Of a DNA stretch of 56,010 nt, positions 1-56,010 are shown one piece after another (position 1 is the first letter of the stretch; each line of letters begins with the position of its first letter). The stretch spans positions 1 to 56,010 of the forward strand of contig PXBH01000151.1 in NCBI GenBank assembly GCA_003565555.1, written 5' to 3'. Source of the stretch: Cryomorphaceae bacterium. GTDB taxonomy: Bacteria > Bacteroidota > Bacteroidia > Flavobacteriales_D > Cryomorphaceae. The notes beneath the pieces are model-generated. The model saw only the letters and a list, made by a program, of their open reading frames with translations, was not told the DNA's origin and did not search any database. The translations under genes were made by a program, and so were the position numbers.

Positions 1-318
1 ATGGAAAAGGCGGGTAATGTAAACGTGGTACTCAGCGATTTCGGCTGGAGCGATCTGGGTACCTGGGGAAGTCTCTTCACCCACGTGAACAAAGACAAAA
101 ACAACAACGCCGTGAACGGCAGAAATGTCATGCTGCGCGAGAGCCGCGACAACATGGTGCAGGTACCGAAGGATAAGCTGGCCGTCATCCAGGGACTCGA
201 CGACTTCATTGTGGTCGATACGGATGACGTATTGCTCATATGTCCGAAGGACAACGAGCAAAAGATCAAGCAGATCGTGACGGATCTGAAGGCCGGAAAG
301 AACGGGAAGTACATCTGA
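1..318 (+). CDS. manC: Mannose-1-phosphate guanylyltransferase, C-terminal part (5' end outside window)
   Basis: This is the last 105 codons of a gene that begins before the window; the methionine at base 1 is probably internal. Mannose-1-phosphate guanylyltransferase makes GDP-mannose from mannose-1-phosphate and GTP for surface polysaccharide and glycan synthesis. The fragment carries the family's C-terminal sequence: DFGWSDLGTW near the start, then a run with DNMV and VDTDDVLL typical of the left-handed beta region that follows the nucleotidyltransferase fold. It ends with a TGA at 316-318. About 350 residues would be expected for the whole protein, so roughly two thirds are missing. The assignment rests on motif recognition only. 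Confidence 0.8.
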   Translation: MEKAGNVNVVLSDFGWSDLGTWGSLFTHVNKDKNNNAVNGRNVMLRESRDNMVQVPKDKLAVIQGLDDFIVVDTDDVLLICPKDNEQKIKQIVTDLKAGKNGKYI

Positions 319-715
319 GTCACGGAAAAAGGGCGGTGCTTGATTGCGCGGGGTCATGCCGCCGTGAGCGTCAAGGGTTCTGTACGAAATACAGCCACAG
401 AAAATATTCCGAAGGATTGCAAATCCTTCAGAGCGTTTTTGTAATTAGACACTTCTGATTTACACGGACTTATTTGGCATTCCAAAACGAAACACTCGCT
501 TTGAATCGAGGTGCTTCGAAGGATTGGTAATCCTTCGAAAACGCAAACTAAGGATACGGTATCAAATGCAGCAACAGAAAATATTCCGAAGGATTGCAAA
601 TCCTTCGGAGCGCCTAAGAAAATCGAATTTCGCCGCCACACCACTCCCGTACCATCCGGATAATCCAAAAAAAAGGGCCTCCCGGCCCTCTTAAACTTCA
701 TTCTGACATCGCATA
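319..715. repeat. Repeat-rich intergenic gap with three palindromes
   Basis: This 397-base gap lies between convergent genes. A 44-base direct repeat occurs at 392-435 and 569-612, differing at two positions. Each copy holds a palindrome: arms GAAGGATT/AATCCTTC around GCA at 411-429, and arms TCCGAAGGATT/AATCCTTCGGA around GCA at 585-609. Between them a third palindrome at 515-539 has perfect 11-base arms (TTCGAAGGATT/AATCCTTCGAA) around GGT. The pattern resembles REP or MITE-like intergenic repeats. No transposase is present. A minus-strand reading frame crosses both copies, but its repeated peptide is simply the translated repeat. Confidence 0.75.
667..689 (-). terminator. Rho-independent terminator of fumC
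   Basis: A GC-rich stem (AGGGCC/GGCCCT at 674-679 and 684-689, loop of four bases) is followed on the minus strand by eight T residues (complement of 667-674). It lies 26 bases after the fumC stop codon, in the right orientation to end the prfB-arsC-fumC transcript. Confidence 0.85.
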
Positions 716-2131
716 TCAAAAACCCAAATTCCCTTCGGGGTTCAGGCCGGTCATCTCGATGGGGTTCACTTTCTCGTCAAATTCCTCCGCGGTGAGGTAG
801 CCGAGGTTCACGGCTTCTTCCCTGAGGGTAGTGCCGTTTTCATGTGCGGTTTTTGCAATTTTAGCAGCTTTGTCATAGCCGATATGCGTATTGAGCGCCG
901 TCACCAGCATGAGGGAATTGTGCAGGTTTCGTTCAATTGCCGGCATATTGGGCTCGATGCCGGAGGCGCAATGCTCATCGAAGCTGATGCATGCATCCGC
1001 GAGAAGCGCGGCCGACTCAAGGAGGTTGGCCGCCATGACAGGCTTAAAAACGTTGAGTTGGTAGTGCCCCTGCATACCGCCGACGCTTACTGCAGTGTCG
1101 TTGCCCATCACTTGGGCGCAGACCATGGTCAGTGCTTCGGCTTGGGTAGGGTTCACCTTTCCGGGCATGATGGAACTGCCCGGCTCATTGGCGGGAATGT
1201 TGATCTCTCCGATTCCGCTGCGGGGGCCGGAGGCGAGCATGCGCACATCGTTGGCAATCTTATTCAGGCTTACGGCCAATTGCTTCAGCGCGCCGTGGGT
1301 TTCTACGAGGGCATCATGGGCCGCAAGGGCCTCGAATTTGTTCTCAGCTGTTTTGAAGGGAAGGCCGGTCAGTTCTGCGATTTTCTCGGCCACCTTTACC
1401 GCGTAGCCTTTGGGCGTATTGATGCCCGTTCCCACGGCTGTACCGCCGAGGGCGAGTTCGCTCAGGTGGTCGAGCGAGTTGTTCAGGGCGCGAATCGCGT
1501 GATTCAACTGTGCCACATAAGCCGAAAACTCTTGGCCCAACGTAAGGGGCGTGGCATCCATCAGGTGTGTGCGGCCTATTTTCACCACGTCGAGGTAGGC
1601 GTTGCTTTTGGCCTGAAAGGTATCTTTGAGCCGGTGCACCGCCGGAATAGTGTGCTCAATAATTTTTTTGTAAACGGCGATGTGCATCCCCGTGGGAAAA
1701 GTATCGTTACTGGACTGACTCTTGTTCACATCGTCATTGGGATGAATGAAGCGCGTACCCTCCCCGAGTTTTCCGCCCTTCAGCACGTGGGCTCGATTGG
1801 CAATTACTTCGTTCACATTCATATTGCTCTGCGTGCCCGAGCCCGTTTGCCAGATCACCAGCGGAAACTGATCATCGTGGTCACCGGCCAAAATTTCATC
1901 GCAAACTTTGCCGATAAGCTCGGCTTTTTCGTTGTCGAGTACGCCGAGTTCGGCATTGGTGAGGGCTGCGGCTTTTTTCAGGTAGGCGAAGCCGTATATG
2001 ATTTCGAGCGGCATGCTGGCCGCCGGACCGATCTTGAAGTTTCCTCTGGAGCGTTCGGTTTGGGCACCCCAGTATTTGTCGGCGGGTACCTTCACCTCGC
2101 CCATGGTGTCTTTTTCTGTTCTGAAATCCAT
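716..2131 (-). CDS. fumC: Fumarate hydratase, class II
   Basis: Fumarase interconverts fumarate and L-malate in the citric acid cycle; class II enzymes are cytoplasmic, iron-free homotetramers. The 471-residue length is normal. Visible signatures include GSGTQSNMN (97-105), SSND (140-143), [10 protein letters not shown] (186-195, with the expected catalytic histidine at 189) and the superfamily signature [11 protein letters not shown] (318-328). The start codon shares one base with the stop codon of the ArsC-like gene (TAATG), so the two are translationally linked and form the end of a prfB-arsC-fumC unit. A terminator follows at 667-689. Confidence 0.97.
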
Positions 2132-2484
2132 TATTTGATGAGTTTTAATACGTTTTCCGGCGGTCTTCCCAGCACTGCCGATGCACCTTTCACTACGATG
2201 GGGCGCTGTATGAGCTTAGGTTCTTCGCTCAAGATGCGCATCCATTCATCATCGGTGAAATCTGCGTTTTTATATTTTTCCTTGTAGGCCTTTTCCTCCT
2301 TTCTGACAATGGCTTGCACAGGCAGGTCCAGTTTTGCGAGGAGGAGCTTCAGGTCTTCGCTGCTCGGCGGATTGTCGAGGTAGCGCACCACCTCGGGGTT
2401 GATTCCTTTCTCGTCGAGCAGTGCCAATGTCTCGCGGCTTTTGCGGCAACGCGGATTGTGATAAATCGTGAATTTCTCAGCCAT
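2131..2484 (-). CDS. arsC: ArsC/Spx-family protein (arsenate reductase-like)
   Basis: This 117-residue protein belongs to the thioredoxin-fold ArsC family. The N-terminus [13 protein letters not shown] carries the expected catalytic cysteine at residue 13, and IQRPIVVKG near residue 90 is the conserved arginine-containing segment of glutaredoxin-linked arsenate reductases. Family members reduce arsenate to arsenite, but many chromosomal copies far from ars genes have no proven arsenate role, and no other ars gene is present here. The start overlaps the end of prfB by eight bases and the stop overlaps the fumC start by one, so it sits inside a housekeeping operon. Confidence 0.85.
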
Positions 2485-3584
2485 TTGCGTTCGATTTTGC
2501 TTTGCCGTATTCCATCAGAAAAGCCTTGATAAACTCGTCTATTTCACCGTTCAGCACATCATCCACGGCCGAGGTTTCATATCCCGTTCGCACGTCTTTC
2601 ACCAGCTGATAGGGCTGCATCACGTAGTTTCTGATTTGCGAACCCCACTCTATTTTCATTTTTCCCGCTTCTATTTCATCGCGGGCCTCCATGCGCTTTT
2701 TCATCTCCGCTTCGTAGAGCTGGGAGCGGAGCAGCTGCATGGCTTTCTCCTTGTTTTTGAGCTGAGAGCGGGTTTCGGTATTGTCAATGATGATTCCCGA
2801 AGGCTTGTGTCTGAGCCGCACGCCCGTCTCTACCTTGTTCACATTCTGACCGCCCGCACCGCCCGAGCGGAAGGTATCCCAAGTGATGTCCCCGGGATTT
2901 ATGTCGATTTCGATGGTATCGTCCACCAGCGGGTAGACATACACGGAGACGAAAGACGTGTGCCGCTTGGCATTGCTGTCGAAGGGGCTGATGCGCACCA
3001 GTCGGTGCACTCCGTTCTCACCTTTGAGGTAGCCGAAGGCAAATTCTCCTTCAAATTCGAGGGTCACAGACTTGATGCCGGCCACGTCTCCTTCCTGAAA
3101 GTCGAGCTCTTTGACCTTCATGCCGTTCTTTTGGCCCCACATCATGTACATGCGCATGAGCATGGATGCCCAGTCACAGCTTTCGGTACCGCCGGCACCG
3201 GCCGTGATTTGCATTACGGCATTGAGGGTGTCCTCCTCGGCGCTGAGCATATTCTTGAATTCCAGATCCTCGAGCGCCTTCAAGGCCTTTTCGTACTGGC
3301 CCGTCACGTCGGCCTCTTCGGCTTCTCCTTCATTGAAGAATTCCCGAAGCACTTTGAGGTCTTCAACGGCCGTCTCCACCTCGTCAAAAGCTTCGGTCCA
3401 GATTTTTTTATTGCGAATTTGCTTCATCACGGCCTCCGCTTTTTTGGGGTCGTCCCAAAAATCCGGCGCCATGGTATGCTTTTCGTCTTCCTGAATTTCT
3501 ATCTTTTTGCCGGGTATGTCAAAGATACCCCCTTAGCGCTTCCAGGCGCCCGGCAATGTTGTTGATCTGTTCGGTTGAAATCAT
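2477..3584 (-). CDS. prfB: Peptide chain release factor 2, with programmed +1 frameshift
   Basis: RF2 ends translation at UGA and UAA. The gene has two reading frames. Frame one starts with ATG at 3582-3584 and encodes 21 residues ([10 protein letters not shown]...ALRGYL) before an in-frame TGA at 3519-3521. The slip site reads AGG GGG TAT CTT TGA C, the classic RF2 shift signal with an internal Shine-Dalgarno-like AGGGGG; skipping T3521 continues into GAC at 3518-3520. The joined product is about 368 residues, close to E. coli RF2 (365). It contains the stop-codon recognition SPF motif near 199-201 and the GGQ catalytic loop near 244-246. A call starting at 3472 would lose the N-terminus and the autoregulatory switch. 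Confidence 0.95.
3519..3536 (-). promoter_or_regulatory. RF2 +1 frameshift (autoregulation) site
   Basis: On the minus strand this reads CTA AGG GGG TAT CTT TGA. The TGA is codon 22 of the first frame. In the known mechanism, low RF2 lets the ribosome pause at UGA while AGGGGG pairs with 16S rRNA, and CUU slips to UUU. Both flanking frames encode recognisable RF2 sequence, which confirms the shift. Confidence 0.95.
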
Positions 3585-3589
3585 GGCCG

Positions 3590-3597
3590 CAAAAGTA
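3590..3597 (-). promoter_or_regulatory. Candidate -7 element of prfB
   Basis: The minus strand reads TACTTTTG, a perfect match to the Bacteroidota -7 box TAnnTTTG, only five bases before the prfB ATG. No good TTTG element is seen at the usual distance upstream. If used, transcription would begin almost at the start codon, giving a leaderless or nearly leaderless mRNA. The rest of 3598-3746 shows no gene. Confidence 0.45.
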
Positions 3598-3746
3598 CGA
3601 CAAAGCAGGGGATTTTTGCATGGTCTTACGAGGTGCATTACGCGGGTTTTGCACCTTTTCGCTTTCCGCAAAATAAAGAGGTGCCTCCGCCGTGCAAGAC
3701 CGCTTTGCGCACACCGGCAGTCGGCAATCTGTGGGTACTGTGGGGG

Positions 3747-4223
3747 TCACTCCTCTCCCATCTGCTCCGTGGCCTTTCGGATTTCGTCAAATCCGTATCC
3801 CTTTCCGACGGCGTATCGCGTCAGCTTTGCGCGCAGCTTGTAAGGGTCATTTTCGGTAATAAGCCGCGCCTTTTTTTTGAGGAGCTCGGCCAAAACCGAT
3901 CCGTCATCTTCTTCATCGTACTCCTCTCGGGCAGCTTTGAGGCTGTAGGCAGACACGCCCTTCATTCGGAGTTCGCGCTCAATCTTCATCCACCCCCAGC
4001 GCTTGATACGAAATTTCCCGCGCGCAAAAGCCCTGGAAAATCGCTCCTCATTGAGGTAATCTTCAGATATGAGTTCGGCGATGATCTGCTCCGCTTCATC
4101 ACCGTACACACCCCAGGAGACCAGCTTTTTGCGCACATCAGAATGCGCGCGCTCCTGCAGGTCACACCACTTTCGCATCCTGTCGCGCGTTTCGCCCGGG
4201 GGATATTTGCGGCCCGCGCCCAT
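3747..4223 (-). CDS. recX: Regulatory protein RecX
   Basis: RecX binds RecA filaments and limits recombinase activity. The 158-residue protein shows the three-helix repeat character of the family: an N-terminal WCDLQERAHSDVRKKLVSWG segment, then ISEDYLNEERFSRAFARGKF, which matches the conserved D-x-x-N-E-x-x-F-A core, and a C-terminal repeat around YAVGKGYGFDEI. It starts two bases after the RDD gene's stop codon and is followed by a 162-base gap before prfB. recA itself is not in the window. Confidence 0.9.
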   Translation of the reverse strand: MGAGRKYPPGETRDRMRKWCDLQERAHSDVRKKLVSWGVYGDEAEQIIAELISEDYLNEERFSRAFARGKFRIKRWGWMKIERELRMKGVSAYSLKAAREEYDEEDDGSVLAELLKKKARLITENDPYKLRAKLTRYAVGKGYGFDEIRKATEQMGEE

Positions 4224-4224
4224 A

Positions 4225-4938
4225 TCAACTTCGGGTTACCACGATGTAGTCGCGGACCAGCGTTTTCAGAAATCCCAATTTATCTTCGGGCACCTCTTGA
4301 AGCTCGAGTACTTGAGCACACTTGTCGGCCGTGCGTGTCACAAGAGCGGCATGGGCGCTGTTGCGGAATCCGGCATAGCGGTCTGCCACATTTTTTACCG
4401 TAAGCATATCCTTTTCGGCAAATCGGTACACAGCGGGGTACACGGGCTTGTAATTGGAGCGGTCTTCGATGCGGAGAATGTCGTTCAACTGCAGATCCAT
4501 ATCGGCCTTAAGACTGATTACCATCGTATTGCTCAATATACCTCCCAACCTACGGCCGCGCGCATCCGTACTGATAAAGATTATCCCCAGCGCACCGAGC
4601 GAAAACCAAATGTCCACCATTCTGAAGGCCCAACGAATGAGGGTTTCAAAATGCGAGGGTGCCTTTCCGGCAATGTTGACCACCCGTGTACCGGCCATTT
4701 TTTTACCGATGGTCTGACCGCCCGTAATCATCTCTGATACGGGGGTGTAAAACAGAAAAACCAAGGCCGCTGCGTAGACGAAATTCGGATTGAGAGAGAC
4801 GAGTACGATGAACATAAAAAAGACCAAAACACCCATCACCATCAAATCTATACCCAGACCCAGCATGCGCTGCCCTACGGAAGCGATCGGAAAATCAATG
4901 GCAACATTTTGGTCGGTTCGGATGCTTACTTTCTTCAT
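4225..4938 (-). CDS. RDD family membrane protein
   Basis: This is a 237-residue integral membrane protein of the RDD family, whose molecular role is unsettled. The start at 4938 gives the N-terminus MKKVSIRTDQNVAIDFPIAS, followed by RMLGLGIDLMVMGVLVFFMF, the R-x(n)-D of the first helix. Further hydrophobic segments follow, and then the G-G-Q-T-I-G-K loop typical of the family. A longer frame to 5007 adds 23 residues unlike the family, so the shorter start is preferred. It is divergent from the MoxR-type operon with 53 bases between starts; in other Bacteroidota an RDD gene is commonly part of that cluster. Confidence 0.85.
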   Translation of the reverse strand: MKKVSIRTDQNVAIDFPIASVGQRMLGLGIDLMVMGVLVFFMFIVLVSLNPNFVYAAALVFLFYTPVSEMITGGQTIGKKMAGTRVVNIAGKAPSHFETLIRWAFRMVDIWFSLGALGIIFISTDARGRRLGGILSNTMVISLKADMDLQLNDILRIEDRSNYKPVYPAVYRFAEKDMLTVKNVADRYAGFRNSAHAALVTRTADKCAQVLELQEVPEDKLGFLKTLVRDYIVVTRS

Positions 4939-4991
4939 GCGAAGCAAATTTCGCACATTTTTGGATACCTTTAGCCGATGTTCGGAAAACG

Positions 4992-6839
4992 ATGAGAGAA
5001 AGGGCATTCGTCGAAAGAAATAAGAAGAAATGGGCCCGTTTTGAGGCTTTTACGGAAGGGCGCTCCGAGCTCGGCCCCGAAGAGCTGAGCGACCTGTATG
5101 CCGGCATCACCGACGATCTCTCCTATGCGCGCACCTACTATCCTCGACGCAGCATTCGGGTGTATCTGAACAACATTGCCCGAAATGTCTACCTCAACCT
5201 CTACCGCAGCAGAAGTGCGAAGGGCAATGCCCTCTTGAAGTTTTTCACACACGACCTGCCGGCAGCACTTTATCGCGCGCGCAGAGAGCTAAATATCAGC
5301 CTTTTATTCTTCATCGTGAGTATGGCCATCGGTGTATTTTCGAGCGTGCATGATCCCGATTTTGCCGAAGTTATCCTCGGTGAGGATTATGTGCGTATGA
5401 CCGAGGAAAACATCCGCCGCGGTGATCCCATGGGCGTGTACAAATCATCGGGCGAGACGGAAATGTTTCTCGCCATTACACTGAACAACCTCTTGGTGGC
5501 TTTTCGCACCTTTGTACTCGGCGCATTCTTCGGTGTGGGCACCCTGATTATCATGCTCTACAACGGAATCATGGTGGGCACTTTTCAATATTTTTTTGTG
5601 GAGCGCTCCCTTTTCGGCGAGAGTTTTCTCACCATTTGGATGCACGGTGCGCTCGAGATTTCGGCGCTGGTCATCTCCGGCGGTGCGGGGCTCACCATGG
5701 GCCGGGGCCTGCTCTTCCCCGGCAATTTACCGCGCATGCAGTCCTTTCAAATTGCGGCCCGCCGAGCCTTTCGCATCATGCTCGGACTGGTGCCGGTCTT
5801 CGTGGCCGCGGCCTTTATCGAGGGCTTTTTCACCCGAATTACGGAACTGCCCGACTACCTTCGCGGCGGGTTTATCTTTGCATGTTTCGCCTTTGTCGGT
5901 CTGTATTTTTGGTGGTATCCGCGGGCCCTTTACGGGAAATCAGGGGATAGTGAAGTCAGCGAAGACGAGCTCATCAGCCCTTTGAGCACGCCCTTTACCC
6001 TGCGCGTAATCCGAAAAACGAGCGAAGTTTTCACCGCGGCCTTCCACCTCTTTCGGCTCAATTTCGTCAGAACGGCGGGGACGGCTGCAGCGCTTGCTGC
6101 CGTCTACACTGCAGCCTTCTACCTGATATACGGTGCGGAGGGCACCGATGAAATCGATTTCACGAAAGTAGCCCTCTTCAACTTGCGTCAATTTCACGAT
6201 TACAGTGTGTTCTTCTTCAATTTTTTCCTGAATATCTTCTTGCTCACCGCCGTAGTGTGGTCTTCACTCCTGTATTTCGGCAAGACCTTCGGCGAGAAGG
6301 CGGGAGCGAAGTTCTCCGCCGGGGGGCGCACCTTTCTGAAAGTTGCGGTGATCGTCACCTTGTTTGAGCTTTGCATCCTTTCCGGAAATATCATTGTAGC
6401 ATCGCTGGGCCTGATAGCCGTGCCCTATCTCCTGCTTTTTGCCGTGACGGCCACCGCCGAAAATCTCAACCTGCCCGATGCCTTCAATCGAATGCTCAAC
6501 CTGCTTCGGGGCACGCGAAGGCAGGTCTTCGGCACCTACTTATCGCTCGCACTGATTGCCGTGCTGATCTTGTTCCTGATGGATTCGCCCCTCACATGGT
6601 TCTACCTCGATGTGGCACAATGGAACCTGGATATGAGTGAGGACGCCAAAATCAGGCTGGCCTTACTTTCCCTACTTTTTGTGAATCAGGCGGGTACAGC
6701 CCTGGTAATACCCCTCTTGGTGTACGGACAAATTTGCGAATACTACGCAGCTCTCGAAAGTCGCGACGCTGTAGAGCTGGGCAAGGATGTGGAAGCAATC
6801 GGCGTAAAAAGAAAGGCCTATGGTTTGGAACGTGAGTAA
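4992..6839 (+). CDS. SpoIIM-like (DUF95) membrane protein with a second C-terminal membrane domain
   Basis: The first roughly 320 of 615 residues match the stage II sporulation protein M family: a cytoplasmic N-terminus with E-x-L-x-x-L-Y and YPRR, and helices with the NNLLVAFRTFVLGAFFGVGT and HGALEISALVISGGAG segments. The name is inherited from Bacillus; no sporulation is implied. Residues of about 340-600 form a second polytopic region with several hydrophobic segments that does not belong to SpoIIM itself and looks like an adjacent membrane protein fused in frame. The gene opens a five-gene overlapping operon (SpoIIM, DUF4129, DUF4350, MoxR, DUF58). The stop overlaps the next gene by 20 bases. 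Confidence 0.85.
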   Translation: MRERAFVERNKKKWARFEAFTEGRSELGPEELSDLYAGITDDLSYARTYYPRRSIRVYLNNIARNVYLNLYRSRSAKGNALLKFFTHDLPAALYRARRELNISLLFFIVSMAIGVFSSVHDPDFAEVILGEDYVRMTEENIRRGDPMGVYKSSGETEMFLAITLNNLLVAFRTFVLGAFFGVGTLIIMLYNGIMVGTFQYFFVERSLFGESFLTIWMHGALEISALVISGGAGLTMGRGLLFPGNLPRMQSFQIAARRAFRIMLGLVPVFVAAAFIEGFFTRITELPDYLRGGFIFACFAFVGLYFWWYPRALYGKSGDSEVSEDELISPLSTPFTLRVIRKTSEVFTAAFHLFRLNFVRTAGTAAALAAVYTAAFYLIYGAEGTDEIDFTKVALFNLRQFHDYSVFFFNFFLNIFLLTAVVWSSLLYFGKTFGEKAGAKFSAGGRTFLKVAVIVTLFELCILSGNIIVASLGLIAVPYLLLFAVTATAENLNLPDAFNRMLNLLRGTRRQVFGTYLSLALIAVLILFLMDSPLTWFYLDVAQWNLDMSEDAKIRLALLSLLFVNQAGTALVIPLLVYGQICEYYAALESRDAVELGKDVEAIGVKRKAYGLERE

Positions 6840-7467
6840 GGCATTGTCCGGGGCGGCGGCGGTTTTACTCTCCCTGCGCGCCGCAGCAGAGGGCGGGATA
6901 GACCGCGGCAAGTGGGAAGCCCTGCGCAAAGGGGTAGACTACAGTGAAACCCTTCCGGAACAGGCGGAGCAATCCGGCAGTTCCTTTTGGTGGATTGTAC
7001 TCGCCGACTTGCTCAAGTACGGGCTGGCACTCGTCATCATCGTAGGTCTCATATTTGCCGTAATCAAGCTGTTCGGGGCCGTGAAATTCACCTCAGGTAA
7101 AAGCGTCTTCGAAGAAGAGCCCATACCGGGCGAGGAGGCCAATGCGGCAGAGACACCCCTCTCCGCCCTGTACGCCGCTTTGGAGAAGGCCAAGGCAGAG
7201 GGCCGCTACCGCGAAGCCATACGGCTGCTTTATCAAATTGCCCTGAAAAAACTCGGTGAAGCGGGCAAGGTAGACCTCCGACCCGAAAAAACAAACCGGG
7301 ACTACCTCAACGAGCTGCGCGAGAAAGAAACGGCAGCCGCCTTCGGTCGCCTCACGCGGAGGTATGAGTACATCTGGTTCGGGGAGGGGCGTGCGGGGCG
7401 CCCGGAATTCGAAAAGTACGCGCCGCAATTCACCGAATTTATCAGCACTGCCGGCCGTGAAAAATAA
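6820..7467 (+). CDS. DUF4129 domain membrane protein
   Basis: The 215-residue protein has an N-terminal hydrophobic signal-like stretch, a transmembrane helix at about residues 57-85 (WWIVLADLLKYGLALVIIVG) and a cytoplasmic C-terminal region. The region includes EGRYREAIRLLYQIALKKL, followed by a conserved Y-x-W-FGEGRAGRPEF segment, as in DUF4129 proteins, which often resemble the C-terminal part of transglutaminase-like membrane proteins. Function is unknown. It starts within the SpoIIM-like gene and its end overlaps the GTG start of the DUF4350 gene by 11 bases, which implies translational coupling. Confidence 0.8.
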   Translation: MVWNVSKALSGAAAVLLSLRAAAEGGIDRGKWEALRKGVDYSETLPEQAEQSGSSFWWIVLADLLKYGLALVIIVGLIFAVIKLFGAVKFTSGKSVFEEEPIPGEEANAAETPLSALYAALEKAKAEGRYREAIRLLYQIALKKLGEAGKVDLRPEKTNRDYLNELREKETAAAFGRLTRRYEYIWFGEGRAGRPEFEKYAPQFTEFISTAGREK

Positions 7468-8701
7468 CCGAACCGCATATATCGTTACCGGCCTCGCCGT
7501 GCTGGGCGGTCTCTTTCTTTTTTGGTGGTTTTCCGAAAGGGATGCCCGCTACAACTGGAGCGAAACTTTCGAGACCGAAGGAGAAGAGCCCTACGATCTG
7601 AACATCTTCGCAGCCCTGCTGGAGGACTGGTTTCCCGAAAAGGGTTTTCACACCGTCACCGATTTCAAAACCGATACCGCCTATGCGGCTGCCGAGGGTG
7701 CCAACCTGATCTACATCGCGGGGCGCGCCTACATCGACTCTGCCGAAGCGGAACGGATCAAAGCATTTGCCGAGCGCGGCAACCGCGTTTTTATCAGCGC
7801 TGCAAACCAACATCTGCTCACAGATGAAGCCGCCGCCGCATGCGGAGCCACCGAACCCGGCAAGTGGTTGCAAAGAAGAAAGGCCAAGCGCGTCCGGCCC
7901 TACATCACCTTCGGAGTCGACAGCGCCTCCGCGGATTTTCATTATCAAGTAGCCGATAAGGTGCTGCGCTACCCCTGGGCGTATTTTGACCTCGAATGGT
8001 GTGAATCCGATGAAGTGCGTAAGGCCGGCGGCTTCGAAGCGGTGGACCGCGATTTCATCAACTACATCACCGTCAACGCCGGCGAGGGATTGATTATGCT
8101 GCATACTGTACCCCATATTTTTTCAAATTACCACATTATCCGCCCGGAGGTTCCCGATCATATAGAGGCCGTACTCGGACTCCTGAATGAAGGAGACATC
8201 TACTATGCAGACCTCCGATTCGAAACCGCGCGCCAACCCAACCGCCCCCTGCTTACCGAGAGTCCGCTCCGCTTTATTTTGGGAAATGAGTCGCTGCGAT
8301 GGGCTTGGTACATCACCCTCATTCTCGCGCTCATCTTCGTATTGAACGCCGTGCGGCGCAAGGAACGCAAGGTTCCCGTGATCATCCGTCCGGAAAACGA
8401 TACCTTGCGCTTCCTCGATGTCACCGCGCAGATGTACCGCAAGGAGGGCAAGCACAAGCATATCTTGGCATTACAGGCCAAGCTGCTCACCGAAAGGCTG
8501 AGGACGCGCTACGGCATTGTCAAACGATTTCCCGAAAAGGGCTATGCGGCAGAGGTGAGCTACAAACTCGATATGCCGCGGGAAGAGACCGAACGCTTCT
8601 TCATGCAGCTACATCGGGCCTCACACGACAGCACCCTCGAGGACAAAACATTTATCGAAACAGACCGAAAAATCACTGAATTTTACGCCAAATGTCCATA
8701 G
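7457..8701 (+). CDS. DUF4350 domain protein
   Basis: The protein is about 414 residues if translation begins at the GTG at 7457-7459 (VKNNRTAYIV...). That start puts a transmembrane helix (TGLAVLGGLFLFWWF) at the N-terminus and overlaps the DUF4129 gene by 11 bases. The longer frame from 7364 adds 31 low-quality residues antiparallel in style to nothing known. A globular domain follows (YDLNIFAALLEDWFPEKGF ... VFISAANQH), then a second helix near residue 290 (WAWYITLILALIFVLNAV) and a cytoplasmic tail. Members occur between DUF4129 and MoxR genes in Bacteroidota. No enzymatic motif is obvious. Confidence 0.8.
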   Translation: MKNNRTAYIVTGLAVLGGLFLFWWFSERDARYNWSETFETEGEEPYDLNIFAALLEDWFPEKGFHTVTDFKTDTAYAAAEGANLIYIAGRAYIDSAEAERIKAFAERGNRVFISAANQHLLTDEAAAACGATEPGKWLQRRKAKRVRPYITFGVDSASADFHYQVADKVLRYPWAYFDLEWCESDEVRKAGGFEAVDRDFINYITVNAGEGLIMLHTVPHIFSNYHIIRPEVPDHIEAVLGLLNEGDIYYADLRFETARQPNRPLLTESPLRFILGNESLRWAWYITLILALIFVLNAVRRKERKVPVIIRPENDTLRFLDVTAQMYRKEGKHKHILALQAKLLTERLRTRYGIVKRFPEKGYAAEVSYKLDMPREETERFFMQLHRASHDSTLEDKTFIETDRKITEFYAKCP

Positions 8702-9840
8702 AAGAAAACGACAAAGAGAAAAATGCCGACCCCGGATCAGACTCAACCCGAACGCCTGCCGATAGTGCCGAGGCAAAACCGACCCGCCCCCTTACTCCGT
8801 GTGTGCCCGAAAAAACCGAAGCCCCCGCGGGAGCGGAAGGTTCCGCGGGGGACATGTCCTCCGAAGAACCGGGGCCTGACGGGATCACCAATGAGGCCGA
8901 GGAAGTTCGGAAGGCCATAGAAGCGGTGAAAGATGAAGTGGGCAAGGTGATCATCGGGCAGCGCAAGGTGATCGACCTCATGCTGGCCGCTCTTCTCACC
9001 GACGGCCACGTACTCATGGAGGGTGTGCCCGGAATCGCAAAAACACTCACCTCGAAGCTGCTGTCAAAGTGCCTCGATATTGATTTTTCACGGATTCAGT
9101 TCACCCCCGACCTGATGCCCACAGACATTATCGGCACGAGCATCTTCGATATGAAGCGCTCGGAATTTTACTTCAAAAAAGGGCCCATCTTCAGCAATGT
9201 GGTGCTGATCGATGAGATCAACCGGGCACCGGCCAAAACCCAAGCGGCACTCATGGAAGTCATGGAAGAGCAGCAAGTGACCACGGACGGGATCACCTAC
9301 CCCATGAAAGCTCCGTTCTTCGTGGTGGCCACCCAGAACCCGGTAGAACAGGAAGGCACCTACAAGCTGCCCGAAGCTCAGCTCGACAGGTTCATGTACA
9401 AACTCGAAATCGACTACCCCTCAGCCGCCGAGGAAGAAGAAATGCTGGATAGGTTCAAGGAAGACTTTTACGGGAAGAGCGAGCAGACGGTGAGGCCGGT
9501 GCTCAATTCCGAGCAGATCCTTCGGTTCAGAAAGTACACAGAAGGGGTGTACATCAAAGACGACTTGGTCAAATACATTGCGGGCATCGTGGCCTTGACG
9601 CGCAACAACAGTGACCTCTACCTCGGCGCGTCTCCGCGCGCGTCGCTGAGCATCTTGAAGTCTGCCAAGGCCCTGGCCCTGATGTCGGGCAGAATTTACG
9701 TGACCCCCGATGATGTGAAAGCCTCTGCATACCCCGTACTCAACCACCGCCTCATGCTGAGCTACGACCGCGAAATAGAAGGCGTGACGGTACGCGAAAT
9801 CATCGAAGGTCTCCTCAAGAAAATTGAAATCCCGCGATGA
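8692..9840 (+). CDS. MoxR family AAA+ ATPase
   Basis: MoxR ATPases act as chaperones in assembly of membrane or metal-dependent complexes with DUF58 and vWA partners. The 382-residue protein has Walker A GVPGIAKT (111-118), Walker B VLIDE (171-175) followed by INRAPAKTQAALMEVMEE, and sensor sequence ATQNPVEQEGTY. The lid domain follows. The first 60-65 residues are an acidic, Pro/Ser/Glu-rich extension with no predicted fold, longer than usual; ATG at 8692 is kept because it overlaps the preceding stop by ten bases. The last four bases overlap the DUF58 start (ATGA). Confidence 0.95.
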   Translation: MSIEENDKEKNADPGSDSTRTPADSAEAKPTRPLTPCVPEKTEAPAGAEGSAGDMSSEEPGPDGITNEAEEVRKAIEAVKDEVGKVIIGQRKVIDLMLAALLTDGHVLMEGVPGIAKTLTSKLLSKCLDIDFSRIQFTPDLMPTDIIGTSIFDMKRSEFYFKKGPIFSNVVLIDEINRAPAKTQAALMEVMEEQQVTTDGITYPMKAPFFVVATQNPVEQEGTYKLPEAQLDRFMYKLEIDYPSAAEEEEMLDRFKEDFYGKSEQTVRPVLNSEQILRFRKYTEGVYIKDDLVKYIAGIVALTRNNSDLYLGASPRASLSILKSAKALALMSGRIYVTPDDVKASAYPVLNHRLMLSYDREIEGVTVREIIEGLLKKIEIPR

Positions 9841-11171
9841 TTCGCCGTCTGCTCGGTACTTTTTTTCTTACCCCGCTATTCTTCACCACAGGAGTATCTG
9901 CGGTTTTTCTCTGCGCGTTCGGGTTTACCTTTCCCCCCTTGTTTTTTGCGGGGCAAGCAGTCATCCTGTTGCTGATCGGGTTCACCGCCGCGGATGCCGC
10001 GCTGATCTATGGCAGGGGTGTTCGGTTTTCCGCAAAACGCGTCATTCCCAAAATCCTCGGCATTGGTGACCTCACGGAGATCGAAATTGTCTTGGACTAT
10101 ACGGGCAACTTTCCCGTGCGCATCGAAGTCATCGACGAGCTTCCCGCACAGCTTCAGAAGCGCGATTTCAGTCTGCAGCACCTCGCAGAGCCGGGGCGGC
10201 ATGTTTTGAAATACACCGTAAAGCCCGTAAACCGAGGCGCATATGCATTCGGTCTCACACGCATTTATGCGGAGGGCCCGCTCCGCTTCGTAAGGCGCGG
10301 AATTTATGCGCAGACGGCATGTGAAGTCCCTGTATACCCCAGCATCCGCCTGATGCGCGAAACAGAGACGGCCGCATTTGACCGCATATCCGCCCGCTCC
10401 GGGAGCAAAAGACTCAACCGAATCGGGCAGAGCTATGAATTCGAGCAGATCACCCCATTCGTGGAAGGGGATGATTTCCGAAATATCAACTGGAAGGCCA
10501 CGGGTAAAACCCGGGAGCTCATGGTGAATCAGTTTCGCGACGAGCGGAGCCAGAATATGTATTGCGTGATCAGCAAGGGACGCTCCATGCGGCTTACTTT
10601 CGACGGGCTTTCACTGCTCGACTACGCCATCAATGCCACGCTCGCACTGAGCAATGTGGCTTTAAAAAAGTACGACAAGGCCGGTTTAATTACCTTTTCG
10701 GATAAGATAGGAACCGCCCTGCGCGCCGAAAACCGCAGAGGGCAATTGCGCAAAATCCTGGAGTCGCTCTACGCGGAAACGGAACGCGACAGGGAGCCCG
10801 ACTACGAACTGCTTTACAGATCACTGGACCGCCTTGCCAAGAACAGAAGCTTGGTGGTTCTCTTCACCCGGTTTGAAACAGTCCAATCTGCGGAGCGCGC
10901 CCTGCCGATTCTTCTGAAAATCCGAAAAAAACATCCGCTTATGGTGGTTCTTTTCAAAGATGAAATGCCCGAACAAGCCGCGAATGCCGTAAAAAATACA
11001 GCGGATGACATCTACCTCCGCACCCTTGCCGAGAAATATGTACACGAGCGGACGGAAATCATCAAGCGCCTTCGCAGCAGAGGCATACACGCCCTGAGCA
11101 GCACGCCTGACAGCCTTTCGGTGACCACCATAAACAAATACCTCGAGCTGAAAGCCCGAGGTATGATTTAA
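9837..11171 (+). CDS. DUF58 domain protein
   Basis: DUF58 proteins are the usual partner of MoxR ATPases and carry a degenerate von Willebrand A-like fold. This 444-residue protein begins with two hydrophobic helices (about 5-60), then a beta-rich part, then the diagnostic block SYEFEQITPFVEGDDFRNIN followed by WKATGKT near residues 200-220. The C-terminal vWA-like part is intact. It ends the operon. A perfect 8-base hairpin (ATACCTCG/CGAGGTAT at 11138-11164) spans the stop codon and may help end transcription between the convergent operons. Confidence 0.93.
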   Translation: MIRRLLGTFFLTPLFFTTGVSAVFLCAFGFTFPPLFFAGQAVILLLIGFTAADAALIYGRGVRFSAKRVIPKILGIGDLTEIEIVLDYTGNFPVRIEVIDELPAQLQKRDFSLQHLAEPGRHVLKYTVKPVNRGAYAFGLTRIYAEGPLRFVRRGIYAQTACEVPVYPSIRLMRETETAAFDRISARSGSKRLNRIGQSYEFEQITPFVEGDDFRNINWKATGKTRELMVNQFRDERSQNMYCVISKGRSMRLTFDGLSLLDYAINATLALSNVALKKYDKAGLITFSDKIGTALRAENRRGQLRKILESLYAETERDREPDYELLYRSLDRLAKNRSLVVLFTRFETVQSAERALPILLKIRKKHPLMVVLFKDEMPEQAANAVKNTADDIYLRTLAEKYVHERTEIIKRLRSRGIHALSSTPDSLSVTTINKYLELKARGMI

Positions 11172-11201
11172 AGGGGTTGAGAATTCGGTGCGGGCAAAGA
11201 A

Positions 11202-12749
11202 TCAGCCGTCGGCGGGTTCTCCTTTGGCATTGAGAAATGAAAACTGCAGGTAGGGCAAGTCTTCATCTCCCACCACCCGCAGCGAAATCCCGTACTTCAT
11301 GGCCAGTTTCATACGCTGAGAGATGAGTCCGTTCTTGTAATACGCCGCAATAAAAGGATGCACCTTGAGGGTCAGTTTCTTTTCTTTGTTTTCCTCTACG
11401 ATGTACCTCAGATTGTTCTCGATCCGGTCGGTAATAAGTATGGTAGCTTCTACCTTACCGGTACCGTTGCAGCAGGGGCAATCCTCCTCAGTCGTAATAT
11501 CGGTTACCTCGCGCACGCGCTGTCTGGTCACCTCCACCACACCGAACTTACTTGGGGGAAGCACATTGTGTTTTGCCTTGTCATCCTTCATGCACTCTTT
11601 GAGCTTTTCATAGAGCTGGCGCTGGTGGGCGCGTGTGTGCATGTCGATGAAGTCAATGGCGATAATTCCTCCCATATCGCGCAGCCTGAGCACGCGGGCA
11701 ATTTCTTCGGCACATTCGAGGTTGGTCTCCAGAGCATTCTGGGCCTGACCGCGATCGCCGCCTTTTCGGCTGCCGCTGTTCACGTCAATCACGTGCATGG
11801 CTTCGGTATGCTCGATGATGAGGTAGGCTCCGCTTTTGAGGTTGACCTGCTTCCCGAAGGCCGATTTGATTTGGCGGTTTACCCCGAGTTTATCGAAGAG
11901 GTCTTCGCCGTGTCGCACGCGCACGATTTTCTCGTGGTTGGGTGCTACTTTTCGGAGGAAGGTTTTCACCTCTTCACCCAGGTCATTGTCATTCACGTGT
12001 ATGTTGGTAAAGTTCGCACTCAACAGGTCTCTCAAGACCGATGAGGTAGTGTTGATCTCCCCGAGCACTCTTTTGGGAGGCGAAGCGGTCTTCAGGTTTT
12101 CGTGCAGTTTATTCCATCGATCTACGAGATTTCGCAGATCAGAATCGAGTTCTGCCACCTTTTTGTTTTCGGCAACAGTGCGCACGATCACACCGAATCG
12201 TTTCGGCTTAATGCTCTGAATGAGACGTTTTAGACGGGTTCGCTCTTCGCTGTTTTTGATGCGCTGAGAGAGCGAAATTTTGTCACCGAAGGGGACCAAT
12301 ACCATGTATCGTCCGGCGAGGGTGACTTCTGATGTAAGCCGCGGGCCTTTGGAAGAGATGGGTTCTTTGGCTACCTGCACCAATATGTGCTGGCTTCCTG
12401 AAACCACATCATTGATTTTGCCGTTCTTATCAATATCCTCTTCTACCTTAAAATCAGTTAGATCGGGAGTATTTTGTTTGCCCTGAAGTGTTCGCTTCAC
12501 ATACTTGTTGAGCGAACGGTACTGGGGACCGAGGTCGAGGTAATGCAGGAAGGCGTCTTTTTCATAGCCGACATCAACAAATGCGGCGTTAAGTCCCGGG
12601 ATCACCCGGTGTACTTTTCCGAGGTAAATGTCACCTACAGTAAAGTCTTGCCCTCCTTTCTCCTTGTGGAGTTCTGTGAGTACCTTATCCTTTAATAAAG
12701 CAATATCAACTTCGCTGCCCTTGGCGTTGACTACAAGCTCAAGATTCAC
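11202..12749 (-). CDS. rng: Ribonuclease E/G family endoribonuclease
   Basis: This enzyme cuts single-stranded RNA in rRNA processing and mRNA decay. The 515 residues match RNase G in length rather than RNase E with its scaffold tail. Visible features are an N-terminal S1-like region (GDIYLGKVHRVIPGLNAAFVDVG), the catalytic aspartates in HVIDVNSGS and GGIIAIDFIDM, and the zinc-link motif CPCC within EEDCPCCNGTG. An insertion around residues 95-110 enlarges the S1 part. It is the last gene after HU, a TPR protein and a tiny basic protein, and is preceded by two hairpins at 12782-12831. Confidence 0.95.
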   Translation of the reverse strand: MNLELVVNAKGSEVDIALLKDKVLTELHKEKGGQDFTVGDIYLGKVHRVIPGLNAAFVDVGYEKDAFLHYLDLGPQYRSLNKYVKRTLQGKQNTPDLTDFKVEEDIDKNGKINDVVSGSQHILVQVAKEPISSKGPRLTSEVTLAGRYMVLVPFGDKISLSQRIKNSEERTRLKRLIQSIKPKRFGVIVRTVAENKKVAELDSDLRNLVDRWNKLHENLKTASPPKRVLGEINTTSSVLRDLLSANFTNIHVNDNDLGEEVKTFLRKVAPNHEKIVRVRHGEDLFDKLGVNRQIKSAFGKQVNLKSGAYLIIEHTEAMHVIDVNSGSRKGGDRGQAQNALETNLECAEEIARVLRLRDMGGIIAIDFIDMHTRAHQRQLYEKLKECMKDDKAKHNVLPPSKFGVVEVTRQRVREVTDITTEEDCPCCNGTGKVEATILITDRIENNLRYIVEENKEKKLTLKVHPFIAAYYKNGLISQRMKLAMKYGISLRVVGDEDLPYLQFSFLNAKGEPADG

Positions 12750-12781
12750 GAAAGTATGCGTTAAGTAAATAAATCACAAAA

Positions 12782-12831
12782 GCAACCTACTGTATGCGGT
12801 TGCCTTGTCGAGAATTCCGACGGCTGTCGGA
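12782..12831 (-). promoter_or_regulatory. Tandem hairpins in the leader of the RNase gene
   Basis: Two inverted repeats lie between the small basic gene and the RNase E/G start. The promoter-proximal one has arms TCCGAC/GTCGGA around four bases (12816-12831). The second has arms GCAACC/GGTTGC around ten bases (12782-12803) and is followed on the minus strand by a T-rich run. They could form a weak terminator or attenuator, or a leader structure acted on by the RNase itself, as known for E. coli rne. Confidence 0.5.
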
Positions 12832-12852
12832 GTCAAAAAGATCACCCTCGGG

Positions 12853-12945
12853 TTACTTCTTCTTCTTGTGACGGTTTTTACGAAGACGCTTTTTGCGTTT
12901 GTGCGTAGCCATCTTATGGCGTTTGCGCTTTTTACCGCTTGGCAT
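12853..12945 (-). CDS. 30-residue basic protein, AURKAIP1/COX24-like, probable ribosomal protein
   Basis: The frame encodes 30 residues beginning MPSGKKRKRHKMATHKRKKR and ending in a lysine run, with over half basic residues. Bacteroidota genomes carry this very short protein, usually labelled AURKAIP1/COX24 domain protein. The family is related to mitochondrial mS38 and mycobacterial bS22, which bind the small ribosomal subunit, so a structural ribosomal role is inferred. It begins 11 bases after the TPR gene's stop and precedes the RNase gene, within the HU operon. Automated callers easily miss it because of its length. Confidence 0.85.
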   Translation of the reverse strand: MPSGKKRKRHKMATHKRKKRLRKNRHKKKK

Positions 12946-12956
12946 AATGCGTTGTT

Positions 12957-13454
12957 TTAATGCGTTAATAATTCTTTTTCCAACTGATCAATCATGCGGT
13001 TTACTCCGTTGATCACAACTGTATCAGTCTCGAGTGTCAAATATTTTCGGAGCAGCTTTACTGCTTCTTTATCTTTTCCGAGGGCCACTTTGGTCTGTGC
13101 GAGCCAGAAGTATGCTTCGGGGTATTTCTTTCCCTGATCGAGGTCCGTAACTTTTCCGAATCTGAATTCGGCGTTCTCAATTTGGCGCGAAGTTACGGAA
13201 AATTGCGCCAGATGCCAATGTGCATCGACTTGATTGGAATCTTCTTCCAAAATTTCTCGGAGGAGCATGATCCCCTCCATGGGATTTTCGCCGTTTTGGA
13301 CCATTCCTACGGCGCGCATGAGCTTCAAGTCAGTCGGGTCGGCATCCGAGATCAATCTTTTGTCCGCGGGTAGCCGCGGAGCGGATGCCAACCCGACTGC
13401 TATCAGCAGTCCCGCACCGATCAAAATCAGTTGTGATTTGTTAGGTCGGGGCAT
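12957..13454 (-). CDS. TPR-containing membrane-anchored protein
   Basis: The 165-residue protein starts with a basic N-terminus and a hydrophobic helix (SQLILIGAGLLIAVGLASA, residues 7-25) that may be a signal anchor. The rest shows tetratricopeptide-like helices: ENPMEGIMLLREILEEDSNQ, ahead of VDAHWHLAQFSV, then YPEAYFWLAQTKVALGKDKE. No catalytic motif is seen. It lies six bases after the HU gene and just before the 30-residue basic gene. TPR proteins in this position are common in Flavobacteriales; their partner is unknown. Confidence 0.75.
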   Translation of the reverse strand: MPRPNKSQLILIGAGLLIAVGLASAPRLPADKRLISDADPTDLKLMRAVGMVQNGENPMEGIMLLREILEEDSNQVDAHWHLAQFSVTSRQIENAEFRFGKVTDLDQGKKYPEAYFWLAQTKVALGKDKEAVKLLRKYLTLETDTVVINGVNRMIDQLEKELLTH

Positions 13455-13460
13455 GGGTTA

Positions 13461-13754
13461 TTACTTCTTCACCTTTACATTCTTCTTCACTTTCTCCACG
13501 AAAGATTTAGAAGGCTTGAAGGCGGGAATGTTGTGTGCAGGAATAACGATGGGTTCTTTCGCTGAAATGTTACGTCCGATTTTCTCGGCGCGCTCTTTCA
13601 CGATAAAACTTCCGAATCCGCGCAGGTAAACATTTTCACCTGAGGTGAGGGCTTTCTTCACTGAAGTCATGAAGGCCTCAACGGTGGTTTGCACTGCTAC
13701 TTTTTCGATTCCTGTTTGTTCTGAAATTTCAGAAACAACGTCTGCTTTTGTCAT
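13461..13754 (-). CDS. HU/IHF family DNA-binding protein
   Basis: A 97-residue nucleoid-associated protein that bends DNA. It contains the family core: MTKADVVSEISEQTGIEKVA at the N-terminus and YLRGFGSFIVKERAEKIGRN, followed by the beta-arm segment with the proline of ISAKEPIVIPAHNIPAFKPS. It ends in a lysine-rich tail. It is the first gene of the HU-TPR-basic protein-RNase operon and has a clear promoter at 13805-13835. HU and IHF subunits cannot be separated by eye, so no gene symbol is given. Confidence 0.93.
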   Translation of the reverse strand: MTKADVVSEISEQTGIEKVAVQTTVEAFMTSVKKALTSGENVYLRGFGSFIVKERAEKIGRNISAKEPIVIPAHNIPAFKPSKSFVEKVKKNVKVKK

Positions 13755-13804
13755 AGTTTAAAAAACTTAGGCGTGATTATTAAAAAACTGAGAATTGACG
13801 GGCG

Positions 13805-13835
13805 CAAAGATACTTGATAAAGTGTATGTTCAAAA
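13805..13835 (-). promoter_or_regulatory. Promoter of the HU operon
   Basis: On the minus strand TTTTG (13831-13835) is followed after 18 bases by TATCTTTG (13805-13812), an excellent match to the Bacteroidota vegetative consensus TTTG-N19-TAnnTTTG. It lies about 50 bases before the HU start, in the divergent gap shared with mutY. Confidence 0.85.
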
Positions 13836-13888
13836 GGCATTTTCGGCGAATGCCCGTTTTTAACCCATGAGACCTAACACATTAGCCC

Positions 13889-14941
13889 ATGAATATTTCT
13901 GACGCACTGATATATTGGTACATAAACCACAAAAGAGACCTGCCTTGGAGGGAGTCGAACGACCCCTATCACATTTGGCTCTCCGAAATAATTCTCCAGC
14001 AAACCCGGGTCGAACAGGGAAAAGAATATTATTTAAGGTTCATTAACACTTATTCTACTATTGGATTCCTATCTTCCGCTTCTGAAGATGATGTACTCAA
14101 AATGTGGCAGGGATTGGGGTACTATTCACGTGCCCGAAACCTTCACTATACAGCTAAATACATCACCCGAGAACTGGGAGGCAAGTTTCCCGACACCTAC
14201 GCCGCATTATTGGATCTCAAAGGCGTGGGGCCTTATACTGCCGCCGCCATTGCCTCCATCGCATACGGGCTCCCCCACGCGGTGGTAGACGGCAACGTGA
14301 TGCGGGTGCTGGCAAGGCTTTTCGACGTTTCCGAGCCCGTCAACAGCACGGAGGGTGCAAAAATCATCAAAAATCTTGCGGACGAGATTTTGGATCCCGC
14401 ACGGGCAGGCGACCACAACCAAGCCGTCATGGAGTTGGGTGCCGTAATCTGCACCCCTCGCTCACCGAAATGCTCCGAATGTCCCGTGGCCGCCAAGTGC
14501 TTGGCGAAAGCCCGCAACACGATCGAAGAGCGTCCCGTGAAGCTGAAAAAGCAAAAAGCAAAGTTGCGTTACATCCACTACGCCGTTTTGGATTACGGGG
14601 GAGGGCTCGTATTCCGACAGCGCACCGAAGAGGATATATGGAAGGGGCTTCACGATTTTGAATCGGAGGAAGGCAGCGCCGAAATATCTCCTGTAAAATG
14701 GGCAAAACAGCTCGAAAATACTTTTCCCGGAATGCGCATCACCGCGCTGCCGAGCGCTCCCGAATTCGAAGCCGTACATCTGCTCACCCACCGCCGCATC
14801 GAAGCAAAATTCTGGCGGTTCGGCGTGAGCGGGATCACACCGAATAAATCGCCCTATAAGTCCGTATCAAAGAAAGATATCGAGAGAATAGCGGTGCCGC
14901 GGCTCGTTCATAAGTATTTGGAGAAGTCGAAATGGCTTTGA
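13889..14941 (+). CDS. mutY: A/G-specific adenine glycosylase
   Basis: MutY removes adenine mispaired with 8-oxoguanine. The 350-residue protein shows the catalytic glutamate in SEIILQQTRV (E33), the helix-hairpin-helix LKGVGPYTAAAIASIA (from 110), the catalytic aspartate in VVDGNVMRV (D134) and four cysteines spaced C-x6-C-x2-C-x5-C (188, 195, 198, 204) for a 4Fe-4S cluster. A Nudix-like C-terminal domain follows and recognises oxoguanine in the family. It is divergent from HU and followed by ssb, a conserved order in Bacteroidota. Confidence 0.96.
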   Translation: MNISDALIYWYINHKRDLPWRESNDPYHIWLSEIILQQTRVEQGKEYYLRFINTYSTIGFLSSASEDDVLKMWQGLGYYSRARNLHYTAKYITRELGGKFPDTYAALLDLKGVGPYTAAAIASIAYGLPHAVVDGNVMRVLARLFDVSEPVNSTEGAKIIKNLADEILDPARAGDHNQAVMELGAVICTPRSPKCSECPVAAKCLAKARNTIEERPVKLKKQKAKLRYIHYAVLDYGGGLVFRQRTEEDIWKGLHDFESEEGSAEISPVKWAKQLENTFPGMRITALPSAPEFEAVHLLTHRRIEAKFWRFGVSGITPNKSPYKSVSKKDIERIAVPRLVHKYLEKSKWL

Positions 14942-14950
14942 CTAAGTTTT

Positions 14951-14958
14951 TATCTTTG
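14951..14958 (+). promoter_or_regulatory. Candidate -7 element of ssb
   Basis: TATCTTTG matches TAnnTTTG and ends 37 bases before the ssb ATG, but no TTTG element stands at the usual distance upstream, so the promoter is probable rather than certain. Confidence 0.5.
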
Positions 14959-14995
14959 TATCACATTTGTTTTCTTTACCAAAACCGATCGGATT

Positions 14996-15454
14996 ATGGC
15001 TGGCGTAAATAAAGTGATTATCGTGGGTAACTTGGGGATCGATCCCGAAGTGAGAACCTTGGAAAACGGCGCAAAACTGGCGCGCCTGCGGATCGCCACG
15101 AGCGAGACCTATATGTCAAAAGACGGACAACGGGTGGAACAAACGGAATGGCACAATGTAGTACTTTGGCGCGGACTGGCAGACATTGCCGAGCGCTACC
15201 TCGCCAAAGGAAAACAGGCTTACATCGAGGGGAAGTTAAAAACCCGTTCCTGGAAAGATCAGGAAGGCAATGATCGGTACGTGACAGAAATTGTTGCGGA
15301 CAACCTGCAGCTCCTCGGCAGGCCGGGCACAGGAGAAAGCCGCGAAAGCAGCGGCCAAAAGCCCGGCGGTGTATCCGAGCCCGTGGGCAGCACCGCACAA
15401 CCTCGGGCAAATGCGGGCGGCGGAAGCAAAGACGAAGATGATCTTCCGTTCTGA
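14996..15454 (+). CDS. ssb: Single-stranded DNA-binding protein
   Basis: The 152-residue SSB protects single-stranded DNA in replication and repair. Its N-terminal OB fold is clear: NKVIIVGNLGIDPEVRTLEN and the WHNVVLWRGLADIAERYLAK segment, followed by the YIEGKLKTRSW strand. The C-terminal third is Gly/Ser/Pro-rich and disordered, ending in the acidic tip DEDDLPF that binds partner proteins. The gene lies between mutY and gldE, as in many flavobacteria. Confidence 0.97.
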   Translation: MAGVNKVIIVGNLGIDPEVRTLENGAKLARLRIATSETYMSKDGQRVEQTEWHNVVLWRGLADIAERYLAKGKQAYIEGKLKTRSWKDQEGNDRYVTEIVADNLQLLGRPGTGESRESSGQKPGGVSEPVGSTAQPRANAGGGSKDEDDLPF

Positions 15455-15486
15455 TCGGGTCGCCGCTCTAACCAATCTGCAAACAT

Positions 15487-16839
15487 TTGGAACCTCCGAG
15501 TTTACCCCATCTCCATTGCCTCCTCACCCTTTTTAACCCGCTCTCGGCAGAGGTAGCCATAGCCCTCACCGCAGAGGCAGTGCTGCTTTTCGCTTCTGCA
15601 TTGGTTTCGGGCTCGGAGGTCGCTTTTTTCAGCCTCGGACCCGCGGAAAACGACGCGCTTGAAAACGATAAAGGCGATAATTCAGACAGAATTCTTGCCC
15701 TGCAAAGTGAGCCGGAAAGGCTTTTGGCAACCATTGTTATTGCCAACAATTTCATCAACGTTGCCATCGTTATCCTCTCTTCGTACATAGTAGCAGAGAG
15801 CTTTAACTTTGAGGACAATCCCGTTTGGGTGTCCTTTGCCATCCAAATCGGCGTGGTCACTTTCCTGCTGCTCCTGCTCGGAGAAGTCATTCCGAAGGTA
15901 TACGCAACCAACCATGCACTCCGACTGGCTCAAATTATGGCCCTTCCCCTGAAGGTGCTTCAAAAAATCTTTTACCCGCTGAGCAATATTCTTATTTCGG
16001 GTACCGACTTTATCAGTAAACGCGTCAAGAAGCGCACCGCTGAATTTTCACCGGACGAACTCGAGCACGCGCTTGAACTGACCAAAGATGAACAGATCAC
16101 TCCCGACGAGGAGAAAATTCTCAAGGGAATCGCCCGCTTCGGCAATACGGATGTAAAACAAATTTTAACCCCGCGCACAGAGGTTTTGGCTTTTGAATAC
16201 AGCACGCCCTACCGCGAACTTCTGGGGGAAATGTTGGAAAACGGGTACTCCAGGGTGCCCGTTTATCGGAATTCTCTGGACAACGTGGCAGGTATTCTCT
16301 ACCTGAAAGACCTGCTGCCTCATTCGGAGGAGGAGGACCTGCTCTGGCAAAAATTGCTGCGAAAAGCCTACTTCGTTCCCGAGAATAAAAAACTGGACGA
16401 CCTCATGCAGGAATTCCAGATCAAAAAAGTGCACATGGCTATCGTGGTGGACGAGTACGGCGGCACAACGGGTATTGTCACCCTTGAAGACATCATCGAA
16501 GAAATCGTGGGCGACATCACCGATGAATACGATGACGAGGATATATTCTACTCAAAGCTAGACGACAGAAATTATGTCTTTGAGGGCAAAACCCCTTTGG
16601 TAGACCTCTATAAAATTCTGGATATTGAGGGTGTGAATTTTGAGGATGCCAAGGGCGAGTCAGACACTTTGGCGGGATTTATCCTCGAAATTTCCGGGAA
16701 GATTCCGCCCAAAAACGAAAAAGTACGGTTCGAGGATTACCTTTTTACTGTGGAAGCAGCAGACAAAAGGCGGGTAAAACGCGTGAAGATCACCCTTCCG
16801 GAGCCCGAAATTGAGGAAGAAGAGAAAAAAAAGTCGTGA
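15487..16839 (+). CDS. gldE: Gliding motility-associated protein GldE (CNNM/CBS/CorC-type membrane protein)
   Basis: The 450-residue protein has an N-terminal CNNM (DUF21) region with about four membrane helices, two CBS domains near the middle (ILTPRTEVLAFEYSTPYREL and the matching MQEFQIKKVHMAIVVDEYGG) and a C-terminal CorC/HlyC domain. GldE is linked to gliding in Flavobacterium johnsoniae, where it works with GldD. No ATG exists near the N-terminus; translation is taken from TTG at 15487, which gives LEPPSLPHL, resembling GldE N-termini in relatives. The stop overlaps the gldD start (GTGA). Confidence 0.9.
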   Translation: MEPPSLPHLHCLLTLFNPLSAEVAIALTAEAVLLFASALVSGSEVAFFSLGPAENDALENDKGDNSDRILALQSEPERLLATIVIANNFINVAIVILSSYIVAESFNFEDNPVWVSFAIQIGVVTFLLLLLGEVIPKVYATNHALRLAQIMALPLKVLQKIFYPLSNILISGTDFISKRVKKRTAEFSPDELEHALELTKDEQITPDEEKILKGIARFGNTDVKQILTPRTEVLAFEYSTPYRELLGEMLENGYSRVPVYRNSLDNVAGILYLKDLLPHSEEEDLLWQKLLRKAYFVPENKKLDDLMQEFQIKKVHMAIVVDEYGGTTGIVTLEDIIEEIVGDITDEYDDEDIFYSKLDDRNYVFEGKTPLVDLYKILDIEGVNFEDAKGESDTLAGFILEISGKIPPKNEKVRFEDYLFTVEAADKRRVKRVKITLPEPEIEEEEKKKS

Positions 16840-17411
16840 AGAAAATTATCGGTCTTATTCTGATCCCCTTGAGTCTGCTGGCAGCTTGCGGCGCTGAGGC
16901 GCCCACTCCCCTGCCCAAAGGATATTTTCGAATCGACTTGCCGGAAAGCCGTTATACGCGTAAAGCATTCGGCTGCCCCTTCAGTTTTGAAGCTTCTGAC
17001 CGAAGCAGGTTGGAATTTTTTACCGACGGAGGCCCGGGAGAGCGTTGCTGGTTTGACATGTACTACCCGGACCACCGTGCGCGCATTCACTTCACCTACA
17101 AGGATCCGGAAGATCATCTTCGCAATTTTATCGAAGAAGCCAGAGGCATGGCTTACGAGCACCACATTAAGGCCAATAAAATTGATCGGAAGGTCATTGC
17201 CGACTCCCTGAACAAGGTGTACGGCTTGGCCTATGACTTGGAAGGAAACGTCGCTTCGCACTTCCAGTTTTACCTTACGGACAGCGTCAACCACTTTGTG
17301 CGCGGATCCTTGTATTTTGAAGCCCGACCCAACCAAGATTCAATTCGGCCGGTGCTCAGGCATATCAAGGGTGATTTGATTCACTTGATCGAAACCTTCA
17401 GATGGGAGTGA
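16836..17411 (+). CDS. gldD: Gliding motility lipoprotein GldD
   Basis: The 191-residue protein starts with GTG, overlapping gldE by four bases. The signal peptide KKIIGLILIPLSLLAACGAE ends with a lipobox cysteine at residue 18, so an envelope lipoprotein is expected. The GldD hallmarks are the PKGYFRIDLPE segment, CWFDMYYPDHRARIHFTYK, and the C-terminal SVNHFVRGSLYFEARPNQDS. GldD is needed for gliding and chitin use in F. johnsoniae, in concert with GldE; its biochemical role is not known. Confidence 0.93.
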   Translation: MKKIIGLILIPLSLLAACGAEAPTPLPKGYFRIDLPESRYTRKAFGCPFSFEASDRSRLEFFTDGGPGERCWFDMYYPDHRARIHFTYKDPEDHLRNFIEEARGMAYEHHIKANKIDRKVIADSLNKVYGLAYDLEGNVASHFQFYLTDSVNHFVRGSLYFEARPNQDSIRPVLRHIKGDLIHLIETFRWE

Positions 17412-17433
17412 TAAAAAGCCGAATATTTCAATA

Positions 17434-18477
17434 TCAGCGCGGTATCGTTTGCTTGTAGTACGTAACCATGAGAAATACGGTTAAAGCAAAAGCACCCACC
17501 GCGAAAACCAGGTGAACGGGTTGCAAAGCGGCGGGCATACCCAAATAGGCCAAGCCCATTCCGGCCAATACTTCTGCGACCGTCAAAACAGCCAGAACAC
17601 GCGGCCATGCAGAAATGGTGCGGGTTCTGATCAACCACAGGGAGAATAAGCCTACAGCGGCCAAAACCAAAATGCTGAATGATCGGTGGACTTTAAATAT
17701 GAAAGGAAGCGCGTCTACCAAGTCATCACGAGAAGTATCGCCCGCAGCGAGCAGGCGGTCTACCTCTTCTCTTACTTCCGTACCCATGGCGGTTTGTATC
17801 AAAATCAGCACAATGCACACAGCACCCAGCCACAGTATTCTGTTGTCGCGCAGGGCCTGAAAGTGAAACCCGCGGTCGATCAATTTTCCGGACAGGAAAG
17901 CATATACGGCCACCAGTCCCAAGGCGCCGAACATGTGGTAGGTAATGCTGTGCGGAATCAGGTTGCCGTCTACCACCAACTTACCGAGCCATGCGACAAA
18001 CCCGAGCAAGACAAGCCCCGAAGCGCCCAACAACGTGATAATCGGCTCTTTGCGGATCACGGGGAGCGAAAAGAGGAAAAACGCCAAAACAGGCAGCCCT
18101 GTTAAAGCGCCGATAAGCCTGTTGATGTATTCGATCCAGGTATGGACGGGATTGAATACTGTATAGTCGTGCTTGGTATACACCTCCCAATTGTCGGCAT
18201 CAAAACTGCTGCCCGAGGTAAAATCAGACTTAGCGGTCAGAAAGCGCTCGTCACGGAGAATCATATTTCCTTTCTTAAAGGATCTACCTTCCTCCCATGT
18301 CAGGGTCTTCACATCTGTGGGCGGGATATAGTAACCGAAACATTTCGGCCAATCGGGACAGCCCATGCCGGAACCGGACATCCGTACAACACTGCCCGCC
18401 AGCACAGTAATCATCACCAAGGCCAAGGCCGTACCGGCGAGAATACGAAGGAGGGGTTTGAGACGGCGTTCTGTCAT
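17434..18477 (-). CDS. ctaA: Heme A synthase (CtaA/COX15 family)
   Basis: This enzyme oxidises heme O to heme A for aa3-type cytochrome oxidases, pointing to aerobic respiration. The 347-residue protein has about eight membrane helices. Signatures include the N-terminal GSVVRMSGSGMGCPDWPKCF segment with its cysteine pair, the heme-binding histidine region HTWIEYINRLIGALTG, and PHSITYHMFGALGLVA and KVHRSFSILVLAAVGLF in the second half. An insert of around 45 residues after the first cysteine motif matches Bacteroidota homologues. A terminator separates it from the upstream HMA gene, so it probably has its own promoter. Confidence 0.93.
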   Translation of the reverse strand: MTERRLKPLLRILAGTALALVMITVLAGSVVRMSGSGMGCPDWPKCFGYYIPPTDVKTLTWEEGRSFKKGNMILRDERFLTAKSDFTSGSSFDADNWEVYTKHDYTVFNPVHTWIEYINRLIGALTGLPVLAFFLFSLPVIRKEPIITLLGASGLVLLGFVAWLGKLVVDGNLIPHSITYHMFGALGLVAVYAFLSGKLIDRGFHFQALRDNRILWLGAVCIVLILIQTAMGTEVREEVDRLLAAGDTSRDDLVDALPFIFKVHRSFSILVLAAVGLFSLWLIRTRTISAWPRVLAVLTVAEVLAGMGLAYLGMPAALQPVHLVFAVGAFALTVFLMVTYYKQTIPR

Positions 18478-18494
18478 TTGCGGATCAAAAATCT

Positions 18495-18522
18495 AAAAGA
18501 AAACCCCTCGCCGAGAGGGGTT
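18495..18522 (-). terminator. Terminator of the HMA lipoprotein gene
   Basis: The minus strand shows the stem AACCCCTC/GAGGGGTT (arms 18515-18522 and 18502-18509, five-base loop) followed by TTCTTTTAGATTTTT. It lies 27 bases after the HMA gene stop and just before ctaA. Confidence 0.8.
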
Positions 18523-18548
18523 GTTCAAAGATTATCACCAAATCAATA

Positions 18549-19085
18549 TTAAAACAGCCTTGAAAAAACCCCGAAAATATCGGGAAGCTCATATCGAAGC
18601 TTGGGGGTGATGGCGCCTATTTTGTCTTTCTTCACTTCACCACCCTCCGCATCAGACGGTTCGGACTTACTCATGTACTCAGTAACCATGACACGCTTCA
18701 CTTCGTAGTGGCCGCCTTTCATGCCGTTCACGGCATTGATCATTTCCTCTTCCGTCACTTTGGAGGCATCAAATTCTACCGTCACGCTGTTGTCTTCTCC
18801 CGCTCCGATGAAGCTTACATCGGGGTTGTCTACCCCGTCAAGGGCTGCGAGAGCACTGCTGATTTTTGATCCGCAGGCCATAGCGCATCCCATTCCGCCC
18901 ACAGCGAGGGTGGCGGTAGTTTTCTTCTCGCCCGATTCGGAAAAAACAGTGGCGCGGTCGATCGGTACAAGCCGCTCACCCGCAGCTTCCGACTGCACTG
19001 CATCAGCTTCCTGCGGTTGGCTGCACCCTTGGTTGAACAAAAGCAAAGCAGCGGTGGCTGCGAAAACGAAAAATGTCGGTCTCAT
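18549..19085 (-). CDS. Heavy-metal-associated (HMA) domain lipoprotein-like protein
   Basis: The 178-residue protein has a signal-like N-terminus (FFVFAATAALLLFNQGC) whose cysteine at about residue 21 may be lipidated, though the lipobox is imperfect. The central part is an HMA ferredoxin-like fold: TATLAVGGMGCAMACGSKIS, then VDNPDVSFIGAGEDNSVTVE. The metal loop reads C-A-M-A-C, three residues between cysteines instead of two, a variant seen in Bacteroidota cation-binding proteins. Copper binding is plausible but unproven; the neighbouring heme A synthase gene serves a copper enzyme. A good promoter is at 19129-19160. Confidence 0.8.
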   Translation of the reverse strand: MRPTFFVFAATAALLLFNQGCSQPQEADAVQSEAAGERLVPIDRATVFSESGEKKTTATLAVGGMGCAMACGSKISSALAALDGVDNPDVSFIGAGEDNSVTVEFDASKVTEEEMINAVNGMKGGHYEVKRVMVTEYMSKSEPSDAEGGEVKKDKIGAITPKLRYELPDIFGVFSRLF

Positions 19086-19128
19086 GAGGTTTGATTTACG
19101 AGGATTTCAGTTTCTTTCGGAAAGCAAA

Positions 19129-19160
19129 CAAAAGTAAGCAGAAAGTGTTTCTCCCGCAAT
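19129..19160 (-). promoter_or_regulatory. Promoter of the HMA lipoprotein gene
   Basis: The minus strand reads ATTG (19157-19160), 20 bases, then TACTTTTG (19129-19136), matching the Bacteroidota consensus. It ends 43 bases before the HMA gene start. Confidence 0.7.
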
Positions 19161-19196
19161 CCTTTCTGTATCCTTTCGAACCCACCTTTTAAAGAT

Positions 19197-20090
19197 TTGG
19201 CTCAACCGCGTCATTGGCTCATGCTCGTTTTACTGGCTTCCGTTTGGGGGAGCTCATTTATTTTGATTAAGCGGGGCTTATTCACCGATAACGGCGAGGT
19301 ACTTTTTACAGATTTTCAGGTGGGTGCTCTCCGGATCTTTATTGCCGCTCTTTTCATGTTCCCTTTGGTTCTCAAAAAAACCCACCTGCTTCGTGAGGGC
19401 CGATGGAAATACTTTTTGGCCGTCGGCCTGTTCGGAAACACCCTGCCCGCGTTCTTTTTTGCCACCGCACAAACTGAAATTCCCAGTGCCGTAGCGGGAA
19501 TGCTGAATGCGCTGGTTCCCGTGTTCAGTGTGTTGATCGCTGTATTCATTTTCCACGTGCGGGTGAGCGGATTGCAATGGTCGGGCATCTTCTTGGGGCT
19601 CGTTTCTGCCGCGGGCATTCTTTGGGCGGCAGGCGACTTTGATAAGGGCGCTGTCCACACGGGCTATGCGGGACTGATTGTATTGGCCACGCTTTGCTAC
19701 GCCACAAGCCTGAACATCATTAAGCAATACCTTCAGAATGAACCTGCCGTAGCCATTACCGGCCTGGCCCTCATTCTCGTAAGTCCCATCGGAATCGGGG
19801 TGCTCTTGTACACCGATTTCGCGCAGACCTTGCAGACCGCGGAAAGCGTATGGACGGGTTTGGGGGCTGTTGCTATATTGGCGGTTTTCGGCACCGGATT
19901 GGCCTTAATCCTGTTCAATAAATTGGTGCAGGAAACCGATGCCGTATTTGCCTCATCGGTCACCTACCTCATCCCCTTGGTTGCCGTACTCTGGGGCATT
20001 TTTGACGGCGAGCAATTTACGCTCACGCAGGGACTCTTCGGCGGTGCCATGCTTTTTGGGTTGATACTGATCAATCGGGGAAAAAAATAG
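19197..20090 (+). CDS. EamA/DMT family transporter
   Basis: This 297-residue protein has about ten hydrophobic helices and the internal duplication of EamA drug/metabolite transporters; helix one carries the family signature SVWGSSFILIKRGL, and the second half ends LIPLVAVLWGIFDGEQFT. Substrate cannot be inferred. The start is taken as TTG at 19197, giving MAQPRHWLMLVLLAS, as in relatives; an ATG eight codons later is the alternative. It is divergent from the HMA gene. The stop codon directly abuts the rplU promoter. Confidence 0.88.
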   Translation: MAQPRHWLMLVLLASVWGSSFILIKRGLFTDNGEVLFTDFQVGALRIFIAALFMFPLVLKKTHLLREGRWKYFLAVGLFGNTLPAFFFATAQTEIPSAVAGMLNALVPVFSVLIAVFIFHVRVSGLQWSGIFLGLVSAAGILWAAGDFDKGAVHTGYAGLIVLATLCYATSLNIIKQYLQNEPAVAITGLALILVSPIGIGVLLYTDFAQTLQTAESVWTGLGAVAILAVFGTGLALILFNKLVQETDAVFASSVTYLIPLVAVLWGIFDGEQFTLTQGLFGGAMLFGLILINRGKK

Positions 20091-20121
20091 TTTGCCGAAA
20101 GTACCGTTTTCACTATCTTTG
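20091..20121 (+). promoter_or_regulatory. Promoter of rplU-rpmA
   Basis: TTTG (20091-20094), 19 bases, TATCTTTG (20114-20121): a textbook Bacteroidota vegetative promoter, 36 bases before the rplU ATG. No Shine-Dalgarno sequence is seen in the A-rich leader. Confidence 0.9.
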
Positions 20122-20156
20122 CGCCCCTTTACGGGACAAATCTAAACAAACAAGCC

Positions 20157-20663
20157 ATGTACGCAGTAGTAAACATAGCGGGGCAACAGTTTAAAGTACA
20201 GAAAGATCAACAGATTTTCGTGCACCGACTGAACAACAAAGAGGGCGACAAAGTGACCTTCGATGAAGTACTTTTGGTCGATGACAACGGGAAAATCAGT
20301 GTTGGCGCCCCTGCTGTAGACGGTGCAAGCATTACCGGTAAGGTAATCGAGCACCTGAAAGGCGATAAAGTAATCGTCTTCAAGAAAAAGCGCCGTAAGG
20401 GATACCAGACGCGCAACGGCCACCGCCAACTCTTCACGAAAGTGGCCATCGAAGGGATTTCCATAGGTGGCGGAGCGAAAAAAGCAGCCAAAGCAGCCGA
20501 AGCTCCCGCCAAGGAGAAACCTGCCAAAGCTGAGCCCAAAGCGGCGAAGTCTGAGCCTAAAGCGGTGAAAGCCGAGCCGAAGGAAGCCAAAACGGAAAAA
20601 CCGGAAGCACCCAAGGCAAAAGCGAAAGAAGAGAATAAAGACAACGACACAACCCAAGCATAA
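20157..20663 (+). CDS. rplU: 50S ribosomal protein L21 with long C-terminal tail
   Basis: L21 binds 23S rRNA in the large subunit. Residues 1 to about 102 are a normal L21: [37 protein letters not shown] and the C-terminal [21 protein letters not shown] further 65 residues of low-complexity Lys/Ala/Glu/Pro sequence follow, with repeated K-x-E-P-K units. Total length is 168 against about 103 in E. coli. Tails of this type occur in some Bacteroidota L21 proteins. rpmA follows after 11 bases. Confidence 0.96.
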
Positions 20664-20674
20664 ACCGATAAAAA

Positions 20675-20938
20675 ATGGCACACAAAAAAGGAGTCGGTAG
20701 CTCTAAGAACGGACGCGAATCGCACAGTAAGCGACTCGGTGTAAAAATATTCGGAGGCCAAGAGGCCGTAGCCGGAAATATTATTGTTCGCCAGCGCGGT
20801 ACCAAGCACAAGCCGGGTATCAATGTAGGTGTAGGCAAAGACCACACCTTGTACGCTCTCACCGACGGCGTAGTTGAATTTCGCAAGCGACGCGACGACA
20901 GATCATACGTTTCCGTAATGCCTTCCGAAGGCAAATAA
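20675..20938 (+). CDS. rpmA: 50S ribosomal protein L27
   Basis: L27 is an 87-residue large-subunit protein whose N-terminus reaches the peptidyl transferase centre. The start [20 protein letters not shown] and the [20 protein letters not shown] segment are diagnostic. There is no N-terminal cleavage extension of the Firmicutes type. It is co-transcribed with rplU and followed by a strong terminator. Confidence 0.98.
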
Positions 20939-20957
20939 GGAGCATATATCCCGAATT

Positions 20958-20989
20958 AAAAAAACTCCTGCTCCGTCGGGAGTTTTTTT
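20958..20989 (+). terminator. Rho-independent terminator of rplU-rpmA
   Basis: An 11-base stem (AAAAAAACTCC/GGAGTTTTTTT, 20958-20968 and 20979-20989) ends in a run of seven T, 19 bases after the rpmA stop. The A and T runs make it potentially active in both directions. Confidence 0.9.
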
Positions 20990-21038
20990 ATGCCCGGAGG
21001 ATACAATATTCGTAATTTCACCGTCCGAACCACAGAAC

Positions 21039-22319
21039 ATGCTGACACTACAATATTTGCGCGACAACAAGGATGAAGCGCTCAAAAGATTGGCCAAACG
21101 CGGCAATCCTGAACTTGAGGAGCTGGTGAGCAAAGCCTTAAGCCTCGATGCGGAAAGCAGAAAAATTCGCGCTGAGGCTGAAGCGCTGCAGGCTGAAGTG
21201 AACAAGGCTTCCAAAGACATCGGCGCGCGGATGCGCGAGGGGGACCAAGCCGGAGCTGAAGCCCTCAAGCAGCGCGTATCCGAGATTAAGAACGAAGCGC
21301 AAGAGCAAAAGGCCGAACTGATGCGCAAAGACAGCGATTTGGCAACTGTGCTCTACCAAATCCCGAATGTACCCGGTCCGGATGTACCGGCCGGCCGTAC
21401 TCCCGAAGAAAATGAAGAGGTCTTTCGCTCGGGCAACTTGCCCGAGCCCGGCCGTACCCCACTTCCCCATTGGGAGCTCGCGTCAAAATATGCTTTGATT
21501 GACTTCGAAACGGGGGTAAAAATCACGGGGGCGGGCTTTCCGCTGTACACGGGCAAAGGCGCCAAGCTGCAACGCGCCCTTATCAATTTCTTTCTGGACC
21601 GCGCCGATATTGCGGGTTACCATGAAGTCATTCCTCCCCTTGTAGTCAATGAAGATTCGGGCATCGGTACCGGACAACTCCCGGACAAAGAAGGACAGAT
21701 GTACTATATGGGTGAAGATGAACTCTACCTGATTCCCACCGCTGAGGTACCGATCACCAACATCTTTCGAGACGTGATCCTCAATGAGGAAGACCTTCCG
21801 ATCAAAAAGTGCGGCTATACGCCTTGCTTCAGGCGGGAAGCGGGTTCGTACGGTAAGGATGTCCGCGGCCTCAACCGACTCCATCAATTTGACAAAGTCG
21901 AAATTGTGGAAATCACCAAGCCCGAGGAGAGCTATGCAGTGCTGCAAGCCATGACCGAACACGTGAAGGGTCTGCTCGATGCCCTGGAACTGCCCTACCG
22001 GATACTTCGTCTCTGCGGGGGAGACATGGGTTTTGCCGCAGCCACCACGTACGACTTTGAAGTGTTCAGCGCAGGGCAGGACCGTTGGCTTGAGGTGAGC
22101 TCCGTATCTAACTTTGAGGATTTTCAAAGCAACCGCCTGAAATGCAGATTTCGCAGGAAAGGAGAAAAGCAAACGGCGCTGGTACATACGCTTAACGGAT
22201 CTGCACTGGCATTGCCGCGCATCGTAGCCGCGCTGCTGGAGAACAATCAGGATGAGACGGGCATCAAAATTCCCCCCGCGCTGGTCCCCTACACCGGATT
22301 TGACCGCATCGAAGCATGA
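21039..22319 (+). CDS. serS: Seryl-tRNA synthetase
   Basis: SerS charges tRNA-Ser. The 426-residue class II enzyme has the N-terminal coiled-coil arm (about residues 30-105, rich in Lys/Glu/Ala), motif 2 around FRREAGSYGKDVRGLNRLHQ and motif 3 NGSALALPRIVAALLENNQ. The TAEVP loop for serine binding is present. The last four bases overlap the next start (ATGA), coupling it to the small lipoprotein gene. Confidence 0.98.
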   Translation: MLTLQYLRDNKDEALKRLAKRGNPELEELVSKALSLDAESRKIRAEAEALQAEVNKASKDIGARMREGDQAGAEALKQRVSEIKNEAQEQKAELMRKDSDLATVLYQIPNVPGPDVPAGRTPEENEEVFRSGNLPEPGRTPLPHWELASKYALIDFETGVKITGAGFPLYTGKGAKLQRALINFFLDRADIAGYHEVIPPLVVNEDSGIGTGQLPDKEGQMYYMGEDELYLIPTAEVPITNIFRDVILNEEDLPIKKCGYTPCFRREAGSYGKDVRGLNRLHQFDKVEIVEITKPEESYAVLQAMTEHVKGLLDALELPYRILRLCGGDMGFAAATTYDFEVFSAGQDRWLEVSSVSNFEDFQSNRLKCRFRRKGEKQTALVHTLNGSALALPRIVAALLENNQDETGIKIPPALVPYTGFDRIEA

Positions 22320-22864
22320 AGATCGGCGGCTACATAGCGGCCGCTTCCCTGATCTTTTGGTCATGCAGCCTCGGGGGAGGTTATAAAACGGAAACAGAAG
22401 CGAACCGCATCACCATCGCCGTACTTCTGGAGACCGCCGAAACCTTGGAGCAGATGAATGATTCAGCCGTAAATCGTTCGCGAACGCTCCGCGCGGAGCG
22501 ATTGAAGGAAATCGAGGAAGGCCTCATTGAAAATGCCGACACCCTCGATGCCGAAAGCGCAGCCCTGCTCAAAGCCCTGAGCGAATCAGGAGAACCTTAC
22601 CACCCGTTCAGCGTTGAAAAGGGGACAGCCACAGCACGCTTGCGCAGATCTGCTGCACAATTGGAGGCCCTGAACCGCGACCTCACGCACAATCTCATTC
22701 CCGCAGACAGCGTTAGGTACTATGTGCACCGCGAGAGAAAATTTGCCGAAAAGGCGCTCAATAAGGCACAGCGCTTGCAGGAATACGTCGCCGATGAAAG
22801 AGAAGCCGATGCCGAATGGCACAAAAAAGCCGACCGCACAGCGCGCAAACTGATGCAAAATTAA
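22316..22864 (+). CDS. Putative lipoprotein of unknown function, helical
   Basis: This 182-residue protein is not assigned to a family. Its N-terminus (MKIGGYIAAASLIFWSCSLG) looks like a lipoprotein signal with cysteine 17, although the lipobox is weak. The remainder is strongly helical and charged, with heptad-like Leu/Ala patterns (RLRRSAAQLEALNRDLTHNL) suggesting a coiled coil. It overlaps serS by four bases and is followed after one base by a TPR protein. The three-gene arrangement suggests an envelope pair, with serS as an unrelated neighbour. Confidence 0.65.
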   Translation: MKIGGYIAAASLIFWSCSLGGGYKTETEANRITIAVLLETAETLEQMNDSAVNRSRTLRAERLKEIEEGLIENADTLDAESAALLKALSESGEPYHPFSVEKGTATARLRRSAAQLEALNRDLTHNLIPADSVRYYVHRERKFAEKALNKAQRLQEYVADEREADAEWHKKADRTARKLMQN

Positions 22865-22865
22865 C

Positions 22866-24725
22866 ATGAGACGATTTTCCATATTCCTCTGCTTCTTATG
22901 TATCCTGCCCCTGACCGCCGAGGCGCAACGGGGTACGAGTGATGAACAACTGGCAGCCTACTACTTCGAATCCGGTGATTTTGAGAAAGCCAAGCTCTAT
23001 TACGAACAGCTCTACAAGGCCAATCCCGGAAGCGCTAACTACAGTGCGCTGCTCGAATCACTCACCGAATTAGGCGAATACAAGGATGCCGAAAAGCTGA
23101 TAAAACAGCATATGAAGCGCTTCAAGTCAAATGTGTATTACATCGATTTGGGAAACCTCTACGAAATCTCAGGTGATGAAAAGGCAGCGCGAAAGGCCTA
23201 CGATGAAGCCATTGATCAGCTCCCCAAGAGTCAGGGAATGATTATTCGCACAGCCAACGAATTTATCCGAAAAAACAAGTTGGAATACGCGCTGCGCACG
23301 TACCAAGACGGCAAAAAACTCTTAGAAAACCGCTACCCCTTCAGCTATGAAATAGCAGGCCTCTACGGCACTATGGGCGATAAAGAGCGGATGATTTCCG
23401 AATATCTGGACCTCATCTCCTACAACAATGCTTATCTGCAGACCGTGCAGAATGCGATCAACAGAAGCATCGATATGGATGAAGACAGCGAGGACAACGA
23501 ATTTCTGAGAAAGGAGCTCCTGCGCAGGGTACAGAAATATCCGGAGGAAACCACCTACGCAGAAATGTTGACCTGGATGTTTTTGCAGCGGCGCGACTTC
23601 AACGCAGCTTTTGTACAAATCAAAGCCCTCGACAAACGGCAGAATGAAGACGGGCAGCGCATCCTGAATCTGGCCACACTCTGCATGAACAATAAAGCAT
23701 ACGACGTTGCCTCGAAATGCTACGCTTACATTGCGGAAAAAGGTCCGACCAATACCTACTATGTCTATGCGCGTGCCGGAAAGCTCCGCGCCGATTTTGA
23801 GCAGCTCCGAAGGGTCTATCCTCCGGACAGCACTGCCCTGAGCGACCTCAAAGTGAGGTATAACGAAGCTTTAGACGAACTGGGCCATCGAAGGGAGGCT
23901 GTCAACCTATACCGCCAGAAAGCAAAATTGGAAGCCTTCTACCTCGGAGAGGCCGAAGGTGCCACCGCCACCCTGAACGAGGTGCTGGACCGTCCCGATC
24001 TCTCCCCGCAAACGCGGGCGGAAATCAAACTCGAACTGGCGGAAATTTTGGTCGCACGCGATTACATCTGGGATGCTTCCCTCCTCGCCTCTCAGGTCGA
24101 CAAGGACTTTAAGCAGGACGTTATCGGATTTGAGGCCAAGCTCCTCAATGCCCGCATCAGCTATTACACGGGAGATTTTGACTGGGCACAAGCCCAGCTG
24201 GACGTTTTGAAGGGAAGCACCTCAAAGCTCATCAGCAATGATGCCATGCGCCTATCGCTTCTGATCACCGATAATTTGAACCTCGACACCATCTATGAGC
24301 CCATGCTCAAATTTGCCCGGGCTGACCTCATGACCGTGCAGCGCAGATTTGATGAAGCAGAGGCTGCCCTCGACAGCATAAAAACCATGTATCCCGGACA
24401 CTCGCTTACGGACGATATCCTGATGCAAAAGGCCAAAATTGCAGAGGCCAAAGGAAATACGGAACAAGCGGTAGCATACTATAATCGTGTGGTGGCGGAG
24501 CACTATTTCGATGTGACGGCCGATGACGCCTTGTTCCGAATAGCCGAACTCACCGAAGAATACCTCGGAGAGGAAGAAGAAGCGGGAAAGCTCTACCTTC
24601 AGCTCATTACGGATTTTCCCGGCAGCCTCTACAGCACTGAAGCGCGAAAAAGGCTGAGACGCATTCGCGGCGACACGGACAGCGAGCGATCCCGCCCGAG
24701 AATTATCGATGAGCGGATGCCTTAA
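22866..24725 (+). CDS. Exported tetratricopeptide-repeat protein
   Basis: The 619-residue protein has a signal peptide (FSIFLCFLCILPLTAEAQ, cleavage near residue 20) and then many TPR-like helical pairs, for example LAAYYFESGDFEKAKLYYEQ, VYYIDLGNLYEISGDEKAAR and QAVAYYNRVVAEHYFDVTAD. A periplasmic or outer-membrane-associated scaffold role is likely. A TPR gene downstream of serS is a common layout in Flavobacteriia. The specific partner is unknown. It ends an apparent serS-lipoprotein-TPR operon. Confidence 0.8.
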   Translation: MRRFSIFLCFLCILPLTAEAQRGTSDEQLAAYYFESGDFEKAKLYYEQLYKANPGSANYSALLESLTELGEYKDAEKLIKQHMKRFKSNVYYIDLGNLYEISGDEKAARKAYDEAIDQLPKSQGMIIRTANEFIRKNKLEYALRTYQDGKKLLENRYPFSYEIAGLYGTMGDKERMISEYLDLISYNNAYLQTVQNAINRSIDMDEDSEDNEFLRKELLRRVQKYPEETTYAEMLTWMFLQRRDFNAAFVQIKALDKRQNEDGQRILNLATLCMNNKAYDVASKCYAYIAEKGPTNTYYVYARAGKLRADFEQLRRVYPPDSTALSDLKVRYNEALDELGHRREAVNLYRQKAKLEAFYLGEAEGATATLNEVLDRPDLSPQTRAEIKLELAEILVARDYIWDASLLASQVDKDFKQDVIGFEAKLLNARISYYTGDFDWAQAQLDVLKGSTSKLISNDAMRLSLLITDNLNLDTIYEPMLKFARADLMTVQRRFDEAEAALDSIKTMYPGHSLTDDILMQKAKIAEAKGNTEQAVAYYNRVVAEHYFDVTADDALFRIAELTEEYLGEEEEAGKLYLQLITDFPGSLYSTEARKRLRRIRGDTDSERSRPRIIDERMP

Positions 24726-24989
24726 AACCTGAGTTCCATTTTTATTCGGCAATTCAGATGTTCATAAAATGAGATATGCAAGGTGTATTTTCAAAGCTTT
24801 AGCGGGCTACAGCGCGAAAGTGCAACGCGGCAGATCTCAATTTACGGGCAAGACCCGGACCGGATATGGCTGTGATTCGGGTTTACTTGCCGGCACCTCT
24901 CTGTATTTGTCAACCCTGAATTCTTCAATATACTTTTAAGTGACTTATATACAGTCGCTCTGAATCTGAAGAAGAATCGAACTCAGGTT
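24726..24989. repeat. Structured intergenic element bounded by an 11-base inverted repeat
   Basis: The gap between two convergent genes begins and ends with a perfect inverted repeat: AACCTGAGTTC at 24726-24736 and GAACTCAGGTT at 24979-24989. Inside is a second hairpin with arms GGCAAG plus ACCCG (24847-24857) and CGGGT plus CTTGCC (24878-24891), with a three-base bulge. No reading frame of note lies inside. It could be a miniature inverted-repeat element, a structured RNA or an elaborate bidirectional terminator. Confidence 0.5.
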
Positions 24990-25002
24990 CAACGGCAGGG
25001 TT

Positions 25003-26193
25003 TCAATAGCGGTCCGCCATTTTGCGCAGAATAAAATAGGACGTGATACTCGTGGCAATGCCGATGTACCCCACAACATTAAAATTGGCAAAAGTGCCGT
25101 CCGCCTGTTCGTAAATGATCAACCCCGCGCAGTATGCGGCGATACCCTGTCCGAGGCTCACCGCTACCGAGCGAATGCTCATGAAAGTTCCGCGGTAATC
25201 CGGATGTGCGGTGGCTACCACCAGAGCTGAAGCGGGAACCATACGACCCGCAGCAAATACGAAGAACATACTCGAGAAGATCAGCACGTAAACCATCGGA
25301 ACGGGCTCCATATGTGTGATCGCATAGATGGGAATCAGGGACAGGATCATTAAAACACCGAAGGTGCGGTGCTTCCCCCGTCTGTCAGCCACTTTTCCGA
25401 ACCAAGGGGAGGTAAAAACAGTGAGTGTACCGCCCGTGAGGTAAATATAGGTGAGCTCAATCTCTTCAAAGCCCACATTAGACACCATGTAAGGGGAAAT
25501 AAAAGGAATGATACTGAACTGCCCGAAAACGATCAGCACCATAAAAATCAAGGCCTTCACCTGATTCGGGTCTGCAAATACAGCGGAAATACCGTTGAGC
25601 GCATTGCGAAATACGCCCGCCTCTCTCCCCAAATGCGCCTTGACCGGCGGCACAAATTTCCAAGCCAAAAAATATAGGACCACCGAAAAACCGGCGATCA
25701 TAAAAAACGCCGTGCGCCAGCCGAATTGCGTACCCAAAAGCAGACCTGCGGGCACCCCGAGCGAAGCTGCGGCAGAAAAACCCGTCATCAATACGCCGAT
25801 GGCCTTGCCCCGCGCAGGCCCGGGAACCAAATCACCGATCACGGCGAAAAGAAGTGCGCCGATAATTCCTCCGAAAAATCCCGTCAGGGCCCGCGCTGCG
25901 AGCAGAAGAGTGACGGAAGTAGCCAGGCCTACGAGAAAGGTAGCCAAAATAAAACCCGCATACATGAATAGAAGTGCCTTTCGCCGGTCAAATGCATCGA
26001 GAAAAAAAACGGCCAAAAAACCGGATACGGCTGCCGCCAAAGTATAGGATGAAATCACGGCACTCCACGTTTCCGGGCCGATATCGAATATGCGTTTAAA
26101 CTGAGGTCCCAGCGGCATCATGATCATAAAGTCCATGATCGTGGTGAAGCTGATGCCGGCCAGCAGATAGGGCAATAATTTTTCTTGCTTCAT
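25003..26193 (-). CDS. Major facilitator superfamily transporter
   Basis: The 396-residue protein has about twelve hydrophobic helices. The N-terminal half carries the MFS loop 2-3 sequence FLDAFDRRKALLFMYAG and helix four R-A-L-T-G-F-F-G-G. The cytoplasmic loop between halves includes KVADRRGKHRTFG. It resembles the DHA-type drug or sugar exporter group, but substrate is not predictable. It is alone in its orientation, 131 bases downstream of the response regulator gene. Confidence 0.88.
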   Translation of the reverse strand: MKQEKLLPYLLAGISFTTIMDFMIMMPLGPQFKRIFDIGPETWSAVISSYTLAAAVSGFLAVFFLDAFDRRKALLFMYAGFILATFLVGLATSVTLLLAARALTGFFGGIIGALLFAVIGDLVPGPARGKAIGVLMTGFSAAASLGVPAGLLLGTQFGWRTAFFMIAGFSVVLYFLAWKFVPPVKAHLGREAGVFRNALNGISAVFADPNQVKALIFMVLIVFGQFSIIPFISPYMVSNVGFEEIELTYIYLTGGTLTVFTSPWFGKVADRRGKHRTFGVLMILSLIPIYAITHMEPVPMVYVLIFSSMFFVFAAGRMVPASALVVATAHPDYRGTFMSIRSVAVSLGQGIAAYCAGLIIYEQADGTFANFNVVGYIGIATSITSYFILRKMADRY

Positions 26194-26324
26194 AAATCAG
26201 GCAAAGGGGTTCCGAGTTTTGCCTTCGGACTTAAGCCGCCTCGGCCTTTTCATTTAATACGGTGCGCACAGCATGAAGACTAACACGCTTCTTTAGGTGA
26301 TGTTTCGGCAAACCGCGGCATTTT

Positions 26325-27014
26325 TCAGCATTCCAACTTGAAGCCGACGCCGTGAATATTCGCTATGCTCACGCCCTTATCCTCGCTCAGGTATTTGCGC
26401 AACTTGGTGATGAAGACATCAAGGCTCCTACCTGTGAAATAGCTGCTGTCTCCCCAAACAGCAGCGGTAATCAACTCGCGTTCTGTCACTTTATTTTTTC
26501 TCTCGCAGAGCAGTTTCAGTATCCCCGCTTCTTTTTTCGTGAGGGTCTTGCGCCCGTTTTGGTGTTCCAGCAGGAAATTTTCCGCATCGAAACGGTACGC
26601 ACCGATCTCAAAAACAGTCTGTGTCTGCCCGCCTCCGTTGGCTTTTGTGCGCCTGAGGACGGCCTCAATACGCAGCAGAAACTCTTCATTACTGAAGGGT
26701 TTAGTGATGTAATCATCTGCCCCGCTTTTAAATCCCTCCACCTTATCAGCGGTCATGCCTTTGGCTGTAATGAAAATTAGAGGCACCGCTTTATTGACTT
26801 TTCGTATGTCGCGCGCCAATTGATAGCCGTCCTTCTTCGGCATCATCACGTCGAGCAGGCAGAGGTCATATTCCCTTTCGGTGAATTGCTTCAATCCTTC
26901 ACTCCCGTCACGGCAGAGGTGAACCGTATAGCCCTTTTCGCGCAAAGTATCTTGAATCACGAAGCCGAGGCCGGGGTCATCTTCGACCAGAAGTATGGAA
27001 GCAGGTGCTGTCAT
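26325..27014 (-). CDS. Response regulator, OmpR/PhoB type (RprY-like)
   Basis: The 229-residue protein has a receiver domain (1-125) with acidic pocket D12/D13, phosphoacceptor D55 in LLDVMMPKKDG and K105 in YITKPFSNEEF, then a winged-helix DNA-binding domain ending VFITKLRKYLSEDKG...GVGFKLEC. The opening LLVEDDPGLGFVIQDTLREKG resembles RprY of Bacteroides. It overlaps the kinase gene by four bases and is the second gene of the pair. Target genes cannot be read from context. Confidence 0.93.
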   Translation of the reverse strand: MTAPASILLVEDDPGLGFVIQDTLREKGYTVHLCRDGSEGLKQFTEREYDLCLLDVMMPKKDGYQLARDIRKVNKAVPLIFITAKGMTADKVEGFKSGADDYITKPFSNEEFLLRIEAVLRRTKANGGGQTQTVFEIGAYRFDAENFLLEHQNGRKTLTKKEAGILKLLCERKNKVTERELITAAVWGDSSYFTGRSLDVFITKLRKYLSEDKGVSIANIHGVGFKLEC

Positions 27015-28348
27015 TTCTGCGAATTTAAGGGAAGTTTTACGGTAAACGCGGTGCCTTCACCTTCGCTGCTCTGCACGGATATCTTGCCACCGTGGGCGCG
27101 CACCGTTTGCCGCACATAGTAAAGACCTAATCCGAAGCCTTTCACGTCATGCACATTGCCGGTCGGCACGCGATAGAATTTGTCAAATACGTAGGGCAGA
27201 GACTTCTTGGGAATCCCGATCCCGTTGTCTTTTACAATCAACACCACCGCGTCTCCGTCATTTCGTGTCAGTATTTCAATTTCGGGTTTTTCTCCCCCGT
27301 ATTTTACGGCATTATCGAGTAAGTTGTGAATGATATTGTCGATGTGTACCGGGTCGGCAAGTATTTCGTGGTCGAGGGCATCAAGCCGCAGCGTGACCTT
27401 CGGCCCTTCACTGCCGAAGACCATCCTCAGGGCTTCTGCAGCATCTTCAACCACCGCGTGCAGGTCAATAAGGGACTTATTCAGCTTGACCTTACCCCGG
27501 TCCAAAGCGGCCAATTGTAAAACTTTTTCCACCTGCAGCCTCAGCCGATTGTTTTCCTTGTAAATCAATTCAGCATACTGCTTGAGCCGTTCGGGCTGCT
27601 GCGCAATTTTATCTCCCATCAATACCTCGCCCGAGAGAGATATGGTAGAAATCGGCGTCTTGAGTTCATGGGTCATATTGTTGATGAAATCCGTTTTCAT
27701 TTCAGACAAGCGTTTCTGCTTGAGTATGATGTAAACGGAATAGGCAAAAAACACGAAGACAATCAGGCTGATCAGGGCAGAAAACGCCCATGCGGAGATC
27801 CGCGAATTCTCGAGTTCGAGGGCCGCATTTTCCCTGTGCGGAAAGAACACACCGAAATAATGCCCGTCCTTGTCCCATTTTATTTGCGGGGCTTTGCCTT
27901 CCGGCCTTCCGGCAAATTCGGTATCACCCAGCGCTACGTAATCTCCGTATACGATGCTGTCCGTGAAACAGTCATATACGCCGTATTCAAAGTTTTCAAG
28001 GATATTACGTTTCTGAAACTCTCTGGTGAGCAGGGATTCTAAGAGAAACGGATGTACGGTATCGTTGATAGCTACGGTAAAGTAATTTGGCCGCACTTGC
28101 TTTACCGCCTCAAAGAGCTTTGCGGGATCATTGTTGATGGTGAGGATTTCATCGGCCACATTGGTCAGGGCAATGACTACCCGGTCATTGAATTGTTTGG
28201 CCTCCGCACGTGCCTGCTCCTTTCGCAGGTCCATTTGGCTGCGGCGCACCTCAAAGGCCTTGTCTAACCAGTACACCTGAGTAGCGACGATACCTGCCAC
28301 AGACAAGACGGCCAGCAGAAGAAGAATACCGATGCGGCGACGGCTCAT
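27011..28348 (-). CDS. Sensor histidine kinase (RprX-like)
   Basis: The 445-residue protein has an N-terminal membrane helix (about 5-26), a periplasmic sensing region of around 150 residues, a second helix (about 187-210) and a cytoplasmic kinase core. The phosphorylated histidine is H227 in FINNMTHELKTPIS; the ATP-binding part shows the N box (NLLDNAVKYGG), G1 box DNGIGIP and G2 box GFGLGLYYV. The periplasmic region has no recognisable sensor fold. It forms an operon with the response regulator. Confidence 0.95.
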   Translation of the reverse strand: MSRRRIGILLLLAVLSVAGIVATQVYWLDKAFEVRRSQMDLRKEQARAEAKQFNDRVVIALTNVADEILTINNDPAKLFEAVKQVRPNYFTVAINDTVHPFLLESLLTREFQKRNILENFEYGVYDCFTDSIVYGDYVALGDTEFAGRPEGKAPQIKWDKDGHYFGVFFPHRENAALELENSRISAWAFSALISLIVFVFFAYSVYIILKQKRLSEMKTDFINNMTHELKTPISTISLSGEVLMGDKIAQQPERLKQYAELIYKENNRLRLQVEKVLQLAALDRGKVKLNKSLIDLHAVVEDAAEALRMVFGSEGPKVTLRLDALDHEILADPVHIDNIIHNLLDNAVKYGGEKPEIEILTRNDGDAVVLIVKDNGIGIPKKSLPYVFDKFYRVPTGNVHDVKGFGLGLYYVRQTVRAHGGKISVQSSEGEGTAFTVKLPLNSQK

Positions 28349-28419
28349 GTGGCTAAATTACGCTGTACCCGCTCAGAAAAAAAGCATTTAACAACCGATT
28401 AACAGGGATGCCCGAGAAT

Positions 28420-28443
28420 AAAAAAACCGGCTGCCCGCCGGTT
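28420..28443 (-). terminator. Terminator after the 58-residue gene
   Basis: The minus strand shows AACCGGC, a five-base loop, GCCGGTT and seven T residues. It lies 16 bases after the stop codon of the small gene at 28459-28635, and upstream of the kinase gene. Confidence 0.85.
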
Positions 28444-28458
28444 CTGCATATGTTTTGT

Positions 28459-28635
28459 TCAAATCATATGGTGTCTTCGTTTGCGGATGAGGGTGCAAAC
28501 CCTGATCACGTCGAGCCCGTTGGCATACCGGGTGCAATTCAAGCGAATAATTTCCCCCATGATATCTTTCTCGGGGACCTGCATAAGTTTTTTCAAATCA
28601 CCGGGTCTCAGTCCCGAATTTTGTTCTCTGTTCAT
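28459..28635 (-). CDS. Unrecognised 58-residue protein in its own transcription unit
   Basis: The frame runs from ATG at 28633-28635 to TGA at 28459-28461 and follows an in-frame stop, so no longer start exists. The peptide starts MNREQNSGLRPGDLKKLMQV and ends RKRRHHMI; it is basic, with two cysteines (34 and 47) and a helical middle. I recognise no family. Support for a real gene is positional: it is bracketed by the groEL terminator upstream and its own terminator downstream, leaving no other product for this segment. A small RNA from the same unit is the alternative. No convincing promoter was seen between the groEL terminator and the start. Confidence 0.5.
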   Translation of the reverse strand: MNREQNSGLRPGDLKKLMQVPEKDIMGEIIRLNCTRYANGLDVIRVCTLIRKRRHHMI

Positions 28636-28735
28636 AGCTGCCCTGTTTTCTGAGTTTGAATGGTGACCTTGGTTTTAACCCATGAAGCGGGCCAAAGGTT
28701 ACATCTCGTCTCAGAGGATATACCGTCAATCACAA

Positions 28736-28764
28736 AAAAACCCCTCCGAATCGGAGGGGTTTTT
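28736..28764 (-). terminator. Terminator of groESL
   Basis: A 13-base stem (AAAAACCCCTCCG/CGGAGGGGTTTTT) with a three-base loop lies 22 bases after the groEL stop. It is symmetrical in A and T runs, so it may work on both strands. Confidence 0.92.
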
Positions 28765-28785
28765 AAGATAATTTCAGAATGCGAA

Positions 28786-30441
<1,656 letters not shown>

Positions 30442-30461
30442 TTAGGTTTTTAGTTTTTGAT

Positions 30462-30746
30462 TCAGTTTTTGCCGACAACGCCGAAAATATCGGACTCCCT
30501 CATGATGAGGTAAGAACCGCCGTCGATTTTGATTTCCGTACCGGAATACTGCCCGTAAATTACGGTATCACCTACTTTTACAGTCAAGGGCTCATCTTTC
30601 TTACCTTGACCTACGGCCACAACTTTACCGCGCTGGGGTTTTTCTTTGGCGGTATCGGGAATAATGATTCCGCTGGCTGTTTTTTCTTCCGCAGGAGCTG
30701 CTTCAACAAGCACGCGATCTGCAAGTGGAGTTACGTTTACTGACAT
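30462..30746 (-). CDS. groES: Co-chaperonin GroES (Hsp10)
   Basis: The 94-residue cap protein of the GroEL chamber. The sequence starts [20 protein letters not shown], has the mobile loop [20 protein letters not shown] and ends with the [11 protein letters not shown] strand. It is the first gene of groESL. Its leader holds an inverted repeat at 30766-30798, and the secG terminator lies just upstream. Confidence 0.98.
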
Positions 30747-30765
30747 TGTTATTGTTTTAAGAGTT

Positions 30766-30798
30766 GTACCGGCGCACAGTCAGAAAACGTGCCGGTAC
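30766..30798 (-). promoter_or_regulatory. Inverted repeat in the groES leader
   Basis: Arms GTACCGGC (30766-30773) and GCCGGTAC (30791-30798) flank a 17-base loop, ending 20 bases from the groES ATG. It is not CIRCE (TTAGCACTC-N9-GAGTGCTAA). It could be an operator or a leader hairpin affecting translation. Confidence 0.5.
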
Positions 30799-30838
30799 GT
30801 CTCGGGTGCAATCTTTTCCGATTTTGACAGTTCCGGGC

Positions 30839-30873
30839 AAAAAAAATGTCAGTGCGCGTGACACACTGACATT
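30839..30873 (-). terminator. Terminator of the miaB-secG operon
   Basis: A perfect 10-base stem (AATGTCAGTG/CACTGACATT, nine-base loop) is followed on the minus strand by eight T. It lies 31 bases after the secG stop and separates secG from groESL. Confidence 0.92.
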
Positions 30874-30904
30874 AATCCGAAATCGATAATGTGATCTCAG
30901 CAGG

Positions 30905-31234
30905 TTATTCTGCCGGGATTTGTTCGGCTTCCTCTGCGGGAAATTCTTCACCGCCCGGCATCTGCTCCGGCATCTCCGGTTGGCGCTCTTCAAACATCAT
31001 GGCCGGCTCGACGTCTTGCTCATGGATACCCGCCGAAACGAGACAGAGTACAAAAAGCAAAATCCCGAGCGACCAAGTGCTCTTTTCGAGAAAGTCACCG
31101 GTGCGCTTCACACCGCCGATTTGATTGGCCGATTGAAAACTCGAGTCCAATCCGCCGCCTTTGGGGTTTTGCACCAAAATAATGAGGGCGAGGAATACGC
31201 AAACGAGCAAAGTGAGTATGTAAATGAAAACCAT
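30905..31234 (-). CDS. secG: Preprotein translocase subunit SecG
   Basis: SecG assists SecYE in protein export. The 109-residue protein has two membrane helices (about 3-22 and 53-72) around the conserved cytoplasmic loop ILVQNPKGGGLDSSF, then an acidic Pro/Glu-rich tail longer than in E. coli. It is the last gene of the miaB, sigma-54 activator, lptE, TPR-like, secG run; the preceding gene ends ten bases after its start region. Confidence 0.95.
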   Translation of the reverse strand: MVFIYILTLLVCVFLALIILVQNPKGGGLDSSFQSANQIGGVKRTGDFLEKSTWSLGILLFVLCLVSAGIHEQDVEPAMMFEERQPEMPEQMPGGEEFPAEEAEQIPAE

Positions 31235-31243
31235 GGTCTACAG

Positions 31244-32110
31244 TTATTTAATTTTTGCTTCTGCCTGTTTTTGAAGGGTGTCAAAGTAAGTGCTTTTTTC
31301 CGGATATTTCAACCCGAGTCTCGCATAGGCGCGTGCAGCTTTTTTATAGTCTTGCTGCCGTTCGTAAACCTTTGCCAATGTTTCCGTTACAAATGTTTCA
31401 TCTTCCACGAGACTCATTTTACCCATACGCGACGGAGAGAAAAAAGATGCTTTCGACTGCGTAATTTGCGGCGATTGGGCGATGAACTTTTCGAGCATAT
31501 CATCGGCAGGCAGGTTAGATTTTCTTTCGGGCTTTTCTCTCCCGTCTTCACCGTCGAGATCGCGGAGCCATTTCGCGAAAGCGCCGTATGCCGCAATGTC
31601 ATCTTCTGCCCCGTCCGTTTCTTCAGCGGCATCAGGCCTGCTCTTTTCTCCCGGTAAGGGCCCATCCGCTGAAACTTCCTCCGCAGCCATTTCTCCCCAT
31701 CGGGCGGCTGCCGCGCTCAATATTTGAACTTCAAGCGGGTCGGGGTCTTCGGAAGCGGCGGAAGCAGAGTTTTTTTCGGCCGGAGCTGCGGGAAAAGAAG
31801 GAGAAGCCGAAGCAGCGGGATTCTGTTCTGCCTGTGGAGTAAGTTCGGGTTCGGGCGACGGGTGGGCTATCGCCGCGAAAGGGCCGGCCGTGTAAGTGTA
31901 TAGCTTTGAGCGGTCGCCGATGTACACCGCGGCGCGGTTGATGTGCTCGCGGGCATCCAGCTTATCATATTGCTTGGCACCCACCGCCCGCAATACCTGA
32001 AAAGCGGCGCACCAGGGATATTTTTCTGCCAGACGATCCACCTCACTCAGGTCTGATTCATCGCTGAACCGATGTTCCTTCATCAGGGCTATGAGGGCTG
32101 ACTTTTGCAT
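31244..32110 (-). CDS. TPR-like protein of unknown function between lptE and secG
   Basis: Start at 32110 gives MQKSALIALMKEHRF, 288 residues; the frame could begin five codons earlier. The N-terminal 85 residues are helical (VDRLAEKYPWCAAFQVLRAV), the middle 130 are low-complexity Ala/Pro/Glu/Ser, and the C-terminal end looks like a TPR unit (VTETLAKVYERQQDYKKAAR). It overlaps no catalytic family. It sits between lptE and secG, a stable position in Flavobacteriales, suggesting an envelope-related role. No signal peptide or membrane helix is seen. Confidence 0.7.
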   Translation of the reverse strand: MQKSALIALMKEHRFSDESDLSEVDRLAEKYPWCAAFQVLRAVGAKQYDKLDAREHINRAAVYIGDRSKLYTYTAGPFAAIAHPSPEPELTPQAEQNPAASASPSFPAAPAEKNSASAASEDPDPLEVQILSAAAARWGEMAAEEVSADGPLPGEKSRPDAAEETDGAEDDIAAYGAFAKWLRDLDGEDGREKPERKSNLPADDMLEKFIAQSPQITQSKASFFSPSRMGKMSLVEDETFVTETLAKVYERQQDYKKAARAYARLGLKYPEKSTYFDTLQKQAEAKIK

Positions 32111-32118
32111 AAAGGCGG

Positions 32119-32625
32119 CTACCATGCGCCGAGCGATGCATCGAAGATATCCTGAATGAGCTGCTCGTTGATTTCCTCGATCAATTCGAGCTCTACCGCA
32201 TTGAAGTCGATGTTCGAATCGTAATCGGCGAACCGTGTAAAGGTACGTTCAAAATTTTTTTCGCGCTCATATGTGTTGATGTACTTTACTTTCACCGAAA
32301 TCGACAATCGGTTGAGGGTGGCGAGTTCATCGCCGGAGACGGCGGCATTCCCTGTTTCGTACCGAGTGATGGTTCCTTCATATTGGAGGTCACCCTTCTT
32401 GTCCACAAGATCAAGCCGCGTTTGGGCCAGCATCAGATCTTTCAATGCCTCCGTAAGTGTAAGGTCATAATTTGGCGCCGCCATGGGCGTCACTATCCTG
32501 AAAAGACGGATGGAAAAGGTATTGGCTTCAGCAGGGATGTCTGCTCCGGAAAATGAGTAACTCACCGAACAACCGTTCAGCAGCAGCAGTGTGCCTGCGA
32601 GCAATGTGACAAAAAAGAGACGCAT
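32119..32625 (-). CDS. lptE: LPS assembly lipoprotein LptE
   Basis: LptE plugs LptD in the outer membrane and helps place lipopolysaccharide. The 168-residue protein has a lipoprotein signal with cysteine 19 (GTLLLLNGCSVSYSFSGADI), then the Bacteroidota LptE pattern FSIRLFRIV and NYDLTLTEALKDLMLAQTRL, followed by the GTITRYE strand. It lies eight bases after the sigma-54 activator gene in a minus-strand operon. Confidence 0.88.
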   Translation of the reverse strand: MRLFFVTLLAGTLLLLNGCSVSYSFSGADIPAEANTFSIRLFRIVTPMAAPNYDLTLTEALKDLMLAQTRLDLVDKKGDLQYEGTITRYETGNAAVSGDELATLNRLSISVKVKYINTYEREKNFERTFTRFADYDSNIDFNAVELELIEEINEQLIQDIFDASLGAW

Positions 32626-32633
32626 AGTATCGC

Positions 32634-33881
32634 CTATTGCAAATTGTATTCCTTAATTTTTCTGTACAATGTGCGCTCACTGATGCCCAACTCCTTAGCC
32701 GCGGGCTTTCGGCGGTTATTGTACTTCTTCAGCGCCTTAATTATCAGCTCTTTTTCCGTTTGTTCGAGGGAGAGCGACTCTTCCACTTCTTCATGGGCGT
32801 CGATGTGTACCTCATCCTCACGGCTGATTTCATAATCGCGCTCTGCGTCTGCACTTTCATAAGGTGCGGGCGGTTCGTTTTCGGGATTGTCATTTTCGTA
32901 AAGCCGCTTGAGCGCAGCGGGGTGCCCTGTTCGCACAGGGCCGGAAGGACTGCCGCTGCGCAAAAGCTCCAATACAATGGTCTTCAGATCGCTGATATCC
33001 TGCTTCATTTCAAAGAGAAATTTGTAGAGTATTTCCCTTTCCGAAAAATCGCTCCCTGCGTTGCTCTGCTTGGCGGTGACCGCCGGCAGGTTGCTGCGGG
33101 TGATGTCCGGGAGATAACGCGCCAAGATTTCGGCGTTGATGCTGCGCTCCTCCTCAATCACCGAAAGCTGTTCCGAAATATTCTTCAGCTGCCGAATGTT
33201 GCCCGGCCAAGCGTAGTTTTCCAGAAGGTGCTGCGCTTTTTCATCCAGACGTACCGCGGGCATGTGGTATTTTTCTGCGAAATCCACGGCAAACTTCCGA
33301 AAGAGCAATCCTATATCTTCTTTCCGTTCGCGAAGGGGAGGAAGGAATATGGGCACTGAATTCAATCGATAGAAAAGGTCCTCTCTGAATTTCCCCTCGG
33401 AAATGGCCTTTTCCATGTTTACGTTGGTGGCAGCGATAATGCGCACATCTGTTTTGAGCACCTTGGACGCGCCGACCTTGATAAACTCTCCGCTTTCCAG
33501 CACCCGCAGCAGGCGTACCTGTGTGAGCAGGGGCAGTTCTGCCACTTCATCGAGAAATATCGTACCGCCGTTGGCCACTTCAAAGTAACCCTTTCGCGAA
33601 TCATGGGCCCCCGTAAATGCGCCTTTTTCATGCCCGAAGAGCTCAGAATCTATGGTACCTTCGGGGATGGCTCCGCAGTTTACAGCGATGTATTGACCGT
33701 GCTTACGGGCGGAGAGCTGATGAATGATCTGGGGCATGGTTTCTTTTCCCGTACCGCTTTCTCCCGTGATCAAAACGGAAATGTCCGTAGGCGCCACCTG
33801 TATGGCTACATCGATGGCCCGGTTCAACATCGGAGAGCTCCCGATGATCCCGAACCTTTGCTTGACCTGTTGTAATGTCAT
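32634..33881 (-). CDS. Sigma-54-dependent transcriptional activator without a sensor domain
   Basis: The 415-residue protein begins directly with the AAA+ domain: Walker A GESGTGKE near residue 40, the sigma-54 contact loop GAFTGA near 90, and Walker B GGTIFLDE near 110. There is no receiver, GAF or other N-terminal regulatory domain. An acidic linker of about 110 residues follows (rich in Glu/Asp/Pro), then a Fis-type helix-turn-helix (KKYNNRRKPAAKELGISERT...). Activity must be controlled some other way. It lies between miaB and lptE. Confidence 0.93.
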   Translation of the reverse strand: MTLQQVKQRFGIIGSSPMLNRAIDVAIQVAPTDISVLITGESGTGKETMPQIIHQLSARKHGQYIAVNCGAIPEGTIDSELFGHEKGAFTGAHDSRKGYFEVANGGTIFLDEVAELPLLTQVRLLRVLESGEFIKVGASKVLKTDVRIIAATNVNMEKAISEGKFREDLFYRLNSVPIFLPPLRERKEDIGLLFRKFAVDFAEKYHMPAVRLDEKAQHLLENYAWPGNIRQLKNISEQLSVIEEERSINAEILARYLPDITRSNLPAVTAKQSNAGSDFSEREILYKFLFEMKQDISDLKTIVLELLRSGSPSGPVRTGHPAALKRLYENDNPENEPPAPYESADAERDYEISREDEVHIDAHEEVEESLSLEQTEKELIIKALKKYNNRRKPAAKELGISERTLYRKIKEYNLQ

Positions 33882-33892
33882 ATCTTATCAGA

Positions 33893-35323
33893 TCAGCCTT
33901 TTACAACCTCGCCCATGAGCGTGGCAGAGGTGCAGTCCGTAGCCTTCACGCGGACGTAAGTACCCGGAATGATGTCTCCTCTGTCAAATACCATTACAGC
34001 GTTTTGAGAATTTCTGCCGAAAAGCTTGTCGTCCGATTTCTTGGAAACCCCCTCCGCCAAAACCTCAAAAGTCTTTCCCACGGAAGCGCGGTTTCGCTTG
34101 AGGGAGCTTTCGTTTTGCACGGCGATAATTTCTTCGAGCCTCGCCTGCTTCACTTCTTCGGGCACATCGTCGGTAAATTTTCGCTCGGCCAGCGTTTTGG
34201 GTCGTTCGGAGTATTTGAACATATAAGCGAACTCGTACTCCGTCTCTTTCATCAGGGAAACCGTTTCGGCATGCTCGGCATCCGTTTCACCGCAAAAACC
34301 GGAAATAATATCTGTACTGATCGCGCAGTCAGGCATAATGCGGCGAATGGCATCGATGCGGTTCTTGTACCATTCTCGGGTATAGCCTCGGTTCATGCGC
34401 TTCAGTACAGCACTGCTTCCGCTCTGAACGGGAAGGTGGATGTACTTGCAGATATTGTCGTACCGGGCCATGGTATGCAAGACCTCATCCGTCATATCCT
34501 TGGGGTGAGAGGTGGAAAATCGAATGCGCAAGTCGGGTGCGGTCAGGGCGACCTTTTCAAGAAGCTGAGCAAAGTTCACGGTTTCCTTTGCGGGATCGAT
34601 CACATCGCCTTTCTTGCTCACATTCCACCGGTAGGAGTCCACGTTTTGACCGAGCAAGGTCACCTCGCGGTAGCCCTCCTGATAAAGGTACCGGGCTTCG
34701 CGGACAATAGACTCAGGGTCACGACTGCGCTCTCTGCCGCGGGTGAAGGGCACCACGCAGAAAGAACACATATTATCACACCCGCGCATGATGCTGATAA
34801 ATGCCGTCACGCCGTTGCTGTTCAACCGTACGGGGCTGATATCGGCATAGGTCTCTTCGCGGCTGAGCAGCACATTCACCGCCTTGCGTCCGTCCGTCAC
34901 TTCCTCGAGAAGTCCGGGAAGGTCTCGGTAGGCATCGGGCCCCACCACAATGTCCACCAATTTCTCCTCCTCAAGCAGCTGTGCTTTGAGCCTTTCGGCC
35001 ATACAGCCGAGCACACCGATGAGAAGCTCGGGATTTTTTTTCTTGGTATTGTTGAAATGGTTCAAGCGGTTGCGGACTCTTTGTTCCGCATTTTCACGAA
35101 TCGAGCAGGTATTCAGCAATACGAGCGAAGCCTCCTCAGGATTTCGGGTGGTACGGTACCCCGACTCGGCGAGAATAGATGCTACAATTTCGCTGTCGGA
35201 AAAATTCATCTGACAGCCGTAGCTCTCGAGATACAATTTCTTTCCGTTGTCAGGACCGGCGTCTATCAAGGTGGCATCACCTTGTTTAGACTCGTCCAAG
35301 ACTTTATTTGAACCCAATGACAT
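33893..35323 (-). CDS. miaB: tRNA-2-methylthio-N6-dimethylallyladenosine synthase
   Basis: MiaB is a radical-SAM methylthiotransferase that modifies A37 in tRNAs reading UNN codons. Starting at 35323 gives a 476-residue protein, [11 protein letters not shown]...; a longer frame to 35395 adds 24 residues overlapping the promoter. N-terminal UPF0004 cysteines lie in [11 protein letters not shown] and the [13 protein letters not shown] segment; the radical-SAM triad is CDNMCSFC. The C-terminal TRAM domain ends the protein. It is the first gene of the operon reaching secG. It is divergent from topA. Confidence 0.96.
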
Positions 35324-35345
35324 ACTTCTTGTTTTAAAACGGGTG

Positions 35346-35353
35346 CAAAGGTA
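35346..35353 (-). promoter_or_regulatory. -7 element of miaB
   Basis: The minus strand reads TACCTTTG, a perfect TAnnTTTG box, 22 bases before the miaB ATG at 35321-35323. A TTTG sits 13 bases upstream and a TTG 22 bases upstream; neither is at the ideal distance. Confidence 0.6.
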
Positions 35354-35554
35354 GGCAAATTTCAAGCAAAACTGCCAATATGACACGCGTGGCACGACCG
35401 AAAATCACCACGAGTGCAGGCAGAAAAAACCTGCATAAAGACCGTTATCGCATCGGGAAATCCGGGGTTGAATCTTTGCGAAAAACTGCAAATCGGTTTT
35501 CATTGCTTTAATTTGTGCCCCGAAAGTCAGCGCTCCGAACTTAAACAACAGCCT

Positions 35555-37963
35555 ATGCCGAAGAATTTGGTCATCGTCGAATCACCCGCCAAAGCAAAGA
35601 CCATTGAGGGCTTTCTAGGGAAGGATTATCTTGTGAAATCGAGCTACGGCCACGTGCGCGACCTGAAGAAAAAGGGCCTCGGGGTAGATGTGGACAATAG
35701 TTTTAAGCCCGAATACGAAGTTTCTCCCGACAAGAAAAAACTGGTCAAAGAGCTGCGTGATCATGTGAAAAAGGCAGAAACGGTATGGCTCGCGACTGAC
35801 GAGGACCGGGAAGGTGAGGCCATTTCGTGGCACCTTGAGGAAACACTCAACCTAAAAAATAAGGATACCAAGCGCATCGTTTTTCACGAGATCACCAAAG
35901 ATGCCATTGACCGGGCGATTAAAAATCCGCGTAAAGTGGACTATCGTCTTGTGGATGCGCAGCAAGCCCGTCGTGTGTTGGACAGGCTGGTAGGTTTCGA
36001 ACTCTCTCCCATTTTGTGGAAAAAGGTAAAGCCTTCGCTCAGCGCGGGCCGCGTGCAGTCTGTGACGGTCAGGCTCATCGTAGAGCGGGAGCGCGACATT
36101 CAAAACTTTAAGCAGGACGTACGGTACCGCGTTACCGGCGTATTTTCCGCTGACGGCAAGACCTTTAAAGCCGAGCTTTCCAAGCGCTTTTCCACCCTCG
36201 AAGAGGCCCGCGAATTTACCGAGAGCTGTGCGGATGCCCAATTTGCCGTAAGCGATCTGGAGGTAAAACCGTTCAAGAAAAAACCCGCCGCCCCCTTCAC
36301 CACCTCCACACTTCAGCAGGAGGCGAGCAGGAAACTCGGTTTTTCCGTAGCTCGCACCATGTCGGTGGCACAAAAACTTTACGAGGAAGGTAAAATCACC
36401 TATATGCGAACCGACAGCCTCAACCTTTCGGACACCGCAGTAAAGGCTGCAAAGGCCGTAATTGAATCGCAGTACGGTGCAAAATACTCCCAATCCAGAA
36501 AATACACCTCCAAAAGCAAAGGCGCCCAAGAGGCCCACGAAGCGGTACGACCGGTGGATATGGCGGTGAGCAATGCCGGATCGGATACCTCAGAAGAGCG
36601 GCTTTACGACCTGATTTGGAAGCGTACCCTCGCCTCGCAGATGGCTGAAGCCGAACTGGAGCGCACACGTATCAAAATTGTTCTCAAAAACGCGGGCGGG
36701 AAATTTGAAGACCTCCACTTCCTGGCCAAAGGTGAAGTGATCAAATTTGACGGATTCCTGAAGGTGTACCTCGAGGGAACGGATGATGAAGATACCGATG
36801 AAAAAGCGGAAGAGGGCCTGCTGCCGGCTGTAAAAGCGGGGGATGAAGTAGAACGCATTTCCGTAAGGGCTACCCAGCGCTTCTCAAACCATCCGCCGAG
36901 GTATTCGGAGGCAAGTCTTGTAAAGCGCCTCGAAGAACTCGGTATCGGCAGGCCGTCGACATATGCGCCCACCATCTCCACCGTGCAGAAGCGCGGATAT
37001 GTGGTGAAAGAAGACAGAGACGGCACGCCCCGCGATTACAAAGAAATAGTCCTCGATAAGAAAGGAATCCGCGAAGAAACGAAGACAGAAAATACAGGTG
37101 TGGAGCGCTCGAAGCTCTTCCCGACCGATATCGGCATCGTGGTCAATGATTTTTTGGTGGAGCATTTTGAAAGAATCTTGAGCTACGACTTCACGGCCTC
37201 CGTCGAAAAGCAATTCGATGAGATCGCGGAGGGCATGACGGAATGGACCCGCATGCTGAAGACCTTTTACAAGAGCTTTCACGAAAATGTAGAGCAAACG
37301 CTGGAGCACAGCGATCGGGCTACGGGAGAGCGCGTATTGGGCGAAGACCCGAAAACGGGCAAACCTGTGATTGCGCGTATCGGGCGTTACGGCCCGATGG
37401 TGCAAATCGGCTCGGCAGAGGACGAGGAAAAACCGCGATTCGCCGGTCTGCGCAAAGACCAGAGCATCACCAGCATCACTTTCGAGGAGGCCATGGACCT
37501 GTTCAAGCTTCCGCGAAAAGTAGGCACCTACGAGGATGGCGATATCACGGCCGCCGTGGGACGTTTCGGCCCTTACCTCCGGCACAAAGGCGCATTTTTC
37601 AGCATCAAAGAAGCAGACGGCGACGACCCCCTGACCATCGAGGAAGACCGCGCCGTAGAGGTCATCGAGGCGAAGCGCAAGGCAGATCGGGAAAAACTGA
37701 TTCGCCAATTTGATGAAGATCCGGACATGCAGTTGCTGAACGGCCGTTGGGGGCCCTACCTCAAAGCCGGAAAGAAAAATGTGCGCCTCCCCAAGGATGC
37801 AGACGTGGAAAAACTGACCTATGAAGATTGCGTAAAACTTGCTGAAGCGGCGCCCGCACCCCGAGGCCGCGGAGGAAAAGCAGCACCCAAAACCGCTGCG
37901 AAAAAAACGCCCGCAAAAAAAACAGCGAAGAAGCCGACCAAGAAGACCGGAAGTAAAAAATGA
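35555..37963 (+). CDS. topA: DNA topoisomerase I
   Basis: TopA relaxes negative supercoils. Starting with the ATG at 35555 gives 802 residues beginning MPKNLVIVESPAKAKTIEGF, the family N-terminus; an upstream frame to 35414 adds 47 residues unlike any topoisomerase. The Toprim domain, the catalytic tyrosine at residue 283 in ITYMRTDS, and C-terminal toprim-Crpt-like repeats (RIGRYGPMVQIG and later copies) are present. There are no clear zinc-finger cysteines. The last 35 residues are a Lys/Ala/Pro/Thr tail. The stop overlaps the ureohydrolase start (ATGA). Confidence 0.97.
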   Translation: MPKNLVIVESPAKAKTIEGFLGKDYLVKSSYGHVRDLKKKGLGVDVDNSFKPEYEVSPDKKKLVKELRDHVKKAETVWLATDEDREGEAISWHLEETLNLKNKDTKRIVFHEITKDAIDRAIKNPRKVDYRLVDAQQARRVLDRLVGFELSPILWKKVKPSLSAGRVQSVTVRLIVERERDIQNFKQDVRYRVTGVFSADGKTFKAELSKRFSTLEEAREFTESCADAQFAVSDLEVKPFKKKPAAPFTTSTLQQEASRKLGFSVARTMSVAQKLYEEGKITYMRTDSLNLSDTAVKAAKAVIESQYGAKYSQSRKYTSKSKGAQEAHEAVRPVDMAVSNAGSDTSEERLYDLIWKRTLASQMAEAELERTRIKIVLKNAGGKFEDLHFLAKGEVIKFDGFLKVYLEGTDDEDTDEKAEEGLLPAVKAGDEVERISVRATQRFSNHPPRYSEASLVKRLEELGIGRPSTYAPTISTVQKRGYVVKEDRDGTPRDYKEIVLDKKGIREETKTENTGVERSKLFPTDIGIVVNDFLVEHFERILSYDFTASVEKQFDEIAEGMTEWTRMLKTFYKSFHENVEQTLEHSDRATGERVLGEDPKTGKPVIARIGRYGPMVQIGSAEDEEKPRFAGLRKDQSITSITFEEAMDLFKLPRKVGTYEDGDITAAVGRFGPYLRHKGAFFSIKEADGDDPLTIEEDRAVEVIEAKRKADREKLIRQFDEDPDMQLLNGRWGPYLKAGKKNVRLPKDADVEKLTYEDCVKLAEAAPAPRGRGGKAAPKTAAKKTPAKKTAKKPTKKTGSKK

Positions 37964-39126
37964 AACCTTCTGATGACTTCTCCTTCTATCTCCGGCCGAT
38001 AGACGGAGAGCTCGCCGAGCGCTGCATTAAATTGAGGGGGGACCAACCCTACTCGCCGATTGCCATCCACACCCACGGTGCTTTTCCCGAAACGGAGGGC
38101 GCTGATGCCGTGATCATCGGGATAGACAACCGCCTCGGTGATGAAGGGCCCTGCGGTGCAGATGAGATCAGAAGGCAGCTCTACGCGCTGCACCTGCCTG
38201 AATCAGACTTGAAAATTGTCGATTTGGGCAACATTATCCGAGGCGAGCGCGAAAACGACACCCATACAGCCCTGCGGAATGTAATCAGCGGACTGGCGCT
38301 TCACCGCACTACCGCCGTTATTTTGGGAGGCGGACAGGAACTGACCCACGCTGTCTATGCAGCTTATGAGGTATTGGAGACTTCCGTCAATCTGGCCGTG
38401 ATTGATGCTTCCTTGGACATGGGAGAGTTTCGCGAAGCGCTTTCCGCAAATAACTATTTGAGCAAAATCGTCATCCACAAGCCCAGTTACCTTTTCAATT
38501 TAAGTGTATTGGGATGCCAGAAGTACTTCAATGACCCCGAGACGATGCTCCTTATGGACAAACTCTACTTCGATGTGCTCCGCCTCGGAGAAATCAGGGA
38601 TGAGCCCAAAAGTACAGAACCCCTCTTGCGGCAGGCAGACATTTTGAGCATCGATCTGGAAGGCATCAAAAATGCCGATGCCCCCGGAAGCTATCAGCCC
38701 AACGGCCTTACCGGAGAGGAAGTATGCCGGATGGCGCGCTACGCCGGACTGGGTGACAGGTGCAGCTGCGTAGGGATTTTTAATCATTTTCCCGAAAGGG
38801 ACCCCCACGGCCAAACTGCCCTGCTTTGCGCACAGATCGTTTGGCATATTTTTGAAGGATTAGCGCAGCGCGTGAGGGAGTATCCCCTGATGAACCGCGC
38901 CGACTTTTTGGAGTACCGGGTGCAGATGGCTGCGGGAGGTGAGCACATCACTTTTTTCAAGAGCAAAAAAACAGACAAATGGTGGATGAATGTACCCTAC
39001 ACCGCAGGAGAAACCGGGCGTAAAGTCAGGCACCACCTCATCCCTTGCAACTATAGTGATTACGAAACGGCTGCAACGGGAGAAGTTCCGGACCTTTGGT
39101 GGCGTACCTACCGCAAACTGACATGA
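37960..39126 (+). CDS. Ureohydrolase (arginase/formimidoylglutamase) family protein with altered metal ligands
   Basis: The 388-residue protein has the arginase-fold pattern. However, the manganese-binding motifs differ from the family: GG-D-H is GGGQ (Q126), D-A-H-x-D is D-A-S-L-D (149-153, serine for histidine), and S-x-D-x-D is S-I-D-L-E (230-234, glutamate for aspartate). Three of six expected ligands are therefore changed. A formimidoylglutamase-type gene beside topA and gldK is usual in flavobacteria. It overlaps topA by four bases and is 160 bases before the porP-like gene. A structural or regulatory role is possible; catalysis as arginase is doubtful. Confidence 0.85.
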   Translation: MKPSDDFSFYLRPIDGELAERCIKLRGDQPYSPIAIHTHGAFPETEGADAVIIGIDNRLGDEGPCGADEIRRQLYALHLPESDLKIVDLGNIIRGERENDTHTALRNVISGLALHRTTAVILGGGQELTHAVYAAYEVLETSVNLAVIDASLDMGEFREALSANNYLSKIVIHKPSYLFNLSVLGCQKYFNDPETMLLMDKLYFDVLRLGEIRDEPKSTEPLLRQADILSIDLEGIKNADAPGSYQPNGLTGEEVCRMARYAGLGDRCSCVGIFNHFPERDPHGQTALLCAQIVWHIFEGLAQRVREYPLMNRADFLEYRVQMAAGGEHITFFKSKKTDKWWMNVPYTAGETGRKVRHHLIPCNYSDYETAATGEVPDLWWRTYRKLT

Positions 39127-39188
39127 GAAGAAGCCCGATGGATTCCAAGTGTAGTACGCATTTCAATTCCGCCGATTTCACAAAAATT

Positions 39189-39218
39189 TTTGCCCGTTAC
39201 GGAATTTGCTTATTTTAG
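39189..39218 (+). promoter_or_regulatory. Candidate promoter of the T9SS operon
   Basis: TTTG (39189-39192), 18 bases, TATTTTAG (39211-39218; one mismatch to TAnnTTTG). Its predicted start lies upstream of the hairpin at 39239-39263, which in turn lies before the porP-like ATG at 39287. Confidence 0.55.
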
Positions 39219-39238
39219 TGCCACTCTTTCGAGAAAAT

Positions 39239-39263
39239 ACCCCTTTACAGGGGTTGTTTTTTT
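39239..39263 (+). terminator. Terminator-like hairpin in the T9SS operon leader
   Basis: Stem ACCCCT/AGGGGT (39239-39244 and 39249-39254) with a four-base loop, followed by TTGTTTTTTT. It could end the topA transcript, or act as an attenuator, because the candidate promoter at 39189-39218 is upstream of it. Confidence 0.65.
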
Positions 39264-39286
39264 ACGGAGAAAACCAATTAGACTGA

Positions 39287-40252
39287 ATGAAAAAGTACGC
39301 CATTGCCTTCGCCGTCACCATCGGCATATCCACCTATGCGTCAGCTCAGCAGGAGCCACAATTCACCCAATTTATGTACGACCGCCTGAGCATAAACCCC
39401 GCCTTCGCGGGGACGCAAGATGCGATTTGTGCCACAGTTTTGGGTCGGCAGCAGTGGGCGGGCTTCGCGGGACAGCCGAATACCGGATTGCTCAACGTCA
39501 ACGGCCCGATTGAATCGATCCGAAGCGGGATCGGCTTGAGTGCCTACTACGACGAACTCGGGCCGCTCTCTTCCGCAGCGGTAAGGCTCTCATATGCCTA
39601 CCATTTAAAGCTTTCGGGGCAGACCAAACTCAGCCTCGGAGCGGCAGTGGGAATCATGAACAGTACCGTAATGCCGGACTGGGTGGCATACAATTACAGC
39701 ACAGACGGTGTACCTCAGAATATCGGCACAGGTACAGGAGACCGCGCCATACCCCAATTTCGGGAAAACGCAACTGCACTTGACGCAAGTTTCGGAGCTT
39801 ATGTGTACAACCCTAAATGGTATGCGGGCCTTTCGGCCATCCACCTTCCCGCGGGAAATCTGGAGCCGCTCAACATCCGACTCGCCAGACATTATTACTT
39901 AATGGCGGGCTACAATTTCGAAATCACTCCGCAAATTACCGTTACCCCCCACATCTTGGCGAAGACGGATTTGGCATCCGCACAATTTGATGCAAACGCC
40001 ACCGTTATGTACGACAACACCTTCTGGTTTGGTATGACCTACAGGGTTCAGGACGCCATCGCACCCATGGCAGGCTATCAGTACCAAATGCCCGACGGTA
40101 AAAGCACATTGAGGATCGGTTATTCGTATGATTTTACCACCTCGCAATTGAACAATTATAGCAGCGGAAGCCATGAATTGATGTTGAGTTTCTGTCACAA
40201 ACTTGAAAAACCCTTACCGACGCGCGTTTACAAGAATCCGAGGTTTTTGTGA
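39287..40252 (+). CDS. PorP/SprF family type IX secretion outer-membrane protein
   Basis: The 321-residue protein has a signal peptide (MKKYAIAFAVTIGISTYASA) and the family's start of the mature part, QQEPQFTQFMYDRLSINPAF, then a beta-barrel-like pattern of alternating residues. PorP/SprF proteins work with the T9SS outer-membrane complex; in P. gingivalis porP heads porKLMN. Here it likewise heads gldKLMN. The C-terminus ends in strands suited to barrel insertion. Gene symbol is left open because PorP and SprF paralogues are hard to separate. Confidence 0.93.
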   Translation: MKKYAIAFAVTIGISTYASAQQEPQFTQFMYDRLSINPAFAGTQDAICATVLGRQQWAGFAGQPNTGLLNVNGPIESIRSGIGLSAYYDELGPLSSAAVRLSYAYHLKLSGQTKLSLGAAVGIMNSTVMPDWVAYNYSTDGVPQNIGTGTGDRAIPQFRENATALDASFGAYVYNPKWYAGLSAIHLPAGNLEPLNIRLARHYYLMAGYNFEITPQITVTPHILAKTDLASAQFDANATVMYDNTFWFGMTYRVQDAIAPMAGYQYQMPDGKSTLRIGYSYDFTTSQLNNYSSGSHELMLSFCHKLEKPLPTRVYKNPRFL

Positions 40253-40332
40253 TTCTGCCTGAAACTATCGAGGTAAGCATACGTAAAAACCACGTTGAAA
40301 CGTGCAAAATGAGGATTAAACACCTGCAAGGA

Positions 40333-41682
40333 ATGAAAAATCTGATCTTTATGCTCGTTGTCGCATCCACGCTCTTAAGTTGTGTGGGCGGGAACAGAGG
40401 AGAGCTTATCGGTGTGCAGCCAAGAGAAGACTGGATACAGTACAACCCTTACGGGATGAACTACATCCACTTCGGAAGCTACGTAATGGGGCCCGATGAC
40501 CAAGACGTTCCCTACGCCCACGTAAACAACTCCAAACGGGTGACCGTGAGTGCGTTTTATATGGACGACACGGAGATTTCCAACAACGAGTACCGCCAAT
40601 TCGTGTATTGGGTTCGTGATTCTATCGCCCACAAATACCTGGGTGAAGCCGGTATCGGAGAGCACGTTATTGAAGAAGACGAATACGGAGACGTGATTGA
40701 TCCGCCCATCATCAACTGGAAGGAAAAGATCGACTGGAACGGCGAAGAAGAGCGCGAAGAACTGGAAGATTTATTTCTTCCCGAATATGAGCGTTTTTAC
40801 AGACGTAAAGAAATTGATACGCGCAAGCTGAAATTTGAATATTACTGGATTGACCTGATGGAAGCGGCAAAGAAAGGAGGCCGCGATCTGGATCTGTCTT
40901 ACACCAATGTGAAAGGCCAGAATAACGCTATTCAGGGTCACGCTGACCGAAGCAAATTTATCATCCGTGAAATCATTAACGTGTACCCCGATACACTCGT
41001 GTGGGTGCACGATTACACCTACGCTTTCAATGAGCCGATGACAGAAATGTATTTCTGGCACCCGGCATACGACAACTATCCCGTGGTAGGTGTGACTTGG
41101 ACCCAAGCCAAAGCTTTTAATGTATGGCGTTCTCAGCTACTGAGCACCTTCAAGCAGAAAAACGGAGAAACTTTCGTACAGCGGTTTCGACTGCCCACGG
41201 AATCAGAGTGGGAATACGCCTCACGCGGCGGACTTGAAAAAAGTCCTTACCCTTGGGGGGGACCTTACATCAGAAACATTCTGGGTTGCCCGCTGGCCAA
41301 CTTCAAGCCGCAACGCGGTGACTATATTGACGACGACGGTGTGCAAACCGTTGACGTTCGAAGCTACGAACCCAACGGATTCGGCCTTTTCTGCATGGCC
41401 GGAAATGTGGCGGAGTGGACGAATACCGCCTATGACGAATCGGTATATGAATTTGCACATGATTTGAATGCAGAATACCAATATGATGCTTTGGCTGATG
41501 ATCCTCCCGCGTTGAAGCGGAAGGTAATTCGCGGCGGCTCATGGAAAGATGTGTCCTACTACCTGCAAAACGGGACGCGGAGCTATGAGTACCAAGACAC
41601 GGCCAAGTGTTACATTGGCTTCCGTTCCGTGATGAGTTATCTCGGACGGGGTAAAGTCGGCAATCCGGAGGATTGGAATTAA
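40333..41682 (+). CDS. gldK: Gliding motility lipoprotein GldK (PorK)
   Basis: GldK forms, with GldN, the periplasmic ring of the type IX secretion system. Starting at 40333 gives 449 residues with a lipoprotein signal (KNLIFMLVVASTLLSCVGG; cysteine 17); ATG at 40309 is an alternative and adds eight residues. The mature part is a formylglycine-generating-enzyme-like (SUMF1) domain: YVMGPDDQD, FYMDDTEISNNEYRQF, RLPTESEWEYASRGGLE, GNVAEWTNTAY and VIRGGSWKD. An insertion of about 150 residues splits the domain, as in GldK proteins. It follows the porP-like gene directly. Confidence 0.95.
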   Translation: MKNLIFMLVVASTLLSCVGGNRGELIGVQPREDWIQYNPYGMNYIHFGSYVMGPDDQDVPYAHVNNSKRVTVSAFYMDDTEISNNEYRQFVYWVRDSIAHKYLGEAGIGEHVIEEDEYGDVIDPPIINWKEKIDWNGEEEREELEDLFLPEYERFYRRKEIDTRKLKFEYYWIDLMEAAKKGGRDLDLSYTNVKGQNNAIQGHADRSKFIIREIINVYPDTLVWVHDYTYAFNEPMTEMYFWHPAYDNYPVVGVTWTQAKAFNVWRSQLLSTFKQKNGETFVQRFRLPTESEWEYASRGGLEKSPYPWGGPYIRNILGCPLANFKPQRGDYIDDDGVQTVDVRSYEPNGFGLFCMAGNVAEWTNTAYDESVYEFAHDLNAEYQYDALADDPPALKRKVIRGGSWKDVSYYLQNGTRSYEYQDTAKCYIGFRSVMSYLGRGKVGNPEDWN

Positions 41683-41728
41683 TGCAACTTAAGCAAGGAA
41701 AACACTCAACTTTCAAAACACAAGACAA

Positions 41729-42520
41729 ATGAAACCAGGAAGCAAAGGATGGAAAAAATTTATGGCCAAGCTGTATGGCTGGGGAGCTGCAATTGTAATT
41801 CTCGGAGCACTTTTCAAAATTCAGCACTGGCCGGGTGCGGGGCTTATGCTGACCGTAGGCCTTTCTACCGAAGCGGTGATCTTCTTTTTCTCCGCATTTG
41901 AACCCATCCATGAGGAGATCGATTGGACGCTTGTTTATCCCGAACTGCGCAGCGGCGAACCCGTGCATGCTGAGGAAACTCCCGCACTCAAAGACGATGA
42001 ATCGATCACTGAGCAGCTCGACCACATGCTTGAAGAGGCCAAGATCGAACCTGAACTCATTGCGAGTCTGGGCGACGGCTTGCGCAGTCTGAGCACACAG
42101 GCATCCAAACTCAACGACATTACCGACGCATCTGTAGCTACTACAGAGTACACAGCTTCTCTGAAAGGTGCCTCGGAAAAGGTAGGAGAACTCACAGAAA
42201 CCTACTCACGCGCTTCTGAAGCGCTCACAGGTCTCTCCGAAAATCAAGAAGCCGGTGCAACTGCCGGTGAACACCTGAGAAAAATGACGACCAACCTTTC
42301 AGAGTTAAACAAGATGTACGAGGTACAGCTCACCGAACTCCAAACGTCGTCACAGCTCTACAGCGGTATCACCGAGCTCATGCAAAACCTCACGGACTCC
42401 GTGGAGGACACCAAGCGATACAAAGAGAACATCTCCGAACTCGCTAACAATCTTTCTGACCTCAACACGGTATACGGCAATATGCTTTCAGCAATGAACG
42501 CGCCGGCAAGCCGCGGTTAA
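41729..42520 (+). CDS. gldL: Gliding motility/T9SS motor protein GldL
   Basis: GldL and GldM form the proton-driven motor of gliding and type IX secretion. The 263-residue protein has two closely spaced membrane helices (about 15-35 and 38-60) with the signature YGWGAAIVILGALFKIQHWP and TVGLSTEAVIFFFSAFEP. Glutamate 48 in the second helix matches the functionally essential glutamate known in GldL. The remaining 200 residues are cytoplasmic and coiled-coil-like. It lies 46 bases after gldK and 40 before gldM. Confidence 0.97.
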   Translation: MKPGSKGWKKFMAKLYGWGAAIVILGALFKIQHWPGAGLMLTVGLSTEAVIFFFSAFEPIHEEIDWTLVYPELRSGEPVHAEETPALKDDESITEQLDHMLEEAKIEPELIASLGDGLRSLSTQASKLNDITDASVATTEYTASLKGASEKVGELTETYSRASEALTGLSENQEAGATAGEHLRKMTTNLSELNKMYEVQLTELQTSSQLYSGITELMQNLTDSVEDTKRYKENISELANNLSDLNTVYGNMLSAMNAPASRG

Positions 42521-42560
42521 TTCATTTATTTTTCAATCCCAAAGATTAAAGTCAAAATAA

Positions 42561-44240
42561 ATGGCCGGAGGTAAAGAAACACCCAGACAGAAGATGATCG
42601 GTATGATGTACTTGGTACTCACCGCTCTTCTGGCCCTTAACGTATCAAAAGAAATTCTCGACGCATTCATCACCATCAATAACGGTCTTGAAACGACGAA
42701 GGTAACTTTTGACGGAAAGCTGGCACAACAGTACGCCGCATTCAGTGCGTCGTACGCGGAAAACCCCGAAAAATACGGGGAAGCATGGGCGCGGGCGGAA
42801 AACTTGCGCAAAGAAGCAAATGCACTCGTTTCGCACATCGATTTGATAAAGGCAAAGACCATTGCCGTGACCGAGGGAAAAGAGTTGGAGGAAGTCATCG
42901 GAAAAAATCAATTCGGTGTCGATACCGTTCTGAACCTCGCATACGTGTCCAGTAAAGACAACTACGACGCGAATACTACCATCATGATCGGTGCGGAGCC
43001 TGACAGGCCCAAAGAGGATGCACATGCAGACGGAAACAACTACCGGGCCGCGGTGCTTCGTGAAAAACTGGAGAGTTACGGAGATTTGCTGAAGTCAATG
43101 GTAAACACCAACCCCGGTCTCATTCAAGCGCTCGACAGCCTATTTACCTATCCTACGAAGGTGAGAGATGCATCGGGTACGATGACGAACTGGGAGTCGC
43201 TGAATTTCTACCATGTTCCTCTTGCAGCTACGACCACCATTTTGTCAAAGCTTCAAAGTGATGTTCGAAATGCGGAATCGGATGTGCTCGGATACTTGTT
43301 CGCAGATGTAGATGCAGCTTCATTCAAGTTCACCGAACTTCAGGCTGTTGTTATTCCGGAGAAGACTTACGTTCTTGAGAATGACTCTTTTCGCGCAGAT
43401 GTATTTCTTGCTGCATACGACGATACCAACCTGCCCGAGATCTACCTCGCACCGGAAGGTACGAAGCTGGACTCCGGCGCTACCGAACTTCCCGAAGGCG
43501 CCGTTAAAGTACCGATGGGCACCGACGGTTACGGAAAGCTCAGGTTGCCGGCGCGCAACATCGGAGAGAAAAACTGGCAGGGAATTATCAAGTTCAGAAA
43601 TCCGGCCGGCGGCTTTATTTACAAGCAATACGATGCCAATTACGAAGTAGCCCGCCCATCATTGGTGGTGTCACCTACGAAGATGAACGTATTGTATCGC
43701 GGGGTGGAAAATCCGGTGGCGATATCCGTACCCGGAATCAGCCAAGATGCCCTCAGTCCGCGCATCGACAACGGACGCCTCTCCCGTCAGGCAGACGGCA
43801 CCTACGTGGTAACCGACCTCAAAGGCGGAAACAAAGCTACCATCAATGTGACCGCAGAAATCAACGGTGAACAAAAGCCGATGGGAAGCTTCGAATTTCG
43901 CGTGAAATCAGTTCCGGATCCTGTGGCTAAATTTGCCGGAAAGGGCCCCGCCGACAATACTGTGAGCCGTGCGGAACTGACTGCCGCACTCGGTGTGATT
44001 GCAGATTTGGAAGACTTTGTATTTGACCTGAAATTTCCTGTGAAGTCTTTTGATTTGACGGTAATCATGGGAGGAGATGTTCGTACCCTTTCTTCGAACA
44101 GCAACCGCCTTACCGCAGATCAACAAGAACTGCTGAAGCAGGTGCGAAGAAACCAAACGGTGATCATCGAAAACATACGTGCACAGGCACCTGACGGGTC
44201 TACCCGAGCACTGGGAAGCATCAACCTGCGCGCATTTTAA
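42561..44240 (+). CDS. gldM: Gliding motility/T9SS motor protein GldM
   Basis: The 559-residue GldM (PorM) crosses the inner membrane once and spans the periplasm to reach the GldK/N ring. The start MAGGKETPRQKMIGMMYLVL includes arginine 9, which pairs with GldL in known motors, then the single membrane helix (about 15-33). Four periplasmic domains are expected; the last carries DDFVFDLKFPV-like strands (here LEDFVFDLKFPVKSFDLTVI). Length is that of the family. Ten bases separate its stop from the gldN ATG. Confidence 0.97.
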   Translation: MAGGKETPRQKMIGMMYLVLTALLALNVSKEILDAFITINNGLETTKVTFDGKLAQQYAAFSASYAENPEKYGEAWARAENLRKEANALVSHIDLIKAKTIAVTEGKELEEVIGKNQFGVDTVLNLAYVSSKDNYDANTTIMIGAEPDRPKEDAHADGNNYRAAVLREKLESYGDLLKSMVNTNPGLIQALDSLFTYPTKVRDASGTMTNWESLNFYHVPLAATTTILSKLQSDVRNAESDVLGYLFADVDAASFKFTELQAVVIPEKTYVLENDSFRADVFLAAYDDTNLPEIYLAPEGTKLDSGATELPEGAVKVPMGTDGYGKLRLPARNIGEKNWQGIIKFRNPAGGFIYKQYDANYEVARPSLVVSPTKMNVLYRGVENPVAISVPGISQDALSPRIDNGRLSRQADGTYVVTDLKGGNKATINVTAEINGEQKPMGSFEFRVKSVPDPVAKFAGKGPADNTVSRAELTAALGVIADLEDFVFDLKFPVKSFDLTVIMGGDVRTLSSNSNRLTADQQELLKQVRRNQTVIIENIRAQAPDGSTRALGSINLRAF

Positions 44241-44250
44241 ACATCTGATT

Positions 44251-45108
44251 ATGAAAGCCTTTTCATCACTTATCGCTTCTGTCGCAATCGTTCTTTTCTC
44301 TTGGAATACAGGTAGTGTTGCTGCACAAACCGTTCTTGACGGTGCCTATATCAAGGAGCACAACAAGACGAAAAAGGTGGTTCAGTACCCCTTTATCCGA
44401 GAATCGGACGTGATGTGGGCCAAGCGGATTTGGCAAGACATCAACCTTCGGGAAAAGATGAACTTACCACTGTACTATCCCTTGGAAGAATCGAGCGGAA
44501 TGAAAAACCTTTTTTCAGTCATCAGAGACGCTCTTTTGGTGGAAGGTTCGATCACAGCCTACAGCGTAGGTATCTCGGGCAAAGAGGACGACTTCAGAAC
44601 ACCGATGCTGGTAAGTGATGTAAAAGAGATCTATGAGAAGCAGGATACCACCTCAACCATGGATCCCGATACGGGAGAAATGATTGAGATCGTGCAAACC
44701 ATTGAACTCAGCGCTGATGAAATTACCCGTTATCGCGTGAAAGAAGATTGGTTCTTCGACAAACAGCGCTCTGAACGTTACATCCGCATCATCGGTATCG
44801 CACCGATGAAAGAGCGCATGGAACAGGGAGAGCCTACCGGTGCTTTTGAAACGCTGTTTTGGCTGTACTTCCCGGAATGTCGTTACGTATTTGCCAATTG
44901 GGATTCGTTCAACCGTTTCAACGATTCTGAGCGCCGCTCATTTGACGACCTCTTCCAGAAACGGATGTTTGCCTCGACGGTCATCAAAGAAAGCAATGTC
45001 TACGATCGTTCGATTCAAGATACCCACCGCGGCATTGATGCTTTGCTCAAAGCCGAAGAGATCAAGGAACAGCTCTTCGTCCTTGAACACGATCTCTGGA
45101 GCTATTGA
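44251..45108 (+). CDS. gldN: Gliding motility protein GldN
   Basis: GldN is the periplasmic partner of the GldK ring. Start at 44251 gives 285 residues with a signal peptide (AFSSLIASVAIVLFSWNTGS, cleavage after VAA); a longer frame reaching into gldM is rejected. Diagnostic segments are VVQYPFIRESDVMWAKRIWQ, then INLREKMNLPLYYPLEESSG, KEDWFFDKQRSERYIRIIGI and the C-terminal HDLWSY. It ends the T9SS operon and is followed by a strong terminator. Confidence 0.96.
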   Translation: MKAFSSLIASVAIVLFSWNTGSVAAQTVLDGAYIKEHNKTKKVVQYPFIRESDVMWAKRIWQDINLREKMNLPLYYPLEESSGMKNLFSVIRDALLVEGSITAYSVGISGKEDDFRTPMLVSDVKEIYEKQDTTSTMDPDTGEMIEIVQTIELSADEITRYRVKEDWFFDKQRSERYIRIIGIAPMKERMEQGEPTGAFETLFWLYFPECRYVFANWDSFNRFNDSERRSFDDLFQKRMFASTVIKESNVYDRSIQDTHRGIDALLKAEEIKEQLFVLEHDLWSY

Positions 45109-45130
45109 TCGAACGCTTATAATCCTTTTG

Positions 45131-45159
45131 AGAGGGGGCTTGTGCCCCCTCTTTTTTTT
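45131..45159 (+). terminator. Terminator of the T9SS (gldKLMN) operon
   Basis: A nine-base GC-rich stem (AGAGGGGGC/GCCCCCTCT, loop TTGT) is followed by eight T, 22 bases after the gldN stop codon. Confidence 0.95.
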
Positions 45160-45265
45160 GGCCCGAAAGCCTTTTTCATAAAACGAATTATTTGCTCGAA
45201 ATTTGCACGCCACATAAGCAGCGTCTCGGCGCACCGAACCTGCTTGCGCTCACAAGAACTTCCGC

Positions 45266-47167
45266 ATGCTTAAAATAGAAAATCTCAGCCTCTCTTTTGC
45301 AGAAAGGGTACTTTTTGACGAAATCGACATCTTCATCGGTGAGAACGACAAGATAGGTCTGACGGGAAAGAACGGGGCGGGTAAGTCGACCCTGCTCAAG
45401 GTGATACTGGGTCTGGTGAAGCCAAATTCGGGACAAGTGATCACACCGAAAGAGTTTAAACTCGGGTACCTTCCTCAGGATCTCGACTTTGATTCCGAAC
45501 TTTCCGTTTACGACGAGGTCATGTCAGCTTTTGAAGAAGTGCGGTCGCTGGAAAAAGAATTGGACAGGCTTACGGCAGAACTTGAAAAACGTGATGATTA
45601 CGAAAGTGCCTCATACATGAGCCTTGCCGAGAGTTTGAACACCACAGCCGTGCAACTCGGCGTGCATGACATCAGCTCTCAGGCAGAAAACACGGAACTG
45701 GTGCTGACCGGCCTCGGGTTTGAACGGGAGGATTTCACCAAACCCTTAAACACTTTCAGCGGAGGCTGGAAAATGCGCGTGGCCCTGGCGAAAATACTGC
45801 TCCGAAAGCCCGACCTCATTCTTTTGGATGAGCCGACCAATCACCTGGATATAGAATCGGTACAGTGGCTGGAAAAATACCTCAAAGACCGACCCGGTGC
45901 CGTACTTCTGATTTCTCACGACCGGACCTTCCTCGACCGTGTGACCAACCGCACCCTAGAGCTGGTCAACGGTAAAGCGTATGACTACCCCGTTCCCTAC
46001 TCCCAATTTACGGAGCAGCGCAAAGAGGTCATTCAAAGGCAAAGGGAAGCACGAAAAAACCAGGAGCGCGAAATCAAGCAGACCGAACAGCTGATCAATA
46101 AATTTCGCGCAAAGGCGAGCAAGGCTGCTTTCGCCCAAAACCTTATCAAAAAGCTTGACAAAATGGAGCTGACGGAAGTGGATGACGAGGAGACTTCCTC
46201 TTTTGCCTTTCGCTTTCGCCCTGCACCCCGAGCGGGAAAAATCGTTGTCAAGGCAGAAGATCTGACGAAGTATTACGGCGACAAAAAAGTATTTGAAGAC
46301 ATCAATTTTGAGATCGCACGGGGCGAGCGCGTGGCGCTTGTGGGTAAAAACGGGGCGGGAAAAACGACGCTGACCAAGGTAATAGCGGGCCTTACACCTT
46401 ACAAGGGTAAATGCGAAACGGGCTACAATGTACGTCTCGGTTATTACAGTCAGAACCAAAGTGAAGAACTGCCCGAGAATATGACGGTACACGACGTCAT
46501 CGACAATGAAGCCACGGGCGAGTACAGAAAGCATGTGCGAACACTGCTCGGAGCCTTCATGTTCAGCGGCGATGATGTTTTTAAAAAGGTAAAAGTGCTC
46601 TCGGGCGGCGAGCGCGCAAGACTCGCCCTTTGTAAACTCCTCCTGCACGAATACAATTTCATCATCTTGGATGAGCCTACGAACCACTTGGACATGCGGG
46701 CAAAAGATGTACTCAAGCAGGCCCTCGCTCAATACGACGGTACGCTGCTGGTGGTATCACACGACAGGGACTTCCTTAAAGGACTGACCGATAGTGTTCT
46801 TGAAATTAAGAAAGGAGAGATGACCGCCTTCCCCGGCGATATGACCGAGTTTCTTGAGATGAAACAAGCCGAATCCGTACGCTCCTACGAATTTGAGCAA
46901 AAAGAGAAAGCCAATGCGCAAAAGCCCAAAACGGGCAATGAGAAGGAAAAATGGCAGCTTTCGAAAAAAGTGGCGAGTTTGGAGCGCGATATCGAAAAAT
47001 TGGAAGCTGACCTGGAAAGCCATCGAAAAAAAGCCGAGCAGCTCGACCACACAGATCCCGATGCCGTGAGCGAATTCAGGAAACAAGAAAGCCGTCTGGA
47101 AGCCAAACTGGTTTCGAAAATGGAAGAGTGGGAATCTGTATCGGAATCACTCAGCATCCTCGAGTGA
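45266..47167 (+). CDS. ABC-F family ATPase
   Basis: ABC-F proteins are soluble tandem ATPases that act on ribosomes. The 633-residue protein has two ATP sites: Walker A GKNGAGKST and GKNGAGKTT, signatures FSGGWKMRVALAK and LSGGERARLALCK, and Walker B LILLDEPTNHLD and FIILDEPTNHLD. The interdomain linker is long and charged. The C-terminal 80 residues form a coiled coil (LERDIEKLEADLESHRKKAE), closer to Uup/YheS-type than to EttA. It stands alone after the gldN terminator and is convergent with the lipoprotein gene, four bases apart. Confidence 0.93.
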   Translation: MLKIENLSLSFAERVLFDEIDIFIGENDKIGLTGKNGAGKSTLLKVILGLVKPNSGQVITPKEFKLGYLPQDLDFDSELSVYDEVMSAFEEVRSLEKELDRLTAELEKRDDYESASYMSLAESLNTTAVQLGVHDISSQAENTELVLTGLGFEREDFTKPLNTFSGGWKMRVALAKILLRKPDLILLDEPTNHLDIESVQWLEKYLKDRPGAVLLISHDRTFLDRVTNRTLELVNGKAYDYPVPYSQFTEQRKEVIQRQREARKNQEREIKQTEQLINKFRAKASKAAFAQNLIKKLDKMELTEVDDEETSSFAFRFRPAPRAGKIVVKAEDLTKYYGDKKVFEDINFEIARGERVALVGKNGAGKTTLTKVIAGLTPYKGKCETGYNVRLGYYSQNQSEELPENMTVHDVIDNEATGEYRKHVRTLLGAFMFSGDDVFKKVKVLSGGERARLALCKLLLHEYNFIILDEPTNHLDMRAKDVLKQALAQYDGTLLVVSHDRDFLKGLTDSVLEIKKGEMTAFPGDMTEFLEMKQAESVRSYEFEQKEKANAQKPKTGNEKEKWQLSKKVASLERDIEKLEADLESHRKKAEQLDHTDPDAVSEFRKQESRLEAKLVSKMEEWESVSESLSILE

Positions 47168-47171
47168 CTCT

Positions 47172-48140
47172 TTAAAACTCGCTGATGAAGTAAAGCTTCG
47201 GCGACAAGCCGAATTCTTCCGCTGCTTCACTCGCCACGAAAACGCCGCCGTCCGGGGTGATTTTCACGCTCTCTACTTGTCCGAATTGAGCGAACGGGCC
47301 CATCACCAGTTGCTCCTTATCGCCCTCAAGAAAAGCGCCCGAAGGAAAATTCGATAATTTCCAAACGAAGCAGTTTCCGCTCCTTCGGTTGCCTGCGAGG
47401 GCCACAACTGCCCCGTCTGCGCTGATATCAGCCCCCGTGATGCGACCGCCCACCTCGAATCCGCCCAGCAATTCGGCATCGTGTACAGTGCCCGGCGTAT
47501 CGGGGATGCGGTACATATTTGTGCGCCGGTTTGAATTGTGTTTGGTGAAAAGATAAAGGTATCCGTTATACCAAAATGAGGCCTCGCAATCAAAATCATG
47601 GTTCTCTCCGCCGAAAACCGTTTGTTCGGGATAGCGAAAGGCAATGGTGGCATCTGCGTGAACCTCTCCCGATATACCGGGGTACAAATCATTTTTGGGA
47701 ACCCGATGGATGCCGAGGTCGGTTCGTATTCCGTCATTGTTTCCGAAATCCCCGATGAAGAGATAAGTTACGTTTGCAGCCAGGTCCTCCCAGTCTCTGT
47801 TCTCGACGTTTGTAACAGAAATTAAATGCTCCGGCTCGCCCGTATTCGGATTGATAAAGAAAAGATCGGGTGCATTGCCTCTGTCATTGTGCCCCACCAA
47901 AAAATCCTGAAATATTTCTAACCCTGAAATTTCGTTGAGCGCACCGTCTAATATCGCGACCGTTTCGACAGGCACCACCCTGCTCGGGTAATTGCAGTCT
48001 CGGTTACCGACGGCATCGGGAGCATAATTTAAGGCTGCGGGGTCATCGCACAGTACTTGCGGGGAATCATCCCCGTTGCAGGCTGCCAAAAGAAATAAAA
48101 GAAAGGAAAAGAGTGCGGCGCTGCGCAACTCAATTCTCAT
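47172..48140 (-). CDS. Surface lipoprotein with TSP3-like motif and beta-propeller-like domain
   Basis: Starting at 48140 gives 322 residues, with a lipoprotein signal (RSAALFSFLLFLLAACNGDD, cysteine 21). A short motif follows, CDDPAALNYAPDAVGNRDCN, resembling the repeated Cys/Asp 'DPxAxNYxPxA' calcium-binding units of Bacteroidota surface proteins. The rest has strand patterns (ISGLEIFQDFLVGHNDRGNA; ITGADISADGAVVALAGNRR) of a six- or seven-bladed propeller. It overlaps the DUF4956 gene by 11 bases and is the last gene of the operon. Function is unknown; surface exposure is inferred. Confidence 0.75.
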   Translation of the reverse strand: MRIELRSAALFSFLLFLLAACNGDDSPQVLCDDPAALNYAPDAVGNRDCNYPSRVVPVETVAILDGALNEISGLEIFQDFLVGHNDRGNAPDLFFINPNTGEPEHLISVTNVENRDWEDLAANVTYLFIGDFGNNDGIRTDLGIHRVPKNDLYPGISGEVHADATIAFRYPEQTVFGGENHDFDCEASFWYNGYLYLFTKHNSNRRTNMYRIPDTPGTVHDAELLGGFEVGGRITGADISADGAVVALAGNRRSGNCFVWKLSNFPSGAFLEGDKEQLVMGPFAQFGQVESVKITPDGGVFVASEAAEEFGLSPKLYFISEF

Positions 48141-48804
48141 CAAAAAACACATTGATGCTGTGCACGTGCGGAAGGGCATTGACTTGATTGGAGAATTCAC
48201 TGCTTCGCTTTTGACTTTTCAGTACAATATAGTAAGAGTATTCCTTTAAATTCTCCCCCGGCTCGCCTACCGATTTTATATTGACCAGCTTATATTTTGA
48301 GCAGTATCTGCGAAAGACCCGAAAAAGTTCTTTTTCAGGCTCTTCTGCATTTTTATAGACCACCTGTACCAAGTATTCACGCTTTACCGGGGTGGCCTCA
48401 TTGAGAACGGAAGCCAAGTAAATGACGACGCCTATAAACAAAGTCCCCACGCCCGAAATAAGGTGCATGCCCGCTCCTGCAGCCAGTCCCGCAGCCAAGG
48501 CAAAGAAGATGAACATGATGTCCTGGGTATCTTTTACGGCCGTTCTGAAGCGGATTATGGACATGGCCCCGACCAATCCGAAAGCGCGCGCGAGGTTATT
48601 TCCGATTACCATAATGACAAGCGCCGTAATCATAGTGAGCATGACCAGAGAAACCACATAAGTCCCGGAATAACTGATTCCCGTATATGTGGTGCGGTAA
48701 AGAATGCCGATAAAAATACCCGTGAGAAGGGCCGCCGTAAGGTTGATCAGGGCCTCTTCCGGCGTAAGGCTGAATTGGAAAAAATTTTGGAATTCATTGA
48801 CCAT
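48130..48804 (-). CDS. DUF4956 membrane protein
   Basis: The 224-residue protein has about four membrane helices in the first 130 residues, including the conserved ARAFGLVGAMSIIRFRTAVK loop and DTQDIMFIFFALAAGLAAG, followed by a cytoplasmic ferredoxin-like domain (EYLVQVVYKNAEEPEKELFR). DUF4956 genes are often found next to VTC-type polyphosphate polymerase genes. Here the VTC gene lies one base upstream. A role in polyphosphate handling at the membrane is inferred from this pairing, not seen. Confidence 0.9.
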   Translation of the reverse strand: MVNEFQNFFQFSLTPEEALINLTAALLTGIFIGILYRTTYTGISYSGTYVVSLVMLTMITALVIMVIGNNLARAFGLVGAMSIIRFRTAVKDTQDIMFIFFALAAGLAAGAGMHLISGVGTLFIGVVIYLASVLNEATPVKREYLVQVVYKNAEEPEKELFRVFRRYCSKYKLVNIKSVGEPGENLKEYSYYIVLKSQKRSSEFSNQVNALPHVHSINVFFDEN

Positions 48805-48805
48805 T

Positions 48806-49555
48806 TCAGCCGCCTATTTTGATGTTGAAAACAGAGATATCCTTTCTTTCAAAAGGCGTTGCAAATTTGGATAAGGCCTCGTGCCTTAGTCCGAATTCCT
48901 GCACCACACTCCGGGCCCAAGTGGGCATTTTGTTCTCAAAATATTTGATTTCAAGAATAAAAAAATCCTTCCATACCAGGCGCAGGCCCGAATTGGTATA
49001 CAGATCCTTCAGTGAGGGCCACATTTTGCAACGTATATTTTTGTCGAAAGTGATCCGCACTCCGGGATCAAACTTACCGTGAAAAGGTTCGCGATCGTAC
49101 ACGATGAGGTTAACGGGCCTGTATCCGTATCGGTAGAGATTGAACAGAAACTTCCGGGCATCCTCCTCATTTCGTCCCTTCACGTTTTTGCCTGCCCCGT
49201 TGGCGAATCCTGTATTCAGCAGCTCGTGCACGTCATTGTAGCTGACTTGTGCGCGATTTTTCCAAATGCGATCGCCGAGTTTTCTTTTAATCTCTAAAAA
49301 CACCATACTGTCAGCTTGCTGCCGGTCGTAGCCCCTTATGCGTAATTTTTTGCGTACTTCCACCCCCTCCCACTTCTCGTAAAGGGAATTGAACTCCGGA
49401 GTATCGTAATAGACGCTGCGGACGGTGTATTGATAAAGTCCTTTTTCATTGATCGGAGCAAAGGTATCCGGGCGCAAAAAGGGTTTGATCCGCGTGCGCA
49501 GCTCATCGAGTCGTTCGTTGGGCACCAAGTATTTTCTTTCGTACCTGTACTTCAT
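48806..49555 (-). CDS. VTC domain polyphosphate polymerase-like protein
   Basis: The 249-residue protein has the VTC/CYTH-like tunnel fold pattern: YRYERKYLVP at the N-terminus, VRSVYYDTPEFNSLYEKWEG, the basic strand VRKKLRIRGY, FLEIKRK, and VRITFDKNIRCK near 170. Near the C-terminus LEIKYFENKMPTWARSVVQE carries the lysine and glutamate expected to bind polyphosphate. Yeast Vtc4 homologues make polyphosphate from ATP. There are no membrane helices here; the DUF4956 partner supplies them. It overlaps the HlyD-like gene by four bases. Confidence 0.88.
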   Translation of the reverse strand: MKYRYERKYLVPNERLDELRTRIKPFLRPDTFAPINEKGLYQYTVRSVYYDTPEFNSLYEKWEGVEVRKKLRIRGYDRQQADSMVFLEIKRKLGDRIWKNRAQVSYNDVHELLNTGFANGAGKNVKGRNEEDARKFLFNLYRYGYRPVNLIVYDREPFHGKFDPGVRITFDKNIRCKMWPSLKDLYTNSGLRLVWKDFFILEIKYFENKMPTWARSVVQEFGLRHEALSKFATPFERKDISVFNIKIGG

Positions 49556-50616
49556 GCCATGGGCGTTGTAGACATTCTGAAGCGCCGGATGAGCAAATCA
49601 AAGAGACTCACTTCATCACACATCAACTTCACCTCCATTACCGAACCGAGTTTTATTTCAGAATTATAAGGCCAGACTGCGGTCACAAAAAATGCCTGTC
49701 GGTTATCGACAAATTTCACAACGTCATCAATGGCGACGACATCTCCGCGATGGCTCGAAAACCAAGCCTCCGATCCCTGCTGCACATAATCAAAATCAGA
49801 GAGAAGTACAGGCATCACCCCTACCGTTTTCGAAGTGTCCATAATGGTCAGAATCTTCTCTGAACCCGATGAACGCGGAAACTGAAGTCTGCCGGAGAAC
49901 GGCGCGGTGATGGTGAAATAATTCAGTCGGCTCTCAATTTGAGAAATTTGTCGGGAAAGTGCCTCTATTCGCGCCCTTACAAGCTTCTCTTGCTCCGGTT
50001 TCTCACCGGTGGTCACGGAAAGATAATTGGCTTTGGCGATCTTCTCTTCGAGCTCTTTAACCATAAGCCTGTTCTCTTCGATCTCGAACTCCTGATCAGA
50101 AATTACTCCGTCTTTAATCAAGGTTCGCGTCCTCGCCATCAATTTCTTTTGCGTTTCAAGCTCTTGTTTGGCCAAGTCCCACTGCTCTAAGGCGAGCAAA
50201 ACATCTTCAGGCTTTTGGCCCGTAGTATGAAATTCGAGTTGGGCCCAGAGTACCTCGAGCTGACCTTTAAGCTGAATCAGATTGTGCTGTTCTTCGTTTG
50301 AAGAAATATATCCCAAGGTATCTCCTCGGCTTATGTAGCGCCGGCCTGTCAGCTCGGGATTCAATCTGAACTCGACAACATCACCCCTTTGAAACTCGGT
50401 CACATCGTAGTTTGAGGTCGTATTGTACACGTTGTCTCTCAGGGTAGAAACGAGGTTCCCTTCCAAAGTTCGGATGAGGGTGTATTCACTGCCCGCCATG
50501 AACATTCCCTTGCCCTTTACGGCATAGGTCACGGTCACTTGGGTGGATATTGCGATCAGGCCGATCAAAATGATCGAAAAAATCAACCAAGTTTTATACT
50601 TCTTCTGCAGGTTCAA
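49552..50616 (-). CDS. HlyD/membrane-fusion-type protein
   Basis: The 354-residue protein has one N-terminal membrane helix (TWLIFSIILIGLIAISTQVT) and a periplasmic part with two helical hairpins (about 110-230, KGQLEVLWAQLEFHTTGQKP then QWDLAKQELETQKKLMARTR), followed by the lipoyl-like FTITAPFSGRLQFPRS strand and a beta-barrel region. This is the architecture of HlyD/AcrA adaptors, but no ABC or RND pump gene is adjacent. It is the first gene of the HlyD-VTC-DUF4956-lipoprotein operon and has a promoter at 50649-50680. Confidence 0.88.
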   Translation of the reverse strand: MNLQKKYKTWLIFSIILIGLIAISTQVTVTYAVKGKGMFMAGSEYTLIRTLEGNLVSTLRDNVYNTTSNYDVTEFQRGDVVEFRLNPELTGRRYISRGDTLGYISSNEEQHNLIQLKGQLEVLWAQLEFHTTGQKPEDVLLALEQWDLAKQELETQKKLMARTRTLIKDGVISDQEFEIEENRLMVKELEEKIAKANYLSVTTGEKPEQEKLVRARIEALSRQISQIESRLNYFTITAPFSGRLQFPRSSGSEKILTIMDTSKTVGVMPVLLSDFDYVQQGSEAWFSSHRGDVVAIDDVVKFVDNRQAFFVTAVWPYNSEIKLGSVMEVKLMCDEVSLFDLLIRRFRMSTTPMA

Positions 50617-50943
50617 GGGAATCTGATTAAATAAATTTTCAGCGGGAGCGAAGTTAAAAAATTATTAAATGTTCAACAAAGGATCAATTAGCTTGCAAAT
50701 TGTTGATTATCATTAAAAAAAACACGGCACACGAATGTTGCCCGGCATGGGTGTGGCTTCATAACGCGAACCAATTTTTACAGTTCGGCTCGGGGAGCGC
50801 GTTTAAGATTTCATTACGGCATACAAGGCTTTTGGTTGCCCGAAGCCGTTAGTTTTCTCAGAATCGGACAAAAGCAGCTTCATCTGATGGCTTTTCGAGG
50901 AAACGAAGGTGCAGGGCTGACGCTTATTCTGCATCAGCATGTT
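50617..50943. other. Intergenic region, AT-rich near the HlyD promoter
   Basis: This 327-base gap lies between two minus-strand operons. It holds the HlyD promoter and, beyond 50690, no recognisable gene, repeat or clear terminator. A plus-strand frame that starts at 50836 runs antisense into the lysoplasmalogenase gene and is not considered coding. Confidence 0.6.
50649..50680 (-). promoter_or_regulatory. Promoter of the HlyD-VTC-DUF4956-lipoprotein operon
   Basis: The minus strand reads TTTG (50677-50680), 20 bases, TAACTTCG (50649-50656; one mismatch to TAnnTTTG), followed by a leader of roughly 30 bases. Confidence 0.6.
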
Positions 50944-51690
50944 TCATATATTATGAGCGGCGGCCTTCTCGGCCTCATCGGCGAGTTGTCTCCATCCTCC
51001 CGCCGCAATGAGAAACTGGGCAGTACCGTAAAGGCCCATAATCCAAAAATGGCTGAAAGGAACATCTTCAGCAAATTTATTCCACGCCAATACACTGTCA
51101 GAAGCCACGAAAAGCGCCGCTCCGGCCGTGACCGGCCAAAAACTCGCGTTGCAAACCTTACCGAATCGGCTCAGGGCCATGAGCAGCATCAGGGTGATGA
51201 CAATCGTATAGAGCATCACGGGAGCAATCATCGATCCCAAGCTCGGCGCGAGCTGCGAGAAAAAATACACAGCGTACCCTGCAACCGCCACCAAGAGCCA
51301 ACCTTGCTTCCTGAGCAACTCTACCTCGTGATCACGGCGGTAGGTTCGGGTGAAAGCTACGATGTAGGCAATATGACCGCATAAAAAGGCCGCTAACCCG
51401 AAGGTGAAATAAGATTCCGCAACCGACTGAAACATCAACAAAACATCGCCCGCCAATGATAAAACCAAACCCGCCGAAAGCCAATAGGCAAACGGAGATA
51501 AAACGGTACGCCGAACCACCGCCGCAGTAACACCGATCAGGGAGAGCAAAAGCAGGGGCTTGGTGAGGCGAGCAAGCAAGTGATAAAACTCGGGCGCGGC
51601 CGATCTCGGGCCGAATTCACCCGCAAAAACATGAACTGCCAAGAGAAGAAAATAAAACGCCGAGAAGACGATTAAGAAAGTCCTGCTCAT
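50944..51690 (-). CDS. Lysoplasmalogenase (YhhN/TMEM86 family)
   Basis: The 248-residue protein has about eight membrane helices. Family motifs are present: LTKPLLLLSL, LVLSLAGDVLLMF, FGLAAFLCGHIAYIVAFTRT and the late GAALFVASDSVLAWNKF. In mammals the TMEM86 enzymes hydrolyse the vinyl-ether bond of lysoplasmalogens. It overlaps the upstream hydroxylase gene by four bases (ATGA), so the two are one unit. Hydrolase activity toward ether lipids is inferred from family membership. Confidence 0.9.
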   Translation of the reverse strand: MSRTFLIVFSAFYFLLLAVHVFAGEFGPRSAAPEFYHLLARLTKPLLLLSLIGVTAAVVRRTVLSPFAYWLSAGLVLSLAGDVLLMFQSVAESYFTFGLAAFLCGHIAYIVAFTRTYRRDHEVELLRKQGWLLVAVAGYAVYFFSQLAPSLGSMIAPVMLYTIVITLMLLMALSRFGKVCNASFWPVTAGAALFVASDSVLAWNKFAEDVPFSHFWIMGLYGTAQFLIAAGGWRQLADEAEKAAAHNI

Positions 51691-52919
51691 TCAGCTTCAA
51701 CAACTTCGTGAAAGGCGGTACGCTGCAAAACGAGCAAGGAACCCAGAGAAAATATCACCACAGCGGGCAATACGGCAAACGGAAGGATGCCCTCGGTGTA
51801 AAACAGCACTCCTACAAGTAAAGAAACGGAAAAACGAACGCCCTCCGCAGTAAGGGCTTTCTTTCTGTCTTCGAAAACCATCCCCAAAAGCATGACTGAC
51901 AACACAGCACATACAGCGGCCGCAATCCGAAGGCCTGTACTCATTTGCGCTGCATTAAACAGAAATACAGCCACCAACACCAGCACAGTCAAGTATTGAA
52001 TAAAGAGGTACACATTGAGTGCCGGAGATATTTCGATATCAAATTTCCGATAGGTTGTTTTGTCCACCGGCTTCGGAGGCCTGTATCCGCCCAAGTATGA
52101 AGGATACCAGCCCGGCGGCATCCAAGCCAACCTGAACTTGTCTCCCAAGCGCGGGATATGCTTCATTTCATTCCACAAATTCACGAAGGGCTGTACATTC
52201 GCCTTCACAGGGTTCCAAGTCCGTAAGGGGGTAGTAATTCCGTAAGTAGGCGTCTCTTCTTCTTGTTGAAATGTCCCGAACATTCTGTCCCAAATCATCA
52301 GCGTACCCGCATGGTTCTTGTCGATGTACTTCGGGTCGCGCCCGTGGTGCACCCGGTGGTGGGAAGGGGTATTGAAAATATATTCGAACCACCTCGGCAT
52401 ATTTTTGATCACCTCGGTATGAATCCAAAATTGATAGAGCAAATTGAACGCACCCATCAATACGAACCATTCCGTCTTAAAACCCAAAAAGGCGAGCGGG
52501 AAATAAAAATAGAAGGTGAACATTTTCTGAAAAGTGCTCTGCCTCAGAGCCACAGAGAGATTGTAATCCTCACTCTGGTGATGAACCACATGGCCCAGCC
52601 ACAGCAAGTTGACCTGATGGCTCATGCGGTGCGCCCAATAGTAAAAGAAGTCCACACCGATAAAGGTGAGCAGAATCCAATACCAGGTGGTCTCGAGCTC
52701 AAAAAGAGCAAAGTTTACAAAGATAAAATGGTAGGCGGCCACCGTAAAAATCTTGGCAAAGAGACCCGTAATTTGCTCAACGATGCCGCAACTGATGTTT
52801 GCCACGGCATCATTCAGACGGTATAACTTGCGCTGCTTGAAATAATCATAGACCACCTCAGCACCCATGAGGATAAAGAAAACAGGTATGGCAAGGATGA
52901 CGGGATTTAAATTTTCCAA
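51687..52919 (-). CDS. Sterol desaturase/fatty acid hydroxylase superfamily protein, alkylglycerol monooxygenase-like
   Basis: Membrane di-iron enzyme of 410 residues. The eight-histidine ligand set is complete: HRMSH (97-101), HVVHH (110-114), H167 in WIHTEV and HHRVHH (187-192). Length, and the C-terminal half with extra helices, resemble TMEM195 (alkylglycerol monooxygenase), which cleaves ether lipids. The start is placed at TTG 52919, giving MENLNPVILAIPVFF; a longer frame to 52967 would place the strong promoter at 52937-52968 inside the gene. It overlaps the lysoplasmalogenase gene by four bases. Confidence 0.9.
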   Translation of the reverse strand: MENLNPVILAIPVFFILMGAEVVYDYFKQRKLYRLNDAVANISCGIVEQITGLFAKIFTVAAYHFIFVNFALFELETTWYWILLTFIGVDFFYYWAHRMSHQVNLLWLGHVVHHQSEDYNLSVALRQSTFQKMFTFYFYFPLAFLGFKTEWFVLMGAFNLLYQFWIHTEVIKNMPRWFEYIFNTPSHHRVHHGRDPKYIDKNHAGTLMIWDRMFGTFQQEEETPTYGITTPLRTWNPVKANVQPFVNLWNEMKHIPRLGDKFRLAWMPPGWYPSYLGGYRPPKPVDKTTYRKFDIEISPALNVYLFIQYLTVLVLVAVFLFNAAQMSTGLRIAAAVCAVLSVMLLGMVFEDRKKALTAEGVRFSVSLLVGVLFYTEGILPFAVLPAVVIFSLGSLLVLQRTAFHEVVEAE

Positions 52920-52936
52920 AACATGCGGTATACCCA

Positions 52937-52968
52937 CAAAAATACGAAGTTTTACATTAGCGCTCAAA
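52937..52968 (-). promoter_or_regulatory. Promoter of the hydroxylase-lysoplasmalogenase operon
   Basis: The minus strand reads TTTG (52965-52968), 20 bases, TATTTTTG (52937-52944), a near-perfect consensus match. Its location fixes the gene start downstream, at 52919. Confidence 0.75.
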
Positions 52969-53005
52969 CAGCACCCGGCGCCAAAGTTTTTGTGATCTTT
53001 GGGGC

Positions 53006-53326
53006 ATGATAATGTACAACGTTACCGTAAGTATAGATCCGGAAGCAGAGCGCGAATGGCTGGCGTGGATCAAGGAAGTGCACCTTCCCGATGTGCTCGC
53101 TACGGGTCATTTTGCAGAAGCAAAAATAGCGCGCATCTTGGCCGAAGAAGAAGGCGGCAAGGCTTACAGCATTCAATACTTCGCCGAGAGCATGGAAGCT
53201 TACCAAACCTACGAGCGCGAAGATGCCGAGCGCTTGCGGGCCGAACATCAGCAAAAATTCGGTACAAAAACGGCCGCATTCCGCACCCTGCTCCATGTGA
53301 TCCACCACAACGATGGAAAAGGTTAG
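53006..53326 (+). CDS. DUF4286 family protein
   Basis: A 106-residue cytoplasmic protein starting MIMYNVTVSIDPEAEREWLA, with VHLPDVLATGHFAEAKIARI and a later KAYSIQYFAESMEAYQTYER. DUF4286 proteins look like small ferredoxin-like (dimeric alpha-beta barrel) folds; their function is unknown. The conserved neighbour in Bacteroidota is rsmA, which here overlaps its 3' end by 14 bases. Confidence 0.88.
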   Translation: MIMYNVTVSIDPEAEREWLAWIKEVHLPDVLATGHFAEAKIARILAEEEGGKAYSIQYFAESMEAYQTYEREDAERLRAEHQQKFGTKTAAFRTLLHVIHHNDGKG

Positions 53327-54107
53327 GGCCAAAAAGCACCTCGGGCAGCACTTCCTCACCGAAGTCGGGATAGCCGAGAAGCTGGCCGCCGCCGTTTCCG
53401 GACACGGCGGCACAACGAATGTCTTGGAAATAGGTCCGGGAACGGGCATCCTCACCCGGGCCCTGGCAGCAGACCCCGGCCGCAAGCTCAAGATGGTCGA
53501 GATCGATTCGGATTCGGTGCGCTACCTCAACGAAAGGCATCCCGAGCTCGCTGAATCATTGATCGAAGCGGACTTTCTGAAGATGCCGCTCGAAACGATT
53601 TTTAGCGGACAGCCATTCGCTCTGGCGGGAAATTTCCCTTACAATATCTCCTCCCAAATCCTCTTCAGGCTGGTCGATCACCGCAACTTAATACCCGAGT
53701 GTGTCGGCATGTTTCAGCGCGAAGTGGCGCAGCGTATAGCCTCACCTCCGGGCTCCAAAGTCTACGGGATACTCAGCGTACTGGTGCAAACTTTCTACCA
53801 TACAGATTACCTCTTTACCGTCAGCGAAGGCTGCTTCTCGCCTCCTCCCAAGGTGAAAAGCGGAGTGATCCGACTCGAGCGCAATGATCGCGACGGGCTT
53901 CCCGTGCCTTACCCCTTTTTAAAAACCGTGGTGAAAACAGCTTTCGGTCAAAGGAGAAAAACCCTCCGAAACAGCTTGGCCCCTCTTGTGGGGCAATACG
54001 GCACTTCCCTTCCCGAAAAATACACCGGTCTGAGACCCGAAGTGCTCTCACCGGAAGCCTTTATCGAGCTGGCGGCCGCGATCCGGACTCCCGAATCAAG
54101 CAGATAA
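53313..54107 (+). CDS. rsmA: 16S rRNA dimethyladenosine transferase (KsgA)
   Basis: RsmA dimethylates two adjacent adenines in helix 45 of 16S rRNA. The 264-residue protein starts KVRAKKHLGQHFLTEVGIAE, has the S-adenosylmethionine motif VLEIGPGTGILT, and the catalytic NFPYNISS motif. The C-terminal helical domain ends normally. The gene overlaps DUF4286 and is followed by mgtE. Confidence 0.97.
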   Translation: MEKVRAKKHLGQHFLTEVGIAEKLAAAVSGHGGTTNVLEIGPGTGILTRALAADPGRKLKMVEIDSDSVRYLNERHPELAESLIEADFLKMPLETIFSGQPFALAGNFPYNISSQILFRLVDHRNLIPECVGMFQREVAQRIASPPGSKVYGILSVLVQTFYHTDYLFTVSEGCFSPPPKVKSGVIRLERNDRDGLPVPYPFLKTVVKTAFGQRRKTLRNSLAPLVGQYGTSLPEKYTGLRPEVLSPEAFIELAAAIRTPESSR

Positions 54108-54135
54108 CCCCGGTGGCCCCGCGCGCGTATTTTCA

Positions 54136-54143
54136 TACTTTTG
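54136..54143 (+). promoter_or_regulatory. Candidate -7 element of mgtE
   Basis: TACTTTTG, a perfect TAnnTTTG match, ends 17 bases before the mgtE ATG at 54161. No TTTG is found at the expected upstream distance. Confidence 0.5.
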
Positions 54144-54160
54144 CGCTTTACTGACAGGAC

Positions 54161-55525
54161 ATGCAGTTCGAATTGACAAAAGAATATCTCGAAGACCTTC
54201 GCGAAGCCATTTCCGAAGGCAGGGATACCTATATCACAGAGGAATTCGAACCCCTGCACCCCGCTGATGTCGCTGAGATTTTCAGGGAACTCAAAACTGC
54301 CGAAGCAGGTTACGTCTTCAAGCTGCTCGAAAACGAGAAGGCCGCAGAGGTCATGATCGAGCTCGACGAAGACAACCGCGAAAAGCTGCTCTCCACGCTC
54401 ACCTCAAGAGAAATTGCCGAGCAGGTCATCGACCACATCGATTCCGACGACGCTGCCGACGTACTCTCCGAACTCAATGAAGAGAAGCAGGCTGAAGTAC
54501 TTGCCCTGCTTTCAGACCAAGACCAAAAGGACGGAATATCCGACCTGCTGCGCTACGATGATGATTCGGCGGGGGGCTTGATGGCCACTGAGCTCGTAAA
54601 GGTAAAAAGCAACTGGTCCATCGCCAGAGGCATCCGCGAAATGCGGAAGCAGGCAGAGCACGTCGATCAGGTCTACACCATCTATGTGGTGGATGATGAG
54701 GACCGCCTCACCGGGGTATTGCCTTTGAAGAAGCTGCTTTTCAGTTCATCTTCGATCAAAACTAAAATTTCTGAGATTTACGATGAAGATCCCGTCCGCT
54801 ACGTATTTCCCGATACGGAAGGCGAAGAGTGTGCCAAGATCATGGAAAAATATGATCTGGTGGCCCTGCCTGTAGTGGACAAGGACATGCGCCTCATGGG
54901 GCGCATCACCATCGATGATGTGGTGGATTTCATCAAAGAAGAGGCGGAAAAAGATTACCAGCTCGCCTCGGGTATCTCCGAATCCGTAGAGGCCTCTGAC
55001 AATATCTGGCTCCTCTCCCGCGCGCGCCTCCCCTGGCTGCTCATCGGCCTGTTCGGGGGAATGATTGTATCTAAAGTAATCGGACAGTTTGAAGCGCAAC
55101 TGGAAGAAGTGGCGATCCTTGTGATTTTCATGCCGCTCATCGCCGCTATGGCCGGAAATGTGGGGGTTCAATCTTCAGCCATTGTGGTGCAGGGCCTCGC
55201 CAACAAGACCCTCAGCACTTCATCCGTGTTCAATCGGCTCATGAAAGAATTTTCCGTTGGCTTGCTGAACGGATTCATTTGCGGGATCGTCATATTCCTG
55301 TACAGCCTCATCTTCGAGGGGAATATGGCCCTGAGCTATACCGTGGGTATTTCTTTGCTCACAGTGATCCTCATCGCAGCCCTTTTCGGCACGCTGGTTC
55401 CGCTCACCCTCGACAAGCTTAAAATTGACCCGGCCCTCGCCACCGGTCCTTTCATTACTACGAGCAATGACATTATAGGTCTCACGGTATATTTCTCATT
55501 CGCCAAATATTTCTTCGGAATTTAA
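54161..55525 (+). CDS. mgtE: Magnesium transporter MgtE
   Basis: MgtE is a magnesium channel gated by internal Mg2+. The 454-residue protein has the N domain (HPADVAEIFRELKTAEAGYV, with repeated DD-x-x-D-x-L helices), two CBS domains (VYTIYVVDDEDRLTGVLPLK; YDLVALPVVDKDMRLMGRIT) and five C-terminal membrane helices with the pore sequence FMPLIAAMAGNVGVQSSAIV. Normal length. It ends directly before the next start codon. Confidence 0.97.
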   Translation: MQFELTKEYLEDLREAISEGRDTYITEEFEPLHPADVAEIFRELKTAEAGYVFKLLENEKAAEVMIELDEDNREKLLSTLTSREIAEQVIDHIDSDDAADVLSELNEEKQAEVLALLSDQDQKDGISDLLRYDDDSAGGLMATELVKVKSNWSIARGIREMRKQAEHVDQVYTIYVVDDEDRLTGVLPLKKLLFSSSSIKTKISEIYDEDPVRYVFPDTEGEECAKIMEKYDLVALPVVDKDMRLMGRITIDDVVDFIKEEAEKDYQLASGISESVEASDNIWLLSRARLPWLLIGLFGGMIVSKVIGQFEAQLEEVAILVIFMPLIAAMAGNVGVQSSAIVVQGLANKTLSTSSVFNRLMKEFSVGLLNGFICGIVIFLYSLIFEGNMALSYTVGISLLTVILIAALFGTLVPLTLDKLKIDPALATGPFITTSNDIIGLTVYFSFAKYFFGI

Positions 55526-56010
55526 ATGCGGGTGCTCTTTCTCGATAGCGTGCATCCCGCACTGGAGGAGGCCCTCACGGAAAAGGGTGCGGTATGTGTA
55601 CACGAATTAAACGCACCCTACGAAGACGTACTGCGGCAAATCGGGAACTACCACGGGCTGGTGGTGCGAAGCCGCCTTCCCATAGACGCTGAATTGCTCC
55701 GCGCAGGAGGCAAGCTGCAATTCGTGGCAAGGTCGGGCTCGGGACTTGAAAATATTGACACGTCGGCAGCCGAGGAATGCGGCATAAGGGTATACAGCTC
55801 GCCGGAAGGCAATTGCACGGCAGTGGGCGAGCATGCCACAGGGATGCTGCTTACCCTTCTACGCCACCTCAAACGCGCCGATGCTGAGGTGCGTACCGGG
55901 ATATGGGAGCGCGAAGGCAATCGGGGTACGGAATTGGGCGGGCTCACCGTGGGCATTATCGGCTACGGCCACACGGGCCGAGCATTTGCGCGTTGCTTGT
56001 CAGGCTTTTC
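55526..56010 (+). CDS. D-isomer 2-hydroxyacid dehydrogenase, N-terminal part (3' end outside window)
   Basis: The gene begins with ATG immediately after the mgtE stop and runs off the window after about 161 codons. The start MRVLFLDSVHPALEEALTEK and the SGSGLENIDTSAAEECGIRV strand-helix unit fit the substrate-binding domain, then the Rossmann motif GIIGYGHTGRAFAR opens the NAD domain. SerA-type 3-phosphoglycerate dehydrogenases and other family members cannot be separated from this half. Catalytic Arg/Glu/His lie beyond the edge. Confidence 0.85.
   Translation, partial: MRVLFLDSVHPALEEALTEKGAVCVHELNAPYEDVLRQIGNYHGLVVRSRLPIDAELLRAGGKLQFVARSGSGLENIDTSAAEECGIRVYSSPEGNCTAVGEHATGMLLTLLRHLKRADAEVRTGIWEREGNRGTELGGLTVGIIGYGHTGRAFARCLSGF

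Follow-up and report, generated by a model that had tools for sequence, protein, structure and literature searches.

Gene content and operon layout

The window, a 56,010-nt stretch of the source contig, carries four tightly packed genes on the minus strand, encoding in order an HlyD-like adaptor, a VTC polyphosphate polymerase, a DUF4956 membrane protein and a propeller lipoprotein (Table 1). The coordinates agree with the sequence-only reading, in which these genes were described as overlapping or one base apart; for the lipoprotein, an ATG at 48140 was preferred over a GTG at 48200 as the start. A single promoter common to the four genes, as claimed earlier, is plausible: 327 nt of free space precede the adaptor gene, but a sigma-70 site search in this space found none better than chance. 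The operon contains no pump gene, and no TolC gene is linked to it within the window.

Table 1 Genes and features of the operon (positions in the window).
Feature	Position	Strand	Remarks
HlyD-like adaptor	49552..50616	-	TTG start, 354 aa
VTC polyphosphate polymerase	48806..49555	-	249 aa; 4-bp overlap with HlyD-like gene
DUF4956 integral membrane protein	48130..48804	-	224 aa; 1-bp gap after VTC
Surface-type lipoprotein	47172..48140	-	322 aa; 11-bp overlap with DUF4956
Intergenic region 5' of operon, likely promoter region	50617..50943	-	Between the upstream gene's stop (50944) and the adaptor start
Hairpin-tip RxxxLxxxxxxS, TolC-docking RLS motif (R162, L166, S173)	50098..50133	-	Family alignment
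Span with paired mid-hairpin G-x-K motifs (G133/K135, G204/K206), symmetrical about the tip	49999..50214	-	Alignment and model
Strongly conserved DUF4956 motif GNNLARAFGLVGAMSIIRFRT	48541..48603	-	R85 and R87 invariant, R73 nearly; 32-member alignment

The adaptor consists of one N-terminal TM helix, lipoyl/beta-barrel regions and a long split alpha-hairpin. Its sequence matched NCBIfam adaptor models alone, all below their cut-offs (RND_mfp, 2.7e-7; PRK03598 HlyD, 1.6e-8), and its sequence profile matched AcrA, MacA and EmrA structures. The same three proteins were recovered by Foldseek with the AlphaFold model (pLDDT 89.9), MacA giving the best E-value (4e-14) and TM-scores by query ranging from 0.3 to 0.47, and the adaptor-protein fold, with its hairpin, lipoyl and beta-barrel parts, is present in this predicted structure. 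The RLS tip motif, as defined in PMC3391258, was found among aligned family members with R in 111/111, L in 104/111 and S in 83/111. Halfway along the hairpin, the paired G-x-K motifs were similarly conserved (n = 112; G133 in 103, K135 in 101 plus 7 with R, G204 in 108, K206 in 102 plus 4 with R), and the modelled helices break at both of them; the paired lysines may form a basic ring.

The VTC protein matched PF09359 (7.8e-37, 127.5 bits versus a cut-off of 23) and is cytosolic, with no TM segment. Alignment to 3g3q/8i6v placed ten Vtc4 tunnel residues (K200, R264, R266, K281, K294, R361, R373, E426, K428 and K458) at K8, R72, R74, K90, K99, R155, R167, E202, K204 and K230, respectively, all of them invariant in the 111/111 aligned VTC members; Vtc4 K455 was not conserved. 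Combined mutation of R264, R266 and E426 renders Vtc4 inactive (PMC9911596). The alignment to the yeast enzyme bears out the earlier statement that the basic strand and the C-terminal LEIKY segment are intact, and none of the ten tunnel residues, whose absence had been named as an argument against the module, is missing. VTCs linked to HlyD group together in a single clade (SH-aLRT 98). PPK1 is also encoded in the window genome, so that VTC is not required for ordinary cytosolic polyphosphate.

The DUF4956 protein matched PF16316 (6.5e-18, 65.5 bits versus a cut-off of 30.6). It also resembles MgtC/SapB proteins through a weak sequence match (PRK09977 of NCBIfam, 5e-4 and 19.7 bits, far below the cut-off of 214; Pfam MgtC, 10.6 bits, below the cut-off of 31.4) and through a C-terminal ACT-like domain whose fold is similar to the MgtC C-terminal domains 2LQJ and 7QA5; as the curated cut-offs are missed, this is a similarity of fold alone and not family membership. 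We know of no case in which MgtC is linked to VTC or to adaptors. PDB searches by phmmer with the single VTC and DUF4956 sequences returned no matches, profiles being needed to obtain them, and the membrane part of DUF4956 has no solved homologue. We propose, as an assumption of the model developed below, that DUF4956 forms an inner-membrane channel or pore, which would suggest a role for a widespread family without an assigned function.

The lipoprotein has a lipobox (FLLAAC, C21), a short N-terminal Cys-rich repeat and a beta-propeller-like domain, the propeller fold being suggested by remote similarity. Relatives in its family (A8) share invariant acidic residues and are either lipoproteins or carry a T9SS-type C-terminal extension. 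The TSP3 label given earlier to the Cys-rich repeat is a judgement by eye, and the protein has no match in Pfam or NCBIfam. The phytase-like/SdiA-regulated propeller PF13449 was matched weakly by 4 of 15 relatives (best 0.006); an identity as phytase or SdiA is not supported, the window protein itself having no family match.

Conserved linkage of adaptor, polymerase and DUF4956

Among 395 genomes of the phylum, the adaptor gene lies directly upstream of the VTC-DUF4956 pair for 28 of the 29 full-length members of its HlyD family. A scan seeded with DUF4956 recovered the order HlyD, VTC, DUF4956 in 80/80 loci from several phyla of the Bacteroidota/FCB group, a set made up of the best-scoring loci only, chosen by similarity to HlyD-linked DUF4956s, with about 470 lower-ranked relatives outside it. 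Cultured species that carry the operon include Alkaliflexus imshenetskii, Natronoflexus pectinivorans, Lunatimonas lonarensis and Belliella buryatensis. In the reverse scan, the top 28 VTC matches (at least 240 bits) were all HlyD-linked. A second, distant HlyD subfamily adjoins the pair in another order, following VTC and DUF4956, in all ten loci examined. Among the operon neighbours of relatives, we recognised no exporter of the ABC, RND or MFS type, one of the neighbour surveys covering the best 25 of 58 families. Overall, there is strong support for the claim that VTC-DUF4956 and an HlyD-type adaptor, without an ABC or RND pump, make up a conserved gene module. The proposed co-occurrence of four families proved very strong for three genes and moderate for the fourth, and the four-gene module is better described as a three-gene core, HlyD, VTC and DUF4956, to which the lipoprotein is an optional and TolC, elsewhere, a recurrent addition. 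In 15 loci the product of the fourth gene is a propeller, whose place is often taken elsewhere by CotH kinases or SdiA-regulated propellers. We found no description of this module in the open-access papers searched, subscription papers and preprints being outside that search.

The adaptor is not a constant companion of the pair. Within the taxonomic order, 83 other loci of VTC-DUF4956 type have no adaptor within the stretch read (79 of the common type and 4 of the CotH type), and we therefore rejected the idea that every such pair uses one; these loci retain the same catalytic residues, and VTC-DUF4956 can thus work without the adaptor.

A same-strand gene for a TolC-type channel directly follows the operon in 7 of the 80 loci and in one other (L149), a distribution that takes at least four changes on the tree; a Sporocytophaga-type locus (L250) is one example with such an operonic TolC. 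The nearest gene of this TolC subfamily in the window genome (G000:C231) scored 298 bits against the operonic TolC profile. It adjoins another adaptor, and the profile found matches in all 395 genomes searched, many nearly as strong, so this gene gives no specific support and was dropped as the operon's own TolC partner.

A candidate polymerase-driven exporter

HlyD-type adaptors are tube-like proteins that are ordinarily part of drug pumps, and those linked to TolC have been described with ABC, RND or MFS pumps. We suggest, with a probability of roughly 0.5, that the operon specifies a tripartite exporter driven by its polymerase, in which VTC makes polyphosphate, DUF4956 passes it across the inner membrane and the adaptor delivers it to TolC. 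The conserved residues strongly support a first step in which cytosolic VTC would build polyphosphate from the gamma-phosphate of ATP. The growing chain may then be fed, as the analogy with the yeast VTC complex suggests, into a DUF4956 pore, MgtC-like and bearing the invariant arginines, whose ACT-like domain could sense or regulate. The adaptor would cross the periplasm and dock a TolC-family outer-membrane channel, releasing the chain directly to the outside, as the conserved linkage, the RLS tip and the operonic TolC genes of other loci suggest; polymerisation would then drive export in place of an ABC, RND or MFS pump. Both polyphosphate as the cargo and its transport are inferred, and for the idea of movement through the envelope the RLS tip and the eight operonic TolC genes offer independent support. 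In the weakest step, the propeller lipoprotein may bind, trim or use the polymer once it has reached the cell surface, a role that CotH kinases and SdiA-regulated propellers might fill in other species. To our knowledge, there is no settled answer as to how bacterial polyphosphate reaches the cell exterior, and the adaptor-VTC-DUF4956 module, which is conserved and in some operons joined by TolC, is a concrete candidate for this export. More tentatively, and with the odds somewhat against it, the module may define a trans-envelope exporter of a new class, where synthesis by VTC pushes polyphosphate through the DUF4956 pore and an HlyD-TolC conduit to surface propellers or CotH kinases that use it, possibly as an extracellular source of energy or phosphate.

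Similar to the yeast polyphosphate polymerase-translocase (Vtc1/Vtc3/Vtc4), the proposed system has a VTC catalytic domain with the ten tunnel residues and plausibly couples synthesis to translocation by a membrane partner (PMC9911596); however, the window VTC has neither an SPX domain nor fused TM helices, DUF4956 would serve as the membrane partner, and the system further includes an adaptor directed at the outer membrane. With MacAB-TolC, EmrAB-TolC, AcrAB-TolC and the type I secretion system HlyBD-TolC it shares the adaptor fold, the N-terminal membrane anchor, the RLS tip and sometimes an operonic TolC, whereas a polymerase and DUF4956 replace the ABC, MFS or RND pump and the hairpin is split by the G-x-K motifs. 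In synthase-dependent exopolysaccharide secretion (e.g. of cellulose), synthesis likewise drives the export of a long polymer, but here the polymer would be inorganic, and the enzyme and the outer-membrane route differ. Gram-positive pel clusters carry cotH, polyphosphate polymerase and DUF4956 as accessory genes, with the same adjoining pair together with CotH, but in single-membrane hosts and with no adaptor or TolC described (PMC7112168); in the HlyD-VTC-DUF4956 loci the adaptor is constant and no pel genes were seen.

An alternative explanation, which we consider unlikely, is that DUF4956, HlyD and TolC export another cargo (a protein, glycan or ion), with VTC merely energising or regulating the process, e.g. 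through a phosphate compound to which the ACT-like domain responds. One complete genome (G263) retains HlyD, DUF4956 and TolC in this order and lacks VTC altogether, which points to DUF4956 as the adaptor's likely inner-membrane partner and means that the cargo in that genome cannot be a VTC-made polymer; moreover, neither an ACT-like domain nor an MgtC-like body is known from a polymer channel. However, the DUF4956 of this genome is strongly diverged (branch 1.58) and may have changed its cargo, and every other locus has VTC, with catalytic residues that never vary. Still less probable, in our view, is an adaptor that only scaffolds or caps a VTC-DUF4956 complex of the inner membrane from the periplasmic side, with polyphosphate kept in the periplasm and TolC uninvolved. 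Gram-positive adaptors do exist where docking to TolC is impossible (PMC4446572), and most loci have no TolC gene, but the tip is retained, its arginine without exception, and TolC genes entered the operon in several lineages.

Exported polyphosphate might also serve chemistry at the cell surface as a donor or reserve of phosphate, above all for CotH-type kinases, which are T9SS-displayed or lipoproteins and have no ATP outside the cell; we rate this about as improbable as the scaffold. CotH genes lie within about five genes of 28/80 and 9/29 loci, with 27 operonic CotH genes, and they also stand beside VTC-DUF4956 pairs without HlyD and in the Gram-positive pel clusters (PMC7112168). There are 12 CotH matches in the window genome, but none of these genes is on the window contig, two thirds of the loci have no nearby CotH, and use of polyphosphate by CotH is not known. 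A donor role would make polyphosphate a possible phosphate source for surface CotH kinases, and it extends the polymerase-driven exporter, our best explanation, and does not replace it.

The adaptor-VTC-DUF4956 core

The operon comprises four closely packed genes (see table), preceded by 327 gene-free bases, and one promoter is likely common to all four. Besides VTC (a polyphosphate polymerase family), the genome carries one copy of PPK1.

Genes of the operon in the window
Gene	Coordinates	Strand	Remarks
HlyD-like adaptor	50616-49552	minus	4 bp overlap with VTC gene; NCBIfam adaptor models only, below cut-offs
VTC	49555-48806	minus	above Pfam cut-off
DUF4956	48804-48130	minus	1 bp after VTC; above Pfam cut-off
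Lipoprotein	best start 48140, end 47172	minus	11 bp overlap with DUF4956; no family match

An adaptor profile that clearly set generic adaptors apart from family members retrieved 29 full-length members besides the window's from 395 Bacteroidota-phylum genomes, and 28 of them immediately precede VTC and DUF4956, including locus L176, where the open frame is over-long, and locus L177. At the latter (7202-7903 and following, genome G285), the adaptor gene is in two open frames of 233 and 95 aa, possibly through a frameshift or sequencing error. The sole exception is genome G263, with the order HlyD>DUF4956>TolC and VTC absent from the complete genome; in this operon (L149, 5932-9200), DUF4956 is highly diverged. 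A reverse search of the same genomes with a VTC profile gave 28 matches of at least 240 bits, all of them HlyD-linked loci, and in a tree the HlyD-linked VTCs formed one side of a branch (SH-aLRT 98) against 83 other VTCs.

A DUF4956-seeded scan of 84,980 species genomes found HlyD>VTC>DUF4956 in all of the best 80 of at least 557 relatives, which is not an unbiased rate because loci were picked by similarity and some are near-duplicates (L170/L258, L226/L231). These loci belong to Bacteroidota, Ignavibacteriota, Chlorobiota, Neomarinimicrobiota (Fidelibacterota), Zixibacteria, Calditrichota and Latescibacterota. Many carriers (L182-L261) seem to be soda-lake organisms or haloalkaliphiles, judging from names and general knowledge; sample prefixes CSSed and T3Sed and Lunatimonas, Alkaliflexus, Natronoflexus, Alkalitalea and Belliella buryatensis occur among them.

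The fourth gene and surface proteins

The sequence-only reading had proposed a four-gene envelope module. In a survey of the window's genome together with relatives, most of them from its order (100 genomes in all), VTC was present in 85, and a same-strand DUF4956 lies within 150 nt of VTC in 86 of the 89 VTC loci read, with the window's adaptor and lipoprotein (propeller) families at just six of these loci. Three, all in the window's genus, read HlyD>VTC>DUF4956>lipoprotein, and the other three, in another family, propeller>HlyD>VTC>DUF4956. The same four families in permuted order argue for a functional group. The conserved core is three genes. The propeller protein of the second lineage lacks a lipobox and has a C-terminal extension resembling, by eye, a T9SS sorting domain, a tail matched by Pfam in only 1 or 2 of 15 family members; the protein appears to be sent to the cell surface in both lineages, by different routes.

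Overall, the propeller family accompanies the triad in 15 loci, on either side, and SdiA-regulated propellers are five further neighbours. CotH kinases, of which many bear a T9SS tail, are no more than about five genes away in 28/80 and 9/29 loci. The operonic CotH genes number 27, versus 12 CotH matches in the entire window genome. Surface proteins are therefore the triad's recurring company. In a group of Bacteroidales (L193, L197, L217, L219, L238), the gene after the triad encodes AnmK (anhydro-N-acetylmuramic acid kinase).

Catalytic residues, TolC-docking tip and proposed export

The VTC protein aligned to yeast Vtc4 structures (3g3q, 1.1e-16). Vtc4 K200, R264, R266, K281, K294, R361, R373, E426, K428 and K458 (counted by hand on 8i6v_E) correspond to K8, R72, R74, K90, K99, R155, R167, E202, K204 and K230 in the window, all invariant in 111 sequences; Vtc4 is inactivated by R264A/R266A/E426N (PMC9911596). 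We infer that the product of this VTC family is polyphosphate.

The adaptor tip reads RxxxLxxxxxxS (R162 in 111/111, L166 in 104/111, S173 in 83/111), which is the RLS motif by which AcrA, MacA and MexA dock TolC (PMC3391258); in the profile alignment it falls on the tip region of AcrA/MacA. A TolC-family gene (PF02321) directly follows DUF4956 on the same strand in 7/80 loci and in G263, with at least four changes of this trait on the DUF4956 tree. The window genome has about eight TolC-family proteins in 3.7 Mb, roughly 0.25% of genes, so among 112 cases chance adjacency would yield well under one. In the best 25 of 58 families among 55 further operonic neighbours, no ABC, RND or MFS exporter was evident, and a motif search turned up only isolated ATPases, few in number and including ABC-F proteins. 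In one genus (L169, L171, L172), a 738-741 aa protein follows the triad, with a weak, below-cut-off MFS match in L171.

With linkage and catalytic residues conserved, a TolC-docking tip, operonic TolC genes and no recognised pump, the most likely mechanism is synthesis-driven polyphosphate export, in which the polymer made by VTC would pass through DUF4956, then via the adaptor to TolC, and be used at the surface. Structure prediction gives DUF4956 five main helices and, at the C-terminus, an ACT-like domain resembling the C-terminal domains of MgtC (overall pTM only 0.58); the central motif, GNNLARAFGLVGAMSIIRFRT, hardly varies. The protein may be the pore, in analogy to the basic channel that yeast VTC has. 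The adaptor hairpin is interrupted half-way by paired G-x-K motifs, whose K135 and K206 (kept in about 90%) could line the bore of an adaptor hexamer with a basic ring.

The main rivals are that another cargo is exported with VTC as helper, that the adaptor is a periplasmic scaffold working without TolC, or that the triad is a donor system for surface kinases. The retained docking tip and the operonic TolC genes of several lineages speak against the scaffold. G263, keeping adaptor, DUF4956 and TolC without any VTC, favours another cargo.

Other VTC-DUF4956 arrangements

VTC matches of a lower tier (~159-183 bits), which come from three further families within the phylum, show the order VTC>DUF4956>HlyD, the adaptor starting -25 to +4 nt from DUF4956 in 10/10 loci examined. 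This adaptor is a distant subfamily (profile-profile probability 99.4), mostly with the tip motif by eye; two adaptor kinds are thus linked to VTC-DUF4956, in two orders. The order's common VTC-DUF4956 pair can also sit in another operon (L053, L098, L104 and similar), comprising a CotH with T9SS tail, two small genes, VTC, DUF4956 and DUF2490, where VTC keeps the full set of Vtc4 catalytic residues. A third VTC type (L101, L107, L117, L046, L270, L272) adjoins DUF4956 without an adaptor, mostly with a CotH protein, which at L101 and L117 is a lipoprotein-like form of 975-995 aa.
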